Positions 1 through 64,000 of a DNA stretch of 64,000 bases are shown piece after piece (positions within the stretch are counted from its first letter, which is position 1; each line of letters opens with the position of its first letter). This DNA is from Bradyrhizobium sp. CIAT3101 (GTDB taxonomy: Bacteria; Pseudomonadota; Alphaproteobacteria; Rhizobiales; Xanthobacteraceae). The stretch covers positions 4,175,001 through 4,239,000 of the forward strand of contig NZ_CP121634.1 of NCBI RefSeq assembly GCF_029714945.1, written 5' to 3'. The notes beneath the pieces are model-generated. The model was not told where the DNA came from and made no database searches. It worked only from the letters and a program-made list of their open reading frames with translations. The position numbers and the translations under genes were made by a program.

Positions 1-53
1 AGGGGAGAAGGAAAGGGCAGCAGGTCGATAGAGTCTAAGAAGGCTTGAGCCTG

Positions 54-1235
54 CTAACCGAACGCCTGCCGTAGCCGTCGTGCCAGGTCGAACAGCATCT
101 GGTTCTGCTTGACCAGGCGCTTGCCGTGGTTGAGCGAAGACATTGCCATGGCTGCGAGCTTGCCGCGCGAGGTCAGGGGCACGAAGCTGTCAAAAATGTC
201 CTCGTCGTCCTTGCAGAACATGCGCTTGTACTCGTCCGTGCCGATGCCGAGGTCGAGCGAGCGATAGCCGCGCTCGGCGTAGCGGTCGATGATGTAGCGC
301 ATCAGGATCAGGCCCGGGCTGTAGCGGGCGTGCTCCGACATCGTGTAGGTGTTGAACATCGTCGAGAAGCGCTGGCCGTCGGCGACGCCGGCGAAGATCG
401 CGATCACCTCGTCGTCGCATTCGAGCGCGTGGATGTCGATGACACGGCCTTCGCCGCGCGGCGCGAGGCAAGCGCTGCGGATGAACTGTTCGACGCCCGG
501 CTCGGCGAAGACGTTCGGCAGCTTCTGCTCCGCCATCCGGACCGGCTTGACGCGGAAGAACCAGTCGAGCAGGCGCGTGACGTCCGCGTCCGTCGTGGCA
601 AGGTGGTAGCGATAGCCGGCGAGCGTCTGGAGTTTCTTTTCCTTGCTCTTCAGCCGGCGGCGGAAGGAGTTGCTGATGCGGGATGCGGGCGCGCCGCCCG
701 GCTCCATCGCCAGCAGCGGGCAGCCATTGATCGCGCTTTGCTGCGGCAGCAGTGCGAACGGGTTCTGCTGGTCGTGCCAGCGCTTCGGCTGCTGCGTCAG
801 CGCGAGCACGTCGACCTGATCGTGCAAGGGCGTGAACAGCGCGTCGAGATCGGCGGTCACTGCCTGTGCTGCGAACTCGGCGTTCCACAGCCCCATGTTG
901 AAGGTCGTGTGCTTGCCGCCCATGAAGCAGGCCGTGCGCACACCGTGGGCCTGGCGCAGCGCGAGCGGAAGCAGCACGAGCGGTGCCTGTTCGGCGTCGC
1001 GGGCGATCACGACGAAGGGGCGGGCGCCTTCGCGTTCCCCGACCCATCGTGCCCATGAGCCCAAAAGATCGAACCGCTGATAGGGCGTGAAGAGATGACC
1101 GGGCTCCTCGAAGGCGCGCCAGACCGCCTCGATCTCTGCGATATCGTTGATGAGGTCGACATGCGCGATACGGCTCGCTTTCGACCGCGCTGGCGATTCT
1201 GCCGTCCGGCTTTGCATCGCCGCAGCCATGGTCAT
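54..1235 (-). CDS. GNAT-fold acyltransferase, CelD/BioF2-like
   Basis: A protein of about 393 residues of the CelD-like acetyltransferase type (Acetyltransf_6), associated in rhizobia with exopolysaccharide or cellulose biosynthesis. The C-terminal half carries the family hallmarks: a basic SFRRRLKSKEKKL stretch near mid-protein, then an FNTYTMSEHARYSPGLIL segment and a DLGIGTDEYKRMFC segment. The open frame extends 20 codons further to a TTG, but the ATG at 1235 (followed by another in-frame ATG at 1229) is preferred. It is transcribed divergently from the deacetylase-like gene at 1365, and the two may share a function in surface polysaccharide. Acyl donor and substrate cannot be read from the sequence. 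Confidence 0.8.
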   Translation of the reverse strand: MTMAAAMQSRTAESPARSKASRIAHVDLINDIAEIEAVWRAFEEPGHLFTPYQRFDLLGSWARWVGEREGARPFVVIARDAEQAPLVLLPLALRQAHGVRTACFMGGKHTTFNMGLWNAEFAAQAVTADLDALFTPLHDQVDVLALTQQPKRWHDQQNPFALLPQQSAINGCPLLAMEPGGAPASRISNSFRRRLKSKEKKLQTLAGYRYHLATTDADVTRLLDWFFRVKPVRMAEQKLPNVFAEPGVEQFIRSACLAPRGEGRVIDIHALECDDEVIAIFAGVADGQRFSTMFNTYTMSEHARYSPGLILMRYIIDRYAERGYRSLDLGIGTDEYKRMFCKDDEDIFDSFVPLTSRGKLAAMAMSSLNHGKRLVKQNQMLFDLARRLRQAFG

Positions 1236-1364
1236 TCGCGAAACCTGTCGAGAAAACGAAAAATACGTATTTCGGCCCGTGGCCGACCTTTGCAAATAAA
1301 TGTCAACAAAGGGTAATGACTATAGCTGAGGGAACAGGCCGCCGGCGAACGCGAAGGTGGGATA

Positions 1365-2408
1365 TTGGCATCCGACGACAGATGGCTGGGGCGGTTGCGG
1401 CTCGAACTGGCCTGGTTCACGGGGCAGCCCTTGCTGCGCAGCCGTGGCGCAGGCGCGATCCTGCGTTTCGAACGTGTGCGACCGCGGCGGAGCGGCGCGT
1501 TCCAGCCGCTGCGCCGGGACGAGATCACGCCGCAATTTCTCGATCGCGCCATTCGCGCGCTGAAGCGATGGAATTATGATTTTCTCGGCATGGACGAGGT
1601 CTGCCGGCGCGCGGTGACGCTGCCGGAGAAGCGGCGCTTCGTCGCGCTCACCTTCGACGGTGTGTCGAAGGACTTCATCAGCTTTGCCTATCCGGTGTTG
1701 GCGCGCCACGCCGTACCGTTCACGCTCTATGTTCCCACCGCCTTTCCCGATGGCGTCGGCGAGGCGTGGTGGCTCGGGCTCGAGCAGGTGATCGCGCGCG
1801 AGAGCCGCATCAATCTGATGATGGGTGACAAGGAGCAGCGCTTCACCGTCACGGATCGTGCCGGCAAGCAGGCGCTGTTTTCACATCTCGAGACTTGGTT
1901 GCGCTCGCTGGCGCCGGCGGATCTATCTGCCGCGATCGCCGATCTCTGCACGCGCCACCGGATCGATCTCGCTGCACTCTCGCGCGAGGCGTCGATGGAT
2001 TGGGAGGATCTGGCCAAGTTGGCTGCCGATCCGCATGTCACGATCGGCAGTGCGACCGTGAACTATCCCGTTCTCGCCAACATGAAGGACGCTGCCGCAC
2101 TGCGTGAGATGACGATGGGCAAGGCGGTGGCCGAAGCGTCGTTCCGCCGCGAGATCCGGCATCTGGCGTTTCCGTTCGGCGACCGCGCCTCGTTCCGGCG
2201 CAGTCACGTCGTGATGGCGGAGGAGGCCGGCTTTGCCAGCGCGGTATCGACCATCCCCGGCATTGTGGACGCAGAAGGGCGCACCAATCTGCGCGCACTG
2301 CCGCGGATTTCCTGGGACGGACGGGTGCGCTCGTTGCGCATGATGCGCGCGCTGGTGTCCGGCGTTGCGTTTGCGCCGGTGAAACCGACGGGCAGCGTTA
2401 CGAGCTAG
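1365..2408 (+). CDS. Polysaccharide deacetylase-fold protein, probable pseudoenzyme
   Basis: A 347-residue protein of the NodB/CE4 polysaccharide deacetylase family, starting at TTG (a stop codon at 1323 leaves no upstream ATG). Family features are the VALTF strand, a YPVLARHAVPFTLYVPT segment and a late HLAFPFGD motif. The catalytic sites are altered. The first motif, normally TFDDG, reads TFDG with only one Asp (D98, G99). The metal-binding HTxxH motif reads ATVNY (A230, Y234), so both His ligands are absent. Family membership is secure from layout; deacetylase activity is doubtful. It ends 11 bp inside the convergent DUF2842 gene. Confidence 0.8.
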   Translation: MASDDRWLGRLRLELAWFTGQPLLRSRGAGAILRFERVRPRRSGAFQPLRRDEITPQFLDRAIRALKRWNYDFLGMDEVCRRAVTLPEKRRFVALTFDGVSKDFISFAYPVLARHAVPFTLYVPTAFPDGVGEAWWLGLEQVIARESRINLMMGDKEQRFTVTDRAGKQALFSHLETWLRSLAPADLSAAIADLCTRHRIDLAALSREASMDWEDLAKLAADPHVTIGSATVNYPVLANMKDAAALREMTMGKAVAEASFRREIRHLAFPFGDRASFRRSHVVMAEEAGFASAVSTIPGIVDAEGRTNLRALPRISWDGRVRSLRMMRALVSGVAFAPVKPTGSVTS

Positions 2409-2619
2409 TCTTGGCGCGGTCCGGCCGCTGCATCCAGCTCACGATCGGCATGGCCGGCAGCACCCAGCCCATGCCGACCACCACGTAGTAGATCGCCTGA
2501 CGCCAGCCGGACTCGGCGATCCACGGCATCTGCGCCGCGGCCATGCCGAGCAGGGCCCAGACCGTGGCCAGCACCAGGAGCAGGATGGCGCCGAGGAACT
2601 TGCGGGTACGGATCGTCAT
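2398..2619 (-). CDS. DUF2842 family small membrane protein
   Basis: A 73-residue protein starting MTIRTRKFLGAILLLV, with two hydrophobic segments (about residues 8-29 and 42-62) separated by a short polar loop containing MPWIAESGW. Length and layout match the DUF2842 family of alphaproteobacterial inner-membrane proteins, whose function is unknown. It is convergent with and overlaps the end of the deacetylase-like gene by 11 bp, and is divergent from the heme A synthase gene. Confidence 0.75.
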   Translation of the reverse strand: MTIRTRKFLGAILLLVLATVWALLGMAAAQMPWIAESGWRQAIYYVVVGMGWVLPAMPIVSWMQRPDRAKTSS

Positions 2620-2729
2620 GGCGGAGACTTGCGGCTTTCGCGTAACTTGCGCTGCGGGAGCGGGGGACTATAAGGGGCACGCAGTCCGGTTCAAGTCTCT
2701 TAGGTTCAAGGCTTGGTTTTACCCCTGAA

Positions 2730-3812
2730 ATGACGACGATTTCCGCCCCGACGAACCCGCATCGCGCCGTACGCTGGTGGCTGGTCTCCGTGGCCGCCCT
2801 GATCGCGCTGATGGTGCTGGTCGGCGGTGCGACGCGGCTGACGGAATCCGGTCTCTCGATCGTCGAGTGGAAGCCCGTTACCGGCAGCGTTCCGCCGCTA
2901 TCGGAGGCGCAATGGACCGACGCCTTCGAGGCCTACAAGAAGATCCCGCAATATCGCGAGCTCAATGCCGGGATGTCGCTGTCCGAGTTCAAGCAGATCT
3001 TCTGGTGGGAATGGAGCCACCGGCTGCTCGGCCGCTTCATCGGTGTCGCCTATCTGCTGCCGTTCCTGTTCTTTCTGTGGCGCGGCGGTCTGCCCGGCGA
3101 GTTGAAGCGGCGGCTGTGGCTGCTGTTCGCGCTCGGCGGCTTGCAGGGCGCCGTGGGCTGGTGGATGGTGGCGTCAGGGCTGTCCGAGCGGGTCGAGGTG
3201 TCGCAATATCGGCTGGCGACGCATCTGGTGCTGGCGCTGCTGATCTTTGCCGGCATCGTCTGGACGGTGCGGCGGCTTGCGGATCGGCCGCAGCTAGCGG
3301 TCCCGGCGCGGCTGCGGTTTACGAGCGCGGTGCTGGTGATCGTCACCTTCATCCAGATCTATTTCGGTGCGCTGGTCGCGGGCCTGCGCGCCGGACGCGC
3401 CTACAACACCTGGCCGCAGATCGACGGCGCCTTCATTCCGTCTGGGGAACGGCTGTGGTTCGAGACGCCGTGGTGGCGCAACATGTTCGACAATGTGCTG
3501 ACGGTGCAGTTCGAGCACCGCATGACGGCTTACCTGCTTTTCACGCTGGCGGCGCTGCATGCGTTTGACGCGGTGCGTTCCCGCGCGGGCTCGGCGGCGA
3601 GCGGTGCGCTCTGGCTGTTCGCGGCCGTGAGCGTCCAGGCGGTGCTCGGCATCCTCACGCTGCTCAACCAGGTGCCGATCGATCTCGCGCTCTCGCATCA
3701 GGCGGTCGCGATCGTGGTGCTCACGCTTGCGGTGATGCAGGCGGAACGGCTCGCTTCGAAGCAATCGGCCGAGGTGCAGTCGCGCGTCATTCCGGTCGGT
3801 CAGCCCGGCTGA
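2730..3812 (+). CDS. ctaA: Heme A synthase (COX15/CtaA)
   Basis: A 360-residue polytopic membrane protein that oxidises the C8 methyl of heme O to the formyl group of heme A for aa3-type cytochrome oxidase. Eight hydrophobic helices can be traced. The conserved heme-ligand histidines lie in [12 protein letters not shown] (about residues 95-106), in the [10 protein letters not shown] helix, in [11 protein letters not shown] (about 260) and in LSHQAV (about 325). [19 protein letters not shown] near the N-terminus is the signature of the alphaproteobacterial COX15 type. Length is typical. The ATG follows directly after a short AT-richer leader. The stop codon lies inside the first copy of a 19-bp tandem repeat. 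Confidence 0.95.
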
Positions 3813-3851
3813 TTGCCACCAGCCCGGCTGATCACCATCAGCCCGGCTGAT
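3801..3851. repeat. 19-bp tandem repeat at the ctaA stop codon
   Basis: Three direct copies of CAGCCCGGCTGAT begin at 3801, 3820 and 3839, a 19-bp period; the remaining 6 bp of each unit diverge. The ctaA TGA stop (3810-3812) is inside copy 1. The core itself contains AGCCCGGCT, which is nearly self-complementary, so the array could form small alternative hairpins at the 3' ends of two convergent transcripts. Confidence 0.85.
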
Positions 3852-3853
3852 GA

Positions 3854-4198
3854 TTAGCAATAGCCGTAGATGCCGCACGAATAGGGCAGGCGCCAAAAAT
3901 AATCGACCTGCTTCCCGCCGTAATAGGCGCCCTGATAGTCGTAGTCCCAGGGGCGGCCGTAGTAGCCCGGCAGTGTATGCGAGCCCGGTAGCAACGGCGT
4001 ACCCGGCAGGTTGCTGATGTAGCTGCCGATGCCATAGGCCGGTGAGATCAGCGCATCCGGATCGGTCTCGACATAGACCTTTGGCGGCTCCTGCGGCGGA
4101 GCGACGGCCCGCCGCTTCGGATTGGCAGGCAGGTCGGCGGCAACAGCGGCTGAAACCGTCAGCATCACTGCCAGGGCAGGCACCATCCAGCGCAGCAT
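3854..4198 (-). CDS. Small secreted Tyr/Gly-rich hypothetical protein
   Basis: A 114-residue protein with a clear Sec signal peptide (MLRWMVPALAVMLTVSAAVA, cleavage likely after residue 20). It continues into a Pro-rich stretch (PPQEPPKVYVE) and a Tyr/Gly-rich C-terminus ending PYSCGIYGYC. An upstream in-frame ATG at 4228 would add ten polar residues before the signal peptide, so the ATG at 4198 is preferred. Two C-terminal cysteines six residues apart could form a disulfide. I do not recognise a family; it looks like the small exported proteins common in Bradyrhizobium. Confidence 0.65.
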   Translation of the reverse strand: MLRWMVPALAVMLTVSAAVAADLPANPKRRAVAPPQEPPKVYVETDPDALISPAYGIGSYISNLPGTPLLPGSHTLPGYYGRPWDYDYQGAYYGGKQVDYFWRLPYSCGIYGYC

Positions 4199-4306
4199 TG
4201 TCGGCTCCGAATCAACAGGGCGATCCAAAGACGATCTATGCGACAGATGTGGTTAATGACTGTTAACCGCCGACCATTCAGGGGCGCGCTTTCACGCACT
4301 TCCTGA

Positions 4307-5065
4307 TCAGGCAGGGAACGTCCTGACGGGGGTGACGACCGCGTCGAATTGAATGCTCACCCTGTTCTTCAGAACGTGCTGGATGACCTCTGTTTCCGAC
4401 TTGTCGAAAAACTCATCCCAGTTCGCGGCTTGACCGAACTCTCTGGCGAAATCGATCTCGGCGAATTTTCCGAGGAAGAGGGCCGTGACGTCAGAGTCAT
4501 TGTTCTTCGCGAACACATGCTTCTGTGCCGACTTCTTCATGTACAGGCCGATCATGCGGAGCGCCTTGTAGACCAGCGTGCTGTCGTGAAACAGCACGAT
4601 GGCGTCGCTCTTCACCAGTGGAAGCGTCCACAGGAAGTCCCTGAAGCAGGCGATGTCGGTGTGCTCGCCGTCGATGAAGGCGATATCGAAGCTGTGTTCC
4701 GCCCCCTGGACCGAATCGACCGAGCCGTCGAACGTCGTCAGCTTCGACGTCGGAACGCCACGAGACACCAGATTGTCGATCATGGTCTGGTGCGTGATAC
4801 CGGAATAGTCGTATTTGGCGCCCCTCTCGTCCGGCTGTTGCCGCCCGCGTTCATCGATTGAAAGCACCGCCTTGCAGGCGGGGTCCAGCAGAAACGGGGT
4901 CAGGCTGCCGCCGAGATAGGAGCCGATCTCGACGTAAGAAAACGACCCCAAAACTCGCTTGGCGAGAGCGATGGTCTGCAACAAGAACCTTTTATCGTGA
5001 GCGCTTGTTTGCGAGGGAATTGGGAAAAGCGTTCCGATGTCCGGCACGGCGATATTCATGGCCAT
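4307..5065 (-). CDS. Class I SAM-dependent methyltransferase (Methyltransf_24 type)
   Basis: A 252-residue predicted cytoplasmic methyltransferase. The SAM-binding first motif is YVEIGSYLGGSL (about residues 45-56). A FDIAFIDGEHTD segment (about 126-137) matches the acidic post-motif region of Methyltransf_24 enzymes, which act on small molecules, sugars or glycolipids. A second ATG lies two codons downstream. The gene stands alone between a secreted protein and metY on the same strand, with gaps of about 110-130 bp, so context gives no substrate. Confidence 0.75.
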   Translation of the reverse strand: MAMNIAVPDIGTLFPIPSQTSAHDKRFLLQTIALAKRVLGSFSYVEIGSYLGGSLTPFLLDPACKAVLSIDERGRQQPDERGAKYDYSGITHQTMIDNLVSRGVPTSKLTTFDGSVDSVQGAEHSFDIAFIDGEHTDIACFRDFLWTLPLVKSDAIVLFHDSTLVYKALRMIGLYMKKSAQKHVFAKNNDSDVTALFLGKFAEIDFAREFGQAANWDEFFDKSETEVIQHVLKNRVSIQFDAVVTPVRTFPA

Positions 5066-5197
5066 CCTTGTGCAGTCGCGATCATGACGCTCGGTGAGTC
5101 CGAGGCGCGTTGAACGACGATAGCGGCGGAAGCTGGCGCGGAGCCTTCGCCAAGGCGCAGCGCCAGATCCCGGTGCGGATGGATGGTTTGGAGTTCG

Positions 5198-6475
5198 CTA
5201 CGCCAGCGCCTGCTCCAGGTCTGCGATCAGATCTTCCTTGTCCTCGATGCCGATCGAGAGCCGGACCACGTCCGGGCCGGCGCCGGACTTGACCTTGGCG
5301 GCGTCGTCGAGCTGGCTGTGCGTGGTCGAGGCCGGGTGGATGACCAGCGAGCGGGTGTCGCCGACATTGGCCAGATGCGAGAACAGCTGCAGCTTCGACA
5401 CCAGGCTGACGCCGGCGTCGTAGCCGCCCTTCAGGCTGAAGGTGAACACGGCGCCTGCGCCCTTCGGCGCATATTTGCGCGCGAGCTGGTTGTACTTGTC
5501 GCTGGCAAGACCGGCATAGTTCACAGAGGACACCGCTGGGTGGCCGGCGAGGAATTCGGCGACCGCCTTGGCGTTGTCGCAGTGCTTCTGCATGCGCAGC
5601 GGCAGCGTCTCGATGCCGGTGAGGATCATGAAGGCATTGAACGGCGACAGCGCAGGCCCGAGGTCGCGCAGGCCCAGAACGCGGCAGGCGATGGCGAAGG
5701 CGAAATTGCCAAACGTCTCCTGGAGGCGGATGCCGTGATATTCGGGCCGCGGCTCCGACAGCATCGGATATTTGCCGCCGGTCGACCAATCGAACGTGCC
5801 GGCATCGACGATGATGCCGCCGAGCGAATTGCCGTGGCCGCCCAGAAACTTCGTCAGCGAGTGCACGACGATGTCGGCGCCGTGGTCGATCGGGCGGATC
5901 AGGTAGGGCGAAGCCAGTGTGTTGTCGACGATCAAGGGCACGCCGGCCTTGCGCGCCACCGTCGAGATCGCTTCGATATCGGTGATGCTGCCGGCGGGAT
6001 TGGCGATGGACTCGATGAAGATCGCCTTCGTGCGCGGCGTCACCGCGCGCTCGAAGCTGGCGATATCATCGGGATCGGCCCACACCACGTTCCAGCCAAA
6101 ACTCTTGAACGCATGCGCGAACTGGTTGATCGAGCCGCCATAGAGTTTTCGCGCGGCGATGAATTCGTCGCCGGGCTGGAGCAATTGCTGCAGCACCACG
6201 ACCTGCGCGGCGTGACCCGAGGCCACAGCAAGCGCGGCAGTGCCGCCCTCGAGTGCGGCCACGCGCTCTTCCAGCACCGCGTTGGTGGGATTTCCGATGC
6301 GGGTATAGATGTTGCCGAATGCCTGCAGGCCGAACAGCGAGGCGGCGTGGTCGGCATCGTTGAAGACGAACGACGTCGTCTGATAAATCGGAGTCGCGCG
6401 CGCACCGGTGGTCGGATCGGGCTGTGCACCGGCATGCACGGCGAGGGTCGAAAATCCCGGAAGGCGATCGCTCAT
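5198..6475 (-). CDS. metY: O-acetylhomoserine sulfhydrylase (aminocarboxypropyltransferase)
   Basis: A 425-residue PLP enzyme of the Cys/Met metabolism family that makes homocysteine from O-acetyl-L-homoserine and sulfide in direct-sulfhydrylation methionine synthesis. The N-terminus MSDRLPGFSTLAVHAGAQPD is characteristic. The PLP lysine lies in VVHSLTKFLGGHG (about residues 205-217), and the phosphate-binding region is in GTAALAVASGHAAQ. The open frame extends 22 codons upstream to a TTG, but the ATG at 6475 matches the family start. Length is normal. It could equally be labelled metZ/cysD; the O-acetyl preference is inferred from overall resemblance. Confidence 0.92.
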   Translation of the reverse strand: MSDRLPGFSTLAVHAGAQPDPTTGARATPIYQTTSFVFNDADHAASLFGLQAFGNIYTRIGNPTNAVLEERVAALEGGTAALAVASGHAAQVVVLQQLLQPGDEFIAARKLYGGSINQFAHAFKSFGWNVVWADPDDIASFERAVTPRTKAIFIESIANPAGSITDIEAISTVARKAGVPLIVDNTLASPYLIRPIDHGADIVVHSLTKFLGGHGNSLGGIIVDAGTFDWSTGGKYPMLSEPRPEYHGIRLQETFGNFAFAIACRVLGLRDLGPALSPFNAFMILTGIETLPLRMQKHCDNAKAVAEFLAGHPAVSSVNYAGLASDKYNQLARKYAPKGAGAVFTFSLKGGYDAGVSLVSKLQLFSHLANVGDTRSLVIHPASTTHSQLDDAAKVKSGAGPDVVRLSIGIEDKEDLIADLEQALA

Positions 6476-6602
6476 TGGGGCGTCCTGTTCTTGTGGTCTG
6501 AAATCGCGCGGCATGCTGATCGGCGTCGCGGCTGCCGTCAAGCTGCCGCTTCACACGACGGCGCTACGCATTGTCACGTTCGTGCAATGGAAATGTATTG
6601 CG

Positions 6603-7214
6603 TCAGCTTTGTTCGGTCTTGTTCTTCGCGGCGCGATCGGAGGCTGCGGTGTCGCCACCGCCGACACTCATCCGATTGAGGGATAGACGCATGCCCTGCG
6701 TCGGCGCCGGCGGGCGTTTGGAGCTGAGCGTGCGCGAATTGACGCCCATCCAGGAAATCTCGGACGACAGCCGGCCATATTCGATCTTGGGGCAGCGGTT
6801 CATCACGACCTTGATGCCCGCGGCCTCGGCCTTTTCCGCCGCTGCATTGTCACGCGCGCCAAGCTGCATCCAGATCACTTTCGGCAGCGGATCGAGCGTG
6901 AGGGCTTCGTCGACGACGGGCATGATGTGGCTGGAATTGCGGAAGATGTCGATCATGTCGATGGGACGTCCGATGTCGCGGAGCGAGGCGACGAAGGGCT
7001 TTCCGAGCAGCTCCTTGCCGACGTGACCGGGATTGACCGGGATCATGTCGTAGCCGCGCTGCGCCAGATATTTGAACGCGAAATAGCTCGGCCGCACATT
7101 GACCGGCGAGGCGCCGACCATCGCGATCGACTTCACGCTGTTGAGGATGCCGCGGATGTAATTGTCGGGATAGGCGTCGTGGTTCATCTGGCGTCTTTTC
7201 TTGTTGTCACTCAT
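6603..7214 (-). CDS. CoA-binding domain protein (YccU-like)
   Basis: A 203-residue protein with a single CoA_binding (Rossmann-like) domain. ILNSVKSIAMVGASPVNVRPSY is the nucleotide-binding beta-alpha-beta start, followed by GYDMIPVNPGHVGKELLGKP and a conserved late KVVMNRCPKIEYGRL segment. Such stand-alone domains resemble the alpha subunit of succinyl-CoA synthetase; their role is unsettled. The start at 7214 overlaps the stop of the upstream crotonase gene by 8 bp, which indicates co-transcription and possibly translational coupling. The last 45 residues are polar and low-complexity, beyond the usual domain end. Confidence 0.85.
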   Translation of the reverse strand: MSDNKKRRQMNHDAYPDNYIRGILNSVKSIAMVGASPVNVRPSYFAFKYLAQRGYDMIPVNPGHVGKELLGKPFVASLRDIGRPIDMIDIFRNSSHIMPVVDEALTLDPLPKVIWMQLGARDNAAAEKAEAAGIKVVMNRCPKIEYGRLSSEISWMGVNSRTLSSKRPPAPTQGMRLSLNRMSVGGGDTAASDRAAKNKTEQS

Positions 7215-8031
7215 CCCGCCATGACGGCGTGCGCTTCTCGATGAAGGCGCCGATGCCTTCCTCGGCGTCGCGGGCCATCATGTTCTCGGTCATCACCTCT
7301 GCCGCATAGCGATAGGCATCCGCAAGGCTCATCTCGGCCTGGCGGTAGAACGCCTCCTTGCCGAGCTTGACGGTGTAGGCCGACTTCAGCGCGACCTGTT
7401 GCGCCAGCGCGATCGCGGCGTCACGCTCGGTACCGGCTGCGACCACGCGATTGACGAGGCCGATCTCGCGGGCCCGCACAGCCGGGACCGGCTCGCCGGT
7501 GAGCAGCATCTCCATTGCCTGCTTGCGCGGCACGTTGCGCGACAACGCCACCATCGGCGTCGAGCAGAACAGGCCGATGTCGATGCCGGGGGTGGCGAAG
7601 CTCGCCGCGTCCGAGGCGATCGCAAGGTCGCAGCTCGCCACGAGCTGGCAGCCGGCCGCGGTCGCGATGCCCTGGACGGAAGCGACCACCGGCTTCGGCA
7701 GGTGCACGATCGCCTGCATCACCGCGCTGCAGGCATTCATGGTCTCGGCGAAGAAGGCGCGGCCGCGATCGGGGTCGGTGCGGCGCGCGGTCAGCTCCTT
7801 CAGGTCGTGACCGGCCGAGAAGGCGGGACCGTTGGCCGCGAGCACGACGCCGCGGATGGACTTGTCGTTGCTGATGTCATCGAGCGCGGCATGCAGGCTT
7901 GCGATCATCGCGCGCGACAGGCTGTTGCGCGCGGCCGGCCGGTTGAGGGTCAGCACCGCGATGGGGCCGACCATTTCACGCAGCAGAATTGGCGGTTGCG
8001 GGGAGGGGGCGCGGGCGGCCTGGGTGGACAT
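7207..8031 (-). CDS. Enoyl-CoA hydratase/isomerase (crotonase-fold) protein, ECHDC3-like
   Basis: A 274-residue crotonase-superfamily protein. The oxyanion-hole segment GPAFSAGHDLKEL (about residues 68-80) and the second oxyanion region GIATAAGCQLVASCDLAIAS (121-140) are clear. Classical hydratases carry catalytic Glu in GCEL and QPEI; here these read GCQL (Q129) and TPGI (G149). This matches ECHDC3-type proteins and argues against simple enoyl-CoA hydration. The ATG at 8031 is chosen over an upstream extension. It overlaps the downstream CoA-binding gene, a pairing that suggests an acyl-CoA related operon. Confidence 0.85.
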   Translation of the reverse strand: MSTQAARAPSPQPPILLREMVGPIAVLTLNRPAARNSLSRAMIASLHAALDDISNDKSIRGVVLAANGPAFSAGHDLKELTARRTDPDRGRAFFAETMNACSAVMQAIVHLPKPVVASVQGIATAAGCQLVASCDLAIASDAASFATPGIDIGLFCSTPMVALSRNVPRKQAMEMLLTGEPVPAVRAREIGLVNRVVAAGTERDAAIALAQQVALKSAYTVKLGKEAFYRQAEMSLADAYRYAAEVMTENMMARDAEEGIGAFIEKRTPSWRDE

Positions 8032-8117
8032 CAAGGCGTTTCCGGTTGGATTATTGCAATTGGATGATGCAGATAACCTAATGTAACAGGTCACGTGAAG
8101 CGAGGGTGGGGAACAGC

Positions 8118-8546
8118 ATGGCGTTAGCGAAAATGAGCGTGGCGGAGGTCGAGCAGTTTCTCCGTGCCGAGTTTCCCCAAGCGTTCGGCGGCGACGACAT
8201 CACGATCGAGAGCGCGGACGGCCAGACCTGCCTTTTGCGCCAGCGCTACAGCGAGCGGATGCTGCGGCCGGGTGGAACCGTGTCCGGCCCCACGCTGATG
8301 GCTCTGGCTGATTTCGCCATGTACGTGGTGCTGCTGTCGGCGATCGGACCGATCGGGCTCGCGGTGACCACCAATCTGAACATTAACTTCCTGCGCAAGG
8401 GGCAGCCGGGACAGGACGTGCTGGCGGAGGCTCGGCTGCTTAAGCTTGGCAAGCGCCTCGCGGTCGGGGAGGTCAAGCTCCTCTCGGGGACGTCGCCCGA
8501 TCCGATCGCCCATGTCACATCGACCTATTCCATTCCAAACGTTTGA
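8118..8546 (+). CDS. PaaI-family hotdog thioesterase
   Basis: A 142-residue hotdog-fold acyl-CoA thioesterase of the PaaI family. RPGGTVSGPTLMALADFAMYV (around residues 50-70) is the helix region that carries the catalytic Asp/Glu-type residue and the substrate tunnel; TTNLNINFLRKGQPG and AEARLLKLGKRLAVGEVKL are the following strands. The ATG at 8118, preceded by a GGTGGGGA Shine-Dalgarno, is chosen over a GTG at 8106. It is divergent from the crotonase-fold gene, so the 86-bp spacer holds both promoters. Confidence 0.85.
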   Translation: MALAKMSVAEVEQFLRAEFPQAFGGDDITIESADGQTCLLRQRYSERMLRPGGTVSGPTLMALADFAMYVVLLSAIGPIGLAVTTNLNINFLRKGQPGQDVLAEARLLKLGKRLAVGEVKLLSGTSPDPIAHVTSTYSIPNV

Positions 8547-8618
8547 GCTTTTCGCAGGTAATATAACACCATATTTTTAAATAACTGATTTTATTGATGT
8601 AATTTGCGCTGACGGGCA

Positions 8619-8647
8619 TTGACCGTTGCATGTCTCTTCTCTAGAAA
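8619..8647 (+). promoter_or_regulatory. Probable housekeeping promoter of rplM-rpsI
   Basis: TTGACC (8619-8624) and TAGAAA (8642-8647) are separated by 17 bp in an AT-rich spacer otherwise unusual for this window. Transcription would start near 8655, leaving a leader of about 50 nt before the rplM ATG at 8705. Confidence 0.5.
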
Positions 8648-8704
8648 CCCGCCCAGTCCGGTGCGGTGTTCGCGCCGCTATTCCCCGTCCACGGAAACTC
8701 TGAC

Positions 8705-9169
8705 ATGAAAACCTTTTCGGCAAAGCCGGCCGAGGTGACGAAGAAGTGGGTGCTGATCGACGCCAAGGGTCTGGTCGTCGGCCGTCTCGCCACCATCGTT
8801 GCCATGCGTCTGCGCGGCAAGCACCTCCCGACCTACACCCCGCACGTTGATTGCGGCGACAACGTCATCATCATCAACGCCCAGCATGCTGTCCTCACCG
8901 GCCGCAAGCGCGAGCAGAAGACCTACTACAAGCACACCGGCTATGTCGGCCACGTCAAGGAGCGCACCGCGCGCCAGATCCTTGAAGGCAAGCATCCCGA
9001 GCGCGTGCTCGAGAAGGCCGTCGAGCGCATGATCCCCCGTGGTCCGCTCGGCCGCGTCCAGATGGGCAACCTCCGCGTCTATGGCGGCGCTGATCATCCG
9101 CACGAGGCCCAGACGCCCGAGAAGATCGACATCGCCAAGTTGAACCGCAAGAACACGAGGGCCGCATAA
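8705..9169 (+). CDS. rplM: 50S ribosomal protein L13
   Basis: A 154-residue L13, an early-assembling large-subunit protein. Diagnostic stretches are [18 protein letters not shown] near the N-terminus, [13 protein letters not shown] in the middle and [20 protein letters not shown] in the C-terminal half. The ATG at 8705 fits the family start, so the in-frame extension upstream is not used. It is the first gene of the two-gene rplM-rpsI operon; the gap to rpsI is 2 bp. Confidence 0.98.
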
Positions 9170-9171
9170 TC

Positions 9172-9651
9172 ATGGCCGAATCCATTCAGTCGCTCGACCA
9201 GCTCTCGCAGCTCAAGACCGCGGCGGCGCCCGATGCGCCCAAGCACGAGAAGAAGGTCGACAAGTTCAACCGCGCCTATGCCACCGGCAAGCGCAAGGAC
9301 GCGGTCGCCCGCGTCTGGATCAAGCCGGGCGCCGGCAAGGTCACGGTCAACTCGCGCGAGGTCGAGGTCTATTTCGCTCGTCCCGTGCTGCGCATGATGA
9401 TCGAGCAGCCGTTCTCCGTGGCCGCGCGTTCCGGCCAGTACGACGTCGTCTGCACCGTCGCCGGCGGCGGTCTGTCCGGCCAGGCTGGCGCTGTCCGTCA
9501 CGGCATCTCCAAGGCGCTCACCTATTTCGAGCCCGAGCTGCGCAGCGTGCTCAAGAAGGGCGGCTTCCTCACCCGCGACTCGCGTGTGGTCGAGCGTAAG
9601 AAGTACGGCAAGGCCAAGGCCCGCCGGTCCTTCCAGTTCTCGAAGCGTTAA
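9172..9651 (+). CDS. rpsI: 30S ribosomal protein S9
   Basis: A 159-residue S9, whose C-terminal tail reaches the P-site tRNA anticodon. The core runs from [21 protein letters not shown] (about residue 33) through [19 protein letters not shown] to the canonical basic end [17 protein letters not shown]. The first 30 or so residues are an Ala/Lys-rich extension normal in alphaproteobacteria. It is co-transcribed with rplM and followed 45 bp later by a strong intrinsic terminator. Confidence 0.98.
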
Positions 9652-9695
9652 TCGCTTCGGTCACATTCGCTGCGAAAGCGGCTTCAATGATAGGC

Positions 9696-9723
9696 AAAAG
9701 GGCGCTGATTTCAGCGCCCTTTT
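9696..9723 (+). terminator. Intrinsic terminator of rplM-rpsI
   Basis: A perfect 13-bp inverted repeat, AAAAGGGCGCTGA with a TT loop and its complement ending in a T run, lies 45 bp after the rpsI stop. Confidence 0.9.
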
Positions 9724-9880
9724 TGTTGTTCGTTTGTACGCAAATTGAAGACGAGTTTCCCGAAAACTTGGGCCCCGATGAAAACCTGAATGGAACTCGC
9801 GGGACATAGCGTCGCATCTGGAAGGGCGCGCAAATCGGATGTGCCGATCGCGTAACTGCTATGTTCAAGAGGGGGCCGAC

Positions 9881-11101
9881 ATGATGTCGCTCGATAGCAT
9901 CACGCTCTATTTGGTCGCCACGATGGTCGCCGCACTGCTCGGCGCCATGATGGTGTTTTTCGGCAGACAGGAGAACAGCCCCGCGCTGAAATGGTGGGGC
10001 ACCGCCTATCTGCTCGGCGCGGCCTCCGTCGCGCTGTGGACTGCGACCGGCGACAAGCTCGGCCCGCACCTTTATCTCGCACTCAATGCGGTGGGCTTCG
10101 TCGCTTGCGGCATGGTGTGGAATGCGGCGCGCGTCTTTCACGGCCGCAAGCCGAACTGGCCCGGTCTCGTGCTCGGCGCGCTCGCCTGGATCGCGACGGT
10201 GACGCTGCTCGATCCCGCGGCGTCGATGCTGCGCATGATCATCGGCGCCGGTATCGTGTCCGTCTATGCGGCGCTGACCGCGAGCGAGCTCTGGGTCGAG
10301 CGGCGCAAGAGCCTGCAACGGCGCTGGCCGGCTTTCGTCGTGCCGGTGATGCACGGCTGCGTGCTGATGCTGCCCATCCTGCTCGGCAGCTTCCTGCGTC
10401 CGAACGATGCCGGATTCTCGCATAGCGTCTGGGTCACCGTGTTCGCGGTCGAGCTCGTGCTCTATGCCGTCGGCACCGTGTTCGTGATCTTCATGCTGGT
10501 GTCCGAGCGCACGGTGACTGCGCACCGCACCGCTGCGTCGACCGATCCGTTGACCGGCATGCTCAACCGCCGTGGCTTCTCGGAAGCCTGCGCGCGCATG
10601 ATCGAGCGCGAGGCCAAGGGCGGCCGGCCCGTCACCGTGATGATCTTCGACATCGACCATTTCAAGTCGATCAACGACCGCTTCGGCCATCCTGCGGGTG
10701 ACGAGATGCTGAAGCTGTTCTCGACCGTGGTCGTCAACAATCTCCGCATCTCGGACCTGTCGGGCCGTATCGGCGGCGAGGAGTTCGCAGCGCTGCTGCC
10801 TTGCGCGCTGGAGGAGGGTGTGCTGGTCGCCGAGCGCGTGCGCGAAGCATTCGAGACGTCCGGCATCGCGGTCGATGAAGGCCCGGTCGACACCACCGTC
10901 AGCATCGGCGTGGCCGGCGGCCCCGCCGGCACCGAGCTCGAGGTGCTGCTGGCCTCGGCCGACACCGCGCTCTACCAGGCCAAGCGCGGCGGCCGTAACC
11001 GCGTCGAGGCTGCGGAGGAGCTGCCGTTGTCGCTGGAGAACTGGCGCCGCCAGAGCGCCGCGCGGATCGGTGTACCCAAGACACAGCCGGCGACGGCCTG
11101 A
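9881..11101 (+). CDS. Membrane-anchored GGDEF diguanylate cyclase
   Basis: A 406-residue protein: about six to seven transmembrane helices in residues 1-210, a short linker, then a GGDEF domain (about 220-385) that makes cyclic di-GMP from two GTP. The active site is GGEEFAALLP, a functional variant of GGDEF. The inhibitory I-site RxxD is present as RISD exactly five residues before it, so product feedback is expected. SIGVAGG and the ALYQAKRGGRNRV end complete the domain. The ATG pair at 9881 follows a GAGGGGG ribosome-binding site. No separate sensory domain is recognised, so the membrane region is presumably the sensor. It is monocistronic. Confidence 0.92.
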   Translation: MMSLDSITLYLVATMVAALLGAMMVFFGRQENSPALKWWGTAYLLGAASVALWTATGDKLGPHLYLALNAVGFVACGMVWNAARVFHGRKPNWPGLVLGALAWIATVTLLDPAASMLRMIIGAGIVSVYAALTASELWVERRKSLQRRWPAFVVPVMHGCVLMLPILLGSFLRPNDAGFSHSVWVTVFAVELVLYAVGTVFVIFMLVSERTVTAHRTAASTDPLTGMLNRRGFSEACARMIEREAKGGRPVTVMIFDIDHFKSINDRFGHPAGDEMLKLFSTVVVNNLRISDLSGRIGGEEFAALLPCALEEGVLVAERVREAFETSGIAVDEGPVDTTVSIGVAGGPAGTELEVLLASADTALYQAKRGGRNRVEAAEELPLSLENWRRQSAARIGVPKTQPATA

Positions 11102-11158
11102 GGCGAAAGGGTCGCGCGGTAATCCCCTGTTTACCATTCGGTTCCTACCATTGCAGGT

Positions 11159-11395
11159 ATGGAATCGATCCGTCGACAGAACCCGCAAGCTGCCCTGATG
11201 TCGCTCGAAGCTGCTGCGGCGTCGGCTCGCGGCGGCTTCGCCTGCCTGTTCTCGACCGCGGACGAATACGAGACCGCGCTGATCGCCGAGCGCCGTGCCC
11301 AGGGGCGCTACACGCAGGACCGCGGCTATTGGCCGGTCGCATTGTTCATCGGTTGTACGCTGATCGTCCTCGGCACCGCGCTGCTGTTCGCCTGA
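11159..11395 (+). CDS. Small tail-anchored hypothetical protein
   Basis: A 78-residue protein with a soluble Ala-rich N-terminal helix region and one C-terminal membrane helix (about residues 57-77, WPVALFIGCTLIVLGTALLF). The middle contains FSTADEYETALIAERRAQGRYTQ in part, a charged amphipathic stretch. I do not recognise a family. Translation is supported by the ATG start and a following terminator. Confidence 0.6.
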   Translation: MESIRRQNPQAALMSLEAAAASARGGFACLFSTADEYETALIAERRAQGRYTQDRGYWPVALFIGCTLIVLGTALLFA

Positions 11396-11420
11396 GAGCG
11401 CCGCATTTTCGACCGGGCAG

Positions 11421-11442
11421 GGCGCCGTTTCGGCGCCTTTTT
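11421..11442 (+). terminator. Intrinsic terminator
   Basis: The inverted repeat GGCGCCG-TTT-CGGCGCC is followed by five T, 25 bp after the stop of the small tail-anchored protein gene and before the ABM monooxygenase gene. Confidence 0.8.
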
Positions 11443-11494
11443 CTTTGGCCCCGGCTGCGGTAGACACGGCCACCAAACAAAAGGGTGGAAACCG

Positions 11495-11791
11495 ATGATC
11501 ACCGAGATCGCTCAAATCGACGTCAAGCCGGGCAGCGAGAAGGATTTTGAGGCCGCCGTCGCCAAGGCCAAGGCCGCCTTCGGCCGCTCCAAGGGCTTTC
11601 ACGGGTTCGAGCTGCACAAATCGATCGAGAAGCCGCAGCGCTACCGCTTGATGGTGAAATGGGCGACGCTGGAGAACCACACGGTGGATTTCCGCGGCTC
11701 CGAGAATTTCACGGAATGGCGCGGGCTGGTCGGTCAGTACTTTGCCTCGCCCCCGGAGGTCGAGCACACCGAGACCGTGCTGACGACCTGA
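11495..11791 (+). CDS. Antibiotic biosynthesis monooxygenase (ABM) domain protein
   Basis: A 98-residue dimeric alpha-beta barrel (ferredoxin-like) protein of the ABM family. It begins MITEIAQIDVKPGSEKDFEAAV, has the central FHGFELHKSIEKPQRYRLMVKW strand pair in two pieces and an ENHTVDF segment. Members include quinol monooxygenases and heme-degrading enzymes, and many small members have no known reaction. It is convergent with the AI-2E permease gene 7 bp away. Confidence 0.8.
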   Translation: MITEIAQIDVKPGSEKDFEAAVAKAKAAFGRSKGFHGFELHKSIEKPQRYRLMVKWATLENHTVDFRGSENFTEWRGLVGQYFASPPEVEHTETVLTT

Positions 11792-11798
11792 GCTTGCT

Positions 11799-12932
11799 CT
11801 ACGCCGCCTCCGCGAGAGGCGGCGCCTCGTACGTCTTGAAATGGTCGATCATGACCTTGGCGATGGCGACGAGTGGCAGCGCCAGCGCCAGGCCCCAGAT
11901 TCCGAAGACGACGCCGAGCAGGATCTGAAACGCAAACAGCGTGGCCGGCGGGATGTCCAGCGCCTGGCGCTGCAGGATCGGGGTCAGCACGTAGCTCTCC
12001 ATCGCATGGACGCCGAGGAACAGGATCAGCGCGGACAGCGTCGGAATCCAGCCCGAGGCGAGGCTCGCCAGCACCACGACGACACCGGCGATGATGGCGC
12101 CGACGGTCGGGATGAACGCAAGCAGGCCGGCTTGGATTCCCAGGATGAACGAGCCGGGGATGCCGATGATGGCAAGCCCGATCCAGGTCACCACGCCAAC
12201 CGCGATCATCACGATGATCTGTGCGATCAGCCAGCGCTCCAGCGTCTCGCCGATGCGGTCGACGATGAGCGTCGCGCGGATGCGATGCCTGGCCGGGACG
12301 AGAAACAGCAGCCCGTCGTGATAGACGCCGGGCTGCGCGGCGAAGGCCAATCCCAGGAACAGCACGATAAAGATGTTGCCGACGGCGCTGATCGCACCGA
12401 ATAGCAGCTTGAAGGTCTGGCTGACGATCGCCCCGCCGCTGGAGGCAAGTGCGCCCGCGCCCGGCAATGGGCCGTGTGAGGTCTGGTTCGCGGCAGGCGC
12501 CGTGTCACCAGAGGACGAGGCGGCGGAGCTGGCATTGCCGAGATCGAAGACGCTGGTGTCGATGCCGTGGTTCTCCAGGAACGACCTGACATGCGATATC
12601 TGCGACTTGATGGTGTTGCTGAGCACCGAGGCCTGCTCGGCGATGGTCGCGCCGCCGAGATAGGCGACGCCTGCGAGCAGCACCGCCAGCACGATGCAGA
12701 CGATCGCGAGCCGCGCCGCATGCGGCAGCTGAACGCGGCGGCCGAGCGCATTGGTCAGTGCGTTGAGGCCGACGCCGAGCAGCATGCCAGTGAAGATCAG
12801 GAGCAGAGTGGCGGCAAAGTACCAGGTGAAGGCCAGCATCGCCGTGAACAGCACGACCCCGATGCCGCCGACTGTGATCGCCCAGGCGAGATCGGAGCGG
12901 TTTTTGGGTTGGTCATCTCTGGAGACGGTCAC
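11799..12932 (-). CDS. AI-2E family transporter (PerM/YdiK type)
   Basis: A 377-residue inner-membrane permease of the AI-2E transporter family, with about eight helices and the typical long extracytoplasmic insertion between helices 3 and 4 (here Ser/Ala-rich, around residues 130-185). Conserved late segments are SFILGIQAGLLAFIPTVGAIIAG and GVHAMESYVLTPILQRQ followed by a PP turn. The GTG at 12932, preceded by a purine-rich GGAAAGGACAAGA, is preferred over the further upstream in-frame start. Substrates of this family are mostly unproven; some members move small molecules or ions. Confidence 0.85.
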   Translation of the reverse strand: MTVSRDDQPKNRSDLAWAITVGGIGVVLFTAMLAFTWYFAATLLLIFTGMLLGVGLNALTNALGRRVQLPHAARLAIVCIVLAVLLAGVAYLGGATIAEQASVLSNTIKSQISHVRSFLENHGIDTSVFDLGNASSAASSSGDTAPAANQTSHGPLPGAGALASSGGAIVSQTFKLLFGAISAVGNIFIVLFLGLAFAAQPGVYHDGLLFLVPARHRIRATLIVDRIGETLERWLIAQIIVMIAVGVVTWIGLAIIGIPGSFILGIQAGLLAFIPTVGAIIAGVVVVLASLASGWIPTLSALILFLGVHAMESYVLTPILQRQALDIPPATLFAFQILLGVVFGIWGLALALPLVAIAKVMIDHFKTYEAPPLAEAA

Positions 12933-13213
12933 TTCTTGTCCTTTCCGGAGTGGCCAATTCGGCGTGGCCAAGACTTCGGCGTAGCTGCGACGCACTCTTT
13001 GGTGAAATCCGGCCGGGGATCAAGCCGGGCCCATGCGCCGGATTGAAGCGCCCTCGGACCCCGGGGCCAACGCCTTGGGTCCACCGGGGTGCCCCCGAGG
13101 GGGTGCATTTGCGCGAAAAATTGCATTGCCGTCCCGCGAACCCTTCTGTTGAATTTGTTCCATCCGAGGGGCATGTTTGGAGAATCTTTTTCGGCGGGAG
13201 GTCGGAACGGGAG

Positions 13214-13987
13214 ATGAGAAAGCCGGTCGTCGGCGTGATCGGGAACGCCCATCGTGTCGAAAATCGATTTCAGGTCCAGATGGTCGGTGAGCGCAATTTG
13301 CGCGCCGTAGCCGAGGTCTCCGGCGGCTTGCCGGTGATGTTCGCGGGGTCGCCCGACATCACCGATATCGCCGCACTGCTCGACGCCGTCGACGGCATCG
13401 TGCTCACCGGGGCCCGCGCCAACGTGCACCCGACCCGCTTCAACGTCGACCCCTGCGAGAAGCACGAGCCCTACGACATCCACCGCGACGAGGTCGCGCT
13501 GGCGCTCTCGATCGCCTGCGTCGCCCGGGGCATTCCGTTGTTCGGCATCTGTCGCGGCTTGCAGGAGATGAATGTCGCCTTCGGCGGTTCGCTGCACCCC
13601 GAGATCCGCGAGATTCCCGGCCGCATGAACCACCGCATGCCCAGGCTCGAGAATGGCGAGATCCATCCCGATCCGACCGTCGTGTTCGCCGACCGTCACG
13701 ACGTCGACCTCACGCCGGGCGGTGAGTTCGCAAAGCTGCTCGGCTGCGAGAAGATCCGGGTCAATTCGCTGCACGGGCAGGGCATCCTCGATCCCGGCAA
13801 GCGGGTGCTGATCGAAGGTATCGCCGAGGACGGCACCATCGAGGCGATCCGCATCGCGGAAGCGCCGACCTTCGCACTCGGTGTGCAGTGGCACGCCGAA
13901 TACGACCCGCAGCGCAATCCCATCAACCGCAAGCTGTTCGAGGCGTTTGGCGAAGCGATGGTGGCGAAGCAGAAGGCGGCGGCGTAG
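13214..13987 (+). CDS. Gamma-glutamyl-gamma-aminobutyrate hydrolase family (peptidase C26)
   Basis: A 257-residue class I glutamine amidotransferase-like hydrolase resembling PuuD, which releases GABA from gamma-Glu-GABA in putrescine catabolism. The nucleophile Cys is in PLFGICRGLQEMNVAFGG and the catalytic His in LGVQWHAEYDPQ, followed by the NPINRKLFEAF end. The ATG at 13214 behind GGGAG starts the MRKPVVGVIGN strand; an open extension of 88 codons upstream has no family resemblance. The gene stands alone, so the polyamine link is inferred from family only. Confidence 0.88.
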   Translation: MRKPVVGVIGNAHRVENRFQVQMVGERNLRAVAEVSGGLPVMFAGSPDITDIAALLDAVDGIVLTGARANVHPTRFNVDPCEKHEPYDIHRDEVALALSIACVARGIPLFGICRGLQEMNVAFGGSLHPEIREIPGRMNHRMPRLENGEIHPDPTVVFADRHDVDLTPGGEFAKLLGCEKIRVNSLHGQGILDPGKRVLIEGIAEDGTIEAIRIAEAPTFALGVQWHAEYDPQRNPINRKLFEAFGEAMVAKQKAAA

Positions 13988-14088
13988 GCCGATCTTTTGG
14001 CCGCAGGCACCGCGAACGCAGCAGAGCCAGACACTCTGCCGCGTGCTATTTTGTTGCTTTGAATTTTTTCAAACTGGAATTGCGCACG

Positions 14089-14700
14089 ATGATTTGTCGA
14101 TCGATCGTTGTTGTCTCGATCCTGCTCGCATTCCCCGCCATCGCCCAACCCGCCGCGCCGACCGAGGGCCCGGTCACCTGTGCATCGCCGATCGCGCCGG
14201 ACGACACAGCCAAGAGCCTCATGCAACGCTACGGCAAGGAGGCGGTGATGCAGGATCTGTCGGGCGCGGAAGGTGAGACTTACAAGGGGCTGGTGTTGTT
14301 TCCGAAGGCAAAGGACCAGCGGCTCGAAGTCGCCTTCGCGGAAGACAAATCGAAGCGCGTTTCCGGCCTGATGCTGCACGACACCGCCAGGACGAGCAAA
14401 TGGAACGTCAGTGGCATCACGATCGGATCGAGTCTTTCCGACGTGCAGAAGGTCAACGGCAGGCCGTTCCTGGTGGCCGGCTTCGAGTGGGATTACGGTG
14501 GCTTCGTCACTGACTGGAAGGGTGGCGCACTCGGCCGTCCGATGCAGGGTGGCTGCACGGTGACGGTGCGTTTCGACAGGAATGCGGCCGCGCCCAAGTC
14601 GCTGCTCGGCGACGGCGTGAAGGTCCTCTCCGACAACGCGACGCTGTTGAAGTGGGCGCCGGTGGTGTCGGAGATCGGCGTGAATTTTCCGGACAAGTGA
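14089..14700 (+). CDS. Exported hypothetical protein
   Basis: A 203-residue protein with a Sec signal peptide (MICRSIVVVSILLAFPAIAQ, cleavage likely after about residue 19). The mature part starts Pro/Ala-rich, contains CASPIAPDDTAKSLMQRYGKE, and shows alternating strands with a GGCTVTVRF segment. Cys in CASPI and in GGCTV may form one disulfide. I do not recognise a named family. The start ATG at 14089 is chosen because it begins the signal peptide; the open frame continues upstream into the preceding gene. Confidence 0.65.
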   Translation: MICRSIVVVSILLAFPAIAQPAAPTEGPVTCASPIAPDDTAKSLMQRYGKEAVMQDLSGAEGETYKGLVLFPKAKDQRLEVAFAEDKSKRVSGLMLHDTARTSKWNVSGITIGSSLSDVQKVNGRPFLVAGFEWDYGGFVTDWKGGALGRPMQGGCTVTVRFDRNAAAPKSLLGDGVKVLSDNATLLKWAPVVSEIGVNFPDK

Positions 14701-14857
14701 GTGACGGGCGAACTGCGCTCGCAATATCTCCGACGGAATAAACCAATCAGTAGGAATTGCTGCGTGTCGATTTTTTCGATTCCGATTCGTTCTTTGAGAA
14801 CGAAGTGGAGTCAGATGCAGAACGAAAGTTGATGGCTCCGCACCGCAAAGCTCGTCT

Positions 14858-15433
14858 CTACGGTATGATGACGTTGTAGACGCGCTCGGGCGGCAGTCTG
14901 GCGCCGGCCTCGTCCAGTCTATTGTTCTTCACCAGATCATGAATCGTGCGAGCAAGGTCGGTCACGTCGGTGATGTCCCGAATCCATTGTCCGACATAGA
15001 GGGGCACGGCCGCTTCGCCGAGTCCGATCTGGATGGCGCGATGGGGCAGCGCTCGAAGATGGAGATCGCGCTCCGGGTCCCACTGAATCCGTACGGGCGA
15101 ATTGGTCTTCAGCCTATTCCAATCCGCCTCATTCATGGAGGGGGCGGGTTTGCTGGGACAACTATTGTCCAGGGCCCAGTGGAATCCCTCGCGGCTGATG
15201 TCGATCGCTAGAATCCGCCGCTGGCCCGCGTCCTTGTAGCTCCAGCCGCTGCGATACATCATCCAGAGAAACGACGGCTTTATCCAAGTCATACGGCTGA
15301 TCTTGAAGGGCGGAGAAACGAACGTGCCCTTTGCCAGGGCGGTGTCCGCAATCTCGTCGCTATAGGCCTGGTAGACCCGTATCGTCTGATCGTCATAGAC
15401 GGCTCTGATTTGCCGTTCGGGAATATTAATCAT
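14858..15433 (-). CDS. DUF4291 family protein
   Basis: A 191-residue protein matching DUF4291: IRAVYDDQTIRVYQAYSDEIAD near the N-terminus, then MTWIKPSFLWMMYRSGWSYK, the strongest family signature, and VRIQWDPERDLHL, which is also conserved. Function is unknown; the family is scattered across bacteria and fungi. The coding sequence looks less GC-rich than its neighbours and sits alone, which suggests acquisition by transfer. The ATG at 15433 is preferred over a TTG four codons upstream. Confidence 0.85.
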   Translation of the reverse strand: MINIPERQIRAVYDDQTIRVYQAYSDEIADTALAKGTFVSPPFKISRMTWIKPSFLWMMYRSGWSYKDAGQRRILAIDISREGFHWALDNSCPSKPAPSMNEADWNRLKTNSPVRIQWDPERDLHLRALPHRAIQIGLGEAAVPLYVGQWIRDITDVTDLARTIHDLVKNNRLDEAGARLPPERVYNVIIP

Positions 15434-15589
15434 AGCTGGTCGCAATTTGTTCTGGACTCTCCCGCGCTACCCGCAATCCGACGTTGTCCGTTGGGGAGAT
15501 TATCTCTCGCCTCCAGCCTCTAGGACAACCTTAGCTCGAAGGCAATTGAAACACAGCTAGTGCTGTGAACGATGACTGCCCCAAACAAG

Positions 15590-15616
15590 AAAGGCGCCCC
15601 TTTCGGAGCGCCTTTT
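15590..15616 (-). terminator. Terminator of glnB-glnA
   Basis: Inverted arms AAAGGCGC and GCGCCTTT flank a 10-nt loop, 25 bp beyond the glnA stop, with short T tracts on the minus strand side. Confidence 0.7.
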
Positions 15617-15640
15617 GCCTGTTGCGAAAGTTCGAGCCGC

Positions 15641-17050
15641 TTAGCCCGAATAGTACATGTCGAACTCGACCGGGTGCGGGGTCATTTCGAAGCGGGCGAC
15701 TTCGGTCATCTTCAGCTCGATGTAAGCGTCGATGAAGTCGTCGTCGAACACGCCGCCGGCCTTGAGGAAGCCGCGGTCCTTGTCGAGGTTTTCCAGCGCC
15801 TCGCGGAGCGAACCGCAGACGGTCGGGATCTGCTTCAGCTCTTCCTTCGGCAGGTCGTAGAGGTCCTTGTCCATCGCCGGACCCGGATCGATCTTGTTCT
15901 TGATGCCGTCGAGGCCGGCCATCAGCATCGCGGCGAAGCCGAGATAGGGATTGGCGAGCGGATCGGGGAAACGCACCTCGACGCGCTTGGCCTTCGGCGA
16001 AGCGGTGTAGGGGATGCGGCAGGAGGCCGAGCGGTTGCGCGCGGAGTAGGCGAGCAGCACCGGCGCCTCATAGCCCGGGACCAGACGCTTGTAGGAGTTG
16101 GTCGACGGGTTGGTGAAGGCGTTGATCGCCTTGGCGTGCTTGATGATGCCACCGATGTAGTGGAGGCAGGTCTCCGACAGGTCGGCGTACTTGTTGCCGG
16201 CGAACACCGGCTTGCCGTCCTTCCAGATCGACTGGTGCACGTGCATGCCCGAGCCGTTGTCGCCATAGACCGGCTTCGGCATGAAGGTGGCGGTCTTGCC
16301 GTAGATGTGGGCGACCTGGTGGATGCAGTACTTGTAGATCTGCATGTGGTCGGCCATCAGCGTCAGCGTGTCGAACTTCATGCCGAGCTCGTGCTGGGCG
16401 GAAGCGACTTCGTGGTGATGCTTCTCGACCTTCACGCCCATCTTGGCCATGGCGCCGAGCATTTCGGAGCGCATGTCCTGCACCGAGTCCTGCGGCGGGA
16501 CGGGGAAGTAGCCGCCCTTGGTGCGGATGCGGTGGCCGAGATTGCCGCCTTCATATTCGGTGTCGGAGTTGGTCGGCAGTTCCGAGGAGTCGACGCGGAA
16601 GCCGGTGTTGTAGGGGCCCGACGAGAAGCGGACGTCGTCGAACACGAAGAACTCGGCTTCGGGGCCGACGAACACGCTGTCGCCCACGCCCATCGACTTC
16701 ACCATGGCCTCGGCCTTTTTGGCGATGCCGCGGGGGTCGCGGTTGTAGGGCTCGCCGGTGGTCGGCTCGAGCACGTCGCAGGTGATGACCATGGTGGTTT
16801 CGGCGAAGAACGGATCGATCGTCGCGGTCACCGGATCGGGCATCAGGCACATATCGGACTCGTTGATCGCCTTCCAACCGGCGATCGAGGAGCCGTCGAA
16901 CATCGTTCCTTCGGCGAAAATGTCCTCATCGATCATGCTGACGTCGAACGTCACGTGCTGCCACTTGCCGCGCGGATCGGTGAAGCGCAGGTCGACGTAC
17001 TTGACGTCGTTGTCCTTGATCGATTTCAGGACGTCTTTGGCGGTCTTCAT
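15641..17050 (-). CDS. glnA: Glutamine synthetase type I (GSI-beta)
   Basis: A 469-residue dodecameric GSI that condenses ammonium and glutamate with ATP. Seen in order: the beta-grasp start [16 protein letters not shown], a FDGSSIAGW segment with the latch-region Ser, [13 protein letters not shown] with active-site residues, the [20 protein letters not shown]-binding block, and DKDLYDLP containing Tyr398, the expected adenylylation site. This puts it under GlnE control. It is the second gene of glnB-glnA, 150 bp after glnB; Bradyrhizobium also has a GSII elsewhere. Confidence 0.98.
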
Positions 17051-17200
17051 GCATACCCCTTTTGGCTCTGCGGGTCGGTTTCCAGATGAGCAGATTCGTT
17101 CTCGCTTTCGGCGAGTTGGCGCAACCGCACAAACGAAATCAGGCCGCCGAAGCAGCCTTTTTTCTTTCAGAGTGTCGCAAAATTCGGGATAGCACCCGGC

Positions 17201-17918
<718 letters not shown>

Positions 17919-19418
17919 ATGGAAGTTCTAACCACCGCCGAAATGCAGCGCGCTGATCAACTCAGCATCACTGCCGGCACGCCCGGCTTCAAGCTGATGC
18001 TGAGCGCGGGCCAGGCGGTCGCGGAGGCCGCCAACGCACTGGTGGAGGAGGGGCCGATCCTGATCGTTGCCGGCCCCGGCAACAACGGCGGTGACGGTTT
18101 TGTCGCAGCCGCGGAGCTCGCCGCGCAGGGGCGCGAGGTCTCCATCATCCTGATGTGCGAGCGCGATCAGCTGCAGGGCGACGCAGCCTCCGCCGCGCGC
18201 GGCTGGAAGCAGCCGGTACTGCCGTTCAATCCGCAGGCGATCGGAAAGCCGGCGCTGATCATCGATGCGCTGTTCGGTGCGGGCCTCAGCCGTCCCGTCG
18301 AGGGCGAGGCACGCGCGATGATCGAGGCGATCAATGCCAATGGCGCGCCGGTGCTGGCGGTCGATCTGCCGAGCGGCATCAACGGCACCAGCGCGGCCGT
18401 GCTGGGCGTCGCGGTGAATGCCGCCGAGACCGTCACGTTCTTTCGCAAGAAGCCCGCGCATTTGCTGCTGCCGGGTCGCATGCATTGCGGCCGCGTGCGC
18501 GTCGCCGACATCGGCATCGACGCGCAGGTGCTCGACGAGATCGCGCCGCAGCTGTTCGAGAACGACCCGGATTTCTGGGGCGCCGCCTTTCCGGTGCCGC
18601 GCATCGATGGCCATAAATACGCGCGTGGCCATGTGCTGGCGCTCTCCGGCGATGCGGCCGCGACCGGGGCTGCGCGGCTCGCCGCCCGCGGCGCCTTGCG
18701 GGCCGGCGCTGGCCTCGTGACGCTCGCGACCCCGCGCGATGCGCTCGCGATCAATGCAGCCGCACTGACCGCCGTGATGGTGCGTCCCGTCGACACCGTG
18801 GTCGAGTTCGGCGAGCTGCTCGCCGACAAACGCTACAATACCTGCATGATCGGTCCCGGCGCCGGCGTCGCTGCGCGCACCTGCGACATGGTTCACACCG
18901 CGATCTCGGCGCAGCGCCATGTCGTGCTCGACGCGGATGCGTTGACGAGCTTTGCCGCCAATCCCGAGCGGCTGTTTGAATCGATCAAGTCCGCGGCTGA
19001 GGCCGAGGTGGTGCTGACGCCGCATGAGGGCGAGTTTCCGCGGCTGTTTTCCGACCTCAGCAACAAGACTCCGGGTCGCTCGAAGCTCGAGCGGGTGCGC
19101 GCTGCCGCGGAACGCTCCGGCGCCGTCGTGCTCCTGAAGGGCCCCGACACCACGATCGCCGCCCCGGACGGCCGCGCCACCATCGCCGCCAACGCGCCGC
19201 CCTGGCTCGCCACCGCCGGCGCCGGCGACGTGCTCGCCGGCATCATCTCGGGTCTCCTGGCGCAGGGCGTGCCGGCGTTCGAGGCCGCCAGCATCGGCGT
19301 CTGGATGCATGGTGAGGCGGCAAGCGAAGCGGGGCCCGGACTGATCGCCGAAGACCTCACCGAGACGCTGCCGGCCGTGCATCGGCGGATCTACGGCGCG
19401 CTCGGGATCGAATACTGA
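17919..19418 (+). CDS. nnr: Bifunctional NAD(P)H-hydrate epimerase / ADP-dependent dehydratase
   Basis: A 499-residue metabolite-repair enzyme. The N-terminal YjeF_N domain (about 1-215) epimerises R- to S-NAD(P)HX and shows IVAGPGNNGGDGFVAA and DLPSGINGTSAAV. The C-terminal ribokinase-like domain (about 230-495) dehydrates S-NAD(P)HX using ADP and shows LDADALTSFA, VVLTPHEGEFPRL and the TAGAGDVLAGIISGLL anion hole with the catalytic Asp. The ATG at 17919 starts the family N-terminus MEVLTTAEMQRAD. It overlaps the following GNAT gene (TGATG), so the two are translationally coupled. Confidence 0.96.
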   Translation: MEVLTTAEMQRADQLSITAGTPGFKLMLSAGQAVAEAANALVEEGPILIVAGPGNNGGDGFVAAAELAAQGREVSIILMCERDQLQGDAASAARGWKQPVLPFNPQAIGKPALIIDALFGAGLSRPVEGEARAMIEAINANGAPVLAVDLPSGINGTSAAVLGVAVNAAETVTFFRKKPAHLLLPGRMHCGRVRVADIGIDAQVLDEIAPQLFENDPDFWGAAFPVPRIDGHKYARGHVLALSGDAAATGAARLAARGALRAGAGLVTLATPRDALAINAAALTAVMVRPVDTVVEFGELLADKRYNTCMIGPGAGVAARTCDMVHTAISAQRHVVLDADALTSFAANPERLFESIKSAAEAEVVLTPHEGEFPRLFSDLSNKTPGRSKLERVRAAAERSGAVVLLKGPDTTIAAPDGRATIAANAPPWLATAGAGDVLAGIISGLLAQGVPAFEAASIGVWMHGEAASEAGPGLIAEDLTETLPAVHRRIYGALGIEY

Positions 19419-19855
19419 TGCTTCGGCCGCTCGCGCTCCCCGACATGGGCGCGGCGGCGCGGGTCCATCGGGCGGCGTTTGACCAGGCGATGCCGTGGCT
19501 CACCGGGCTGCATACGCCCGACGAGGATCACTGGTTCTATCGCGAGCGAATCCTTCCGACTTGCCGCGTGTGGGGACGCTTCGACGGCGATGAGCTGAGC
19601 GGGATCATCGCCTTCCGTGACGGCTGGATCGAGCAGCTCTACGTGCTTCCCGCTTTCCATGGACGCGGCATCGGCACGGAACTGCTCGACATCGCCAAGG
19701 GCGCCAGCGAGCGGCTCGAGCTCTGGACCTTTCAGCGCAACGCTCCGGCGCGCCGCTTCTATGAGGCGCGCGGGTTCAGGATGGTCGAGGCGACCGACGG
19801 GGCGCGTAACGAGGAGAGGGAGCCGGACGCCCGCTACGTCTGGGAGCGCGCCTAG
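19418..19855 (+). CDS. GNAT family N-acetyltransferase
   Basis: A 145-residue GNAT protein. The acetyl-CoA pyrophosphate loop is QLYVLPAFHGRGIGTELL (about residues 70-87), followed by FQRNAPARRFYEARGFR, the classic motif B with the Tyr that protonates the leaving thiolate. Its ATG overlaps the nnr stop as TGATG. Substrate unknown; no ribosomal-protein acetyltransferase signature is evident. Confidence 0.85.
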   Translation: MLRPLALPDMGAAARVHRAAFDQAMPWLTGLHTPDEDHWFYRERILPTCRVWGRFDGDELSGIIAFRDGWIEQLYVLPAFHGRGIGTELLDIAKGASERLELWTFQRNAPARRFYEARGFRMVEATDGARNEEREPDARYVWERA

Positions 19856-19856
19856 C

Positions 19857-21173
19857 TCACTCCACCCCATACCACCGCACCAGCCGCGGCGCGGCCCAAT
19901 CGGTGACGACGGATTCGATCAGCCATCGTCCCGGCGAGGTCGCGGCGAAGGCGATGCGCTCGGTCTGGCCAGGCTCGATGGCGAGCGTGTCGAGCCAATA
20001 GGGTTTCCAGCCGTCGTCGAGCCGGTCGAGCAGGCGGAAATGGTGGCCGTGCAGGTGGAAGACGGTGGTCGCAGGGCCGGAGTTCTTCACCGCCAGCACG
20101 ACGGTCCGGCCGGTCTTGGCGCGGAAGGCAGGCGCCGAGGCGGTGGAGAAATTGGCCGTCCTGGCCCAGCCGGCGTCGGCGGGGCCGAGCGCGACATCGA
20201 ACCGCAGGGCGCCCCTCAGATCGAGTTTTTCGGGAAGGTCGTTCGAAGGCAGCGGCTGCGGCGCGGGGAGCGGGGTGCGCCGCTCCAGTTTGCCGGAAAC
20301 GGCGAGGCGCCCGATCGGGCGCGCCTCGTTGCCGTCATGCAGCACCAACGCGGCCGATGTGGCCGCATCCACAAAGGCATCAGCGCGCGCGCCGGGGGCG
20401 AGCACCAGGGCGCCGTTGCGGGCCGGGAAGGGCTCGGCCGGCTGACCGTCCAGCGCCATCACCTGGACCTCGTGGCTTTCCAATTTGATTGCCAGAACAG
20501 AGCGTTGCGAGCCGTTGATGAAGCGCAGCCGCAGCCGTTCGCCGGCTGAGGCTGAGAGTTCGAATGAAGTGCGTCCGTTCAGCGTGTAGAGCGGGGTCGT
20601 GTCCTTGGGATCCCGGCCCGGCGGAAGTGCCGTGCCGTCCGGCCGCACGCGCCATTCCTCGATCAGCAGGACCTCGTCGCGGTCGGTGGCGACGGGGCTC
20701 GTCTCCGCGGCGATGACCGGGAGCGGGCGTGCCGGCTGGTTCAGGCGGTCCTCAAAGAGACGGAAGTTGGCCAGCAAGGTTCCCGCGTTTGGTATTGAAA
20801 TAATTGATGTTTCGGTCGAGCCCGGTGCGGTGGGCGCCCGTCCCGCCAACGGGTCCGGTACGGGGGTGCCATCGAGGCCGTACCAGGCTGGGGCAAGCGG
20901 CACAGGCAGGTCGTTCCGAAACACCACCTCGCAGCGGTCGCCGCGCTTGAAACGCACATTCCCGATGTGGCTTGCGGCAGCCAGCTCCCAGATCGGTGTA
21001 GCCGGCTGACCCGGCCTCAGAGCCAGCGTGGCTGGCCTCGCCTGAAGCGCGACCTGGGCGGTCGGAAGCGGGCCCGCACCGCCGGCCATCAGGCCGGCGG
21101 CCGAGGCCCCCAGGGAGGTGCCAATTCCGGCCAAAACCTCGCGCCGGTTCAGGTCAAAAATCCGCGGTGTCAT
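19857..21173 (-). CDS. Multicopper-oxidase-fold exported protein lacking most copper ligands
   Basis: A 438-residue three-cupredoxin protein with an N-terminal Tat-type leader (NRREVLAGIGTSLGASAAGL, residues 9-28). The motif order of multicopper oxidases can be followed, but the copper ligands are largely gone: the HWHG site reads AWYG (96-99), the HxH site reads NFR (136-138), and the C-terminal HCH-x3-H site reads IESV (419-422). Only HLHGHH (373-378) survives. This resembles the copper-free FtsP/SufI situation rather than a laccase. Frames continue far upstream as an antisense artefact over tig; the ATG at 21173 (or 21191) begins the leader. Confidence 0.8.
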   Translation of the reverse strand: MTPRIFDLNRREVLAGIGTSLGASAAGLMAGGAGPLPTAQVALQARPATLALRPGQPATPIWELAAASHIGNVRFKRGDRCEVVFRNDLPVPLAPAWYGLDGTPVPDPLAGRAPTAPGSTETSIISIPNAGTLLANFRLFEDRLNQPARPLPVIAAETSPVATDRDEVLLIEEWRVRPDGTALPPGRDPKDTTPLYTLNGRTSFELSASAGERLRLRFINGSQRSVLAIKLESHEVQVMALDGQPAEPFPARNGALVLAPGARADAFVDAATSAALVLHDGNEARPIGRLAVSGKLERRTPLPAPQPLPSNDLPEKLDLRGALRFDVALGPADAGWARTANFSTASAPAFRAKTGRTVVLAVKNSGPATTVFHLHGHHFRLLDRLDDGWKPYWLDTLAIEPGQTERIAFAATSPGRWLIESVVTDWAAPRLVRWYGVE

Positions 21174-21253
21174 AAGCGCGATCCGGACCATGCCGCGCTG
21201 GATAAGTCCAGCCACCGTGCCTACTTGGAGAGTGCCTCCATCAGGCCATTTTT

Positions 21254-21282
21254 TTGCTGCGAACAATCGGGCACATGCTATA
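21254..21282 (+). promoter_or_regulatory. Possible promoter of tRNA-Leu
   Basis: TTGCTG (21254-21259) and GCTATA (21277-21282) are 17 bp apart and lie about 50 bp before the tRNA. Confidence 0.4.
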
Positions 21283-21328
21283 AGCCCGGCCGCCCGCGGC
21301 ATCGCGGCCGGTCTTGATGCAAATTTAC

Positions 21329-21413
21329 GCGGGCGTGGCGGAACTGGTAGACGCGCTGGATTTAGGTTCCAGTGACGAAAGTTGTGGGGGTTCGAGTCCC
21401 TCCGCCCGCACCA
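21329..21413 (+). tRNA. tRNA-Leu (anticodon UAG)
   Basis: An 85-nt class II tRNA with encoded CCA. The acceptor GCGGGCG pairs with CGCCCGC. The anticodon stem CTGGA/TCCAG encloses the loop TTTAGGT, giving anticodon UAG for CUN leucine codons. A long variable arm and GGTTCGAGTCC T-arm are present. Confidence 0.97.
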
Positions 21414-21593
21414 AGCGCTTTCAGCGTTTGCACGGATTACTGAGGGGCCTCGCTCCGCGCGGATGTTTTTCCGCATGGAGCCGGGCTCGATGAACCACCG
21501 GTGTTGAGGCGTTTGCCTCGCGCCGGATCGATTAATGACAGCGTCCCGACGCGGGAAGCGTGCCGGGACCGAACGGGAAGAAGATTGGACGCC

Positions 21594-22952
21594 ATGCAGG
21601 TCACAGAAACCCTCTCGGAAGGCTTGAAGCACGAGTTCAAGATCAGCGTTCCCGCGTCTGATCTCGACGCCAAGGCTGGTGCCAAGCTCGTCGACCTCAA
21701 GGACAAGGTTCGCCTCAACGGCTTCCGTCCCGGCAAGGTGCCGGTCGGCCACCTCAAGAAGGTCTATGGCCGTTCGGTGATGGCCGAGACTATCGACCAG
21801 ACCATCCGCGACACCAACACCCAGCTGTTCTCCGAGCGCGGCTTCAAGCTCGCGACCGAGCCGAAGATCACCATGCCGACCGAGCAGGCCGAGGTCGAGG
21901 AGCTGCTCTCGGGCAAGTCCGATCTGACCTACACGGTCGCAATCGAAGTGGTGCCCGCGATCGCGCTCGCCGACTTCAAGACCTTCCAGGTCGAGAAGCC
22001 CGTCGCTGACGTGTCCGATTCGGACGTCGACGAGGCGATCAAGCGCATCGCCGACACCAACCGCGGCTATGCCGCCAAGGGCGAGGACGCCAAGGCTGCC
22101 TCCGGCGACCGCGTCACCATCAACTTCAAGGGCACCATCAACGGCGAGGCCTTCGAGGGGGGCACCGGCGAGGGCATCCAGGTCGCGATCGGATCCAACA
22201 CCTTCATCCCGGGCTTCGAGGAGCAGCTGATCGGCATCGGCGCGAACGAGACGCGCACGCTGAAGGTGTCGTTCCCCAAGAACTACATGAGCGAGAAGCT
22301 CGCCGGCCAGCCGGCCGAGTTCGAGACCACCGCGACGCTGATCGAGGCACCGCAGGATCTCACCATCGACGACGAGTTCGCCAAGACGCTCGGCCTGGAA
22401 TCGCTGGACAAGCTCAAGGAAGCCGCGCGCGAGCGGCTGGTTGCCGAATACGCCGGTGCGACGCGCCAGCGCGTCAAGCGCGCGCTGCTCGACCGTCTCG
22501 ACGAGGCGCATCGCTTCGAGGCGCCGCCCTCGCTCGTCGACGAGGAGTTCAATCTGATGTGGAACTCGGTCAAGGCCGAGATGGATTCCGCCGGCAAGAC
22601 CTTCGCCGACGAGGATACCACCGAGGACAAGGCCAAGGAGGAGTACCGCAAGATCGCCGACCGCCGCGTGCGTCTCGGTCTCGTGCTCTCCGAGATCGGC
22701 GAGAAGAACAAGATCACCGTGACCGACGACGAGGTCGGTCGTGCCGTGATCGAGCGTGCGCGCTCGATGCCGGGTCGCGAGAAGGAAGTCTGGGACTATT
22801 ACCGCAGCAATGCCCAGGCGCTGGCCCAGCTTCGCGCACCGATCTACGAGGACAAGGTCGTCGACTTCATCCTCGAACTCGCCAACGTGACCGAGAAGAA
22901 GGTTTCGCGCGAGGATCTGTACAAGGACGACGAGGAAAAGACTGCAGCCTGA
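21594..22952 (+). CDS. tig: Trigger factor (ribosome-bound chaperone, peptidyl-prolyl isomerase)
   Basis: A 452-residue trigger factor that docks on L23 at the ribosome exit tunnel. The N-terminal ribosome-binding domain contains the docking signature as [20 protein letters not shown] (about residues 38-57). The FKBP-like PPIase domain spans about 160-245 ([20 protein letters not shown]). The rest is the helical C-terminal chaperone domain. The ATG at 21594 begins the family N-terminus [15 protein letters not shown]; upstream in-frame codons are ignored. It heads the tig-clpP-clpX-lon cluster and has its own terminator. Confidence 0.97.
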
Positions 22953-22993
22953 AGGCGTTGAGACAGTCTTCTATTAAGGATGATCAGCGAAGG

Positions 22994-23028
22994 GGCCCAG
23001 CTAGCCAGATGGCCGGCTGGGCCTTTTT
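22994..23028 (+). terminator. Intrinsic terminator of tig
   Basis: GGCCCAGC pairs with GCTGGGCC around an inner GCC/GGC stem, followed by TTTTT at 23024-23028, starting 41 bp after the tig stop. Confidence 0.85.
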
Positions 23029-23079
23029 GCAAGAATCAGCTTCAAGTGCCCGGTAGATTAAGCCTTAATTCGTTCCGCA

Positions 23080-23105
23080 CTTGTCTCGCGCGAATTGGGC
23101 TATAT
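23080..23105 (+). promoter_or_regulatory. RpoH (sigma-32)-like promoter of clpP
   Basis: CTTG (23080-23083) and CTATAT (23100-23105) are 16 bp apart. This fits alphaproteobacterial heat-shock promoters better than sigma-70 spacing. It lies about 130 bp before the clpP ATG and after the tig terminator. Confidence 0.45.
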
Positions 23106-23233
23106 CTGTCGGTGCACCCTGTACCCAAGCGTTCTACTTGCAAGCGTTCCTGTTCTACCAACTTCCTGCATCACGGGACGTCCATCGGCCTTCCGGCAAG
23201 AGTGGCGGCGTCCTCCGAAAACCTAGGTGACTC

Positions 23234-23869
23234 ATGCGCGATCCGGTTGAAACCTACATGAACCTCGTGCCCATGGTGGTCGAGCAGACCAACCGTGGCG
23301 AGCGCGCCTACGACATTTTCTCGCGCCTGCTGAAAGAGCGCATCATCTTCGTGACCGGACCGGTCGAGGACGGCATGTCGACGCTGATCGTCGCGCAGCT
23401 CCTGTTCCTCGAAGCGGAAAATCCGAAGAAGGAAATCTCGATGTACATCAACTCGCCGGGTGGCGTGGTGACGTCGGGCCTTGCGATCTACGACACCATG
23501 CAGTTCATCCGCCCGCCGGTTTCGACGCTGTGCACGGGCCAGGCCGCTTCGATGGGCTCGCTGCTGCTCTGCGCCGGCGAGAAGGACATGCGCTTCTCGC
23601 TGCCGAACGCGCGCATCATGGTGCATCAGCCCTCCGGCGGCTTCCAGGGGCAGGCCACCGACATCATGCTGCACGCTCAGGAAATCCTGAACCTGAAGAA
23701 GCGGCTCAACGAGATCTACGTGAAGCACACCGGCCAGACCTACAAGACGATCGAAGACGCGCTGGAACGCGACAAGTTCCTGACCGCCAACGACGCCAAG
23801 GAGTTTGGTCTGGTCGACAAGGTCATCGACAAGCGCGCCGAAGAGGCCGCAGCAGCGAAGACCCCGTAG
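23234..23869 (+). CDS. clpP: ATP-dependent Clp protease proteolytic subunit
   Basis: A 211-residue serine peptidase that forms the tetradecameric chamber used with ClpX/ClpA. The catalytic triad is complete: Ser106 in TGQAASMGS, His131 in MVHQPSGG and Asp180 in [26 protein letters not shown] is the oxyanion and handle region. A short propeptide region (first ~15 residues) precedes the core. It has its own promoter candidate and is separated from clpX by 449 bp, so it need not be co-transcribed with clpX. Confidence 0.98.
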
Positions 23870-24318
23870 CACTCGCGGGACCGCAACAGCGATCCCCGGA
23901 GTGAGCGGGGATCGTCAGCACCGCGTTCACGTTAAGGACGCGTTGGCACGGGCGCAAAATCCAGTTTTGCGCCCTGCGGCAGGCAGAAAGTTCCGCTTTC
24001 GTGCTCGTTTTTTCGTGGTAATCCAGCAACGCTGGGGTGATTTCTGTCACTTCGCCCGTGCCAAGACGTGAAATCACGGTATTGTCACGGGTAGCCAGCG
24101 AGCCCCTGATTAGCGAATTCTTGATAGTCGGGTGACAGCATGGTTGGCTACGAATGATCGGCTATGATCGCGGAGAATCGAGTGACCGTGATTCGCACGG
24201 GATGTAACGCGTAGGGTCTTTTTTGGTACGGAATTTGCTCTATTTGAATCCCTTACCCGCCAACGTTTCGGGATGGGACGATCGAGCGGACGGGATCGAA
24301 CCGCGGACGGAGACATGA
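23870..24318. other. clpP-clpX spacer with two strong hairpins
   Basis: No credible gene in 449 bp. Two perfect inverted repeats follow clpP: 9-bp arms at 23890-23898/23906-23914, and 10-bp arms at 23950-23959/23965-23974. Neither has a T run, so they are more likely RNA 3'-end stabilisers or weak terminators than classical terminators. The distal half is AT-richer and presumably carries the clpX promoter. Confidence 0.6.
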
Positions 24319-25590
24319 ATGAGTAAGGTCGGCACGAGCGACTCCAAGAACACGCTATATTGCTCGTTCTGCGGCAAGAGCCAGCACGAAGTCCGCAAAC
24401 TGATCGCGGGTCCCACGGTCTTCATCTGCGACGAGTGCGTCGAGCTCTGCATGGACATCATCCGCGAGGAAAACAAATCCTCGCTGGTCAAGTCGCGCGA
24501 CGGGATTCCGACGCCGAAGGAAATCTGCAAGGTTCTCGACGATTACGTCATCGGCCAGAGCCATGCGAAGAAGGTCCTGTCGGTCGCGGTGCACAACCAC
24601 TACAAGCGCCTCAACCACCAGACCAAGCACAACGACGTCGAGCTCGCGAAGTCGAACATCCTGCTGATCGGTCCGACCGGTTCGGGCAAGACGCTGCTCG
24701 CGCAGACGCTCGCGCGCATCTTGGACGTGCCGTTCACGATGGCGGATGCGACGACGCTGACCGAAGCCGGCTATGTCGGTGAGGACGTCGAGAACATCAT
24801 CCTGAAGCTGCTCCAGGCTGCCGACTACAATGTCGAGCGCGCCCAGCGCGGCATCGTCTACATCGACGAAATCGACAAGATCAGCCGCAAGTCCGACAAT
24901 CCCTCGATCACGCGCGACGTGTCGGGTGAGGGCGTGCAGCAGGCGCTGCTGAAGATCATGGAAGGCACGGTGGCTTCGGTCCCGCCGCAGGGCGGCCGCA
25001 AGCATCCCCAGCAGGAATTCCTGCAGGTGGATACCACCAACATCCTGTTCATCTGCGGCGGTGCGTTCGCCGGCCTCGAGAAGATCATCTCGGCGCGCGG
25101 TCGGTCGACCTCGATCGGTTTCGCCGCCCAGGTGATGGCGCCGGAAGACCGCCGCACCGGCGAGATCTTCCGTCACGTCGAGCCTGAGGATCTCCTGAAG
25201 TACGGCCTCATCCCCGAGTTCGTCGGCCGTCTGCCGGTCGTGGCGACGCTCGAGGATCTGGACGAGACCTCGCTGAAGAAGATCCTGACCGAGCCGAAGA
25301 ACGCGCTCGTGAAACAGTACCAGCGGCTGTTCGAGATGGAGAACATCGAGCTGACCTTCGCCGACGAGGCGCTTGGCGCGGTTGCCCGCAAGGCGATCGA
25401 GCGCAAGACCGGCGCGCGTGGTCTGCGTTCGATCCTCGAAGCGATCCTGCTCGAGACCATGTTCGACCTGCCGGGCCTGGAAGGTGTGGAAGAAGTCGTG
25501 ATTTCCCGCGAAGTCGTGGAAGGTACGGCGCGTCCGCTCTACATCTACGCCGATCGGTCCGATCGTGCCGTCGAGAACGCCAGCGCCTGA
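24319..25590 (+). CDS. clpX: ATP-dependent Clp protease ATPase subunit ClpX
   Basis: A 423-residue AAA+ unfoldase that recognises substrates and feeds ClpP. It has an N-terminal zinc-binding domain with [12 protein letters not shown] and [10 protein letters not shown] (four Cys, residues about 14-40), Walker A GPTGSGKT (about 118-125), Walker [11 protein letters not shown], and an arginine-finger region [12 protein letters not shown]. The IGF-type loop for ClpP docking lies in the STSIGFAAQ segment. Length is typical of alphaproteobacteria. Confidence 0.98.
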
Positions 25591-25713
25591 TTTTGCGGCG
25601 CTGGAACGCTCCTGTCGTCATTCATAGTAGCGGCTGCGGACATGTCCTCCGCAGCCGGCGTTGCGTCGCTTACCCAAGTGCGTAAGCGCCTGATGGCGCG
25701 TGTTTTTCAATGA

Positions 25714-25745
25714 CTTGACACCCCCCGGGTCGATAGCCACCTAAT
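25714..25745 (+). promoter_or_regulatory. Heat-shock-like promoter of lon
   Basis: CTTGACA (25714-25720) is followed by CCTAAT ending at 25745. The 19-bp gap is long for sigma-70, but CTTGA is the core of RpoH sites. It lies about 170 bp before the lon ATG in a 325-bp spacer (25591-25915) that shows no other feature. Confidence 0.4.
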
Positions 25746-25915
25746 GTCGGCGGCGAGCAAGAATTCTGTTCAAGATTCGCCTCAGTTCCGATCCGGCAAG
25801 CCCGGTCCAACCTTGAAATGGTAGGCTGGTTTTGTGGATCACCTCGGCACCTTGTGGCGGTTGCGCATGAGAGAAGCGGACTGCGTGCGAGGGGGCAAAG
25901 CAAAAGGAAAAGGCC

Positions 25916-28339
<2,424 letters not shown>

Positions 28340-28361
28340 GATCGCAACTCGAAAAGATGAT

Positions 28362-28387
28362 AAAACGGCGCCTTCGGGCGCCGTTTT
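28362..28387 (+). terminator. Intrinsic terminator of lon
   Basis: Perfect 11-bp arms AAAACGGCGCC and GGCGCCGTTTT close a stable TTCG tetraloop and run into TTTTTG. Confidence 0.95.
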
Positions 28388-28409
28388 TGTTTTGGGGAAG
28401 GGGAATGCG

Positions 28410-28814
28410 ATGCAGGTCGACGGTCACTGTCATTGCGGGCAAATCACCTTCGAGGCCGAGGTCGACCCCGAGGCGGTCTCGGTTTGTCATTGCCGCGACT
28501 GCCAGACCCTGACGGGGTCGCCATTCCGGGTGACCGCGATCTGCACCGCTGCCGACGTCAAGCTCACCGCCGGCGCGCCGAAGGTCTACGGCAAGCGCGG
28601 CGACAACGGCCGGATGCGCTTCCAGCACTTCTGTGCCGATTGCGGTTCCCCGCTGTTCACCAGCGGCGAGGGCGACCAGGCCGACGATTGGGGCATCCGC
28701 TGGGGATCGATCCGCCAGCGCGACAAATTGCGGCCCGTCAGGCAGATCTGGTGCCAGTCGGCTGCGGTATGGATCGATGCGGTGCCGCTGCTGCCGGGCC
28801 GGCCGGGAGATTGA
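28410..28814 (+). CDS. GFA family zinc-binding protein (Mss4-like fold)
   Basis: A 134-residue protein of the glutathione-dependent formaldehyde-activating-like family. The zinc-binding Cys pattern is complete: GHCHCGQITFEAE, then SVCHCRDCQTLTGSPF, then HFCADCGSPLF. Members bind two zinc ions; most have no proven reaction and the formaldehyde link is from one founding enzyme. The ATG at 28410 directly starts the MQVDGHCHCG motif; a TTG six codons upstream is less likely. It sits right behind the lon terminator. Confidence 0.88.
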   Translation: MQVDGHCHCGQITFEAEVDPEAVSVCHCRDCQTLTGSPFRVTAICTAADVKLTAGAPKVYGKRGDNGRMRFQHFCADCGSPLFTSGEGDQADDWGIRWGSIRQRDKLRPVRQIWCQSAAVWIDAVPLLPGRPGD

Positions 28815-28880
28815 GGGGGCTTTGCCTAGCCGGAGCTTCCCGCTCAAAGCCCGCCTTCGCACGCTGGGCTTCGGCGCGGC

Positions 28881-28955
28881 AGCCTTCGCTCGCTTCGCGC
28901 CAATAAGGTCAATGGCTGGCTTGCCGAGCCGAAGCTCGCGAAGCGAGCGAAGGCT
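28881..28955. repeat. Inverted repeat abutting tRNA-Val
   Basis: The arms AGCCTTCGCTCGCTTCGCG (28881-28899) and its exact reverse complement (28937-28955) enclose 37 bp. The right arm also folds locally (GCTCGC-GAA-GCGAGC). The last base of the right arm coincides with the 3' end of tRNA-Val. It resembles the short palindromic intergenic elements of Bradyrhizobium genomes. Confidence 0.75.
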
Positions 28956-29031
28956 GGTGGGCGGTCACGGATTCGAACCGCGGACCCTCTCGGTGTAAAC
29001 GAGATGCTCTAACCAGCTGAGCTAACCGCCC
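28955..29031 (-). tRNA. tRNA-Val (anticodon UAC)
   Basis: 77 nt with encoded CCA. The acceptor GGGCGGT pairs with ACCGCCC. The anticodon stem TCTCG/CGAGA encloses TTTACAC, anticodon UAC. The D-arm TAGCTCAGCTGGTTAGAGCA and T-loop GGTTCGAATCC are canonical. Confidence 0.97.
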
Positions 29032-29179
29032 CACGGCGCCTCTTTAGCGCTCCGATGGGGTGAGGAGCAAGGGGCGGTGGCGCCGCAACCTGACCCAATT
29101 TTGAGGCTGAAACCGCCTTGAGCGTGATACCACCGCAATGAGAGCGTGCCTTTTAGGGCTTGATCGTTGGTGAACAGAA

Positions 29180-29434
29180 ATGGATTTGAGCAAGCTTGCG
29201 GAGTCGGTCTCGTCGCGCTCCGATTTCGTCATTTTCGTTGATGCGTTGCGCCGTGACCTGCTTGCAAATCGTGGAGAGTGGGAAAACGACACGCTCGAGC
29301 GCTTTCTTGAAGCGCTATCTGGCTGGGTCCAGGGCATGGACGGCTACTATCGGAATCAACAACTCCCAACCCCGACGACGCCGGGCTGGAAGAATTTGGC
29401 TGAGATGATGTTGGCCGCAAAATTCTACGAATGA
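29180..29434 (+). CDS. Small acidic hypothetical protein, DUF7660-like
   Basis: An 84-residue protein. FVIFVDALRRDL, then a TLERFLEALSGWVQGMDGYY block and a C-terminal GWKNLAEMMLAAKFYE, resemble the DUF7660 family of small proteins of unknown function sometimes found near toxin/immunity genes. There is no toxin partner next to it here. The family call is from memory of the pattern and should be treated as tentative. Confidence 0.6.
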   Translation: MDLSKLAESVSSRSDFVIFVDALRRDLLANRGEWENDTLERFLEALSGWVQGMDGYYRNQQLPTPTTPGWKNLAEMMLAAKFYE

Positions 29435-29475
29435 TGCAGCAAGCGTCACGTTAACCCGTAACGACAGAGGCTCCC

Positions 29476-30336
29476 ATGCAACAGCCCAGCGGACACGACC
29501 AAAACGCCGACCAGATTGCCTATTGGAACGGCCCGAGCGGCCAGCGCTGGGCCGACCGGCACTCAGCGCAGGAGAGCCTGCTCGGACCGATCGCCGATGT
29601 GCTGATCGCCCGCGCGAAGCCGAAGTCGGGCGAACGCGTTCTCGATGTCGGCTGCGGTTCGGGGGCGACGACCTTTGCATTCGCGAAAGCTGTCGCGCCG
29701 AATGGCTTTGCGCTCGGCCTCGACGTCTCCGATCCGATGCTGTCGCAGGCCCGTGCGTTTGCACCGAAGGGCTTGCCGCTGGATTTCGTGCTGGCGGATG
29801 CAACGGTGCATCCGTTCGAGCCGGCGAGCTTTGATCTGCTCGCCTCACGCTTTGGCGTGATGTTCTTTGCCGATCCGATTGCGTCTTTCACCAACCTCCA
29901 CCGCGCGCTGAAACCGACAGGGCGGCTCGCCTTTGCCTGCTGGCGCGAGCCGAAGGAGAATCCGTGGATGATGGCGCCGTTGATGGCGGTCTACAAACAC
30001 GTTCCCAAAATGCCGCCGGTCGGGCCGGAAGAGCCGGGCCCGTTCGCCTTCGCCTCGGAGGAACGCGTGACGCGCATCCTGAAAGGCGCCGGCTTCGTCG
30101 ACGTGGCGATGGAGCCGCATAACCTTCCGATGGACATCGCCATCGGCGGTGGGCTCGATGCCGCCGTCGACGGCTCGCTCCAGATCGGCCCCGCCAGCCG
30201 CGCGCTGCAGGGCCATCCGCCGGAGACGTACGCGGCGGCTAAGGCCTCGATCCGCGAGACGCTTGCGCCGTTCCTGAAGGGGCAGAGCGTCGCGCTTCCG
30301 GGGGCGATCTGGATCGTGACGGCGAAGGCGGAGTAG
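29476..30336 (+). CDS. Class I SAM-dependent methyltransferase
   Basis: A 286-residue methyltransferase. Motif I is RVLDVGCGSGATTFAFA (about residues 54-70), the adenosine-binding acidic strand ends GLDVSDPML, and post-motif FDLLASRFGVMFFADP is typical of Methyltransf_11/25 enzymes. The early YWNGPSGQRWADRH segment is common in small-molecule methyltransferases of this group. It starts 41 bp after the DUF7660-like gene, so the two could be co-transcribed. Substrate unknown. Confidence 0.85.
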   Translation: MQQPSGHDQNADQIAYWNGPSGQRWADRHSAQESLLGPIADVLIARAKPKSGERVLDVGCGSGATTFAFAKAVAPNGFALGLDVSDPMLSQARAFAPKGLPLDFVLADATVHPFEPASFDLLASRFGVMFFADPIASFTNLHRALKPTGRLAFACWREPKENPWMMAPLMAVYKHVPKMPPVGPEEPGPFAFASEERVTRILKGAGFVDVAMEPHNLPMDIAIGGGLDAAVDGSLQIGPASRALQGHPPETYAAAKASIRETLAPFLKGQSVALPGAIWIVTAKAE

Positions 30337-30355
30337 GTGTCGCCACACACTCGGT

Positions 30356-30512
30356 GTCGTCCCGGCGAACGCCGGGACCCATAACCACAGGGAGTGGTTG
30401 TGGCGCGAGCTGACAACTCCGAGTCTTCGTAAACCGCTTCCTGTGGTTCTCGCGACGAGCGCAAGCGCTCGCGCGGGGGTCCCGGATCTGCGCTTCGCTT
30501 GTCCGGGACGAC
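30356..30512. repeat. Bradyrhizobium-type palindromic intergenic repeat
   Basis: A non-coding element of about 157 bp bounded by GTCGTCCCGG and its exact reverse complement CCGGGACGAC. Inside are smaller palindromes (CCCGGCGAACGCCGGG; GCGAGCGCAAGCGCTCGC) and an AACCACAGGG / CCTGTGGTT pair. This layout is that of the dispersed RIME-like repeats of Rhizobiales, likely a few hundred copies per genome. It lies between the methyltransferase and the CDF gene, which converge on it. Confidence 0.75.
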
Positions 30513-30539
30513 AGCGGAGTTTGGCGCCCGACGCAGACC

Positions 30540-31526
30540 CTACACCACATCATCCGGCGCCAGCGCGCAGCCATTGTCCGGGTGCGTCTCGACCTGGAGC
30601 GTGGTGTGGCCGATGCGGAAGCTGCTCTTCAGCAGCTGCGCCGTCTCCATCAGGAATGCATCGACGGTGCCTGCGGGCATGACGAGGTGGCAGGTCAGCG
30701 CGGTCTCGGTGGTCGAGATCGGCCAGACGTGGAGATCGTGGATCGCCGAGACACCGGGCCGCGCGAGCAGGAAGGCCTTAATGGCAACGAGGTCGGTGCC
30801 CTTCGGCGCCGCCGCCATCGACATGTCGATGGAGCCGCGCAGCAGGCTGGTCGTGCCCCACAGGATGCTGGCGCAGATGACGAGGCTGGTGACGGGGTCG
30901 AGCCAGAGCCAGCCGGTCCAGATGATCAGCGCCGCCGACATCACGACGCCGAGCGAGACCGCGGCGTCGGCGGCCATGTGCAGGTACGCGCCTTCGATGT
31001 TGATGTCGTCCTTGCGGCCGCTGGCGAACAGCAAGGCGGTGAAGCCGTTGATGAGGATGCCGATGCCGGCGACCACCATCACGGTGACGCCCGCGACCGG
31101 CGCGGGCTCGCGCAGCCGCAGGATCGCTTCCCAGCCGATCGCGCCGGTGGCGACCAGCAGGAACACCGCGTTCGCCAGCGCCGCCAGAATGGTGGAGGCG
31201 CGGAAGCCATAGGTGAAGCGGCCGCTCGGCGCGCGCCGCGCCGCGATCGAGGCGCCCCAGGCCACGATGAGGCCGAGCACGTCGGACAGATTGTGGCCGG
31301 CGTCCGCAAGCAGGGCGGTGGAGTTGCCGAGATAGCCGTAAATGGCCTCGGCCATGACCAGCGCGGTGTTGAGCGTGATGCCGATCGCGAACGCCTTGCC
31401 GAAATTGGCGGGCGCATGGACATGCGCATGGCCAAGACCATGATCATGGCTGTGGTCGTGACCATGATCATGCGAATGGCCGGCATGATCGTGGTGGTGA
31501 TGACCGTGATGGTCGTGGCTGCCCAA
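30540..31526 (-). CDS. czcD: Cation diffusion facilitator (CzcD/ZitB-like)
   Basis: A 328-residue inner-membrane Zn/Co/Cd-proton antiporter. It has a very His-rich N-terminus (about 14 His within residues 4-36), six helices, and both metal-site motifs: LLADAGHNLSDVLG in helix 2 and YLHMAADAAVSLGVV in helix 5. The C-terminal cytoplasmic domain ends with THPDNGCALAPDD. The start is TTG at 31526, only 2 bp after the czcA stop, so it is the last gene of the metal efflux operon. Confidence 0.92.
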   Translation of the reverse strand: MGSHDHHGHHHHDHAGHSHDHGHDHSHDHGLGHAHVHAPANFGKAFAIGITLNTALVMAEAIYGYLGNSTALLADAGHNLSDVLGLIVAWGASIAARRAPSGRFTYGFRASTILAALANAVFLLVATGAIGWEAILRLREPAPVAGVTVMVVAGIGILINGFTALLFASGRKDDINIEGAYLHMAADAAVSLGVVMSAALIIWTGWLWLDPVTSLVICASILWGTTSLLRGSIDMSMAAAPKGTDLVAIKAFLLARPGVSAIHDLHVWPISTTETALTCHLVMPAGTVDAFLMETAQLLKSSFRIGHTTLQVETHPDNGCALAPDDVV

Positions 31527-31528
31527 AC

Positions 31529-34500
31529 CTAGCGCTCCCGGGAAATCGCCAAATCAGGCGCCATTGTAGGCGTTTCGCCCGTCGCGTCACGCCGGAACAG
31601 TACGTAGAGCGCCGGCAGCACGAGCAGCGTCAACACCGTCGAGGAGATGATGCCGCCGATCACGACGGTCGCGAGCGGCCGCTGCACTTCGGCGCCGGCG
31701 CCGGTCGCGAGCGCCATCGGCACGAAGCCGAGCGAGGCGACCAGCGCGGTCATCAGCACCGGACGCAGCCGCGTCAGCGCGCCCTCGCGCACGGCCTCGG
31801 CGATCGGGCGCCCCTCGCTGCGGAGGCGCTCGATGAAGGCGATGATGACGAGGCCGTTGAGCACGGCGACGCCCGACAGTGCGATGAAGCCGATGCCGGC
31901 GCTGATAGACAGCGGGATTCCGCGGAGCAGCAGCGCCGCGACACCGCCGGTGAGTGCCAGCGGCACGCCGGAGAACACCAGCGCCGCGTCCGCCGCCGAT
32001 CCCATGCCCATGAACAGCAGCAGGAACACCAGCGCGAGCGCCACCGGCACCACGATGGTCAGCCGCTTGGTCGCCGAGACCAGCTGCTCGAACTGGCCAC
32101 CCCAGCCGATCCAGTAGCCCGGCGGCAGCTTGACCTTCTCCGCGACGGCGGCTTGTGCCTCGGCGACGAAGGATCGCAAATCGCGCCCGCGAACATTGGC
32201 CATGACAACCACGCGGCGCTTGCCGTTCTCGCGGCTGATTTGATTGGGGCCGGGCGTCGCATCGACGGTGGCAACCGACGAAAGCGGCACGTAGCGCATC
32301 TGGGCGAGGGGAGATGCGGACAGCGCGGTTCGAATGGCCGTGCTGGATGGGGCTTCCTCGCTCGGCGGCAGCGGGATCGGAATCGCTCTGATCGCATCGA
32401 GATTGCCGCGCAGGTGCTCCGGCAGGCGCACCACGATCTCAAAGCGCCGGTCGCCCTCGAACAGCTTTCCTGCCGATTTGCCACCGACCGCGATCTCGAC
32501 GATGCCCTGCACCTCGCCGATGCTGAGGCCATAGCGGGCCAGCGCCTGACGGTCGAGCCGGACGGTGAGGATCGGCAGGCCGGAGACCTGCTCGATCTTG
32601 ACGTCGCTGGCGCCGCGAATGCCGCGGATCGCGGCCTCCACCTGTTTGGCGGCGCCCTGCAGGATGTCGAGGTCGTCACCAAACACCTTGATGCCGACAT
32701 CGCTGCGCACGCCGGAGATCAGTTCGTTGACGCGGAGCTGAACGGGCTGGGAGATTTCATAGGCGCTGCCGGGAATGTCGTCGGCAGCCTTGTCGATAGC
32801 CTCGACCACCTCGGATTTCGGCTTGAGCGGATCCGGCCATTCGGCGCGCGGCTTGAGCATGATGTAGCCGTCGGTCTGCGCCGGCGACATCGGGTCGGTC
32901 GCGACCTCCGCCGTTCCGATGCGGGTGAAGAACTCCTTCACTTCAGGAACCTGCGTGACGCGCTTTTCCAGCGCCTTTTGCAGGTCCAGCGACTGCGTCA
33001 GGCTGGTGCCGGGAATCCGGATCGAGGCCAGTGCGACATCGCCTTCGTCCAGGCTCGGGATGAACTCGCCGCCCATGCGCGAGGCGGCGACGCCACTTGC
33101 GAGGACGATCACGGCGGCCACGACGGCAACCGTGATGCGATTGTCGATGGCGAGTCGGAGCAGGGGGAGATACGCCCGTTTGGCCATCCGCATGAACAGG
33201 TTCTCGTGCTCGGACACTTTTCCGGTCACGAAGATCGCCACCGCCGCCGGCACGAAGGTGATGGAGAACAGCGCGGCGGCGCCCAGCGCCATCAGCACGG
33301 TCAGCGCCATCGGCGTGAACATCTTGCCCTCGACGCCGGTCAGCGTCAGGACGGGCAGATAGACCACGGCGATGATCAGCGTTCCGAACAGGCTCGGCTT
33401 GATGACCTCGCTCGATCCGCGCAGGATCGTGCGCAGCCGTTCGGAGGTGGAGAGCAGCCCGCCTTTCTCGCGTTGCGCCTCGGCGAGCATGCGCAGGCAA
33501 TTCTCGACAATGATCACGGCGCCGTCGACGATGATGCCGAAGTCGATCGCGCCGAGGCTCATCAAATTGGCACTCACCCTGGTCTCGACCATGCCGGTGA
33601 CCGTCATGGCCATGGACAGCGGAATGACGCAGGCCACCACGAGCGCGGCGCGGATGTTGCCGAGGATCAGGAACAGCACGGCCACCACCAGCGCCGCGCC
33701 TTCGAGAAGATTGTTCTCGACCGTGCGGATGGTTGCTTCGACCAGATGGGTGCGGTCGTAGACGGTGCGCGTGACCACGCCCTCGGGCAGCGATTTGGCG
33801 ATGTCCGCAAGACGGGCGGCGACGCCGGTCGCCACCGCGCGGCTGTTCTCGCCGATCAGCAGCATGGCGGTGCCGAGCACGGTCTCCTCGCCGTCACGCG
33901 TCGCTGCGCCCGTGCGCAGGTCGCGGCCTTCGGTCACGACGGCGACGTCCCTGATCCTGACCGGATTGCCGCCGCGCGAGCCGATGACGATGTCCCGGAT
34001 CTCACTGATATTGCCGACCTGGCCCGGGGAGCGAACCAGATATTGCTCGCCGTTGCGCTCGATATAGCCGGCGCCGACATTGGCATTGTTGGCCGCGAGC
34101 GCCGCCATGACGTCGCGGAAGCCGAGGCGGTAGGCCATCAGCTTGCCGGGGTCCGGCAGCACGTGAAACTGCCGCTCGAAGCCGCCGATGGTGTTGACCT
34201 CGATGACCCCCGGCACGTTGCGAAGCTGCGGCCGGATGATCCAGTCCTGCACGGTGCGCAAATCCGTCAGCGAATAGTCGTGGCCGCCCTGGGTCTTCGC
34301 GCCGGCCTTCGCCTCGACAGTGTACATGAAGATCTCGCCGAGCCCGGTCGAGACCGGGCCCATCGCGACCTCGACGCCGGCCGGGAGCTGGTCCTTCACC
34401 TGCTGGATGCGCTCGCCGACCAGCTGACGGGCAAAATAGATGTCGGTGCCGTCCTTGAAGACCACCGTCACCTGGCTGAGGCCATAGCGCGACAGCGAGC

Positions 34501-34747
34501 GCGTATAGTCGAGCTTGGGCAGGCCACCCATCGCGGTCTCGACCGGGAAGGTGATGCGCTGCTCGGTCTCCAGCGGCGAATAGCCGGGCGCGCGGGTGTT
34601 GATCTGGACCTGGACGTTGGTGATATCCGGCACGGCATCGATCGGAAGCCGCTGGAAATTCCAGGCGCCGAAGGCTGTGGCCCCGAGTGCGAGCAGGAGC
34701 ACGAGCCAGCGATGCTTCAGCGAGACGGCGATCAGGCGCTCAATCAT
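31529..34747 (-). CDS. czcA: Heavy-metal RND efflux pump (CzcA family)
   Basis: A 1072-residue trimeric inner-membrane pump expelling divalent metal through an outer-membrane channel. It has twelve predicted helices with two large periplasmic loops. Helix 4 carries IDFGIIVDGAVIIVEN, the Asp/Asp/Glu set typical of Zn/Co/Cd-exporting HME-RND pumps rather than Cu/Ag pumps. The N-terminus MIERLIAVSLKHRWLVLLL and RAPGYSPLETEQRITFPVE are family signatures. It overlaps the czcB stop by 8 bp. Metal specificity is inferred. Confidence 0.93.
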   Translation of the reverse strand: MIERLIAVSLKHRWLVLLLALGATAFGAWNFQRLPIDAVPDITNVQVQINTRAPGYSPLETEQRITFPVETAMGGLPKLDYTRSLSRYGLSQVTVVFKDGTDIYFARQLVGERIQQVKDQLPAGVEVAMGPVSTGLGEIFMYTVEAKAGAKTQGGHDYSLTDLRTVQDWIIRPQLRNVPGVIEVNTIGGFERQFHVLPDPGKLMAYRLGFRDVMAALAANNANVGAGYIERNGEQYLVRSPGQVGNISEIRDIVIGSRGGNPVRIRDVAVVTEGRDLRTGAATRDGEETVLGTAMLLIGENSRAVATGVAARLADIAKSLPEGVVTRTVYDRTHLVEATIRTVENNLLEGAALVVAVLFLILGNIRAALVVACVIPLSMAMTVTGMVETRVSANLMSLGAIDFGIIVDGAVIIVENCLRMLAEAQREKGGLLSTSERLRTILRGSSEVIKPSLFGTLIIAVVYLPVLTLTGVEGKMFTPMALTVLMALGAAALFSITFVPAAVAIFVTGKVSEHENLFMRMAKRAYLPLLRLAIDNRITVAVVAAVIVLASGVAASRMGGEFIPSLDEGDVALASIRIPGTSLTQSLDLQKALEKRVTQVPEVKEFFTRIGTAEVATDPMSPAQTDGYIMLKPRAEWPDPLKPKSEVVEAIDKAADDIPGSAYEISQPVQLRVNELISGVRSDVGIKVFGDDLDILQGAAKQVEAAIRGIRGASDVKIEQVSGLPILTVRLDRQALARYGLSIGEVQGIVEIAVGGKSAGKLFEGDRRFEIVVRLPEHLRGNLDAIRAIPIPLPPSEEAPSSTAIRTALSASPLAQMRYVPLSSVATVDATPGPNQISRENGKRRVVVMANVRGRDLRSFVAEAQAAVAEKVKLPPGYWIGWGGQFEQLVSATKRLTIVVPVALALVFLLLFMGMGSAADAALVFSGVPLALTGGVAALLLRGIPLSISAGIGFIALSGVAVLNGLVIIAFIERLRSEGRPIAEAVREGALTRLRPVLMTALVASLGFVPMALATGAGAEVQRPLATVVIGGIISSTVLTLLVLPALYVLFRRDATGETPTMAPDLAISRER

Positions 34748-35717
34748 GTTCGGCCTCGCCCTTGCCCATCTCGGCCTTCACGACAAAGCTGTTTTCGGCG
34801 ACGTAGTGCTCGCCGGCTGTGAGGCCCGCCTTGATCTCGATGAATTGCGGATCGGAATCCCCAAGCTCCACCGGGCGCGCTTCGATCTTGTCGCTGTCCT
34901 CGCGGACGAACACGATGGTCCTGTTTTCCAATGTCTGGATCGCGCTGCGGCGCACGGCCACGGCGACGTTGCGGGCGGCGAGGATCAGCCGCGCGGTGAC
35001 GAACAGTCCAGGGCGCAAGCGCCCGTCGGGATTTTGCAGCACCACGCGGGCGAGCGCGGTCTGGGTCTCGCTCGAGCCCACGGGTGCGATGTAGGAGATC
35101 GTGCCCTTGATCTCGCCGCGGCCGTCGTCGGGATCGATCAGCACCTCGTCCTTGAGGCGGACACGCTTGAGGTCCTGCCGATAGATCGAGAGATCGACCC
35201 AGATGGTCGAGAGGTCGGCGACGACGAAGGCCGGCTTCTGCTCGGAGGCGTATTCGCCGAGCGAGATCTGCCGTTCGATGATGGTACCGGCGATCGGCGC
35301 CTTCAGCTCGTAGACGGTGAGGCTCTGGTTGCTCTCGATGCTGGCGAGCAGGTCGTCCTTGCCGACCTTGTCGCCGATGCGTTTCTGGATCGATTTTGCC
35401 ACACCCGGAAAGCGCGGTGTCACCTGCACCACGGCCTCCTGGTTGGCGCGCAAAATGCCGTTGAAGGAGAGCGTATCGGTCAGCGTGGTGCTCGCGGCTT
35501 CCGCCAAGATCACACCGGCGGCCGCCAGCTTCACGTCAGAAATGCGGATCCGGTCGGCGCCGTGCTCGTCCTGCTCGACGTGGTCGTTCGGCTTCTCCGG
35601 CTTCTTATCCTCGGCGTGCTCGGTCGAGGCAACCTTGGCCGGGGCGAGCATGGAATAGCCGTAGGCGCCGAGCGCGGCGGCAAGGATGGCGACAAAGATG
35701 GTGGACGACGTCTTCAT
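34740..35717 (-). CDS. czcB: RND efflux periplasmic adaptor (CzcB family)
   Basis: A 325-residue membrane-fusion protein with an N-terminal membrane anchor (about residues 7-25) and a His/Asp/Glu-rich linker (HAEDKKPEKPNDHVEQDEHG, about 45-64) that may bind metal. Beta-barrel and lipoyl halves follow (RFPGVAKSIQKRIGDKVGKD; LKAPIAGTIIERQISLGEY). It is shorter than canonical CzcB because the hairpin is short. It overlaps czcC by 4 bp and czcA by 8 bp. Confidence 0.9.
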   Translation of the reverse strand: MKTSSTIFVAILAAALGAYGYSMLAPAKVASTEHAEDKKPEKPNDHVEQDEHGADRIRISDVKLAAAGVILAEAASTTLTDTLSFNGILRANQEAVVQVTPRFPGVAKSIQKRIGDKVGKDDLLASIESNQSLTVYELKAPIAGTIIERQISLGEYASEQKPAFVVADLSTIWVDLSIYRQDLKRVRLKDEVLIDPDDGRGEIKGTISYIAPVGSSETQTALARVVLQNPDGRLRPGLFVTARLILAARNVAVAVRRSAIQTLENRTIVFVREDSDKIEARPVELGDSDPQFIEIKAGLTAGEHYVAENSFVVKAEMGKGEAEHD

Positions 35718-36988
35718 CGTGCGCTCTCCCGGGCCAGCGCAAAGGGATTGCCGACGAGGCCTTCGATGGTCGCAACGCCGGCATGGAAGTTCTGCAGCGC
35801 CTCCTGTTCGCGCAAGCGCGCCTGGGCGACACTGGCCTGGGCGTCGAGCACTTCGAGCAGGCTGAAGCGGCCCTGGCCGTAGCCTTGCGAGATCGCCTCG
35901 GAGGCTTCAGTCGCCTTCGGGATCGCGGTCTCGCGCAGCACCGCGAGTTCGCGCAGCGAGCCCTGCAGCGAGTCGTAAGCGCGGCCCGCGATTACGATCA
36001 GCGTGTTGCGGTTGGCCTCGCGCTCGGCGCGGGTCTTGGCGAGGCTCTCCTGCGCCGAGAGGATGTTGCCCTGGTTCTGGTCGAACACGGGGATGGGCAC
36101 CGAGACGGAGAGGCGCACGGCATCGTCATTGGTCTCGTTGAAATGGCGCCAGCCGGCCGCGATCCGCACGTCAGGGTAGGGTCTCAGCCGCGCCATCAAC
36201 AGCTCGGCGTTTCGTTGCGCATAGACCGCGGTCCAGCGCACCAGCTGCGGATTGGCATCGATCGCGGCGACGACCGACTGGAACGTCGGTGGCTTGCCCA
36301 TGGTGTCGAGCCGGCCGGAGACCTCGCCGAATTTCGCGGCGGGATCGCCCATCAGCACCGCCAGCTCGCGCCGGGCGCTTGCCAGCGTCGCCTTGAAGCG
36401 CTCGCGGTCGGCCTTGACCAGGGCGGAGGCGACCTCGGCGCGGCCGGTCTCGGCCGGCGAGGAGGCGCCGGCCTCGACGCGGCGGCGCAACAGCGGCGTG
36501 AGCTTGTCGATCGCTGCAATCTGCTCGTCCAGGATCTGGATGCGCCGTTGCGCGCCGAGCACGCCGAGGAAGGCAATCGCCGTCTCCGACAGTACCTCCA
36601 GCCTGATCGCCTTGCGCTGGATCGCTGCGACCTCGATGCCGGCCGCGCCGGCCGCGATCCGGGCGTCGCGCTTGCCGAACAGCTCAAAAGCCTGACTGAT
36701 CTGGAGCGTGGTCTCGGCCGATTTGGTGCCGCGATAGATGCCGGAGCCGAACGAATTGTCCTGTTCATAGGACAGTTCCGGATTGAGCAGGGCACCGGCC
36801 TGGATGCGCTGGCCCGTGGCGATGCCGACGTCGCGCTCCGCCGCCGTCAAGCGCGGGCTCGCGGCCAGCGCACGCGACAGCGCGGCGCGCATCGTCAGCG
36901 TCTGGGCGTGGGCGTGCTGGGTCAGCCAGGGGCTGACCAAAATCGCCATCGCGCACGCAAGGCGCGCGGCAGTTCGTCTGCAAGACAT
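35714..36988 (-). CDS. czcC: TolC-like outer-membrane factor (CzcC family)
   Basis: A 424-residue outer-membrane channel subunit with two TolC (OEP) repeats. A signal peptide (MSCRRTAARLACAMAILVSP and on to the AHAQ cleavage site, about residue 29) begins at the ATG at 36988. The upstream extension of 12 codons has no signal-peptide character and is dropped. NPELSYEQDNSFGSG and GWRHFNETNDDAVRLSVSVP mark the beta-strand regions. It is the first pump component, 56 bp after the small protein gene. Confidence 0.9.
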   Translation of the reverse strand: MSCRRTAARLACAMAILVSPWLTQHAHAQTLTMRAALSRALAASPRLTAAERDVGIATGQRIQAGALLNPELSYEQDNSFGSGIYRGTKSAETTLQISQAFELFGKRDARIAAGAAGIEVAAIQRKAIRLEVLSETAIAFLGVLGAQRRIQILDEQIAAIDKLTPLLRRRVEAGASSPAETGRAEVASALVKADRERFKATLASARRELAVLMGDPAAKFGEVSGRLDTMGKPPTFQSVVAAIDANPQLVRWTAVYAQRNAELLMARLRPYPDVRIAAGWRHFNETNDDAVRLSVSVPIPVFDQNQGNILSAQESLAKTRAEREANRNTLIVIAGRAYDSLQGSLRELAVLRETAIPKATEASEAISQGYGQGRFSLLEVLDAQASVAQARLREQEALQNFHAGVATIEGLVGNPFALARESAR

Positions 36989-37044
36989 GAAGGTGACCTG
37001 TGAACAAAAGCATCGTGGGCGCATGCAGCGCCCGGCTGATCAGT

Positions 37045-37410
37045 TCAGGTCAGATGTTTGGGGGGCGGGGAGTCCGTGTCCGGCGCGATACCCACGAGCG
37101 CGGGCGCGCGTTGCAGAACCGGCGTGGCAACCATGTCGGTCGCGGTTTCGGACTGCGCGGTCTGCATGACGGCCACCGAGAAGCAGCCGTGGCAGTGATG
37201 ACCACCGATGGCCTTGTGATCGCCATGACCGGCTGGGCCGTCATCGAGGATCGAGGCGATCTCCGAGCCGCCGGCCGGGCTGGTCACATCGATGTCGTGC
37301 GCGCCATGCAGCGCGCCCGACAGCAGGTACATCACCGCAACGAGCACAGCCACCAGCCCGCGCCAGCGGCGCAAGGAGTAAAAGCTGTGGGGGCGGCGGA
37401 TCGTGGTCAC
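37045..37410 (-). CDS. Small membrane/periplasmic His-containing protein heading the czc operon
   Basis: A 121-residue protein starting at GTG, with one N-terminal membrane helix (about residues 18-33) and a periplasmic part rich in His/Gly/Asp: GPAGHGDHKAIGGHHCHGCFSVAV contains six His and two Cys in a short space, an apparent metal site. The tail is Pro-rich. Its place just upstream of czcC suggests a periplasmic metal sensor or chaperone for the pump. I do not recognise a named family; proteins with an HGCF segment are often seen beside such operons. Confidence 0.7.
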   Translation of the reverse strand: MTTIRRPHSFYSLRRWRGLVAVLVAVMYLLSGALHGAHDIDVTSPAGGSEIASILDDGPAGHGDHKAIGGHHCHGCFSVAVMQTAQSETATDMVATPVLQRAPALVGIAPDTDSPPPKHLT

Positions 37411-37693
37411 TGCGACACTCAGGTTCCTGATCCGCTTCGGGTAGCACGGAGCCGGGAACAGTGTCGACCCGCAACATTGTTACGTGTGGGGAACTCGATG
37501 TCGCACGAGCCTAGACGAAAAGGCCTCAGCCCGCGACTGACGGGCTAAGGCCTCTTGTGCTCACAATCTCATCCTTTGGGACTTGCGGCGATAATCCGCG
37601 TCCCAGCGGTTCGTTCCGTAGCCCGGTGCAAAATTAGGAACGTTCTCCCGTCCCCCTCATTAGCGCCTCGGAGCATTTGAGGAGGATGGGACT

Positions 37694-37768
37694 ATGGACG
37701 GACTGATCTATCTGATCGGCTTGATCGTCGTGATCATGGCGATCCTGTCGTTCTTTGGCCTGCGCTGA
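37694..37768 (+). CDS. 24-residue membrane peptide
   Basis: ATG-to-TGA reading frame for MDGLIYLIGLIVVIMAILSF and four more residues (FGLR), a single hydrophobic helix with a positively charged end. A GGAGG-type ribosome-binding site lies 9 bp before the ATG. The stop is 10 bp before the next gene's ATG, suggesting a two-gene operon. Very similar short proteins occur in other Rhizobiales as far as I recall. Too short for routine gene callers. Confidence 0.65.
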   Translation: MDGLIYLIGLIVVIMAILSFFGLR

Positions 37769-37778
37769 GAGAGCTGCT

Positions 37779-38669
37779 ATGGCGATCGAAACTCTCGTGC
37801 GGGAAGACGTGATGGAGGGCGGCCTCGTCGCCGCCGAGGAAAGCCGGAGCATCCAGTGGAGCTCCGTCATCGCCGGCGCTTTCGCGTCCGGCGCGATGTC
37901 GTTCATCCTGGTCAGCTTTGGCGTCGCGATCGGGCTTGGTGTCAGTTCGGCTTCGCCGACGTGGCGCGATGCCTCGGCGGCGCTGGCATTGCTGTCGGGA
38001 CTCTACCTGATCATCCAGGCGATCATCAGCTTTGGCTTCGGCGGCTACATCGCCGGCCGGACGGCACGGCCAGCCCCTGGTCTGGCAACGATCGAAGATG
38101 ACGGTGAGCGGCGCGACGGGCTTCATGGGCTGACATCCTGGGCGATGGCCGTGCTGATCGGCGCGACGCTGCTGGCGATCATCGGGGCGGCGGCGCTCGA
38201 ACGCTCGCCGGTGCGCAGCGCGAGCGGCAATGCATCATCCGCCGAGCCGCTGCTCAGCTACGAGCTCGACAAGCTGTTCCGCGCACCGCGGCGGCCTCCC
38301 GCCGACATGCGGGAAGCCCGCGCGGAGGCCGGGCGCATCCTGATGACGTCGTCGAGCCATAGTGGCGTCGTGCTCGATGATCGCAACTATCTGGCGCAGC
38401 AGGTCACGGCGCTGACGGGACTGTCTGCGGCGGACGCCGAGAAGCGGGTCGATGCATCGATCGTCGACGCGCATACAGCGATCAACCGCGCCCGGCGCAA
38501 TTCGGTGATCGTCGCCTTCTCGATTGCGGCGGCGGCCCTGATCGGTGCCGCGGTCGCCTGGGCTGCAGCCGTTGCCGGCGGGCGGCACCGCGACGGCGAG
38601 CCGTTGCCGAACTGGATGGCGAGCTCGAACCGTTTCCACCGCGGTCGGCGCGGGATGCCAGTGCCGTAG
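37779..38669 (+). CDS. Four-helix membrane hypothetical protein
   Basis: A 296-residue protein with three N-terminal helices (about residues 30-55, 67-95, 120-141), a long hydrophilic extracytoplasmic or cytoplasmic segment (about 145-240) and a fourth helix near 243-265. The third helix end and the loop are Ser/Ala/Arg-rich. It directly follows the 24-residue peptide gene, whose product might assemble with it. Family not recognised. The ATG at 37779 is chosen over the in-frame upstream start that overlaps the peptide gene. Confidence 0.7.
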   Translation: MAIETLVREDVMEGGLVAAEESRSIQWSSVIAGAFASGAMSFILVSFGVAIGLGVSSASPTWRDASAALALLSGLYLIIQAIISFGFGGYIAGRTARPAPGLATIEDDGERRDGLHGLTSWAMAVLIGATLLAIIGAAALERSPVRSASGNASSAEPLLSYELDKLFRAPRRPPADMREARAEAGRILMTSSSHSGVVLDDRNYLAQQVTALTGLSAADAEKRVDASIVDAHTAINRARRNSVIVAFSIAAAALIGAAVAWAAAVAGGRHRDGEPLPNWMASSNRFHRGRRGMPVP

Positions 38670-38679
38670 CGGAGAAGGC

Positions 38680-39927
38680 TTACGCCTTCTCCTCCCAGAT
38701 CATGGCCAGGTGCACGATGGTCTGCACCGCCTTCTCCATGTCCTGCCGGCTCACCCATTCCAGCCGTGAATGAAACGCGTGCTCGCCGGCGAAGATGTTG
38801 GGGCAGGGCAGGCCCATGAAGGACAGGCGCGAACCGTCGGTGCCGCCGCGGATCGCGGTGCGCATCGGACGCAGGCCGGCGCGGCGGATCGCCTCGATGG
38901 CGTATTCGAGGATGTGCGGGTGACGGTCGATCACCTGCTTCATGTTGCGGTACTGCTCCCGCACCTCGAACTTGTAGCTTGAGCGCGGAAAATCCTTCAT
39001 CACGTCCTTGACGATGTCCTCGAGCAGGACCTCCTTCTCCTTCAGCCCTTCCTCGGTGAAGTCGCGTACGATGAAGGCGAGGGTCGCCTGTTCCAGCGCG
39101 CCCTCGATGCCGACAGGATGCAGGAAGCCTTGCTTGCCCGACGTCGTCTCGGGCGAGCAGCCTTCCTTGGGCAGACGCTCGACGATGGCGGCCGCGATCT
39201 TGATGGCGTGCTCCATCTTGCCCTTGGCATAGCCGGGATGGGCGCTGACGCCGGTGATGGTGATGGTGGCGCCGTCGGCCGAGAACGTTTCGTCCTCGAC
39301 GCTGCCCGCGCTTTCGCCGTCCATGGTGTAGCCGAAATCGGCGCCGAGCTTCTTGATGTCGACATTGTCGACGCCGCGGCCGATCTCTTCATCCGGCGTG
39401 AACAGGATCTTGATGGTGCCGTGCTTCACATCCGGATTGTTGATGAAGAAATGCGCGGCATCCATGATCTCGGCGACGCCGGCCTTGTTGTCGGCCCCGA
39501 GCAGCGTGGTGCCATCGGTGGTGACGATATCGTTGCCGATCTGGTTCTTCAGCGCGGGATGTTCAGTGAAGCGGATCACCTGGGTCGTATCGCCGGGCAA
39601 GGTGATGTCGCCGCCGCGATAGTTCTTCACGACTTGCGGCTTCACATCCTTGCCGGTGACGTCGGGCGAGGTGTCCATGTGCGAGCAGAAGCAGATCACC
39701 GGCACCTTCTTGTCGGTGTTGGCCGGGATCGTTCCGTAGACATAGCCGTAATCGTCGAGATGGGCGTCCGTGACGCCCATGGCCTTCAACTCGGTGACGA
39801 GAACGCGGCCGAGATCCTTCTGTTTCTCGGTCGATGGCGAGGCCGGGGAATTCGGATCGGACTGGGTGTCGATGGTGACGTAGCGCAGAAAGCGCTCGGT
39901 CACGGTATGCGCGAAGGTCAGGGACAT
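38680..39927 (-). CDS. pepT: Peptidase T (tripeptide aminopeptidase)
   Basis: A 415-residue M20-family zinc aminopeptidase that releases N-terminal residues from tripeptides in the cytoplasm. The metal ligands are in place: VICFCSHMDTSPDV (His and Asp), GADNKAGVAEIMDA (bridging Asp), FTPDEEIGRGVD (catalytic Glu and ligand Glu), MDGESAGSVEDE (Asp) and a C-terminal GEHAFHSRLEW (His). Length matches E. coli PepT. It is convergent with the membrane protein gene. Confidence 0.95.
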   Translation of the reverse strand: MSLTFAHTVTERFLRYVTIDTQSDPNSPASPSTEKQKDLGRVLVTELKAMGVTDAHLDDYGYVYGTIPANTDKKVPVICFCSHMDTSPDVTGKDVKPQVVKNYRGGDITLPGDTTQVIRFTEHPALKNQIGNDIVTTDGTTLLGADNKAGVAEIMDAAHFFINNPDVKHGTIKILFTPDEEIGRGVDNVDIKKLGADFGYTMDGESAGSVEDETFSADGATITITGVSAHPGYAKGKMEHAIKIAAAIVERLPKEGCSPETTSGKQGFLHPVGIEGALEQATLAFIVRDFTEEGLKEKEVLLEDIVKDVMKDFPRSSYKFEVREQYRNMKQVIDRHPHILEYAIEAIRRAGLRPMRTAIRGGTDGSRLSFMGLPCPNIFAGEHAFHSRLEWVSRQDMEKAVQTIVHLAMIWEEKA

Positions 39928-40038
39928 GTCTGGTCAAACCACGGGAGCTTTTTGGAGCAGGGAAGCGCCGGTATACCAGAAAAGCGGGCCGCGTTGCGGC
40001 CGAAGGACGGCGGATCAGGCTTAACAAAAAATGACCGG

Positions 40039-40368
40039 CTAGATCGCCTCTTTCAGTTCCTTGACCGGCCGGAACGCGACCTTCTTGCTGGCCTTGATGT
40101 GGATCGCCTCGCCGGTAGCGGGATTGCGGCCGGTGCGGGCGGCGCGCTTGCGGACCTGGAGGATGCCGAGCCCGACGATGCGGACGCGGTCGCCCTTCTT
40201 CAGGTGCTTGGTGATCAGGTCGACCATGTCGGTGAGGACGGCCTCGGCGTGCTTCTTGGAGAGGTCCTGGCTTTCCGCGATGTCGGCCGCCAGGTGCTTG
40301 AGCGTGATCGTGGCTGGAGCCGCTGCCTTCTTCGCCGAATCCTTCTTCGTCGAATCCTTTTTCGCCAT
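40039..40368 (-). CDS. HU-family nucleoid protein with Lys/Ala-rich N-tail
   Basis: A 109-residue HU/IHF-like DNA-bending protein. The core starts at ITLKHLAADIAESQDLSKKH; the family signature GLGILQVRKRAARTGRNPATGE covers the beta-arm with the DNA-intercalating Pro, followed by IHIKASKKVAFRPVKELKE. The first 20 residues are a Lys-rich extension (KKDSTKKDSAKKAAAPA) absent in E. coli HU and likely to add nonspecific DNA or RNA contacts. Not identical to the 90-residue HupB form. Confidence 0.9.
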   Translation of the reverse strand: MAKKDSTKKDSAKKAAAPATITLKHLAADIAESQDLSKKHAEAVLTDMVDLITKHLKKGDRVRIVGLGILQVRKRAARTGRNPATGEAIHIKASKKVAFRPVKELKEAI

Positions 40369-40612
40369 GTCTGGCCTCCTCGGGTGTGTCGCGGAAGCTT
40401 GCCGGGCTCCCAGCTGCCAAGTTCCCGCAGGCCTAGACGATTCGGGCTGGGACTGACTATGCCGGCCGACGGGAGCGGGGTTTTCGCGTGCTTGTTCAGA
40501 CGAATCCGCACGTTTCTGCCGGCTCCGGACGAGCGCAAGGGGCGAGTTTCGACACAGGCATCGTCACTTTGGCTGAGGATGTTCAGATAAGTTTTTGAAA
40601 ATGTTGCCAGAA
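40369..40612. other. HU gene upstream region
   Basis: Untranscribed-looking spacer between the HU gene and the displaced tRNA fragment. It should carry the HU promoter. I see no gene, repeat or other site in it. Confidence 0.4.
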
Positions 40613-40653
40613 TGGCGCGAGAGACGGTGTTCGAACCCGCGACCTCCGGCGTG
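40613..40653 (-). repeat. Displaced 3' fragment of tRNA-Asp (putative att site)
   Basis: 41 nt identical, apart from two substitutions (T for G and T for C in the T-arm region), to 43560-43600, the CCA end, T-arm and anticodon-stem side of tRNA-Asp. The match stops at the anticodon loop; the rest of a tRNA is missing, so it is not functional. Confidence 0.85.
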
Positions 40654-40672
40654 CCGGCGGATTTGTTTTGGA

Positions 40673-40885
40673 CTAGCCGTCTCGGCAGCGAATGCCAAAG
40701 TCGTCGCAGGTTAGCGCAAAGGCTTCTTTCGCCGCGAGATCTTCAAAACAAAACCGCGTGCCGACTTCCGCGCGATCGGTCCACCAGTTGATGAGTTTCC
40801 CTTTGGCGATGCGCGAAGCCTCTCCGCGCAGCAGATCCAGCTGTCTTCCAGCTGCGTGGACGATCAGGCAATGTTCGTTGGGCAT
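40673..40885 (-). CDS. Small hypothetical protein
   Basis: A 70-residue protein starting MPNEHCLIVHAAGRQLDLLR with a GAAGGA ribosome-binding site. LINWWTDRAEVGTRFCFEDL forms a mixed charged/aromatic middle, and it ends CDDFGIRCRDG. Three Cys are present but not in a known metal pattern. Family not recognised. It lies just inside the island, reading toward the left boundary. Confidence 0.6.
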   Translation of the reverse strand: MPNEHCLIVHAAGRQLDLLRGEASRIAKGKLINWWTDRAEVGTRFCFEDLAAKEAFALTCDDFGIRCRDG

Positions 40886-41213
40886 AGGGTCAATCCTTCG
40901 AACCGAATGCGAAGGCCGCAGCTGGGGGCAGATGCGGCCCGCGTGGTCAAATGAACCGGGTGAAAAAATCGACGTGAAATATGCAGCCAGCCCCGGTGAG
41001 GCATTGTCTGTTGGAGCAGATGTTCCCGCACCAACCAATGTTTGGTTTTCGGAGAATGTTCAGAAGTGCATATTCGTGCACGAGCTAACTGAGCGACTTT
41101 CGTGTGCTGGCCCCTCGATCTCGGCGCCAAGCGGAGAACGCCTCGGCCGGACCTCCCACTCTCTTCCGATCCGAACTTGGTTCGAGGGGCTGCATATAGC
41201 GGGGCCGTAATTC
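40886..41213. other. Island spacer without identified gene
   Basis: 328 bp of lower-GC sequence between two small minus-strand genes. Open frames here are short and have no ribosome-binding site or family resemblance; nothing can be supported. Confidence 0.5.
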
Positions 41214-41414
41214 TTAGGCTGGATCGTCAAGCACGGTCCGCTGAATGATAAAGCTTTCCGTCGCGATCGTGATGAAATCGCCTTCCAGCATCTCTTCATC
41301 GCGGCAGAAGTGAATGTCCCGGATCAAGCCTTTATGGTGCCCGATGAATACGTCAAGATCGCCGCGGTTGTTGACGACGGCCTGCAATCTCGAAATGACT
41401 TCCGACGCTTTCAT
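41214..41414 (-). CDS. Small hypothetical protein
   Basis: A 66-residue protein starting MKASEVISRLQAVVNNRGDL. A clear AAGGAG lies 7 bp before the ATG, which supports expression. It is predicted alpha/beta, with FIGHHKGLIRDIHF in the middle and an acidic DEEMLEGDFITIATE segment. Small proteins with this MKASEVISRLQ start are seen with variable neighbours in Rhizobiales; no function is assigned. Confidence 0.65.
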   Translation of the reverse strand: MKASEVISRLQAVVNNRGDLDVFIGHHKGLIRDIHFCRDEEMLEGDFITIATESFIIQRTVLDDPA

Positions 41415-41907
41415 GACAGCTCCTTGACGGGCCCTACAAGCGGTACTTGGACCAAGGACAACACTGCCGGCATCACACTCGAAATAGTCCTCATGCCGTC
41501 AGGCGCAGACCGCGAACGTCTTCGCACCAACGGCAACGTGTTCCGATGTAGGTCGTCCTTCATTGAGATATCGGACGTCCTCAATGAGCGAATTCTGTGT
41601 CAACGCGACTGGGAGAAATCGTCGCAGGGCTGAACGAGATCGCGGTCGATTGCCGTTCGTTCGTCGAGGCTTTCACGCAGGGCTACAAGCGCGGTGACAC
41701 GCTCGAGCAATCGTCGATAGTGTTGAGGGCGAGGGCGAGGAAGCGCAGTGACCACACTTGGTCGCTACAGCGGTGCGACAACGAGTCGCCAGAACCGGTT
41801 CCGCGCCGGTGCGTGTTGCTGATGTGCTCAAGCGAACAGAACAGCCCTCTGAGCTTTGAGTAGGCTCGTGGTCTTGTCCTCGGCGTACCGATGGGCCAAC
41901 AGGCGAC
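41415..41907. other. Island spacer, possibly decayed coding sequence
   Basis: 493 bp of visibly lower GC between the 66-residue gene and the end of the P450 gene. Plus-strand frames at 41310-41633 and 41597-41863 are open but lack ribosome-binding sites and recognisable domains. It may be the remains of a gene of the integrated element. Confidence 0.45.
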
Positions 41908-43149
41908 TCATCCATTGATCCGGACTGGCAGCTCCCGGATGCCGCGGATGAAGTTGGAGTGCAGCCGCCGCGGCGGTCCCAACACCTCGATGTCGAGGTC
42001 GCGGGCCAGGATCTCTTCCCAGAGTATCCGAAGTTGCAGATCCGCCAGCCGGTCACCGACACAGCGATGAATACCCGCGCCGTAGGAGAGGTGCTGGCGC
42101 GGCTTGGCTCGATCGATGATGAAATGCTCCGGGCGGTCGATCACGCTCTCGTCGCGGTTGCCGGAAACATACCACATGATGACCTTGTCGCCTCGGCGGA
42201 TGCGCTGGCCGGCAAGCTCGCAATCGCGCGTCGCTGTCCGGCGCATGTGTATGACGGGCGTTTGATAGCGGATCGTCTCGGCGACCAGACCAGGGACGAG
42301 CCCGGGATTGGCCTTTAGCTTTGCAAGCTGATCGGGGTTCTCCGACAGAGCCAGCAAGCCGCCCGACATGGAGTTGCGCGTCGTGTCATTGCCACCGACG
42401 ATGAGCAAAGCCAGGTTGCCGACAAATTCCATCGCGGGGAGGTCGCGCGTTTCCGCGTTGTGCGCCATCAATGAGATCAAGTCGAGCCGCGGCGGCGCCT
42501 TCGCGCGCTCTTGCCACAGGCCTTTGAAGGTGTCGGCCATCCGCATCAGCTCGGCGGAGCGTGCCTCCTCTGAGTGCACGAGTGCATCGGGCGCGTTGAT
42601 ATCGCAGACGGCGACATCCGACCAATAGGTCAGCTTGCGCCGCTCTTGCCAGGGAAAATCGAACAGCGTTGCCAGCATCATGGTGGTGAGCTCGATCGAC
42701 ACCTTATCCACCCAATCGAAGCTCTCGTTGCGGGGCAGCGCGTCGAGTACGGCGCGGGTGCGTTCCCTTATGGAGATCTCGTAGCTTGCGAGATTCTTGG
42801 GCGCCGCCACCGGAGCGACCGCCTTGCGTTGCGCCGTATGGCGCGGCGGGTCCATGCGGATAAAGCTGCGGCGGTTCATATCGGCCGGTATGTCCGCAAT
42901 CTGGAACCCGGCGCCGAGTTGCGAGGAATAAGTCGCATGGTCGAGCTCGACGGCCATGATGTCGTTGTAGCTCGAAACCGACCAATACGGACCATAGCGG
43001 CTTTCGGCGCAGTAGTGGACCGGCGCTTCGCGCCGCAGACGGGCGAATAACGGCTGCCAGATGTCCTGCTGGTAAATGGCTGGATTGCTAACGTCGATAT
43101 CGCTAAGCGGCGTATCATACGCATCGGCCGGGCTCTCAGATCGATTCAT
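41908..43149 (-). CDS. Cytochrome P450, CYP153-like
   Basis: A 413-residue class I bacterial P450. The I-helix oxygen-activation motif is GGNDTTRNS, the ExxR motif is ETIR, and the heme-Cys loop reads YGAGIHRCVGDRLADLQ, with Tyr in place of the usual Phe. The run VIHMRRTATRDCEL, MWYVSGNRDESV and LQLRILWEEIL is that of CYP153 alkane/fatty-acid terminal hydroxylases. The ATG at 43149 gives the usual length; the frame runs on upstream without resemblance. No ferredoxin or reductase gene is adjacent, unlike the classical CYP153 operon. Confidence 0.9.
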   Translation of the reverse strand: MNRSESPADAYDTPLSDIDVSNPAIYQQDIWQPLFARLRREAPVHYCAESRYGPYWSVSSYNDIMAVELDHATYSSQLGAGFQIADIPADMNRRSFIRMDPPRHTAQRKAVAPVAAPKNLASYEISIRERTRAVLDALPRNESFDWVDKVSIELTTMMLATLFDFPWQERRKLTYWSDVAVCDINAPDALVHSEEARSAELMRMADTFKGLWQERAKAPPRLDLISLMAHNAETRDLPAMEFVGNLALLIVGGNDTTRNSMSGGLLALSENPDQLAKLKANPGLVPGLVAETIRYQTPVIHMRRTATRDCELAGQRIRRGDKVIMWYVSGNRDESVIDRPEHFIIDRAKPRQHLSYGAGIHRCVGDRLADLQLRILWEEILARDLDIEVLGPPRRLHSNFIRGIRELPVRING

Positions 43150-43559
43150 GGGTGTTTTCCGCGGTGCTGCACCTTTCCGATGACGCAGAGCCGCCCGCGA
43201 TGGCCGCCGATGCGATCGGATTTGGCGAGTTTTGCCGCACGCGGCTACGGAGCGGTTTCTGAAACCGGAGACTTGATGACGCCGGTAACCGGCGGGGCAA
43301 CCCGCGCGCCTGACCAATCGCGTCGAGGCCGCCATCGGGAAATTTGCGGGGTGCCTCGTCGGCGCGGCGGAGCGCGAGGAGGCGTTCTCATCACGGACAA
43401 AAGCCGAGGTCCGTTCCGTCACGAGAAACAACCGGCGAGACGGAGTTCGGTGCCGTCAACAAGCGTTAACTTTGAACTCAGGGCGCCGGCAAGCCTGATC
43501 ACTTCGATATCGAAGGGTCCGGATCGGGCTAATCTAAGTGATTGATATTCCGCCAAAAA
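43150..43559. other. P450 upstream region
   Basis: 410 bp between the P450 start and tRNA-Asp. It contains a 15-bp palindrome at 43280-43294 and should hold the P450 promoter. Open frames on both strands look like GC-driven artefacts, and no gene is supported. Confidence 0.5.
43280..43294. promoter_or_regulatory. Palindrome upstream of the P450 gene
   Basis: CGCCGGTAACCGGCG is a perfect inverted repeat around a central A, about 130 bp upstream of the P450 ATG. It has the size of a dimeric repressor operator (TetR-like), but no regulator gene is adjacent. Confidence 0.35.
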
Positions 43560-43636
<77 letters not shown>

Positions 43637-43670
43637 GTGACGCGTATGTGTCCGCGCGGAACGAGGGGGG

Positions 43671-43698
43671 ACTTAAAGGGGGGACATGGTGAAGTCAA
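43671..43698 (-). promoter_or_regulatory. Probable promoter of tRNA-Asp
   Basis: On the minus strand, TTGACT (43698-43693) is followed after 16 bp by TTAAGT (43676-43671), and the tRNA 5' end lies at 43636, a normal distance for a stable RNA gene. Confidence 0.5.
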
Positions 43699-43834
43699 GG
43701 ACGTTGCGTTGACGGGGCGCAAACGCCTGTTGGAGCGGGGCGGGACCGTATCGCTACGGCCCGGACGGCTGCCTGCGGGCTCCGAATCATCCCGACCATT
43801 TCGACACGCTGCATCCGCTTGGGGTCTGTCTCAG

Positions 43835-44110
43835 CAGCGACCCAAAGCGGCTGATGAGGCAAAGCAGGTCCTGCGCGCCGCGATCTCGGTCAGCCCGCGT
43901 GTGTCCAATGTCCATTGCGATCTCCGCACAGTGCTGTTCGACCTCAAGCGTTATGAGGACGCCCGCGCCATTTAGGAGAAGGGGATCGCGCTCAACCCGA
44001 ACTTCTCGATGGCCCCGATCAATCTCGGCAACACGCTGATGGCGCTGCTGCTGGAGGCGATCGAACTGCATGAGCGCTGGCGGGGCTGTTGCGCGGCGCA
44101 GGCCAAATGA
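43835..44110 (+). pseudogene. Decayed TPR-repeat protein fragment
   Basis: In one plus-strand frame the sequence reads as about two tetratricopeptide repeats (AAISVSPRVSNVHCDLRTVL, LKRYEDARAI, then after a stop at 43973-43975 EKGIALNPNFSMAPINLGNT). The in-frame TAG inside a repeat and lack of a start show that it is a remnant. It probably came from a TPR/glycosyltransferase-type gene lost during rearrangement near the tRNA. The final stop is at 44108-44110. Confidence 0.6.
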
Positions 44111-44125
44111 TGGCCAAAAGCAAAA

Positions 44126-44143
44126 GGCCGCCCCGGGGCGGCC
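44126..44143 (-). terminator. Terminator of the 67-residue protein gene
   Basis: The perfect palindrome GGCCGCCCCGGGGCGGCC is followed on the minus strand by TTTTGCTTTTGG, 32 bp after the stop of the gene at 44176. Confidence 0.75.
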
Positions 44144-44175
44144 ATTGCGTCTCAAACCGGACCTTTTTCCTGCAG

Positions 44176-44379
44176 TCAGCGCACCGTCGAGGTGCCCGAG
44201 CTCGTGATCGCCACCGGCTTGCCGGCCTTGATCACGTGGGTGGACTGGGCGGTCTGGCTGTAATCGGCGTTGGTGCGGGCTGCGATCCCGAAGGCGGCCA
44301 CTGCGATGCCGGCCACCAGCGCCACCACCACGATCTTCAGGTGGGTACCCCGATCTGCAGAGTGAATTGAGTGGTTCAT
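44176..44379 (-). CDS. Small single-helix membrane protein
   Basis: A 67-residue protein: a polar N-terminus (MNHSIHSADRGTHLK), one membrane helix (about residues 15-34, IVVVALVAGIAVAAFGIAA) and a Thr/Ser-rich exported tail. Type resembles the very common Bradyrhizobium small anchored proteins of unknown function. The start ATG is at 44379, and an intrinsic terminator follows. Confidence 0.65.
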   Translation of the reverse strand: MNHSIHSADRGTHLKIVVVALVAGIAVAAFGIAARTNADYSQTAQSTHVIKAGKPVAITSSGTSTVR

Positions 44380-44624
44380 CGTAAGCCTCCCGACGGGCTT
44401 TGGCGCCGTCTGTAGGCTGATGTCTTAAGGAGCATCTGTTTCCGGATCGTTTCGCGGGTTCCGCAAAATGGTTTCATCCGGCCATTTGGGTTTCGTGGTG
44501 GGCGGGCCTGAAGGGCCGGCCGGACGCCGGATGGGCTCTTACCTGCCGCGTAATCGCGGGGGCCAAATCCCTTCGTCATGATGGCTCTCATCGGCCGCGA
44601 ACGATCCGGCAAGGGAGAAGCACC

Positions 44625-45533
44625 ATGAACCGTCGAACCGTCCTCGAAGCCACGTTGTTTGGAACCGCCCTCGCGGCGGCGTCGAGCAGGAACGCACCAG
44701 CCGCCGCGGCCCAGCCGGTCGCGCGGCCGTCCTTCGTGACGGCCACGGACGGCACAAAGCTGTTCGTGCAGGACTGGGGCAACGGAAAGCCGGTGCTGCT
44801 GCTGACGGCCTGGACGTTCGACGCCAGCACCTGGGGCAGCCAGATTGCGGCACTCAACGAAAAAGGTTTCCGCTGTATCGCGCCCGACCGGCGTGGGCAC
44901 GGCCGGTCCGAGATGCCGTCATCAGGCTATGATCTGGACATGCTGACCGACGACGTCGCAGCCCTGATCGAGGCGCGCGACCTCCGCGATGTGACGCTGG
45001 TCGGATTCTCCATGGGGACGGTCGAGGCGGTGAACTATCTCGCCCGATACGGATCGGACCGGATCGCCAGGCTGGTGCTGGTCGCGCCGACGACGCCATT
45101 CCTGGTCAAGACCGAGGACAATCCGGATGCGGTTCCCAAGGCGATGATCGAGGCCGACAATGCGGCCGTCGCACGCGACTTCGCGAAATGGATCGCGGCG
45201 AATGAAGCGCCGTTCTTTCTCCCGGATACGCCGGAGATCACGCGGACCTGGATCCGCGAGATGATGCTCAGCGTGCCGCTGCCGGTGGCGCTGGCATGCC
45301 GCAAGACAATCAGCTTCGCCGATCTGCGTGCGGCGGCCGCCAGGATCGACCGCCCGACGCTGATCCTCCATGGCGACAAGGATGCCAGCGCGCCGCTGCC
45401 ATTGACGGGCGCCAAGACCGCAAAGCTGATCAAGGGCAGCAAGCTGATTGTCTACGAGGGCGGGCCACACCCGCTGCCGCTGACGCATGGCGAGCGTCTC
45501 ATCTCTGACATGCTCGCCTTCATGAGCGCCTGA
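44625..45533 (+). CDS. Alpha/beta hydrolase, non-heme haloperoxidase type
   Basis: A 302-residue exported hydrolase. The first ~30 residues are a Tat-like or Sec leader (MNRRTVLEATLFGTALAAAS, cleavage near AAAAQP). The nucleophile Ser is in TLVGFSMGTVEAV (about residue 128), the acid in ILHGDKDASAPL and the His in GGPHPLPLTHGERL. The APDRRGHGRS stretch after the oxyanion strand is typical of the chloroperoxidase/esterase group. Its substrate cannot be inferred. It converges on the MFS gene 6 bp away. Confidence 0.85.
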   Translation: MNRRTVLEATLFGTALAAASSRNAPAAAAQPVARPSFVTATDGTKLFVQDWGNGKPVLLLTAWTFDASTWGSQIAALNEKGFRCIAPDRRGHGRSEMPSSGYDLDMLTDDVAALIEARDLRDVTLVGFSMGTVEAVNYLARYGSDRIARLVLVAPTTPFLVKTEDNPDAVPKAMIEADNAAVARDFAKWIAANEAPFFLPDTPEITRTWIREMMLSVPLPVALACRKTISFADLRAAAARIDRPTLILHGDKDASAPLPLTGAKTAKLIKGSKLIVYEGGPHPLPLTHGERLISDMLAFMSA

Positions 45534-45539
45534 GAGGGC

Positions 45540-46832
45540 TCAGCTCGCCCGTTTGATGTCGGCGCGGATGGTCCGCGCCGCCCAGACGAACAGCAGGGCG
45601 CCGAGCGTGGTCGTGACCGCGGCCGAGAGCAGGGAATAGCGCACGGCGTCGGCGCCGTAGCTGCCCTTCAGCGCGTCGTTGACCACGCCGACCGCGAGCG
45701 GACCGACGCCCTGGCCGAAGCAGGTCGCGGTGAGGGCGATCAGCGCGGAGGCGAGCGCGCGCATGCTGGGCTTGGCCACCGTCTGCGCGATCGCAAAGAT
45801 CGGCCCGAGATGGAAGCCGACCAGGAACGAGGTCAGCGCCAGCATCGCGACCATCATCGTGAAATCCTGCGTCAGCATGCAGAGCGCAAAGACGGGGCCG
45901 GCGAGGCCTGAGGTGATCGCCGGCGCCCACAGCTTCCAGCGGTCGTCGCGGCGGCTCACTTGCGCCACGACAAAGCCGCCGAGCAGGGTGCCGGCCATGC
46001 CCGCGAGCCCCTTGAACGTGCCGGCATAGGTGCCGATCTCGGCGCTCGACAGATGGTGCACGCGCGCCAGGAACGGCGGGATCCAGGCCGCAGTCGCATA
46101 ATTCGTGTAGGTGGTGAGGCAGAAGCCGATCAGCACGACGATGAAGCTCTGCTGGGAGGCGAGGAAGCGCAGCGTCGGCCCGAGCGGCTCGGGCACGAAG
46201 TTCTCCTGCATCGCGCCGCGCTTCGGCTCCGAGATCGTCAGCCAGAGTATCAGCGCCAGCAGGATGCCGGGCACGCCCGCGACATAGAAGGCCATCCGCC
46301 AGCCGTAGTGCTGGTTGACGTAGCCGCCGACGAAATAGCCGAGGAAGACGCCGAGATAGGTGCCGATGGCGTAGATGCCGAGTGCGCGCGGGCGCTCGTT
46401 CTTGGCGAAGAGATCGGCGACGATCGACTGCGAGGCGGGGGAGCCGGCGGATTCGCCGATGCCGACGCCGATCCTGGCAAAGGCCAGTGCGGTCACGCTC
46501 GAGGCCATGCCGCACAGCGCCGTCATCGCGCTCCAGAACGCGAACGCCAGCGCCACGATGTTGCGACGGTTGAGCCGGTCGGCGACGCGCGCGATGGGAA
46601 TGCCGAGCAGGGAATAGAACAGCGCGAAGCCGAAGCCTGCGAGCAGGCCCATCATGGTGTCGCTGAGCTGGAACTCTTTCTTGATCGGCTCGATCAGGAC
46701 GTTGAAGATGGTGCGGTCGAGGAAGTTCAGCGCGTAGATGACGGTGAGCAGACCCAGCACGTAATAGCGCCGCGCCGCGGGCTTTGCCGCGGCGGCCGTT
46801 TGCACCGGCACCTCTGACGTCACATCGACCAT
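45540..46832 (-). CDS. MFS transporter
   Basis: A 430-residue, 12-helix major facilitator. The motif between helices 2 and 3, GIPIARVADRLNRRNIVALA, is the usual basic A-type motif. The N-terminus is YYVLGLLTVIYALNFLDRTI, matching the NFLDR pattern of carboxylate/aromatic acid carriers. The ATG at 46832 behind GGGGGAAG is chosen. It follows the Rieske oxygenase gene by 85 bp on the same strand and may import that enzyme's substrate. Confidence 0.88.
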   Translation of the reverse strand: MVDVTSEVPVQTAAAAKPAARRYYVLGLLTVIYALNFLDRTIFNVLIEPIKKEFQLSDTMMGLLAGFGFALFYSLLGIPIARVADRLNRRNIVALAFAFWSAMTALCGMASSVTALAFARIGVGIGESAGSPASQSIVADLFAKNERPRALGIYAIGTYLGVFLGYFVGGYVNQHYGWRMAFYVAGVPGILLALILWLTISEPKRGAMQENFVPEPLGPTLRFLASQQSFIVVLIGFCLTTYTNYATAAWIPPFLARVHHLSSAEIGTYAGTFKGLAGMAGTLLGGFVVAQVSRRDDRWKLWAPAITSGLAGPVFALCMLTQDFTMMVAMLALTSFLVGFHLGPIFAIAQTVAKPSMRALASALIALTATCFGQGVGPLAVGVVNDALKGSYGADAVRYSLLSAAVTTTLGALLFVWAARTIRADIKRAS

Positions 46833-46917
46833 CGCTTCCCCCAATTTGTCTTTGTTATCTTTATGGGTCCAGCCCTTATCGGAGCTGGTTGCGTGAGAGC
46901 TTTTTCGAGCGAAGTGG

Positions 46918-48108
46918 CTACGCTTCGCGAATGTAGTTCCCCGCTTCGAACTCGACCAGCGGCGCGCTTGCGTCGAATGAGATACCGATGGGGTCGCGGC
47001 CCGCTTCCATCGCTTCGAGCTGGTCGCCGAGCATGCGCCGGATCATCAGGATGCCGCGATCGCTCTGGCCGAAGTGCTCTTCGGAGTGCACCGTGACCGG
47101 ACCCTGGCCAACCTGGGCCTCGTAATCGCCGGGGAATTGCTGGTGCTCCTGTTCCGTCATGTCCCACCAGAATTTTCCGTTGAATTTCGAGCGCATGCGG
47201 CCGATGTCGCCGGAATTCTTGACGCGGCCGGCGACGTAGATGCGGAACGAGGTGTCGTCGATCGGCAGCGTCCAGCCGATCGATTCCACGCGAGCGAACT
47301 GCGCCACGCGCGGGTTCGGCACCACGCGCAAGGTGGGGAGGGCGGCTTCGGTGACGCGGTAGAACACACGGCCGTCGTCCTGCTTGCGGATCGAGCGCAC
47401 GGCGATGCCGCGCGGTGTCTTGTCGAACTTCACCTCCGGCATCGATGCCATCATGTTGGTGAATTGCGGCCCCGAGAACGAGCCGTGCAGCACCGGCACG
47501 TGGTAGGGATCGACGACGTTCTCGAAATGCTGCAGCCAGTTGCAGGGGATGACCGCGGGCCCGCCGCCGCCGATCGAGGAATCGTCGGCCTCGACGAACT
47601 CGCCGTCGTCCATGTTTTCGAGGCACTCGTAGCGCGGCAGCACCGGGCGTTTCTCGGCCGGGCCCATATAGGCAAAGATCAACCCGTAGCGCTCCTCGAC
47701 CGGATACCAGGGCTGGCGCACCTTATCTTTGAACTGGCCGCCGTCGGGCTCGCAGGGCTGCTCAAGGCAATGGCCTTCGGTGTCGAACTTCCAGCCGTGA
47801 TAGCAGCAGCGAATGCCGTCCTCTTCGACCTTGCCGTAATAGAGCGTAGTGCCGCGGTGGCAGCAGCGGGCGTGGAGGAGGCCGACGCGACCGTGCTTGT
47901 CGCGAAACAGGATGAGGTCCTCGCCGAGCGCGCGCACTTTCTTCGGCGTGTCGGTGGCATCGCTGGTGAGTCCGACCGGATGCCAATAGCGGCGGAGCAA
48001 TTCGCCCATCGGCGTGCCGCGCACGACCGAGGTGAGCTCGGTGCGGGTGTGCGCCGGTTTCATCGCATAGGCCGTGCCGAGATCGCGATCCCGCTGAGTG
48101 ATCGTCAT
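46918..48108 (-). CDS. Rieske non-heme iron oxygenase, large subunit (VanA/phthalate-type)
   Basis: A 396-residue aromatic ring-hydroxylating or demethylating oxygenase. The Rieske cluster ligands are HARCCHRGTTL and IRCCYHGWKFD (CxH and CxxH, 17 residues apart). The mononuclear iron site is NWLQHFENVVDPYHVPVLHG (about residues 185-204). EMKPAHTRTELT-like start and GTPMGELLRRYWHPVG are typical of Rieske enzymes that act on aromatic acids using a separate reductase. No reductase gene lies beside it. The ATG at 48108 is chosen; upstream frame continues through the divergent spacer. Confidence 0.9.
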   Translation of the reverse strand: MTITQRDRDLGTAYAMKPAHTRTELTSVVRGTPMGELLRRYWHPVGLTSDATDTPKKVRALGEDLILFRDKHGRVGLLHARCCHRGTTLYYGKVEEDGIRCCYHGWKFDTEGHCLEQPCEPDGGQFKDKVRQPWYPVEERYGLIFAYMGPAEKRPVLPRYECLENMDDGEFVEADDSSIGGGGPAVIPCNWLQHFENVVDPYHVPVLHGSFSGPQFTNMMASMPEVKFDKTPRGIAVRSIRKQDDGRVFYRVTEAALPTLRVVPNPRVAQFARVESIGWTLPIDDTSFRIYVAGRVKNSGDIGRMRSKFNGKFWWDMTEQEHQQFPGDYEAQVGQGPVTVHSEEHFGQSDRGILMIRRMLGDQLEAMEAGRDPIGISFDASAPLVEFEAGNYIREA

Positions 48109-48177
48109 GCTTGTTCCTCCCGCCGCAGGCCTTGGTGGCCGGGTCGCCTTGTGTTGTCCCAGTGAAAGATAATTCGA

Positions 48178-48224
48178 TGACAATGTCAACGATCTTCCGG
48201 AATGCGTCTTAATCGCATTCGGAA
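48178..48224. promoter_or_regulatory. Candidate MarR operator(s) between oxygenase and regulator
   Basis: Two inverted repeats lie in the 179-bp divergent spacer: TGACAATGTCA (48178-48188) and TTCCGGAATGCG with CGCATTCGGAA (48195-48206/48214-48224, one bulged G). Their location next to the start of both transcripts suits repressor binding. Confidence 0.4.
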
Positions 48225-48287
48225 CAGGTTGGGGAGGTTGCGCTACCAAGGCTTGGCACGTCTTGGCTTTCTTGGCAGAGGTGGACC

Positions 48288-48803
48288 ATGAGCCAGACAT
48301 CGAGCACTGACGGGCGAGAATCGTCCGACACGGACGACAATCACTCGCCGGCGCCGATCACCGTGATGCTGTCATCACGGCTGATGGTGCTCGCCAACCT
48401 GCTCAAGCGCGGCGCCATCCTGCGCTACAAGCGCCTCGCAGGCCTATCCTCGGTCGAGTTCGGCCTGGTCGCCTCGCTCGGCCGGCGACCGCCGATGAGC
48501 GTTGCCCGGCTCGCCGAGGCCGTGGGTCAGGACAAGGGCCAGATCAGCCGTGCGCTCGCCGAGCTGGTCTCGCGCAAGCTGATCGCGAAGTCGGCGAATC
48601 CGAAAGACAGCCGCGAGGTGTTGGTATCGCTGACGCCTGCCGGGCTCGCGGCACATGACGCCATCGTCGAAGGCGCGCAGGAGCGCAACCGGATGCTGCT
48701 CGAGCAATTGAGCGAGGCCGAGTTGGAGACACTGCTCGCGCAGGTCGAGCGTCTCACCGCGACGGCGGAAGCGATGCTCGAAGCCGAGAAGGTTTCGCGC
48801 TGA
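48288..48803 (+). CDS. MarR family transcriptional regulator
   Basis: A 171-residue winged-helix dimeric regulator. The DNA-recognition region is SVARLAEAVGQDKGQISRAL (about residues 69-88), followed by the wing SANPKDSREVLVSLTPAG. Flanking helices form the dimerisation parts. It is divergent from the Rieske oxygenase-MFS operon and is most simply a substrate-responsive repressor of it. An extra ~28-residue polar N-terminus (SSTDGRESSDTDDN) precedes the domain. Confidence 0.9.
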   Translation: MSQTSSTDGRESSDTDDNHSPAPITVMLSSRLMVLANLLKRGAILRYKRLAGLSSVEFGLVASLGRRPPMSVARLAEAVGQDKGQISRALAELVSRKLIAKSANPKDSREVLVSLTPAGLAAHDAIVEGAQERNRMLLEQLSEAELETLLAQVERLTATAEAMLEAEKVSR

Positions 48804-48836
48804 TCGCGCAGCAATCTCCGGAAATATTCGAGTGCT

Positions 48837-48872
48837 TCTAAGAGCGTCTCTAAGAGATGTTCTAAGAGCCTT
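48837..48872 (+). promoter_or_regulatory. Three 12-bp direct repeats upstream of the TonB receptor gene
   Basis: TCTAAGAG starts at 48837, 48849 and 48861, exactly 12 bp apart. TTCTAA within two copies is the half-site sequence of Irr-type iron control elements. This is the only repeated motif in the 168-bp upstream region. Confidence 0.5.
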
Positions 48873-48971
48873 TCAATTAGGGGAACCGCATGCGCTCCCC
48901 TAAGCGTCACCCCAACGCATGCCGTCCCGGGACAGGCGGCATGACGATCAAATGCACATTGGGGTGGCGCG

Positions 48972-51248
48972 TTGAACAGTCTTGGAATGCTGCGGTCGGC
49001 CGTGTTGGCGACCGTGTCCGCTTTGGTTTTGATGCCGCAGGCATCGCTCGCACAATCCGCATCGCAAGGCGGTGCGCAGAGCCTGCCGCCGGTGAACGTG
49101 GCTGCACCGCAGGAACGCCGCCGCGCTGCCGTCCGCGCGCCGCGCCGGACGCAAAGCCAGGTGCAGGCGGCGAACAGCCGCAAACCGCAACAACAACGCA
49201 ATGTCGGCGTCGTCGAGAATCCGCGTGGTCCGGTGCAGGGCTATGTTGCCAGGCGCAGCTCGTCCGGCACCAAGACCAACACGCCGATCATGGAGACGCC
49301 GCAATCGGTATCGGTGATCGGCGCCGACCAGATCCGCGACCAGAAGCCGAACAAGCTCGACGAAGTTCTGCGCTACACCGCCGGCGTCCGCGCCGGCACC
49401 TTTGGCGCCGACACCCGCAACGACTGGTGGCTGATCCGCGGCTTCAAGTCCGACGACGTCGGGCTGTTTCTCGACGGCATGCAGCTGTTCTACACGTCCT
49501 ATGCGAGCTGGAAGCTGCAGCCGCCGAACATGGAGCGCGTCGAGGTGCTGCGCGGTCCGTCGGCCGTGCTCTATGGCGGATCGAGCCCGAGCGGCATCGT
49601 CAACGTCATCAGCAAGATGCCGCCGACCGAGCCGGTCCGCTACATCGAGGCCGGCGTCAACAATTTCGGCAATGCCTATGTCGGTTTCGATGTCGGCGGT
49701 CCCGTTGCGACGCAGCCACAGGACGGCAAGCTGTTTTACCGCGTCGTCGGCCAGGTCCAGAACGGCAACACGCAGGTCAATTTCACGCCCGACAACAATT
49801 ACTTCATCGCGCCGTCCTTCACCTGGAAGCCGGACGCCGACACGACATTCACGGTGCTGGCGTCGGCCTCGAAGCAGGACACCCGCGGCATCAACTTCCT
49901 GCCCTATCAGGGCACGGTGACCAATGCGCCGTTCGGCAAGATCCCGACCAGTTTCTTCGTCGGCGATCCCAATGTCGACAAGTTCACGCGCGAGCAGGAG
50001 ATGCTCGGCTATCAGTTCGAGCGCAATCTCACCGACGACCTCACGTTCCGGCAGAATGCGCGGTTCGCGCATATCGACCTGACCTATCGCGGTTTCGTCG
50101 GCAATGGCTGGGACAATATCAACACGGCCACGATGGGCCGCTACAATTGGTATGCGAAGAACACCGCCAACCAGGCCAATCTCGACAACCAGCTGGAGTA
50201 CCGCTTCGACACCGGTCCCGTGAAGCACACGATGCTGTTCGGGGTCGATCTGAAGGGCTATCAGATCGACGACTACCAGGCGTTCAACTTCGGCACTGTG
50301 CCGTCCATCAACGTCTTCAATCCCACCTATGGTCTCGACATTCCGCTGACGGGCGCGCCGTTCCGCAACTTCCTGCTCACGCAGAAGCAGGCCGGCACCT
50401 ATGTCCAGGACCAAATGAAGCTCGGTAACTTCACACTGGTCTTGAGCGGCCGCAATGACTGGGTGGAGACGACGCAGGCTGCCCGCGACACCGGAGCAAA
50501 TATTGCCCAACGCGACGACAGCAGGTTCAGCGGGCGCGCCGGGCTGATCTACAATTTCGACAATGGCATCGCGCCTTACGTCTCGTATGCCACGAGCTAC
50601 AATCCGATCATCGGCCTCAATGCGTCGAACCAGCTGTTCCTGCCGGAGACAGGCCAGCAGGCCGAGATCGGCGTGAAAGTCGCTCCGAAGGGATTTGACG
50701 GCTATTTCACGGCTTCGGTGTTCGACCTGAAGCGGCAGAACGTCCCGACGACGGCGGTCACCGCCGACGCATCCGGCAATTTCCTGCAGAACCAGACGGG
50801 CGAGGTGACCTCGCGCGGCATCGAGCTCGAAGCGGTGGCCAACGCCACGAAGGAGCTGAAGCTGATCGGTGCCTTCACTGCCTACCATCTCTTCAACAGC
50901 AAGGATCTCGATCCGTCGTTGATCGGCAAGACGCCGACCAATACGCCCGAGACGCTGATCTCGGGCTGGGCGGACTACACCTTCAAGGACGGTCCGCTGG
51001 AGGGCTTTGGTTTCGGCGGCGGCGTGCGTTATGTCGGCTCGTCCTGGGCGGACACCACCAACACGCTGGAAGTTCCCGCTGTGGTGCTCGGCGATCTCGC
51101 GGTCCACTACGAATGGCAGAATTGGCGCACCGCCATCAACGTGCTCAATCTGACCGACAAGATCTACGTCGCGAGCTGCGCCTCGGCCTCGTCCTGCTTC
51201 TACGGCGATCGCCGCCGCGTCACCGCCAGCGTCTCGTACAAATGGTAA
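48972..51248 (+). CDS. TonB-dependent siderophore receptor
   Basis: A 758-residue outer-membrane receptor for ferric siderophores. The signal peptide (about residues 1-27) has VLATVSALVLMPQASLA. The plug domain starts ETPQSVSVIGADQIRDQ and contains LDEVLRYTAGVR and RVEVLRGPSAVLYGGSSPSG. The 22-strand barrel follows and ends VTASVSYKW. The first codon is TTG (48972), with ATG at 48987 also possible. It is followed 22 bp later by a PepSY protein, a standard arrangement for siderophore reduction or uptake. Confidence 0.93.
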   Translation: MNSLGMLRSAVLATVSALVLMPQASLAQSASQGGAQSLPPVNVAAPQERRRAAVRAPRRTQSQVQAANSRKPQQQRNVGVVENPRGPVQGYVARRSSSGTKTNTPIMETPQSVSVIGADQIRDQKPNKLDEVLRYTAGVRAGTFGADTRNDWWLIRGFKSDDVGLFLDGMQLFYTSYASWKLQPPNMERVEVLRGPSAVLYGGSSPSGIVNVISKMPPTEPVRYIEAGVNNFGNAYVGFDVGGPVATQPQDGKLFYRVVGQVQNGNTQVNFTPDNNYFIAPSFTWKPDADTTFTVLASASKQDTRGINFLPYQGTVTNAPFGKIPTSFFVGDPNVDKFTREQEMLGYQFERNLTDDLTFRQNARFAHIDLTYRGFVGNGWDNINTATMGRYNWYAKNTANQANLDNQLEYRFDTGPVKHTMLFGVDLKGYQIDDYQAFNFGTVPSINVFNPTYGLDIPLTGAPFRNFLLTQKQAGTYVQDQMKLGNFTLVLSGRNDWVETTQAARDTGANIAQRDDSRFSGRAGLIYNFDNGIAPYVSYATSYNPIIGLNASNQLFLPETGQQAEIGVKVAPKGFDGYFTASVFDLKRQNVPTTAVTADASGNFLQNQTGEVTSRGIELEAVANATKELKLIGAFTAYHLFNSKDLDPSLIGKTPTNTPETLISGWADYTFKDGPLEGFGFGGGVRYVGSSWADTTNTLEVPAVVLGDLAVHYEWQNWRTAINVLNLTDKIYVASCASASSCFYGDRRRVTASVSYKW

Positions 51249-51270
51249 GGCTCGGCAAGGGGAGGGCTTT

Positions 51271-52407
51271 GTGAAGGCGCGCACGGTCAGGCTCTGGTCC
51301 GTGGTCCACACCTGGACCAGCCTGATCTCGACGTTGTTCCTGTTGCTGCTCTGCCTGACCGGCCTGCCGCTGATCTTCCATCACGAGATCGATGAGCTCC
51401 TGGGCTACGCCCCCCAGCCCGAAGCTCATGCGAGCGCGGCGCGCGCGACGCCCCAAGTCGTCGCCGACGCCGCGCTCGCCGCCGATCCCGGCCGCGTCCT
51501 GCAATATGTGTCCTGGGACAAGGACGAGCCCGGGCTGGTGATGGCCTTCACCAACAGCGCCCCAGACGGTGCGCCCGACAACGCGACCGTACGTGCGTTC
51601 GATGCGGTTTCGGCCAAGCTGCTCGGGCCGGTCGGCGTCGGGCCGATGCTGATCGTGCTCAAGCTGCACACCGACATGTTCGCTGGACAAGCCGGGAAGC
51701 TGTTCCTCGGCGCGATGGGGCTGCTGTTTGCCACAGCCATCGTCTCCGGCGTGGTGCTGTACTGGCCGTTCACCCGCCGCCTGCGCTTTGCCACCATCCG
51801 CGACAGTGCCGCGCGTCGCGTCCGCTGGCTCGACTGGCACAATCTGATCGGCGTGGTGACGGTGGCCTGGGCGCTGGTGGTGGGCTTGACCGGCGTCGTC
51901 AACACCTGGGCCGAGCTGATGCTCAACCAGTGGAAGGCGACCGAGCTCGCCAGCATGGTCGCGCCCTATGCCGGGAAGCCGGCGCCTGCGCATCTCGCCT
52001 CGCTCGACGACGTCGTCGCGCGCGCCATGCAGGCTGCGCCCGGCATGGAGGTCGCCTTCATCGCGTTCCCGGGCACGCCGTTCACGTCCTCGCACCATTT
52101 CGCGGCCTTCATGCGCGGCGACACGGTGCTGACGGCGCGGCTTCTGAAGCCGGTGCTGCTCGACGGCGAAACCGGGGAGGTGGCCGATACCCGCGCGCTG
52201 CCGCTCTATCTCCAGGCGCTCCTGATCTCGCAGCCGCTGCATTTCGGCGATTATGGCGGGGTGCCGCTGAAGGTGATCTGGGCTGCCCTCGACGGGCTCA
52301 CCATCGTTGTGATCGGCAGCGGCCTCTATCTCTGGGTGGCGCGGCGGCGCAAGCGTGCCCCTGCCAAGGCCGACGCATTCGCCAGACGAGCCCCGGTCCC
52401 GTCGTGA
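51271..52407 (+). CDS. PepSY-associated transmembrane protein
   Basis: A 378-residue inner-membrane protein of the PepSY_TM family starting at GTG. It has four helices (about residues 14-34, 147-170, 195-215, 338-360), His in FHHEIDELLG after helix 1, ILKLHTDMF before helix 2 and WLDWHNLIGVVT before helix 3; the conserved His pairs could bind heme. Homologues next to siderophore receptors are linked to reductive iron release in the periplasm. The gene overlaps the next gene as TGATG. Confidence 0.85.
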   Translation: MKARTVRLWSVVHTWTSLISTLFLLLLCLTGLPLIFHHEIDELLGYAPQPEAHASAARATPQVVADAALAADPGRVLQYVSWDKDEPGLVMAFTNSAPDGAPDNATVRAFDAVSAKLLGPVGVGPMLIVLKLHTDMFAGQAGKLFLGAMGLLFATAIVSGVVLYWPFTRRLRFATIRDSAARRVRWLDWHNLIGVVTVAWALVVGLTGVVNTWAELMLNQWKATELASMVAPYAGKPAPAHLASLDDVVARAMQAAPGMEVAFIAFPGTPFTSSHHFAAFMRGDTVLTARLLKPVLLDGETGEVADTRALPLYLQALLISQPLHFGDYGGVPLKVIWAALDGLTIVVIGSGLYLWVARRRKRAPAKADAFARRAPVPS

Positions 52408-52637
52408 TGCATGGCTCCTCTGACCGCGCGCGCCTGTGGATACGTGTCTTTGCTGCACCTGGTCTGCTCGCCGCGGCGACGATCATGGGCCTGCTGGCTG
52501 CGTTGCTGTGGGGAACGGTCGGCCAGTATGTCGCCTGGGTGACAGTCGGGGCGCCTGTTGCGGTCGTCGCCTGGGTTTGGGTGCGCCGCCGCAGCAAGAA
52601 AAACGTGCGATTTTCGCAGGCGGCACGCGGCCGATAG
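52407..52637 (+). CDS. Small two-helix membrane protein of the iron operon
   Basis: A 76-residue protein with two helices (about residues 13-33 and 40-59) and a basic C-terminus (RRRSKKNVRF). The ATG at 52407 shares bases with the PepSY stop (TGATG). The position corresponds to small DUF-type membrane proteins that complete TonB receptor-PepSY operons in other proteobacteria; no family can be assigned with certainty. Confidence 0.7.
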   Translation: MHGSSDRARLWIRVFAAPGLLAAATIMGLLAALLWGTVGQYVAWVTVGAPVAVVAWVWVRRRSKKNVRFSQAARGR

Positions 52638-52885
52638 CCGACGCGGCCCGTGCGCCCCAATCTCGAACCTGCTACCCTGCAAAACTATGGCCGCCCTTGT
52701 CGGGTTCGGCGATCTGCTCCATACCAGCCGCGGGGTGATTCCGGGATTTCCACCGGTCTGGGAGCAGCAAAGGGCCTAAAAAGAGCGTGTCTTGCGCCCA
52801 TTGGTGCACTGCGCTAAGGCTCAGAATAATTCCAAATCGGACGAATCCGTGGCTGTCCCGAGGCTGCGGGAAAAAGGGCTCGTCA

Positions 52886-53251
52886 ATGAGCGGCATTCTA
52901 CAGAACTATCTTCCACTCGTCGTCTTCATAGGGGTAGCGGCCATCATCGGCCTGGTGCTCCTGATCGCGCCCTTCATCGTGGCGTTCCAGCAGCCGGACC
53001 CGGAAAAGCTCTCGGCGTATGAGTGCGGTTTCAACGCCTTCGACGACGCCCGCATGAAGTTTGACGTCCGCTTCTACCTGGTCGCCATCCTCTTCATCAT
53101 CTTCGACCTCGAAGTGGCGTTCCTGTTTCCCTGGGCTGTGGCGTTCGGCAAGCTTGGCGCGACCGGCTTCTGGTCGATGCTGGTGTTCCTTGCCGTGCTG
53201 ACAGTCGGTTTCGCCTATGAATGGAAGAAAGGGGCACTCGAATGGGATTGA
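52886..53251 (+). CDS. nuoA: NADH-quinone oxidoreductase subunit A
   Basis: A 121-residue, three-helix membrane subunit of complex [32 protein letters not shown] is its signature (split around about residues 38-67), containing the Cys loop that faces the quinone entry and switches with conformation; the last helix ends [13 protein letters not shown]. The ATG at 52886 gives the family start. It is the first gene of the nuo operon and overlaps nuoB by 10 bp. Confidence 0.97.
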
Positions 53252-53829
53252 ACCCTGTGCCGTCCGCTGGCCCGGCGATCGCGCCGGCCCCCAAGGGCAT
53301 CCTGGATCCGTCGACCGGCCGGCCGGTCGGGGCCAATGATCCGTTCTTCCTCGAGGTCAACCACGAGTTGTCCGACAAGGGCTTCTTCGTGGCCGCGACC
53401 GACGACCTCATCACCTGGGCCCGTACCGGCTCGCTGATGTGGATGACCTTCGGTCTCGCCTGCTGCGCGGTCGAGATGATGCAGGTGTCGATGCCGCGTT
53501 ACGACGTCGAGCGCTTCGGCTTCGCACCGCGTGCCTCGCCGCGCCAGTCCGACGTGATGATCGTCGCGGGCACGCTGACCAACAAGATGGCCCCGGCTTT
53601 GCGCAAGGTCTACGACCAGATGCCCGAGCCGCGCTACGTCATCTCGATGGGCTCCTGCGCCAACGGCGGCGGCTACTATCACTATTCCTACTCGGTCGTG
53701 CGCGGCTGCGACCGCATCGTGCCGATCGACATCTACGTGCCGGGCTGCCCGCCCACGGCGGAAGCTCTGCTCTACGGCGTGCTGCTGCTGCAGAAGAAGA
53801 TCCGCCGCACCGGCACCATCGAACGCTAA
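53242..53829 (+). CDS. nuoB: NADH-quinone oxidoreductase subunit B
   Basis: A 195-residue subunit that holds cluster N2, the last iron-sulfur centre before ubiquinone. The ligands are the tandem Cys of LACCAVEMM, then [13 protein letters not shown] and [10 protein letters not shown]. The ATG at 53242 lies inside the end of nuoA. The first 30 residues are a Pro/Ala-rich extension common in alphaproteobacteria. Confidence 0.97.
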
Positions 53830-53840
53830 GGTTTTACGTC

Positions 53841-54452
53841 ATGGACGACGCCAAGCTCGACGCCCTGGGGCAGACGATCGTGAGCGCGCTTCCGGGCGCC
53901 GCCATCGGTCATTCGGTGGCCTTCAACCAGCTCACGGTTGATGTCGAGGCCAGCAAGATCGTTGAGGTGGTCAAGTACCTCCGCGACGATCCGAACTGCC
54001 GTTTCGTCAACTTCACCGACATCACGGCGGCCGACTATCCGTCGCGCGAGAAGCGCTTCGACGTGATCTATCACTTCCTGTCACCGACCCTGAACACGCG
54101 CATCCGCCTCAAGGCCCAGGCCGACGAGACCACGCAGGTTCCGTCGCTGATCGAGGTGTTCCCCGGCGCCGACTGGTTCGAGCGCGAGGCCTACGACCTT
54201 TACGGCGTGTTCTTCGTCGGTCACCCCGACATGCGCCGCATCCTCACCGATTACGGTTTCGAGGGCCATCCGCTGCGCAAGGATTTCCCGCTCACCGGCT
54301 TCCTCGAGGTCCGCTACGACGACCAGGAGAAGCGCGTGGTGTACGAGCCGGTCCGGCTCAACCAGGAATTCCGCAAGTTCGATTTCCTCTCGCCATGGGA
54401 AGGGGCGGACTATCCGCTTCCCGGTGACGAGAAGGCAGGACCGAAGGCCTGA
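53841..54452 (+). CDS. nuoC: NADH-quinone oxidoreductase subunit C (30 kDa)
   Basis: A 203-residue peripheral subunit. [20 protein letters not shown] and [22 protein letters not shown] with [20 protein letters not shown] form the 30-kDa signature. It is separate from nuoD, unlike the fused enterobacterial NuoCD. The ATG at 53841 follows the nuoB stop by 11 bp; an upstream frame through nuoB is not coding. Confidence 0.97.
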
Positions 54453-54454
54453 TC

Positions 54455-55651
54455 ATGAACGAGCAACCTGAACAGCTTCGCAACTTTACGATCAATTTCG
54501 GACCGCAGCATCCGGCGGCGCACGGCGTTCTTCGTCTTGTGCTTGAATTGGATGGTGAGGTCGTTGCGCGCGTCGACCCGCACATTGGTCTCTTGCATCG
54601 CGGCACCGAAAAACTGATCGAGCAGAAGACCTATCTGCAGGCGATCCCGTATTTCGACCGGCTCGACTACGTCGCGCCGATGAACCAGGAGCACGCCTTC
54701 TGCCTCGCCGCCGAGAAGCTGCTCGGCATCGAGGTGCCGCGCCGCGGCCAGCTGATCCGCGTGCTCTATTGCGAGATCGGCCGCATCCTGTCGCATCTTC
54801 TCAACGTCACCACGCAGGCGATGGACGTCGGCGCGCTGACCCCGCCGCTGTGGGGTTTCGAAGAGCGCGAGAAGCTGATGGTGTTCTACGAGCGCGCCTC
54901 GGGCAGCCGCATGCACGCAGCCTTCTTCCGCGTCGGCGGCGTGCATCAGGACCTGCCGCAGAAGCTGGTCGACGACATCGAAGCCTGGTGCGATCCGTTC
55001 CTGAAGGTCGTCGACGACCTCGATCGCCTGCTGACCGCCAACCGCATCTTCAAGCAGCGCAACGTCGATATCGGCGTGGTGCCGCTGAAGGAAGCTTGGG
55101 AGTGGGGTTTTTCGGGCGTGATGGTGCGCGGCTCGGGCGCGGCCTGGGACCTGCGCAAGTCGCAGCCCTATGAGTGCTACGCCGAGATGGATTTCGACAT
55201 TCCGATCGGCAAGAACGGCGACTGCTACGACCGCTACCTGATCCGCATGGAAGAGATGCGCCAGTCGGTGCGCATCATGAAGCAGTGCATCCAGAAGCTG
55301 AACGCAGCCGAAGGGAAGGGTGCCGTCGTCGTCGAAGACAACAAGGTCGCGCCGCCCCGCCGTGGCGAGATGAAGCGCTCGATGGAAGCGCTGATCCACC
55401 ACTTCAAGCTCTACACTGAAGGCGTCCACGTGCCGGAAGGCGAGGTCTATGCCGCGGTCGAGGCGCCCAAGGGCGAGTTCGGCGTCTATCTGATCTCGGA
55501 CGGCACCAACAAGCCCTACAAGTGCAAGATCCGCGCGCCGGGCTTTGCGCATCTGCAGGCGATGGACCACATCTGCCGCGGCCATCTGCTCGCCGACGTC
55601 TCGGCCATTCTCGGTTCGCTCGACATCGTGTTCGGAGAGGTCGATCGGTGA
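54455..55651 (+). CDS. nuoD: NADH-quinone oxidoreductase subunit D (49 kDa)
   Basis: A 398-residue subunit forming the quinone cavity with Nuo[20 protein letters not shown] and [19 protein letters not shown] are the conserved start; the reductive-site His is in HPAAHG and the quinone Tyr in the [16 protein letters not shown] region. The end is [20 protein letters not shown]. Its final TGA overlaps the ATG of the next gene (fkbM-type). Confidence 0.98.
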
Positions 55652-56613
55652 TGGCTCAGGCGCCAATCCAGTTTGACCGTGCCTCGGGGGCCCTTGAAGG
55701 GGCCAACCTGTGGGAGCGGACGGCTGCCTTGGCGCTGGTGACGGGGTCGAAGATCTCGTCGCATTTCTCGCATATGGGCTACATCGCCTGTGCGAATTTG
55801 CTGCGGAAGACGCTGCCCGAGCGCAACATCGCGATCAAGCTCAACCCGGACGCCGTGTTCGAATTCCCTTACGGCGACGGCTACTGGAGCAAGCTGCTCA
55901 ACCGTTCTTATTGCTACGAGGACGAGCTGGAGCTGCTGTTCGCCGACTCCATCGACGTCGACTACACGCTGCTCGATTGCGGCGCCAATTACGGCTACTG
56001 GTCGGTGCTGGTCTCGAGCAAGCCGTTCGGCTCGCACAAGTCGATCGCGATCGAGCCGTCGGGCCAGAACTATCCGAAGCTTGCCAACAATGCCCGCGTC
56101 AACGGCAACCGCTTCGAGACCCTGAAGTGCGCGATCGGCGCGGCGCGCGGCACCGCGCGCCTGTCGGGCACCAAGCACGAGGCCTTCAGCATCGCCGGCG
56201 CCCCGTCGGATGGCGGCGAGGACGTGCCCGTTCTGGCGCTGGATAACCTCATCGAGGACGGCAAGGTCCAGGCTACCGGCAAGTACCTGATCAAGCTCGA
56301 CGTCGAAGGCGTCGAGATCGAGGCGATCAAGGGTGGCGCCCGGCTGCTCCAGACCGACAGCGTCATCATGTGCGAGGAGCACGGCAGCGACCGCACGCAT
56401 GCGGTGTCGCGCTACATCCTCGAACAGACCCCGCTGAAGCTGATCGTGCTCGATCCGCGCACCAATCGGCTGGAGACCGTGACCGAGCTGTCGATCCTCG
56501 ATCGCATCAAGGTCTCGACCCACGTCGGCTACAACGTTTTCGGCACCGCAAGCGCATTCTGGCAGGACAGGATCAATGCCCTGAATGCGAAAACCGCGCG
56601 CCGCATGCAGTGA
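55651..56613 (+). CDS. FkbM-family methyltransferase inside the complex I operon
   Basis: A 320-residue SAM-dependent methyltransferase of the FkbM (Methyltransf_21) family. The SAM site is TLLDCGANYGYWSVLVS (about residues 108-124), the acidic strand is SIAIEPSGQNYPKLANNARV, and the family catalytic hallmark is LIKLDVEGVEIEAIKGGARL. Its ATG overlaps the nuoD stop (GTGATG; a GTG start is also possible) and it ends 10 bp before nuoE. It is therefore co-transcribed and probably translationally coupled. FkbM enzymes O-methylate sugars, lipids or natural products; a complex I role is not established. Confidence 0.9.
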   Translation: MAQAPIQFDRASGALEGANLWERTAALALVTGSKISSHFSHMGYIACANLLRKTLPERNIAIKLNPDAVFEFPYGDGYWSKLLNRSYCYEDELELLFADSIDVDYTLLDCGANYGYWSVLVSSKPFGSHKSIAIEPSGQNYPKLANNARVNGNRFETLKCAIGAARGTARLSGTKHEAFSIAGAPSDGGEDVPVLALDNLIEDGKVQATGKYLIKLDVEGVEIEAIKGGARLLQTDSVIMCEEHGSDRTHAVSRYILEQTPLKLIVLDPRTNRLETVTELSILDRIKVSTHVGYNVFGTASAFWQDRINALNAKTARRMQ

Positions 56614-56623
56614 GAGATAAGAC

Positions 56624-57235
56624 ATGTCCGTTCGCCGATTAGCACCGAAGGAAGTCCAGCCCGCGAGCTTTGCGTTCACGGACGAGAACCTTGCCTTCGC
56701 CAAGCAGCAGATCGCGAAATATCCGGCCGGACGCCAGGCCTCGGCCGTCATCGCCATCCTCTGGCGCGTCCAGGAGCAGCACGAGGGCTGGGTCTCGGAA
56801 GCCGCGATCCGCGCCGTCGCCGACCTGCTCGACATGCCCTATATCCGCGTGCTCGAGGTCGCGACCTTCTACACGATGTTCCAGCTCGCTCCGGTCGGCA
56901 AGAAGGCCCACGTCCAGGTCTGCGGCACCACGCCGTGCCGCCTGCGCGGCGCCGAAGACCTGATCCATGTCTGCGAGAGCCGGATCCATCACGATCCCTT
57001 CCATCTCTCCAAGGACGGCAATTTCAGCTGGGAAGAGGTCGAGTGCCTCGGCGCCTGCGTGAACGCGCCGATGGTGCTGATCGGCAAGGACACCTATGAG
57101 GACCTGACCAAGGAGACCTTCGGCAAGGTGCTCGATGGCTTCGCCTCGGGCAATCCGCCGAAGCCCGGTCCGCAGAACGGCCGCCAGTTCTCCGCGCCGG
57201 CGGGCGGACCGACCACGCTGAAGGAGACCTCCTGA
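56624..57235 (+). CDS. nuoE: NADH-quinone oxidoreductase subunit E (24 kDa)
   Basis: A 203-residue subunit carrying cluster N1a. The 2Fe-2S ligands are in [15 protein letters not shown] and [35 protein letters not shown] is the conserved thioredoxin-like start. The last 30 residues are a Pro/Gly-rich extension. It overlaps the next small gene (TGATG). Confidence 0.97.
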
Positions 57236-57432
57236 TGGGTCTTCCGACGAACCGGGGGAGCGAAGCCGTGAATAAATGGGGCTTCGTTGCCATGCATGCC
57301 GCGCTCGCGGCCGCCTTCATGTTCCTGCTGCAGCGCTTCGTGATGAACGCGACGCAGGAAACCAGTCTGCTCTGGGCGCTGACCTTCGCCGTCTGCGCCG
57401 CCGGGCTTGCCTACAAGCAGGCCAATCGTTGA
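57235..57432 (+). CDS. 65-residue membrane protein between nuoE and nuoF
   Basis: A protein with a polar start ([16 protein letters not shown]) and two helices (about residues 17-36 and 43-61), ending YKQANR. The ATG shares bases with the nuoE stop and a 15-bp gap separates it from nuoF, so it is an operon member. Accessory ORFs are known to be interspersed among complex I genes in alphaproteobacteria such as Paracoccus. No family is recognised. Confidence 0.8.
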   Translation: MGLPTNRGSEAVNKWGFVAMHAALAAAFMFLLQRFVMNATQETSLLWALTFAVCAAGLAYKQANR

Positions 57433-57447
57433 TCGGAAAGCACTGAT

Positions 57448-58773
<1,326 letters not shown>

Positions 58774-58778
58774 AGAGA

Positions 58779-60854
58779 ATGACCAAGCTCATCATCGACG
58801 GCAAAGAGATCGATGTCCCCGCCGAGTACACGCTGCTTCAGGCGTGCGAGGCGGCCGGCGCCGAGATTCCGCGCTTCTGCTATCACGAGCGCCTGTCGAT
58901 CGCCGGCAATTGCCGGATGTGCCTCGTCGAGGTGAAGGGTGGCCCGAAGCCGGTCGCATCGTGCGCCTGGGGCGTGCGTGACTGCCGTCCGGGCCCGAAG
59001 GGAGAGCCGCCGGAAATCTCCACGCGTTCGCCGATGGTGAAGAAGGCACGCGAAGGCGTGATGGAATTCCTTCTGATCAACCATCCGCTGGACTGCCCGA
59101 TCTGCGATCAGGGCGGCGAGTGCGACCTGCAGGACCAGGCGATGGGCTATGGTGTCGACACCAGCCGCTTCGCCGAGAACAAGCGCGCGGTCGAGGACAA
59201 GTACCTCGGTGCGCTGGTCAAGACCTCGATGAACCGCTGCATCCAGTGCACGCGTTGCGTCCGCTTCTCGGCGGAAGTTGCCGGCGCCCCCGAGATGGGC
59301 GCGACCGGTCGCGGCGAGGACATGGAGATCACGACCTATCTCGAGCATGCGCTGACCTCGGAACTGCAGGGCAATCTCGTCGACATCTGCCCGGTCGGTG
59401 CGCTGACCTCGAAGCCCTATGCCTTCGCGGCGCGTCCGTGGGAGCTCGGCAAGACCCAGTCGGTCGACGTGATGGACGGCGTGGGTTCCGCGATCCGCGT
59501 CGATACCCGCGGCCGCGAAGTCATGCGCGTGCTGCCGCGCATCAACGAGGCCGTGAACGAGGAGTGGATCTCCGACAAGACCCGCCACATCGTCGACGGC
59601 CTGCGCACCCAGCGCCTCGACCGGCCCTATATCCGTGAAGCCGGCAAGCTGCGTGCGGCGAGCTGGCAGGAAGCGTTCGCGGCGATCGCTTCGAAGGCGG
59701 CCCGCACCGACGGCAAGCGCATCGGCGCGATTGCGGGCGACCTCGCCGGCGTCGAAGAGATGTTCGCGGTGAAGGATCTGCTGGCGAAATTCGGTTCGGC
59801 CAATCTGGCGGTGCAGGGCGGCGACGCCTTCGATCCCGCGCTCGGCCGGGGCTCCTACATCTTCAACCCGACGCTGGCGGGCGTCGAGCAGGCGGATGCG
59901 CTGCTCATCGTCGGCGCCAATCCGCGCAAGGAAGCGGCCGTGTTCAACGCCCGCATCCGCAAGCGCTGGCGCGCCGGCGGCTTCAAGGTCGGCGTGATCG
60001 GCGCCAAGGCCGATCTCACTTTCGACTATGATCATCTCGGTGCGGGCACCGAAACGCTCGGTGAGCTCGCGGCCGGCAAGCACTCCTTCATGGATGTGCT
60101 GAAGAACGCCAAGAACCCGATCATCCTGATCGGCGCGGGCGCGGCCTCGCGTCACGACGGCGCCGCCATTCTCGCCGCCGCCGCCAAGCTCGCGCTCGAT
60201 GTCGGCGCGGTGAAGGACGGCTGGAACGGCTTCGGCGTGCTGCACGAGACCGCTTCGCGCGTCGGCGCGCTCGACATCGGCTTCGTCGCAGGTCAGGGCG
60301 GGCTGAACGCCGCGCAGATGACGACCTTCGGCACGCTCGACCTGCTGTTCCTGCTCGGCGCCGACGAGATCAAGGCGCCGGACGGTACCTTCGTCGTGTA
60401 CATCGGCACCCATGGCGACCGCGGCGCGCACCGCGCCGACGTGATCCTGCCGGCGGCCGCCTACACCGAGAAGTCCGCGATCTACGTCAACACCGAAGGC
60501 CGCGTGCAGATGACCGGTCGCGCCGCGTTCCCGCCGGGCGAAGCCCGCGAGGACTGGGCGATCGTCCGCGCGCTCTCGGAGGCGCTCGGCAAGAAGCTCG
60601 GCTACGATTCGCTTGCCGCGCTGCGCCAGGCGCTGTTCAAGGCGGTGCCGCATCTGATCCGTCTCGACCAGATCGAAGCGGGCGCAGCCGACCAGATCAA
60701 GAAGCTCGCGGGGAAGGGCGGTTCGCCCGAGAAGGCGCCGTTCAAGGCTGCGATCGAGGACTTCTATTTGACCAACCCAATCGCGCGTGCGTCGGCCGTG
60801 ATGGCGGAGTGCTCGCGGCTTGCCTCCGGGCAGATGCTGACCGCAGCGGAGTGA
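58779..60854 (+). CDS. nuoG: NADH-quinone oxidoreductase subunit G (75 kDa)
   Basis: A 691-residue subunit with the N-terminal chain of clusters: N1b in [22 protein letters not shown]5-type [20 protein letters not shown] and N4-type [13 protein letters not shown], followed by [14 protein letters not shown]. The C-terminal part is a molybdopterin-oxidoreductase-like domain without cofactor. It starts 5 bp after nuoF and ends 5 bp before nuoH. Confidence 0.98.
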
Positions 60855-60859
60855 GCCAG

Positions 60860-61927
60860 ATGGAATTTTTCGCAAGCGCATTCTGGACCGGCTTTCTCTG
60901 GCCGCTGATCATCATGATCGCGGAAAGCGTGCTGGTGCTCGTGGTCCTGCTGGTCGCGATCGCCTACATCCTGCTCGCCGACCGCAAGATCTGGGCGGCG
61001 GTGCAGATCCGCCGCGGTCCGAACGTGGTCGGGCCCTGGGGCCTGTTCCAGTCCTTCGCCGACCTTTTGAAGTTCGTGCTGAAGGAGCCGATCATTCCGG
61101 CCGGCGCCAACAAGGGCGTCTTCCTTCTTGCTCCCCTGGTCTCATGCGTGCTCGCGCTCGCCGCCTGGGCGGTGATCCCGACCAATCTCGGCTGGGTGAT
61201 CTCCGACATCAATGTCGGCATCCTCTTCATCTTCGCGATCTCGTCGCTGTCGATCTACGGCATCATCATGGCCGGCTGGTCGTCGAACTCGAAGTATCCG
61301 TTCCTGGCCGCGCTGCGTTCGGCGGCCCAGATGGTGTCGTATGAAGTCTCGATCGGCTTCGTCATCATCACGGTGCTGCTCTGCGCCGGCACGCTGAACC
61401 TCTCGGCCGTGGTCGAGGCCCAGCATGTCCGCGGCCTCGCCAGCCTGATCGGGCTGCCGCAGCTCACCATCCTGAACTGGTACGTCTGGCCGCTGTTCCC
61501 GATGTTCGTGGTGTTCTACGTCTCGGCGCTGGCGGAAACCAACCGTCCGCCCTTCGACCTCGTCGAGGCCGAGTCCGAGCTGGTCGCCGGCTTCATGGTC
61601 GAATACGGCTCGACGCCGTATCTGCTGTTCATGCTCGGCGAATACGTCGCGATCGTCACGATGTGCGCAATGGCAACCATCCTGTTCCTCGGAGGCTGGC
61701 TGCCGCCGGTGGATCTGCCGCCCTTCAACTGGGTGCCGGGGATCATCTGGTTCGCGCTCAAACTCTTCTTCATGTTCTTCCTGTTTGCGATGGCAAAGGC
61801 GATCGTGCCGCGCTACCGCTACGACCAACTGATGCGCCTCGGCTGGAAGGTGTTCCTGCCGCTCTCGCTGGTGATGGTGGTCGTGGTGGCGGGCGTGCTG
61901 CAATTCGCCGGCATCGCGCCGAAGTGA
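60860..61927 (+). CDS. nuoH: NADH-quinone oxidoreductase subunit H
   Basis: A 355-residue membrane subunit with eight helices that joins the quinone site to the proton channels. Key segments are [43 protein letters not shown] and [21 protein letters not shown] with its conserved Glu cluster. The ATG at 60860 is chosen over an in-frame upstream start inside nuoG. Confidence 0.98.
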
Positions 61928-61935
61928 GGGCCGTC

Positions 61936-62430
61936 ATGGGTATCAACATCAACGCCACTGCACGCTCGCTGCTGCTGTCGGAATTCGTCTCGGCGTTCTT
62001 CCTCGCCATGCGCTATTTCTTCCAGCCGAAGCCGACGCTGAACTATCCGTTCGAGAAGGGCCCGATCTCGCCGCGCTTCCGCGGTGAGCATGCGCTGCGC
62101 CGCTATCCGAATGGTGAAGAGCGCTGCATCGCCTGCAAGCTGTGCGAAGCGGTCTGCCCGGCGCAGGCGATCACGATCGAGGCCGGTCCGCGCCGCAACG
62201 ACGGCACCCGCCGCACCGTGCGCTACGACATCGACATGGTGAAGTGCATCTATTGCGGCCTCTGCCAGGAGGCCTGCCCGGTCGACGCCATCGTCGAAGG
62301 TCCGAACTTCGAGTTCGCGACCGAGACCCGCGAGGAACTGTTCTATGACAAGGCCAAGCTGCTCGCCAATGGCGACCGCTGGGAACGCGAGATCGCGAAA
62401 GCGATCGAGCTCGATGCGCCTTACCGGTGA
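61936..62430 (+). CDS. nuoI: NADH-quinone oxidoreductase subunit I (TYKY)
   Basis: A 164-residue ferredoxin-like subunit with two 4Fe-4S clusters (N6a, N6b). The ligands are [18 protein letters not shown] and [18 protein letters not shown], the standard CxxCxxCxxxCP pairs. The amphipathic N-terminus lies on the membrane. It starts 8 bp after nuoH. Confidence 0.98.
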
Positions 62431-62439
62431 GATGAGAGC

Positions 62440-63078
62440 ATGATCCTTCCTGCGCTGTTCTTCTATCTCTTCGCCGGCGTCTGCGTCGCCTCGGCGGTGA
62501 TGGTGATTGTCTCGCGCAATCCCGTTCACTCCGTGCTGTACCTGATCCTGGCCTTCGTCAACGCCTCCGGCCTGTTCGTGCTGATGGGCGCCGAATTCCT
62601 CGCGATGATCCTGATCGTCGTCTATGTCGGCGCCGTCGCGGTGCTGTTCCTGTTCGTCATCATGATGCTCGACGTCGACTTCCTCGAGCTGCGCGAAGGC
62701 TTCATCCAGTACCTGCCGGTGGGTGTCGTGATCGGCGGCATCTTCCTGTTCGAGCTGCTTTTGACCGTCGGCGCCTGGGTCATCAACCCGACCGTGAGCA
62801 AGACCATCACGGCGCCGATCCCGACCAACGTGTCGAACACCGAGGCGCTCGGCCTGGTGCTCTATACGAAGTATGTCCACTACTTCCAGCTCTCGGGCAT
62901 GGTGCTGCTGGTCGCCATGATCGGCGCCATCGTGCTGACGCTGCGCCACAAGGCGAGCGTGAAGCGGCAGGACATCAACGTTCAGAACGCACGCACGCCC
63001 GAGATGGCGATGGCGATGCGCAAGGTGGCACCGGGGCAGGGGCTTTCGGACGCCGACGCGGCGGAGTGGGTGAAATGA
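62440..63078 (+). CDS. nuoJ: NADH-quinone oxidoreductase subunit J
   Basis: A 212-residue membrane subunit with five helices. [21 protein letters not shown] and the pi-bulge helix [17 protein letters not shown] are characteristic. The C-terminal ~40 residues form a polar tail longer than in E. coli. It overlaps nuoK (ATGA). Confidence 0.97.
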
Positions 63079-63383
63079 CGATCGGGCTCGGACATTATCT
63101 GGCGGTCGGCGCGATCCTGTTCACGCTCGGCATCCTCGGCATCTTCCTGAACCGCAAGAACATCATCGTCATCCTGATGTCGATCGAGCTGATCCTGCTC
63201 TCGGTCAACGTCAACCTGGTGGCATTCTCGACCTTCCTCGGCGACATCGTCGGCCAGGTCTTCGCGCTGCTGGTCTTGACCGTTGCGGCCGCCGAAGCCG
63301 CGATCGGTCTCGCCATCCTGGTGGTCTATTTCCGCAACCGTGGCTCGATCGCGGTTGAGGACGTCAATCTGATGAAGGGCTGA
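63075..63383 (+). CDS. nuoK: NADH-quinone oxidoreductase subunit K
   Basis: A 102-residue three-helix subunit. [21 protein letters not shown] opens it, and the two conserved membrane Glu are in [17 protein letters not shown] and [14 protein letters not shown]. The ATG at 63075 overlaps the nuoJ stop; a start three codons earlier is less likely. Confidence 0.97.
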
Positions 63384-63391
63384 GCGCAGTC

Positions 63392-64000
63392 ATGGTTCAG
63401 GCAATCGTTTTCCTGCCCCTGCTGGGCGCCATTCTGGCCGGGCTCATCGCCCTGGCCGGCGCGCATGCCCGCAACCCCTCGGGCGACGAGGTCGAGCATC
63501 ACGGCGATCACGGTCACGGCGATGCGCACGCATCGGCGGCTCATGACGATCATGGCCACGACGATCACGCCCATGACGACCACGGCCATGGTCCGGTCGA
63601 GCCGGCGGCCGCCGGTTCGCGCGGCGCCGAGCTGATCACGACCGGACTGCTGTTCGTGGCGGCCGCGCTGTCCTGGATGACGCTGGTCGACGTCGGCTTC
63701 AACGGCCACGACGCCCGTATCCAGATTCTGCCCTGGATCTTCTCCGGCGAGCTCGAGGTCTGGTGGTCGCTGCGCGTCGACACGCTCACCGCCGTGATGC
63801 TGGTGGTGGTGACGACCGTATCCTCGCTCGTGCACCTCTATTCCATCGGCTACATGGACGAGGATCCGTACCGGCCGCGCTTCTTCGGCTATCTCTCGCT
63901 GTTCACCTTCGCCATGCTGATGCTGGTGACGGCGGACAATTTGGTGCAGCTGTTCTTCGGCTGGGAAGGCGTGGGTCTGGCGAGCTATCTGCTGATCGGC
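63392..64000 (+). CDS. nuoL: NADH-quinone oxidoreductase subunit L, 5' part
   Basis: The first 203 codons of the large antiporter-like subunit, cut off by the window edge. It starts MVQAIVFLPLLGAILAGLIA (helix 1). Residues 36-67 form a His/Asp-rich loop with twelve His before helix 2 (ELITTGLLFVAAALSWMTL). Later segments FSGELEVWWSLRVDTLTAVM, SIGYMDEDPYRPRFFGYLSL and LVQLFFGWEGVGLASYLLIG are typical NuoL, including the conserved Glu of GWEGVG. Confidence 0.96.
   Translation, partial: MVQAIVFLPLLGAILAGLIALAGAHARNPSGDEVEHHGDHGHGDAHASAAHDDHGHDDHAHDDHGHGPVEPAAAGSRGAELITTGLLFVAAALSWMTLVDVGFNGHDARIQILPWIFSGELEVWWSLRVDTLTAVMLVVVTTVSSLVHLYSIGYMDEDPYRPRFFGYLSLFTFAMLMLVTADNLVQLFFGWEGVGLASYLLIG

Follow-up and report, generated by a model that had tools for sequence, protein, structure and literature searches.

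An FkbM-type methyltransferase gene between nuoD and nuoE of the complex I operon in Bradyrhizobium and related families

Described systems and the locus

Accessory reading frames are found within alphaproteobacterial nuo operons, e.g., the URFs of Paracoccus, which are non-core genes lying between core nuo genes like the one described here, although in our case the gene encodes a complete enzyme and occupies the same single junction across seven families of one order. The FkbM family (PF05050 / TIGR01444, e.g., PDB 2py6) has its catalytic domain, motifs and fold in common with this methyltransferase (the fold being predicted here), whose gene sits in the nuo operon, unlike the FkbM genes of natural-product or glycan clusters. 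The usual substrates of FkbM enzymes are small molecules (PMC9259500). According to the account given there, EreM, which is classified solely as PF05050, N-methylates a ribosomal peptide backbone and is the only N-methyltransferase among the characterised FkbM enzymes of biosynthetic pathways, a status with which the review PMC11285071 agrees. Such an enzyme shows that PF05050 proteins can use a peptide (PMC9259500), and the preliminary description of the locus, in which a protein substrate was held to be new for the family, is outdated on this point; EreM works in a RiPP cluster, however, and is compared here with the methyltransferase in the nuo operon at the level of the family. As for complex I itself, the human NuoD homologue NDUFS2 is methylated by the arginine methyltransferase NDUFAF7 (PMC3829151), an enzyme likewise tied to a NuoD-type subunit as described in that source, but NDUFAF7/MidA (PF02636) belongs to another family and is encoded elsewhere, independently of the presence of the FkbM gene. 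Literature searches, which covered openly licensed papers, showed no paper on an FkbM gene in a nuo operon among the matches listed.

In the window (the whole stretch of 64,000 nucleotides analysed), nuoD (NADH-quinone oxidoreductase subunit D, 398 aa; 54455..55651, + strand; NCBIfam NF004739 and TIGR01962 above cut-off) is followed by the gene of an FkbM-type SAM-dependent methyltransferase (320 aa; 55651..56613, + strand; PF05050, TIGR01444, model pLDDT 91.8) and by nuoE (203 aa; 56624..57235, + strand; NCBIfam NF005724 above cut-off), both nuo genes being equivalog matches. The ATG of the methyltransferase (55651-55653) overlaps the TGA of nuoD (55649-55651) by one base in a TGATG sequence (55649..55653, + strand), and 10 nt separate its stop (ending at 56613) from the ATG of nuoE (56624). 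A complete FkbM gene overlapping the nuoD stop had been described before, and the assignment proved exact to the base (55651-56613, + strand), while the coordinates also confirmed its end 10 bp before nuoE. Further downstream, a 65-aa hydrophobic ORF (57235-57432, + strand) fills the nuoE-nuoF gap; its first base is the final one of the nuoE stop, which makes it a second overlapping accessory frame, and no Pfam family scored above its cut-off.

The methyltransferase scored 49.2 bits against PF05050 (curated cut-off 22.7) and 75.4 bits against TIGR01444 (curated cut-off 37.7), and in public records the protein already goes under the name "FkbM family methyltransferase". PF05050, the sole Pfam family detected at E ≤ 0.001, covers residues 109-247 of 320 only, and the flanks outside this match contain residues conserved across the nuo-linked subfamily in an alignment of 25 nuo-linked homologues (A3). 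The same 25 sequences were used to inspect the residues that, by the fold, are taken to be the SAM motifs. In motif I (D109-CGANY-G115; 55975..55995, + strand) D109, G111, A112, N113 and G115 are invariant, as are E135, the acidic residue after the second strand and presumed contact of the SAM ribose (56053..56055, + strand), and, within the K215-LDVEGVE222 motif (56293..56316, + strand), K215-L-D-V-E-G220 and E222. The SAM-binding motifs are therefore intact, as previously described, in a predicted class I Rossmann methyltransferase fold. No signal peptide was seen, so the enzyme is presumably cytosolic. Together with its distribution, this places the gene in a distinct FkbM-type subfamily that occupies the nuoD-nuoE junction in several families of the order.

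Distribution of the gene and of its losses

The methyltransferase was found in 212 of 242 genomes of the host genus (E ≤ 1e-100), and in 203 of the 228 of good quality; this count scored presence rather than position, and its draw partly overlaps a first sample of 25 genomes, 21 of which (own included) carry the gene directly after nuoD by coordinates. It is hence not sporadic in close relatives, an outcome that the preliminary description had named as evidence against its proposal. The stable lodging between nuoD and nuoE was borne out too, as the order nuoD-methyltransferase-nuoE was kept in 80/80 best loci of 225 relatives (named genomes; 79 labelled Bradyrhizobium, one Frankia). Among 90 Bradyrhizobium-type loci (L001-L090), the 1-nt overlap with nuoD was present in 89, the exception being L018, and nuoE began 10-13 nt after the methyltransferase in all 90. 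In L018 (a Bradyrhizobium liaoningense record), 310 nt (L018:5691-6000) are inserted between nuoD and the methyltransferase and hold a small ORF that looks secreted and ends in a repeat of the nuoD 3' end, which preserves the overlap with the following gene. The record titled "Frankia sp. RB7" (L029) has a Bradyrhizobium-type nuo locus with a 95% identical methyltransferase and is probably mislabelled. Three genus genomes hold second nuoD copies (85-90% identical; L095, L102, L103), with neither nuoE nor the methyltransferase within the fetched 10 kb.

In the survey of the host family, a match (E ≤ 1e-15) was obtained in 122 of 296 genomes and 18 of 47 genera, and a linked copy in 16 of the 47 genera (our own count). 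Of the 98 rows at least 60% identical, 91 start no more than 20 nt from the last codon of nuoD, one (G127) follows an insert with 283 nt between the ORFs, two (L120, L122) had their nuoD linkage confirmed from the loci, and G106, G195, G254 and G261 stand outside the confirmed nuoD-linked rows; nuo-linked copies below 60% identity were also recovered (L109, L110, L112, L126, L127, L161, L162, L218). A profile search across the order found homologues in 25 of 347 genomes, 13 of them inside the host family, a count that may be low because at most six candidates per genome were scored. Outside the family, the gene stands beside nuoD in nine of the 12 homologue-bearing genomes (families f11, f22, f25 and f28, twice in f16 and three times in f41), with nuoE as the next gene in eight of these nine; in the ninth (L179/L217), nuoE lies about 2 kb further on, beyond a helix-turn-helix gene. 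The three homologues not beside nuoD belong to f12 and, twice, f24. Counting the host family, the order thereby has seven families with the methyltransferase at the nuoD-nuoE junction, and the same-junction homologues of the six others are only 35-42% identical. In the class sample, six of 385 genomes gave matches, two in the host genus and four outside the host order, and no nuoD or nuoE was found in the DNA fetched around the latter four, one of which is a fragment at a contig end. The proposed survey of the junction across the order gave a divided answer, i.e., the same site in seven families together with gene-less junctions in related genera: the subfamily is co-located with nuo wherever close members were checked, yet it is missing from many nuoD-bearing genomes and has been lost cleanly.

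Thirty of the 242 genus genomes had no methyltransferase match. Twenty of these were searched for nuoD, and 17 junctions were readable, G016, G1094 and G1097 (completeness 89, 75, and 67) being without a full-length nuoD. All 17 have an intact nuoE and share one alignable sequence of 43-46 nt between the last sense codon of nuoD and nuoE. A residual frame of 9-12 codons is left, which starts on the nuoD stop in 16 of the 17; these scars look as if a single deletion had been passed on within one subclade. Gene-less junctions with spacers of 68-80 nt (L131-L135) also occur in family genera where other members have the gene, and in six further loci (L104, L105, L137, L138, L145, L146), which may never have had it, nuoE starts on the nuoD stop or one base after it. 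In genome G082 (L124:4691-5314), an internal in-frame loss has taken out the SAM core (residues about 121-236) and shortened the methyltransferase to 207 aa, with the frame still open and the start still on the nuoD stop. The methyltransferase is dispensable, having been removed in several lineages with nuoD and nuoE undamaged.

Paralogues away from nuo are 43-58% identical in the family survey, and several are located in copper-resistance clusters (L099, L150-L155, L159), where Pfam confirmed multicopper oxidase, CopC and CopD in L151, CusF in L154 and OpgC in L153, the remaining copper-cluster genes being called by the look of the ORFs; by the same criterion, others are near rpsL/rpsG/fusA (L147, L156). 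Compensation for the loss by such paralogues was rejected, as the pattern is not consistent among gene-less genomes; an unlinked copy is present in G111, G126, G132, G168, G193, G260 and G298, and no methyltransferase match at E ≤ 1e-15 was obtained in G198, G252, G294 and G308. The nuoD-nuoE junction also hosts unrelated inserts. In L109, L127 and L139 it holds small ORFs that resemble each other by eye and begin like signal peptides, placed before or after the methyltransferase and, in L139, without it. In L217 (2961-3916) the helix-turn-helix gene, preceded by a small ORF with which it may form a toxin-antitoxin pair, lies between the methyltransferase and nuoE. Just upstream of nuoD, a 23S_rRNA_IVP four-helix gene (PF05635) was seen in two different families (L091:6943-7326 and L217:57-419).

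Descent and selection

In a tree of 59 rows (midpoint root, with part of the family group unresolved), 54 rows, comprising all linked and most unlinked copies, were set apart from five outer FkbM rows with support 98/90. Unlinked rows were nested among linked ones, requiring at least five changes, which suggests that copies moved out of nuo; the AU test rejected a single clade of the 24 linked family rows without g40. The longest stem in the tree belongs to the nuo-linked g40 copies, and no faster evolution after leaving nuo was found in root-to-tip comparisons (Mann-Whitney p 0.93; 24 linked vs. 17 unlinked rows). Distances of the methyltransferase were correlated with those of nuoD over 34 rows (r 0.82), the 25 family rows (r 0.80) and the 23 family rows without g40 (r 0.63), with 0/2000 permutations as high in each case, as well as over the nine rows of other families (r 0.69; 5/2000 permutations as high). 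Median dN/dS in Bradyrhizobium, calculated from the largest same-length set of each gene (42-80 sequences; 45 for the methyltransferase), was 0.128 for the methyltransferase vs. 0.044-0.134 for nuoB-nuoG. Distances that track nuoD and a dN/dS of 0.13 indicate that the gene is old, mostly vertically inherited and under selection. A recent foreign insert was ruled out, since its GC content (0.633) and GC3 (0.879) are inside the range of the adjoining nuo genes and its distances follow nuoD. The simplest reading of these sequence data would be an old insertion at nuoD/nuoE with mostly vertical descent, many losses and copies moving out. As the insertion may be one event, finding the gene in several families does not count as independent evidence of a function.

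Possible roles and their meaning

The preliminary description had suggested that the enzyme may act on a complex I subunit, a lipid or a quinone-pathway intermediate; the first of these found no backing in the losses with intact nuo genes or in a search for acceptor residues in NuoB-NuoG, in which the best columns were changed in three of six loss lineages and no candidate tracked the gene consistently (NuoF and NuoG with nine loss rows only). The methyltransferase was also ruled out as a stand-in for NDUFAF7/MidA, as a PF02636 gene was present in 17/17 genomes checked, seven with and ten without the FkbM gene at nuoD, whereas the methyltransferase itself has no PF02636 domain; the host genome encodes its PF02636 gene elsewhere (G000:C1:7925709). 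A complex I subunit may be the substrate, but the data lend this no support; somewhat more probable is a passenger that acts on something else. We favour, with a probability of roughly 0.45, a co-expressed passenger with a non-complex-I substrate. Ribosomes ending NuoD would start the methyltransferase, whose production would thus be steady and proportional to that of complex I. The least certain steps are that it may be an ordinary FkbM-type O-methyltransferase acting on a small molecule, lipid or glycan outside complex I, and that it may persist as an old operon passenger of moderate, condition-dependent benefit. Against such a passenger, the gene's place at this junction in nine of the 12 homologue-bearing genomes outside the family and its retention in 212 of the 242 genus genomes amount to the constancy expected of a functional complex I link.

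That constancy, together with the start overlap, would equally suit a non-protein substrate of the respiratory membrane (quinone-pathway, lipid or glycan) that is needed along with complex I, NuoD-proportional expression then retaining the gene. Small molecules are the main targets of FkbM enzymes (PMC9259500) and the L153 paralogue adjoins the OpgC glucan-modification gene, but no metabolic gene co-travels at the nuo locus and the enzyme is dispensable, which leaves this reading unlikely, if foremost among the alternatives. Ranked after it, and also unlikely, is a dedicated, non-essential protein methyltransferase tuning assembly or stability through a peripheral-arm subunit, NuoD and NuoE being nearest in translation. 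The junction shared by seven families, the start on the nuoD stop, the co-inheritance with nuoD, the existence of a peptide-acting FkbM enzyme (PMC9259500) and the methylation of NDUFS2 by NDUFAF7 (PMC3829151) argue for it, while the clean losses, the missing acceptor candidate in NuoB-NuoG and the paralogues away from nuo argue against. Quite improbable in our view is a lineage-specific, optional modification, in which the NuoD-co-translated enzyme would methylate a peripheral-arm subunit on a side chain or, as EreM does, on the backbone, several lineages having abandoned it and the copper-cluster paralogues performing the same chemistry on copper-handling proteins. The idea that the gene persists chiefly because it carries ribosomes from nuoD to nuoE as a translational spacer, rather than for its activity, could draw on the 9-12-codon frames left on the nuoD stop in 16 of 17 genus scars and on the open frame of G082; however, with SAM-site residues invariant, dN/dS at 0.128 and several relatives coping with a nuoE start on, or adjacent to, the nuoD stop, we regard it as very improbable.

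Non-core members of respiratory operons are natural candidates for assembly or tuning factors, and the long comparative record of this gene, which has been kept, lost, duplicated and moved, makes its role directly testable. If the reading as an optional modification were true, natural pairs with and without the enzyme would already exist. Methylation of a subunit would represent a new modification of complex I; if no subunit is methylated, many Hyphomicrobiales-type bacteria have in their respiratory operon a metabolic enzyme that is yet to be explained.
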